Shown piece after piece: positions 1-7,417 of a stretch of DNA of 7,417 nucleotides. Under the pieces are notes generated by a model. The model saw nothing but the letters and a program-made list of their open reading frames with translations, was not told where the DNA came from and did not search any database. The DNA is from Holosporales bacterium (GTDB taxonomy: Bacteria > Pseudomonadota > Alphaproteobacteria > UBA3830 > JAIRMZ01): the NCBI GenBank assembly GCA_031273665.1, contig JAISRK010000072.1:1-7417 (forward strand), read 5' to 3'. The translations under genes were made by a program, and so were the position numbers. Position 1 is the stretch's first letter. Each line of letters begins with the position of its first letter.

Positions 1-47
<47 letters not shown>

Positions 48-56
48 ATGCGTTCC

Positions 57-84
57 TTCTAACACACAAAGAATGGACAGACAA
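57..84 (-). promoter_or_regulatory. Possible promoter for the initiator tRNA
   Basis: On the minus strand, TTGTCT (84-79) is followed after 16 bp by TTAGAA (62-57), and the tRNA 5' end lies 9 bp further on. The -35 matches TTGACA at four of six bases but the -10 matches TATAAT at only two of six. Position and spacing are therefore the main support, and this is a weak call. Confidence 0.2.
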
Positions 85-111
85 GAGGGAGAGGCTACGT
101 GTTGGCAAATC

Positions 112-152
112 TCTCCTCAGCAAGATAGGCAGCTTGTATGGCTGCTGAGAGA
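112..152. repeat. Hairpin-forming inverted repeat
   Basis: CTCAGCA (116-122) pairs perfectly with TGCTGAG (143-149). A further TCT/AGA (112-114 with 150-152) pairs past one bulged C. An alternative inner stem GCAGC/GCTGC competes for part of the right arm. Eight A residues follow on the plus strand (152-159). Read on the minus strand the T-run would precede the stem, so this is not a normal intrinsic terminator in either direction. Confidence 0.45.
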
Positions 153-279
153 AAAAAAATCCACAGTAACCTCCATTCAAAAGGCTAAAATTTTTTGCTC
201 TATATGACGAATTTTTTTCTTTTTTTTGCAATTCTGTCAAAAACAAAGCCATTTAGGGTTGCTAAAATTAATTATACGC

Positions 280-322
280 GGGAAAGGAGGAGGAAAAAAG
301 ATAGGGAAGAGGGAAGAAGAGG
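280..322 (+). other. Polypurine tract
   Basis: Across 43 bases the plus strand is all A or G except for a single T at 302. It abuts the left arm of the inverted repeat that starts at 322. No coding or regulatory role is evident, although the GGAAAGGAGGAGG portion resembles a run of Shine-Dalgarno-like sequence. Confidence 0.5.
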
Positions 323-393
323 CGACGGCTGTATGTGGCAGAAACAGTGGGCAGCATTTTTATGGCTGGGAAAACGACGAGAACAGCCGTCGC
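322..393. repeat. 72-bp nested inverted repeat with 11-bp arms
   Basis: GCGACGGCTGT (322-332) and ACAGCCGTCGC (383-393) are exact reverse complements. Between them lies a second hairpin: CAGCAT (352-357) pairs with ATGGCTG (362-368) with one bulged G and a TTTT loop. Together they would fold as an outer 11-bp stem and an inner 6-bp stem, either as RNA or as a cruciform. No T-run follows on either strand, so it is not a standard terminator. Confidence 0.6.
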
Positions 394-731
394 GAAGATC
401 GAAGCGAATGTAAAAGCACTGTGCGTTCCACCCTCAAACAGTTGAGAGCGCTGATAGTATGAGGGGAAAGGCCGAGGGGAAAAGGCAAAGAAGAGCAAAC
501 GTGTGCTCAGGACGAAGAAGGGGGAAGAGAGTGTAAATGAGGCGGAAGAGAGCTATTTACGGTGTCGGAAAAAGCTGAGAGGGTGGAGAATTGCGAAGAA
601 AATCGCTATATTCGATTGGGTAGGAGGTATGGAAAAGCTTTTGCTAAGATTACCGTGGATGTTCGATCTGACGCCTGGGTTTTAATAAAGGGAGAGAACG
701 CTTCCATGTTTCAATCGTTTATGTCGACCCC

Positions 732-777
732 TCGAAGATCTGTAAGGGGCTCGGAACCCTCTGGATATCATCTTCGA
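732..777. repeat. 46-bp nested inverted repeat with 8-bp arms
   Basis: TCGAAGAT (732-739) pairs perfectly with ATCTTCGA (770-777). Inside it, AGGG (745-748) can pair with CCCT (757-760) over an 8-base loop. The overall plan resembles the repeat at 322-393, but the sequence is unrelated. Confidence 0.45.
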
Positions 778-881
778 ATCAATCACTCAGCAATTTTTAC
801 GGATATAAGAGCGCCTCTCCGTGGTATGAAGGGCCTTTGATATCAGGCGGAGCGCCATGTATAAGCTTGACCAGTATTAAC

Positions 882-905
882 AAAAACGCAAAAAGCGCTC
901 TGCGC
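882..905 (-). terminator. Intrinsic terminator of uvrA
   Basis: Immediately after the uvrA stop codon (909-907) the minus strand reads GCGC-AGA-GCGC (905-895). It then has TTTTT (894-890), GCG and a second TTTTT (886-882). The stem is short but all G-C, and the U-tract is in the correct orientation. An alternative longer pairing, ACGC with GCGT, also ends in T residues. It would stop uvrA transcription before the gene-poor stretch. Confidence 0.75.
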
Positions 906-906
906 G

Positions 907-3660
907 TCAGGACAGCATGGAGGCCAGCGCCCGCCCAGTATAACTGTGAGGTGCCCGCGCAATTACTTCTGGAGGACCCTGTGCGATTATTTCTCCTCCC
1001 TTATCTCCCCCCTCCGGGCCGAGATCGATAATCCAGTCCACACTTTTTAAAACGTCTAAGTTGTGTTCAATCACAATGATCGTGTTTCCTTGATCGGCGA
1101 GGTTATGTAGTATGATCAGGAGCTTTTTAACATCCTCAAAGTGCAGTCCTGTCGTCGGTTCATCTAGGACGTAAAGCGTTTTTCCATTTTGACGACGCGC
1201 AATTTCCTTTGCCAATTTTACGCGTTGTGCTTCTCCTCCCGACAAGGTTGTGGCGGCTTGTCCAAGCGTGATATAGCCAAGACCAACTTGGTGTAGGACA
1301 TCTAGTTTACCTAATGTAAGAGAGAAATTACGGAAAAAGTCTATCGCTTCTGCGACGGACATATCTAGAATATCCGCTATGGATTTTCCTCGAAACTTAA
1401 CGGACAAGGTTTCCAGATTGTAACGCCGCCCTTGACAGGTATCGCATTTGACAAACATGGGGGGCAAGAAATGCATTTCAATGCGCTTGACCCCCTCTCC
1501 TTGGCACGCTTCACAACGCCCTCCTTTGAGGTTGAAGGAAAAGCGTTTCGCGGTATATCCGCGTGCTTTCGACGTCGGAAGAGAGGCAAACAGTTCTCGA
1601 ATAAGAGAAAACCCTCCTATGTATATTATTGGATTGGAGCGAGGGGTGCGTCCTATGGGGGTTTGATCTACCGTTATAATCCGCTCGAAATGTTCTCCAC
1701 CGCTGATGTTCTCGCTCTCTTTTTTATTAAGCATTTTTTGCAAACGCGGGACGAGCGTCTCAAGGATAAGAGAGGATTTACCGCTACCAGATACTCCGGA
1801 AACAGCGATGATGCCTCCGAGGGGAATCGTCACTTCGAGATTATGCAAGTTGTGTACAGTGATGTTTCGTAAACGGATGCTTTTTTTCTGGGATAATCGC
1901 CGTCGTTTCGGCGGAATAGCGGTTTCTGCTGTATCGTTAAAATATGCTCCCGTCAGGCTTTGAGGACACTGTTGTACATCGTTCAACGCGCCTGCGCAGA
2001 CAACATCTCCCCCGTGTTGGCCTGCGCCTGGGCCGAGGTCAATAATGTAGTCTGCAGCACGAATCATATCGGCGTCGTGCTCTACAACGACGACGGTATT
2101 TCCCAAATCGCGCAAGCGTTGCAATGTTTTGATCAGTCGTTCGTTGTCCCGCTGATGTAATCCTATAGAAGGCTCATCAAGAACGTACAATACGCCTTGC
2201 AGACCCGTGCCTAACCGCGATACGAGATGAATGCGCTGACTTTCTCCTCCGGAAAGGGTGTATGCGGCGCGGTTCAATGTGAGGTATTCGAGCCCCACGT
2301 CTTTTAAAAACTGTAGACGCTCTTTAATTGCGGCAAGCAACGGCTCTGCGATGCGCGCTTGTTGCGCTGAGCAGGACAGTGTCTGTAGGAATTGACATAA
2401 CGTGCTGATAGGAAACGCGCTAATGTCTGCGATAGATTGCTGTGAGATTTTGACGCACAACGCTTCCTGGCGCAACCGTGTGCCGCAGCACGTCGCACAT
2501 ACAGTGCATTCTTGATAACGCGAGAGTTCTTCTCGTAGCCACAGACTTTCTGTCGTCCTCCATTGCTGCTCTAAATGAGGGATAACGCCAGAAAATACGC
2601 CTTGTTCCCCCGTGAGAAGAATTTTTTGCACACGAGGGGACAGCGTATGAAAGGGGACCGTCAGAGAAATATTCAATCGTTCTGTAACACGCTTAAACAC
2701 GTGACGTGTTCCGTCTTGTCCTAGCCTTGCCCATGGTTTTATCGCGCCTTCTAACAGGCTTTTTGAAGAATCTGGAACAATGAGATTGGGGCTGAAGAAA
2801 CTATGCATGCCCACGCCTTTGCAATCCAGACAAGCTCCCTTAGGGTTATTAAAAGAGAAAAGGCCCGGCGTAATATCTTTCAAAGAAAGAGCGGCGCCCG
2901 GCCAATCATCCGAGGAGAAGTACGATTGCACGCTTTCTGTAACGGGATCGTATATTTCTATCTTTCCCTTGCCCCATCGCAATGCCACTTCGAGGGAATC
3001 CAGTAATCTGTCGCTTTGTTCTGCGCGTACAAGACATCTGTCGATGACGACAGCCAAGGTTGTGTCCGATGTCAAAGAGGGCAAGAGCGCTTCGTTCCAT
3101 TCGTGAAAACGGCCATTCACTCGGATACGCTGGAATCCTGCCTGTTGTATTGCTAAAAGCGTGCTATGTGGTTCTTCAGAGGAATCCCAAGCAATCGGCG
3201 CTAGGATATATAGGCGTTTGTTCTGGTACGTCTCCATAAGGTGCGCACAGATTTGTGGGGCACTCATGGAAGAAACTGGAGAACCTGTCGTTGGGGAATA
3301 GACGGTTCCAATGCGGGCGTATAAAACTCGCAAATAGTCGTAGATCTCTGTTACTGTTCCAACGGTGGAACGTGGGTTATGCGCCCCTCCCCTTTGGTCA
3401 ATAGCGATTGCGGGCGATAATCCAGAAATAGAGTCACAATCAGGCTTAGGCATAAGATTCAAAAACTGTCGCGCATACGCAGAAAGACTCTCTGCGTAAC
3501 GCCGTTGTCCTTCAGCATATAAGGTGTCAAACGCCAAAGAAGATTTTCCTGACCCGCTGACTCCTGTGAGGACTACTAATGCATTGCGCGGAATATCAAC
3601 AGAAATATTTTTTAGATTATGGACACGTACACCATGCAGAGAAATGATTTCTTGGCTCAT
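907..3660 (-). CDS. uvrA: UvrABC excision repair ATPase subunit UvrA
   Basis: UvrA is the DNA-damage sensor of nucleotide excision repair: as a dimer it binds lesions, loads UvrB and leaves. The 917-residue product is slightly shorter than the usual 940-950. It has two ABC ATPase modules: Walker A GVSGSGKSS near residue 33, signature LSGGESQR near 469 and Walker B VLDEPS near 493; then GVSGSGKSS near 622, LSGGEAQR near 806 and VLDEPTTGLH near 831. The second zinc module is intact (CEAC near 716, CDTC near 739). The first is not: LFSFNNPKGACLDC keeps its downstream CxxC, but the upstream pair is replaced by WPGAAL. Starts: GTG at 3666 and ATG at 3660 are in frame. I chose ATG because AGGGA (3674-3670) then lies 9 bases away, against 3 for GTG, and MSQEIISLHGVRVHNLKN fits UvrA N-termini. 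It lies 29 bp after tRNA-Ser and ends in an intrinsic terminator. Confidence 0.97.
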   Translation of the reverse strand: MSQEIISLHGVRVHNLKNISVDIPRNALVVLTGVSGSGKSSLAFDTLYAEGQRRYAESLSAYARQFLNLMPKPDCDSISGLSPAIAIDQRGGAHNPRSTVGTVTEIYDYLRVLYARIGTVYSPTTGSPVSSMSAPQICAHLMETYQNKRLYILAPIAWDSSEEPHSTLLAIQQAGFQRIRVNGRFHEWNEALLPSLTSDTTLAVVIDRCLVRAEQSDRLLDSLEVALRWGKGKIEIYDPVTESVQSYFSSDDWPGAALSLKDITPGLFSFNNPKGACLDCKGVGMHSFFSPNLIVPDSSKSLLEGAIKPWARLGQDGTRHVFKRVTERLNISLTVPFHTLSPRVQKILLTGEQGVFSGVIPHLEQQWRTTESLWLREELSRYQECTVCATCCGTRLRQEALCVKISQQSIADISAFPISTLCQFLQTLSCSAQQARIAEPLLAAIKERLQFLKDVGLEYLTLNRAAYTLSGGESQRIHLVSRLGTGLQGVLYVLDEPSIGLHQRDNERLIKTLQRLRDLGNTVVVVEHDADMIRAADYIIDLGPGAGQHGGDVVCAGALNDVQQCPQSLTGAYFNDTAETAIPPKRRRLSQKKSIRLRNITVHNLHNLEVTIPLGGIIAVSGVSGSGKSSLILETLVPRLQKMLNKKESENISGGEHFERIITVDQTPIGRTPRSNPIIYIGGFSLIRELFASLPTSKARGYTAKRFSFNLKGGRCEACQGEGVKRIEMHFLPPMFVKCDTCQGRRYNLETLSVKFRGKSIADILDMSVAEAIDFFRNFSLTLGKLDVLHQVGLGYITLGQAATTLSGGEAQRVKLAKEIARRQNGKTLYVLDEPTTGLHFEDVKKLLIILHNLADQGNTIIVIEHNLDVLKSVDWIIDLGPEGGDKGGEIIAQGPPEVIARAPHSYTGRALASMLS

Positions 3661-3689
3661 ACACACGTTTCCCTACGTTTTTCATCGCA

Positions 3690-3778
3690 TGGCGGAAGGA
3701 GTGGGATTCGAACCCACGGTCCGACGAGCGCACAACGGTTTTCGAGACCGTCCCATTCGACCTCTCTGGCACCCTTCC
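3690..3778 (-). tRNA. tRNA-Ser (CGA)
   Basis: Reading right to left, the acceptor strand GGAAGGG (3778-3772) pairs with TCCTTCC with one G-U pair, followed by discriminator G and an encoded CCA (3692-3690). The anticodon loop CTCGAAA has anticodon CGA at 3744-3742 in an ACGGT/ACCGT stem. The T arm is GTGGG-TTCGAAT-CCCAC. The long class II variable arm forms GT.CG/CG.AC with one G-G mismatch, as expected of serine tRNA. It decodes UCG codons. It lies 29 bp upstream of uvrA on the same strand with no terminator between, so the two are probably transcribed together. Confidence 0.96.
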
Positions 3779-3786
3779 CTTCTCCT

Positions 3787-3813
3787 TTTATCAACTTTTT
3801 TCTTGATTTTCAA
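3787..3813 (-). promoter_or_regulatory. Possible promoter for tRNA-Ser and uvrA
   Basis: On the minus strand, TTGAAA (3813-3808, five of six against TTGACA) precedes GATAAA (3792-3787, four of six against TATAAT) by 15 bp. The tRNA 5' end lies 8 bp downstream. The spacer is shorter than the usual 16-18. The 87-bp gap also has to hold the divergent rsmG promoter, for which I see no convincing pair of boxes. Confidence 0.35.
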
Positions 3814-3865
3814 GTTTTCCTCAAATACCGTTGGGGTCATATGGAAAGTCCTAGAAGGAAACGCC

Positions 3866-4477
3866 ATGTTCGTCCCATTGTTTCACGTGGAACATTCTTA
3901 TAATAAAGACATTGTGTCCGATTCTGCGTATAACAAGCTCAAGCATTTTGTCTCACTCATTACGCGATGGAACACGGCTACCGGCCTTGTTGCGTCGTGT
4001 GTGGATATATGGCAACGACACATCGATGATAGTGTGCAGTTGCTGCCCTACATTGAAGGAAAACACGTTCTGGACGTCGGAAGTGGAGGAGGATTTCCTG
4101 GAATGGTGCTCGCTATTCTCAATCCGCAACGAGAATGGCATCTTGTCGAGTCGAATACACGCAAAGCCATGTTTCTGCAAGAAGTACGCCGTCAATTGGA
4201 GGTGCCCTGTGTTGTACATCATCAACGTGTTGAGACATTAGAGGGATCTTTCGATACAATAACGGCCCGGGCTTTCGCCCCTCTTCCTTCTTTGATGGAG
4301 ATATTATTTGCGAAACTTACTCCCAATGGGCGAGGCGTGTTAGTCAAGGGCAAGAAGCTTTCTCAAGAAATAACAGAAGCGAACAAAAAATGGCGTTTTA
4401 CGCGAGCGCTTTTTCAAAGTCGTACGCACATTGATGGGCGTATCGTTGTGATACAGGATGTGAAGCGCTGCTTATGA
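3866..4477 (+). CDS. rsmG: 16S rRNA m7G527 methyltransferase RsmG
   Basis: RsmG (GidB) uses S-adenosylmethionine to methylate N7 of G527 in 16S rRNA; loss in other bacteria gives low-level streptomycin resistance. The 203-residue product has the family's landmarks in order: RWN near 34-36, RHIDDSVQL at 51-59, the SAM-binding loop VLDVGSGGGFPG at 68-79, an acidic residue after strand 2 (HLVES, 92-96), RAFAPL at 135-140 and VLVKGKK at 158-164. The open frame continues far upstream, antisense to uvrA and across tRNA-Ser. I start at ATG 3866 because AGAAGGA (3853-3859) is placed 6 bases before it and the length then fits the family. Codons 5-10 (LFHVEH) contain the parS site, so the N-terminal sequence is partly dictated by the centromere. 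The stop overlaps parA as ATGA, indicating an operon with translational coupling. The mnmE and mnmG genes that often precede it are absent. Confidence 0.95.
   Translation: MFVPLFHVEHSYNKDIVSDSAYNKLKHFVSLITRWNTATGLVASCVDIWQRHIDDSVQLLPYIEGKHVLDVGSGGGFPGMVLAILNPQREWHLVESNTRKAMFLQEVRRQLEVPCVVHHQRVETLEGSFDTITARAFAPLPSLMEILFAKLTPNGRGVLVKGKKLSQEITEANKKWRFTRALFQSRTHIDGRIVVIQDVKRCL
3879..3894. promoter_or_regulatory. parS: parS centromere site (ParB-binding)
   Basis: TGTTTCACGTGGAACA matches the conserved chromosomal parS consensus TGTTNCACGTGNAACA at every specified position. It is a palindrome except at the two N positions. It lies within codons 5-10 of rsmG, about 580 bp upstream of parA, so ParB can nucleate, slide and spread over its own operon from here. 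I found no second perfect copy in the window. Confidence 0.92.
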
Positions 4478-5265
4478 AGGTCATTGCCATAGCAAATCAA
4501 AAGGGAGGCGTTGGGAAAACAACAACGGCCGTTAATTTGTCTACGGCGTTGGCAGCGGCGCACAAACGCGTTGTTCTGATAGATCTTGATGCTCAGGGAA
4601 ACGCAACACGCAATTTACAAACAACGACGCGTTTCGCGCATAATAGTTACACCGTATTGACTAAACGCAGTACGATGCTCCAGTCGATTATCACAACCTG
4701 CATCCCCCGTTTGTCGTTGTTGCCTGCCTCGCCAGATTTGGCGTCTCTAGACATTGAGTTGGCTAACGAGCAGAAAAGAGAACGCCGCATGCACCATGTC
4801 CTGAGCGATTTTTTATCCACGACCAACGCTCCACCGGACGCTCACCCTTACGATTACGCTTTTATTGACTGTCCTCCAGGTTTGGGGCTCGCTACTTTAA
4901 ACGCTCTTGTCGCCGCACACCTGGTCCTTATTCCAATGCAGTGCGAATTTTTTGCTCTTATGGGGCTTGCTCAGCTGATGCACACCATTCGACGCGTTAA
5001 ATGCAATTTCAACGCAACATTGGATATCATGGGGATTGTTCTCACGATGTTCGACGAACGTCATACGTTATGTCAACGGGTGGCCCAAGATGTGGAGAAA
5101 CATTTCCCCAACATAACGTTCACCACAAAAATCCCGCGCAACATACGTGTGAGCGAGTCCTCTTTGTACAGTAAACCTGTGCTATTGCACGATACACGTT
5201 GCGGTGGTTCGTTGGCCTATATTAAGTTAGCAAAAGAATTTCTAATCAAGGAGAAAATATCATGA
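4474..5265 (+). CDS. parA: Chromosome partitioning ATPase ParA
   Basis: ParA is the Walker-type ATPase that binds DNA non-specifically as an ATP dimer and moves ParB-parS complexes apart. The 263-residue protein begins directly with the deviant Walker A KGGVGKTT (10-17, signature Lys10, P-loop Lys15). It then has the switch I region DLDAQGN (37-43, catalytic Asp39) and Walker B FIDCPP (130-135). There is no N-terminal helix-turn-helix, so it is the short chromosomal (Soj-like) type, not the plasmid type that represses its own operon. VLTMFDERHTLC (189-200), IPRNIRVSES (220-229) and CGGSLAYIKLAKE (243-255) resemble alphaproteobacterial ParA. Met163 occupies a position that is usually Glu in ALEGL; I cannot judge its effect. 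The start overlaps the rsmG stop and the stop overlaps parB, both as ATGA. No strong ribosome site precedes it, so initiation is probably coupled to rsmG. Confidence 0.96.
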   Translation: MKVIAIANQKGGVGKTTTAVNLSTALAAAHKRVVLIDLDAQGNATRNLQTTTRFAHNSYTVLTKRSTMLQSIITTCIPRLSLLPASPDLASLDIELANEQKRERRMHHVLSDFLSTTNAPPDAHPYDYAFIDCPPGLGLATLNALVAAHLVLIPMQCEFFALMGLAQLMHTIRRVKCNFNATLDIMGIVLTMFDERHTLCQRVAQDVEKHFPNITFTTKIPRNIRVSESSLYSKPVLLHDTRCGGSLAYIKLAKEFLIKEKIS

Positions 5266-6077
5266 ACTCGATACAAAAAGGTGGATTGGAGGCCCTTTTG
5301 GGTCCGGATTTGGCAGAGGACAACCAATTAGAGCATATTCCGGTGCGAGACATTACTCCCAATCCTTTTCAACCCAGGCATGTACTCGATGAACAATCGA
5401 TTGCAGAGTTAGCGACGTCCATTAAGACAAATGGCGTCCTGCAACCCATTCTAGTGCGTTACAATCCAGAAGAAAACGGGAAATACCAAATCATCGCTGG
5501 AGAGCGTCGTTGGAGGGCAGCGATGCAGGCACAGCTGGCGGATCTCCCAGCTTTGATCTGTGACTTAGATGATAAACAAAGTCTCGAATATGCACTGTTG
5601 GAAAATGTACAACGAGAGAATTTGAATTGCATCGATGAAGCGGAAGGGTATGCGCGTCTTATTGCGGAATTTGGACATACCCAAGAACATCTTGCGCGTA
5701 TTATTGGGAAAAGTCGCAGCCATATTGCCAACCTTTTGCGTCTTCTGAGCTTGCCCTCCTCTATAAAAGAGCATGTTCGTGCTGGGCGGTTAAGTTTTGG
5801 GCATGCGCGCACTTTAGTGGGACGAGACGATGCTGAAGCAGTAGGAGAGCAAATTGTTAATAAAGCCCTTACGGTCCGACAAGCAGAGAAACAACGTAAG
5901 GCGAAAAGGGCAACGCCAGACAGTGAAACGCTCTCTGAAGCGGCCATTTTAGCAGAGCAGTTAACACAGGCGCTTGGAGTACGAGTACAGGTCAATTTGC
6001 GTCATGAAGGAGGAGTAATTCAACTCCATTTTGGCGATTTACGAGAATTAGAACGTCTGATTGAGCGGCTTAATTAA
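5262..6077 (+). CDS. parB: Chromosome partitioning protein ParB, CTP-dependent clamp
   Basis: ParB binds parS, hydrolyses CTP, closes as a sliding clamp and stimulates ParA. The 271-residue protein has the expected order. A short N-terminal ParA-contact peptide (QKGGLEALLG, 5-14) is followed by the CTP-binding domain from about 26 to 125 with NPFQPR (34-39), GERRWRA (80-86) and ENVQREN (114-120). The helix-turn-helix that reads parS lies at about 138-163 (HLARIIGKSRSHIANLLRLL), followed by linker helices. A lysine- and arginine-rich link (about 207-216) leads to a C-terminal dimerisation domain (about 222-271). The N-terminal peptide is shorter and less basic than the common GLGRGLDALL form. 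ATG at 5262 overlaps the parA stop as ATGA, but parB also has its own strong site, AAGGAG (5248-5253), 8 bases upstream. It is the last gene of the operon. Confidence 0.97.
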   Translation: MNSIQKGGLEALLGPDLAEDNQLEHIPVRDITPNPFQPRHVLDEQSIAELATSIKTNGVLQPILVRYNPEENGKYQIIAGERRWRAAMQAQLADLPALICDLDDKQSLEYALLENVQRENLNCIDEAEGYARLIAEFGHTQEHLARIIGKSRSHIANLLRLLSLPSSIKEHVRAGRLSFGHARTLVGRDDAEAVGEQIVNKALTVRQAEKQRKAKRATPDSETLSEAAILAEQLTQALGVRVQVNLRHEGGVIQLHFGDLRELERLIERLN

Positions 6078-6113
6078 AAAAAAGCGCTCTTTTGATCAAA
6101 GAAAAGCGTCTTT
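6076..6113. terminator. Hairpin after parB, possibly a bidirectional terminator
   Basis: CGCT (6085-6088) pairs with AGCG (6105-6108). The stem continues as TTT/AAA past one bulged C, with G-U pairs at each end and the loop GATCAAA. On the plus strand the tail is only TCTTT (6109-6113). On the minus strand the stem is followed by eight T residues (6083-6076). The better terminator therefore faces transcripts arriving from the right, and it may serve parB only weakly. Confidence 0.45.
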
Positions 6114-6127
6114 GCGGACTGTTCGGG

Positions 6128-6150
6128 GGATTGGGGAGATTTCTCCATCC
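6128..6150. repeat. Small hairpin downstream of parB
   Basis: GGAT (6128-6131) pairs with ATCC (6147-6150), and GGAG (6135-6138) pairs with CTCC (6143-6146) around an ATTT loop, with three bases bulged on the left. It lies 50 bp after the parB stop. There is no T-run, so its role is unclear. Confidence 0.35.
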
Positions 6151-6182
6151 AGCCGCTGAGTATTTACGCAGTGACGCATGGG

Positions 6183-6224
6183 AAAAGAAAGTGAGACTTG
6201 TGCTCTTATCACTTCCTTTCTTTC
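6183..6224 (+). terminator. Possible parAB operon terminator
   Basis: AAGTGA (6189-6194) pairs exactly with TCACTT (6209-6214) over a 14-base loop. Outer A-rich and T-rich flanks can extend the stem imperfectly. A pyrimidine tract CCTTTCTTTC follows on the plus strand. The stem is AT-rich and the loop is long, so this is only a secondary candidate for ending parB transcription. Confidence 0.22.
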
Positions 6225-6350
6225 GCTCTAATGTCGTTTCCAAGTCTTTCTGCGCTTAACAAGAGAGAACGTTAAATACAGGCGCATTATGGAGTATCGA
6301 AAACTTTTGCAGATCTTCCAATGATATCTTTCTTAACATCGGTATCAGTA

Positions 6351-6372
6351 AAAGTTGTTGTTTCTCAACTTT
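6351..6372. repeat. Inverted repeat AAAGTTG/CAACTTT
   Basis: AAAGTTG (6351-6357) and CAACTTT (6366-6372) form a perfect 7-bp stem with the loop TTGTTTCT. The arms are in the opposite order (GTTG first, CAAC second) to the dyads that follow, so I do not count it as a copy of that motif. Confidence 0.5.
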
Positions 6373-6398
6373 CCGAGAGAGATCGGGGGGCAGTTTAG

Positions 6399-6466
6399 CA
6401 TTCTCATTGGAGCAATTCGACAGAGCGATACAACCTCAAGTTGTATAAATTCGGGAGTTGAGAATG
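6399..6466. repeat. Dyad motif copy 1 within a 68-bp nested inverted repeat
   Basis: The 15-bp core ACAACCTCAAGTTGT lies at 6430-6444. Its pairing extends to ATACAAC/GTTGTAT (6428-6434 with 6440-6446). Outside it, CATTCTCA (6399-6406) is the exact reverse complement of TGAGAATG (6459-6466), with AATT pairing between. This is the best-formed of the nested repeats in the array. Confidence 0.65.
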
Positions 6467-6568
6467 TAAAAATGGAAGTTTTCTCCTCCGTTTAACCTCT
6501 TTTTATCGCTTATCCCGCCTTCCTTTTCATTCAATCATTTTTATCTTGCTTTTTCTTCGAATTATCAG

Positions 6569-6627
6569 ATAGTTTAAGAGGAGAACGCGGCGATGCAACT
6601 AGAAATTGTAGCCCACAAACTGTAGTT
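6569..6627. repeat. Dyad motif copy 2
   Basis: The core GCAACTAGAAATTGT lies at 6595-6609. It has the invariant CAA and TTG but weaker internal pairing than other copies. ATAGTTT (6569-6575) can pair with AAACTGT (6617-6623, one G-U). An alternative fold pairs AACTA (6597-6601) with TAGTT (6623-6627) and TTGT with ACAA. A degenerate further copy, ACAAACTGTAGTTCA, follows at 6615-6629. Confidence 0.45.
6593..6625 (+). other. Possible leader-peptide-sized ORF or start of a decayed gene
   Basis: AGGAG (6579-6583) is followed after 9 bases by ATG and ten codons (MQLEIVAHKL) ending in TAG. The ATG region overlaps dyad copy 2. The same SD-AACGC-ATG-CAACT arrangement recurs at 7340-7357, where the frame stays open to the window edge. 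This could be a relic of a duplicated gene start, a leader peptide or chance. Confidence 0.18.
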
Positions 6628-6798
6628 CACGAGAACTCTGAACCTCTCCATTAAAAAAATCGATCAAATGGAGTTATAGAGGGCAAGACTGTTAAAATTT
6701 CCATAATTTAGGAAAACGTTGGTACAGAATCCTCTGGCGAGCTCACAATAAAGCGAAAAAACGCCGATTATGAGGAGTTTTTTTCTTATCGACATGAG

Positions 6799-6816
6799 TA
6801 TCTTGTGTACAAGATA
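6799..6816. repeat. 18-bp palindrome TATCTTGT-GT-ACAAGATA
   Basis: Two perfect 8-bp arms are separated by two bases. It is typical in size for the operator of a dimeric DNA-binding protein. It is not a copy of the 15-bp motif. It lies 31 bp before dyad copy 3, and a near-DnaA-box TTATCGACA sits at 6786-6794. Confidence 0.55.
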
Positions 6817-6825
6817 TTAGAAATA

Positions 6826-6875
6826 GATTTTCTTTTCATATAGAACTACAACCATAGGTTGAATAACGCGAAATC
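6826..6875. repeat. Dyad motif copy 3
   Basis: The core ACAACCATAGGTTGA lies at 6848-6862, with a 5-bp CAACC/GGTTG stem and a three-base loop ATA. Possible outer arms are GATTTT (6826-6831) with GAAATC (6870-6875), one pair being G-U. A direct repeat TAGAAATAGAT flanks it at 6818-6828 and 6883-6893. Confidence 0.55.
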
Positions 6876-6939
6876 AATGAACATAGAAATAGATATTCCA
6901 AGATCAACCTAATCCTCTCATCCTTGCTCTGAGCTGGCA

Positions 6940-7002
6940 AACGAGGATCTCAGTGTGTTATATTGAAAACAACTATAGCTTGTATTTTAAGGGGGCCTCG
7001 TT
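6940..7002. repeat. Dyad motif copy 4 within a 63-bp nested inverted repeat
   Basis: The core ACAACTATAGCTTGT lies at 6969-6983. AAA/TTT pairing extends the ACAA/TTGT stem past one bulged A. The outer arms AACGAGG (6940-6946) and CCTCGTT (6996-7002) are exact reverse complements. Distances from the core to the outer arms (22 left, 12 right) are close to those of copy 1 (23 and 14), although the arm sequences are unrelated. Confidence 0.6.
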
Positions 7003-7086
7003 CTTTCTACCAGAAAAGCAGTCGAAGGTAAAAGGCACATTTTCTCGTTAACTCAGAGGTCCCGATAAGCCTTTCACCATTCCCAA

Positions 7087-7154
7087 CGCCTCTCCACGTT
7101 CTTATCAATGCAGTAAGACAACCGTGGGTTGCGTGACATTGTGTAAACCAGGCG
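7087..7154. repeat. Dyad motif copy 5 within a 68-bp nested inverted repeat
   Basis: The core ACAACCGTGGGTTGC lies at 7118-7132, with a CAACC/GGTTG stem and the loop GTG. Middle arms CAATG (7106-7110) and CATTG (7137-7141) pair exactly, GTT/AAC pair further out, and CGCCT (7087-7091) pairs with AGGCG (7150-7154). Confidence 0.55.
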
Positions 7155-7271
7155 GATGCGCACAAAACAGATATTCTATCGCTTAGTGCAGCTCTTCCTT
7201 CTTTTATTCGGCTTCTTTGACGTCCTCTTTATGGGGCATTCAGGCGCTGATTTAAGGGAGGGCAGAGGGCT

Positions 7272-7299
7272 GAAAGTACAATCACAGGTTGTATCTTTT
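7272..7299. repeat. Dyad motif copy 6, a 12-bp hairpin
   Basis: The core ACAATCACAGGTTGT lies at 7278-7292. TACAATC (7277-7283) pairs with GGTTGTA (7287-7293) over an ACA loop with one G-U pair. GAAAG (7272-7276) pairs with CTTTT (7295-7299) past one bulged T. This is the longest continuous stem of the array. Note that the C5-G11 pair of other copies is a T-G pair here. Confidence 0.55.
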
Positions 7300-7349
7300 G
7301 AGGAATAGCAGATTATTTCGCTGAAACGGTTTGTTGGAAGGGGAACGCA

Positions 7350-7417
7350 ATGCAACTTGCGGTTGTGCTTTACGCTACACCTGGAAACTCTGGCTCTAAG
7401 CACTCCCGAGGCGCTGG
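7350..7417 (+). CDS. Possible start of an unknown protein, cut by the right edge
   Basis: ATG at 7350 is preceded by GGAAGGGG with 6 bases between (AACGCA), a good ribosome binding site. The frame is open for 22 codons (MQLAVVLYATPGNSGSKHSR then GA) up to the window end. I do not recognise the protein. A short hydrophobic start (LAVVLYA) is visible but cannot be called a signal peptide. It may be chance, or the true start of the next gene after the palindrome array. It shares its start context with the ten-codon frame at 6593. Confidence 0.25.
   Translation, partial: MQLAVVLYATPGNSGSKHSRGA
7352..7366. repeat. Dyad motif copy 7
   Basis: The core GCAACTTGCGGTTGT has a CAAC/GTTG stem and a terminal G-U pair. 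It overlaps the first codons of a possible CDS at 7350 and matches copy 2 in its flanks. The window ends too soon to test for outer arms. Confidence 0.45.

Follow-up and report, generated by a model that had tools for sequence, protein, structure and literature searches.

The seven dyads that lie downstream of parB on this contig are very probably operators of the genome's own PraR-family repressor, as judged from their sequence. Similar dyads recur in repeated intergenic DNA elsewhere in the assembly, and we lean slightly toward the view that the predicted PraR operators in these repeats are promoter-less docking sites, which would titrate the repressor away from a few real promoters. The titration step is the least certain part of this reading and is put forward tentatively.

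The dyads downstream of parB

The window, that is, the whole stretch of DNA analyzed, is a complete contig of 7,417 nucleotides (C13) from a 517 kb assembly (G000) that is 59% complete. The organism apparently belongs to the Holosporales, which are relatives of protist symbionts; its ParB most resembles proteins labelled "Holosporales bacterium", with 79% identity to one of them. The genes in the window run in the order uvrA, tRNA-Ser, rsmG (GidB), parA, and parB, and the DNA that follows is non-coding to the contig end (Table 1). Read as its reverse complement, the end of contig C75 is identical to the last 119 bp of the window, which makes it probable that the array continues for ∼1 kb towards a convergent PPIase gene. 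Should the two contigs really join at this overlap, the parB array would span ∼2.4 kb and contain 11 dyads (at most one mismatch) between the 3' ends of the convergent parB and PPIase genes. Long purine-rich (or pyrimidine-rich) non-coding stretches were also noticed by eye, at 260-560 of the window and at L018:2000-2140; they adjoin genes and contain no dyads.

Table 1. Position of parB, of the array region, and of the predicted operators in the window
Feature	Sequence	Position	Strand	Remark
parB		5262..6077	+	stop codon forms the left edge of the array
Non-coding array region downstream of parB		6078..7417	.	holds the seven dyads
Predicted PraR operator 1	ACAACCTCAAGTTGT	6430..6444	.	CAAC-N5-GTTG exact
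Predicted PraR operator 2	GCAACTAGAAATTGT	6595..6609	.	core with one mismatch
Predicted PraR operator 3	ACAACCATAGGTTGA	6848..6862	.	core exact; flank homologous to the C29 site at 273
Predicted PraR operator 4	ACAACTATAGCTTGT	6969..6983	.	core with one mismatch
Predicted PraR operator 5	ACAACCGTGGGTTGC	7118..7132	.	core exact
Predicted PraR operator 6	ACAATCACAGGTTGT	7278..7292	.	core with one mismatch; repeat module common to C75 and C63
Predicted PraR operator 7	GCAACTTGCGGTTGT	7352..7366	.	core exact; within the 119-bp overlap with contig C75

An earlier note on this DNA had claimed seven ungapped copies of the dyad, and all seven are found at the positions listed in Table 1. A recount bears out the invariant CAA and TTG in seven of seven copies and the C at position 5 in six, and gives successive copy-to-copy distances of 165, 253, 121, 149, 160, and 74 bp. 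The rarity by chance that the note had estimated by hand also holds, as RCAACYNNNRGTTGY (at most one mismatch) occurs seven times in 6078-7417, three of them exact, while in 1000 dinucleotide shuffles the count averages 0.024 and never exceeds 1. No dyad occurs in the second non-coding stretch (48-906), as had been stated. CAAC-N5-GTTG is exact in four of the window sites and has one core mismatch in the remaining three, and no exact CAAC...GTTG occurs in 6078-7417 at any spacing from 0 to 20 except N5. A further one-mismatch CAAC-N5-GTTG, at 7323, would be the eighth but is left out of the count because it violates the Y...R rule. Sigma-70-type promoter signals in 6000-7417 number 2 against a shuffle mean of 2.1, and no helical phasing of the dyad distances in the assembly is seen by eye. 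The dyads do not form an iteron array, since they are symmetric, irregularly spaced (74-253 bp), and present at several loci.

The PraR consensus and a PraR-like protein

The earlier note knew of no named element with this consensus, but the dyad is that of PraR, CAAC-N5-GTTG. This sequence was the outcome of SELEX with PraR from R. leguminosarum and with PraR from A. caulinodans (PMC5527310), and the consensus is cited again in PMC5748706. The literature also describes a 2014 Rhizobium study in which TTGCAA, and not CAAC-N5-GTTG, was derived from PraR-bound promoters (PMC4149787), an A. caulinodans reb promoter that has only sites with two to three mismatches (PMC5527310), and a Caulobacter ChIP motif in which one half-site is weak. 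According to an excerpt of PMC10688885, the praR/cdxA neighborhood is conserved across Alphaproteobacteria, with the neighborhood genes unnamed there; family regulators are described as controlling R-bodies, adhesins, and symbiosis in better-known Alphaproteobacteria. Among the matches listed for PraR binding, available in part, there is no PraR-binding report for the Holosporales lineage.

A PraR-like XRE protein is matched in 35 of the 41 genomes searched. At E ≤ 1e-8 there is one match in G000 (on contig C44) and one in the same-genus genome G001, beside lnt in both. The protein is 41% identical to a Rhizobium etli family member, and the HTH stretch TFQQVQKYE is invariant in 12 aligned family proteins, a chosen set that includes the Rhizobium etli and Azospirillum members and omits the SELEX-tested proteins. 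RebB (R-body) genes, considered as a target, gave no match in 8 genomes, but this carries no weight because the control genomes were equally silent.

The praR-like gene itself has a dyad in front of it. On C44 the dyad at 6182 lies ∼65 bp upstream of the gene, and two dyads lie upstream of the G001 counterpart. Within 300 bp upstream of praR, an exact-core dyad with Y...R is found in G000, G001, G003, and G010, the last of these in another family. When one mismatch is allowed, 10 of 30 loci including that of G000 have an upstream dyad (4 of 5 in family f1, 3 of 3 in f2, and 3 of 22 in f3), and it is absent at 19 of the 22 f3 loci and in G004 (f1); for a praR locus whose dyad has one mismatch, a dyad as good arises in 1.5-3% of 200 mononucleotide shuffles. 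Pairs 29 bp apart occur upstream of praR in three genomes, with both dyads exact in G001 and G003 and one exact and one degenerate in G000.

Repeat arrays across the assembly

The earlier note had proposed that the density of the motif after parB be compared with that of the whole genome. The clustering is indeed strong, but it extends to several intergenic arrays, of which the parB region is only one. There are 33 places in G000 that match RCAACYNNNRGTTGT with at most one mismatch, 32 of them distinct because C13 7352 and C75 8062 share the 119-bp overlap. Intergenic repeats that total ∼4 kb and are distributed over six contigs (C5, C13, C29, C63, C75, and C88) hold 22 of the 32. The dyads outside the arrays are the one upstream of praR, one at C62 8027, where the surrounding stretch is weakly similar to the array repeats, and eight scattered ones, at least one of which is inside an ORF (C78, in uvrB). 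ORF-internal dyads (C78; C10 and C95 of G001; C46 of G003) are left out of the array-site count.

The array segments of G000 are located at contig ends, have diverged repeat modules in common, and adjoin flgE-like, OmpA-family (pal-like), miaB-like, and other genes. Some array sites could be ordinary operators, since the C63 array lies upstream of the miaB-like gene and the C88 array precedes a gene for a glycosyltransferase. By eye, the G000 dyads show no constant distance to any element downstream. Beside the arrays, the 3' end of the flgE-like gene is copied with 84-90% identity (L010:160-429, L010:3732-4000, L012:3-77, and L012:333-407). The miaB-like ORF holds a 79-bp direct repeat (97.5%) at L016:2157-2235 and 2329-2407.

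Dyads in related genomes

The DNA after parB in relatives, which the earlier note had suggested aligning, speaks partly against a conserved array at this place. In G003 and G004, of the same family, parB is followed by 1.6-1.7 kb of short-ORF DNA with no dyad at one mismatch or fewer, nor does the 1.1 kb examined downstream of parB in G002 contain one; the G001 contig ends 90 bp past parB, so the comparison covers G002-G004. Similarity at the DNA level between the G000 arrays and either the G001 arrays or G002-G004 was not found with three queries.

The repeats of G001 belong to a separate family, unrelated to that of G000, which occupies 13 places on 12 contigs. Its module M1 carries one dyad in 7 copies, with an eighth copy degenerate, and of the 5 full-length copies of module M3, 4 carry a pair of dyads with a 32-bp spacing. 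The exact core CAACYNNNRGTTG, when counted against a reversed-pattern control, occurs 15 vs 3 times in G000 (14 distinct) and 13 vs 3 in G001, as compared with 5 vs 2 in G003 (two of the five being the praR pair), 8 vs 10 in G002, 1 vs 2 in G004, and 3 vs 5, 2 vs 3, and 4 vs 5 in three f2 genomes. Clear enrichment of the dyad is limited to one genus (G000 and G001) among the 8 genomes compared.

Several further elements were observed in G001. The intergenic arrays contain a double-hairpin module of ∼92 bp, M2, in 18 near-full copies (e.g., L055:3406-3502, L062:123-228, and L063:33-136), with compensatory changes between copies in its long stem and no Rfam match in the loci searched. Next to an array, at L052:432-588 and 590-745, the 3' end of a gene that looks typA-like by eye is duplicated in tandem (157 bp, 98.7%). 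A tmRNA match under the gathering score (39.2 of 47 bits, E 2.4e-12) at L062:2047-2122, whose 76 bases touch both ends of the model, is perhaps a reduced or split tmRNA.

A second putative PraR target is seen in G001 and G003, which represent two genera. In both, a gene for a predicted secreted protein of ∼570 aa (L066:188-1897 and L107:1-1704) has a pair of dyads in front of it at a distance of exactly 32 bp; the core is exact in one dyad of the pair and has one mismatch in the other. The two proteins are 46% identical and have no Pfam match; a signal peptide is likely as judged by eye, and the G003 stretch ends within the frame. The gene is found in 2 of 41 genomes and was not found in G000. 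Because the 32-bp spacing is that of the M3 modules, in a different sequence, the dyad pairs in the repeats have the geometry of what is likely a real promoter. Dyads are thus located upstream of praR and, in G001 and G003, of the secreted-protein gene; a promoter location is not apparent for the C13/C75 array.

Protein site or hairpin

The earlier note had offered two readings of the dyad, binding sites of a dimeric protein or hairpin RNAs, which differ in whether the two arms should covary. For the 39 array dyads of G000 and G001, copies of which are partly related, agreement between half-sites at the three most variable positions is 24, 25, and 17, vs 23.5, 27.3, and 21.1 expected from independence. 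The outcome is the same with 44 sites (25 vs 25.5, 28 vs 30.7, and 22 vs 23.6), a set that mixes in the praR-promoter dyad, the uvrB ORF dyad, the C62 dyad, and the secreted-gene pair. As a positive control, the M2 long stem in 17 copies shows agreement of 17 vs 8.8, 14 vs 8.7, and 17 vs 9.2. Within M2, covariation is absent from the short predicted 5' helix (7 vs 7.4 and 8 vs 9.1) and, in the second hairpin, from the outermost loop pair (12 vs 12.4). As the half-sites vary independently, the protein most likely recognizes the dyad as double-stranded DNA, with one half per subunit.

The dyads also appear to be retained while the surrounding DNA changes. In 21 homologous pairs of array segments, the 8 core bases are identical at 153 of 168 positions (91%) and the flanks at 1228 of 1698 (72%); these pairs are non-independent and were picked since one copy is a dyad, and local alignment may favor the site. 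The 10 pairs from alignments of at least 120 columns give 72 of 80 for the core and 804 of 1141 for the flanks. We count this as support for selection on the dyads, whose cores would be kept as the repeats drift.

Taken with the SELEX consensus match and the matching-family gene in the genome, half-site independence and conserved cores support the dimeric-protein reading. The hairpin reading is contradicted by dyad arms that do not covary. We therefore rule out a hairpin or RNA element on the basis of half-site independence, with its positive control, and of the lack of any Rfam family at gathering score in the arrays (all loci searched except L060, L061, and L066). One chance-level Rfam match, to snoR125, overlaps the edge of the C75 region.

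Proposed operators and titration, and competing explanations

In the mechanism we propose, a PraR dimer would read one RCAACY half per subunit on each dyad, and praR would repress itself. The C13/C75 array is apparently located between gene ends and has no promoter signal above chance, so its sites would compete for PraR and not control a neighbor. Some two dozen array sites in an assembly that is 59% complete stand against two praR dyads, one of them degenerate, which makes titration the simplest role; with the array sites present, more PraR would be required before its targets are shut. The presence of the dyads in the repeats could also have a cause other than titration. Among the matches listed for PraR binding, Holosporales intergenic repeats, and decoy or titration arrays, mostly from outside subscription journals and available in part, there is no description of PraR operators in repeat arrays.

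Two other explanations are each improbable in our estimate. The arrays may be regulatory regions of unrecognized short transcripts (small RNAs or peptides) that are repressed by PraR, in which case the dyads would be ordinary promoter operators. The known family sites act in promoters, the C63 and C88 arrays do lie upstream of genes, and the compensatory changes in the M2 hairpins suggest that a structured nucleic acid is made from the repeats. However, promoter-like hits in the window array, scored for the sigma-70 type only, are at the shuffle mean, the arrays searched yield no Rfam family, and no common spacing from dyad to downstream element is seen by eye in G000.

We would place equally little weight on the idea that the dyads were carried along as passengers when selfish intergenic repeats multiplied from a copy with an operator, and that they have no role in the cell or one in silencing the repeat itself. 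The diverged modules common to the arrays, the different repeat family of the same-genus G001 with its wide distribution, and the flgE-like and typA-like gene 3' ends duplicated beside arrays all fit such a spread. It is harder to reconcile with cores conserved above their flanks, with the presence of the dyad in two unrelated repeat families, and with a search of 5 genomes in which none of the 5 had a Y1 transposase of the REP type.

That the dyads are a chromosome-organizing or partition site beside parAB (centromere-like or nucleoid binding) is highly improbable: one array is directly downstream of parB, but the same dyads occur at several other loci, are missing after parB in the G002-G004 stretches examined, and match the consensus of another protein, PraR, while ParB's likely parS is elsewhere in the window. 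The only TGTTNCACGTGRAACA-like match in the window, TGTTTCACGTGGAACA at 3879-3894, is in the 5' part of rsmG, outside the array, and is this likely parS; the identity of the dyads as parS or centromere is ruled out on this ground, and their place next to the centromere locus, mentioned in the earlier note, is incidental.

Returning to PraR operators that would act as a sink, a genus-wide version is possible but doubtful. Intergenic repeats would have spread and kept dozens of predicted PraR operators outside promoters, and repeat copy number would set how much of a symbiosis-type repressor it takes to shut the repressor's own gene and the secreted-protein gene. If true, the copy number of non-coding repeats in small-genome Holosporales would tune a repressor that is linked elsewhere to host interaction, a role that is testable, and promoter-distant operator copies that soak up a repressor would be an unusual use of non-coding DNA in gene control. 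The 29- and 32-bp operator pairs offer a regulon probe for PraR targets in uncultured symbionts, and one candidate has already been found, the predicted secreted protein without a Pfam match.

Comparison with known systems

The PraR / PhrR / CdxA operator of R. leguminosarum and A. caulinodans (PMC5527310) resembles the dyads in core and spacing, and the genome has both a family gene and a dyad upstream of praR. The known sites are in promoters, whereas those described here are mostly in repeated non-coding arrays, with the C13/C75 array apparently between convergent gene ends, and the dyad here is extended to RCAACYNNNRGTTGY.

REP and REPIN elements are dispersed intergenic palindromes in repeat arrays, and the dyads share this dispersed intergenic placement. 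Unlike REP or REPIN, the dyad arms do not covary, and a Y1 (RAYT) transposase is found in 0 of 5 genomes while 5 of 14 control genomes are positive, which rules out this identity. Loci of the datA type consist of DnaA boxes off the origin, a cluster of sites proposed to hold the regulator. The arrays are comparable in that binding sites would be clustered away from the regulated promoters to titrate a regulator, but here the protein is a different one and the sites are borne by repeats at many loci.
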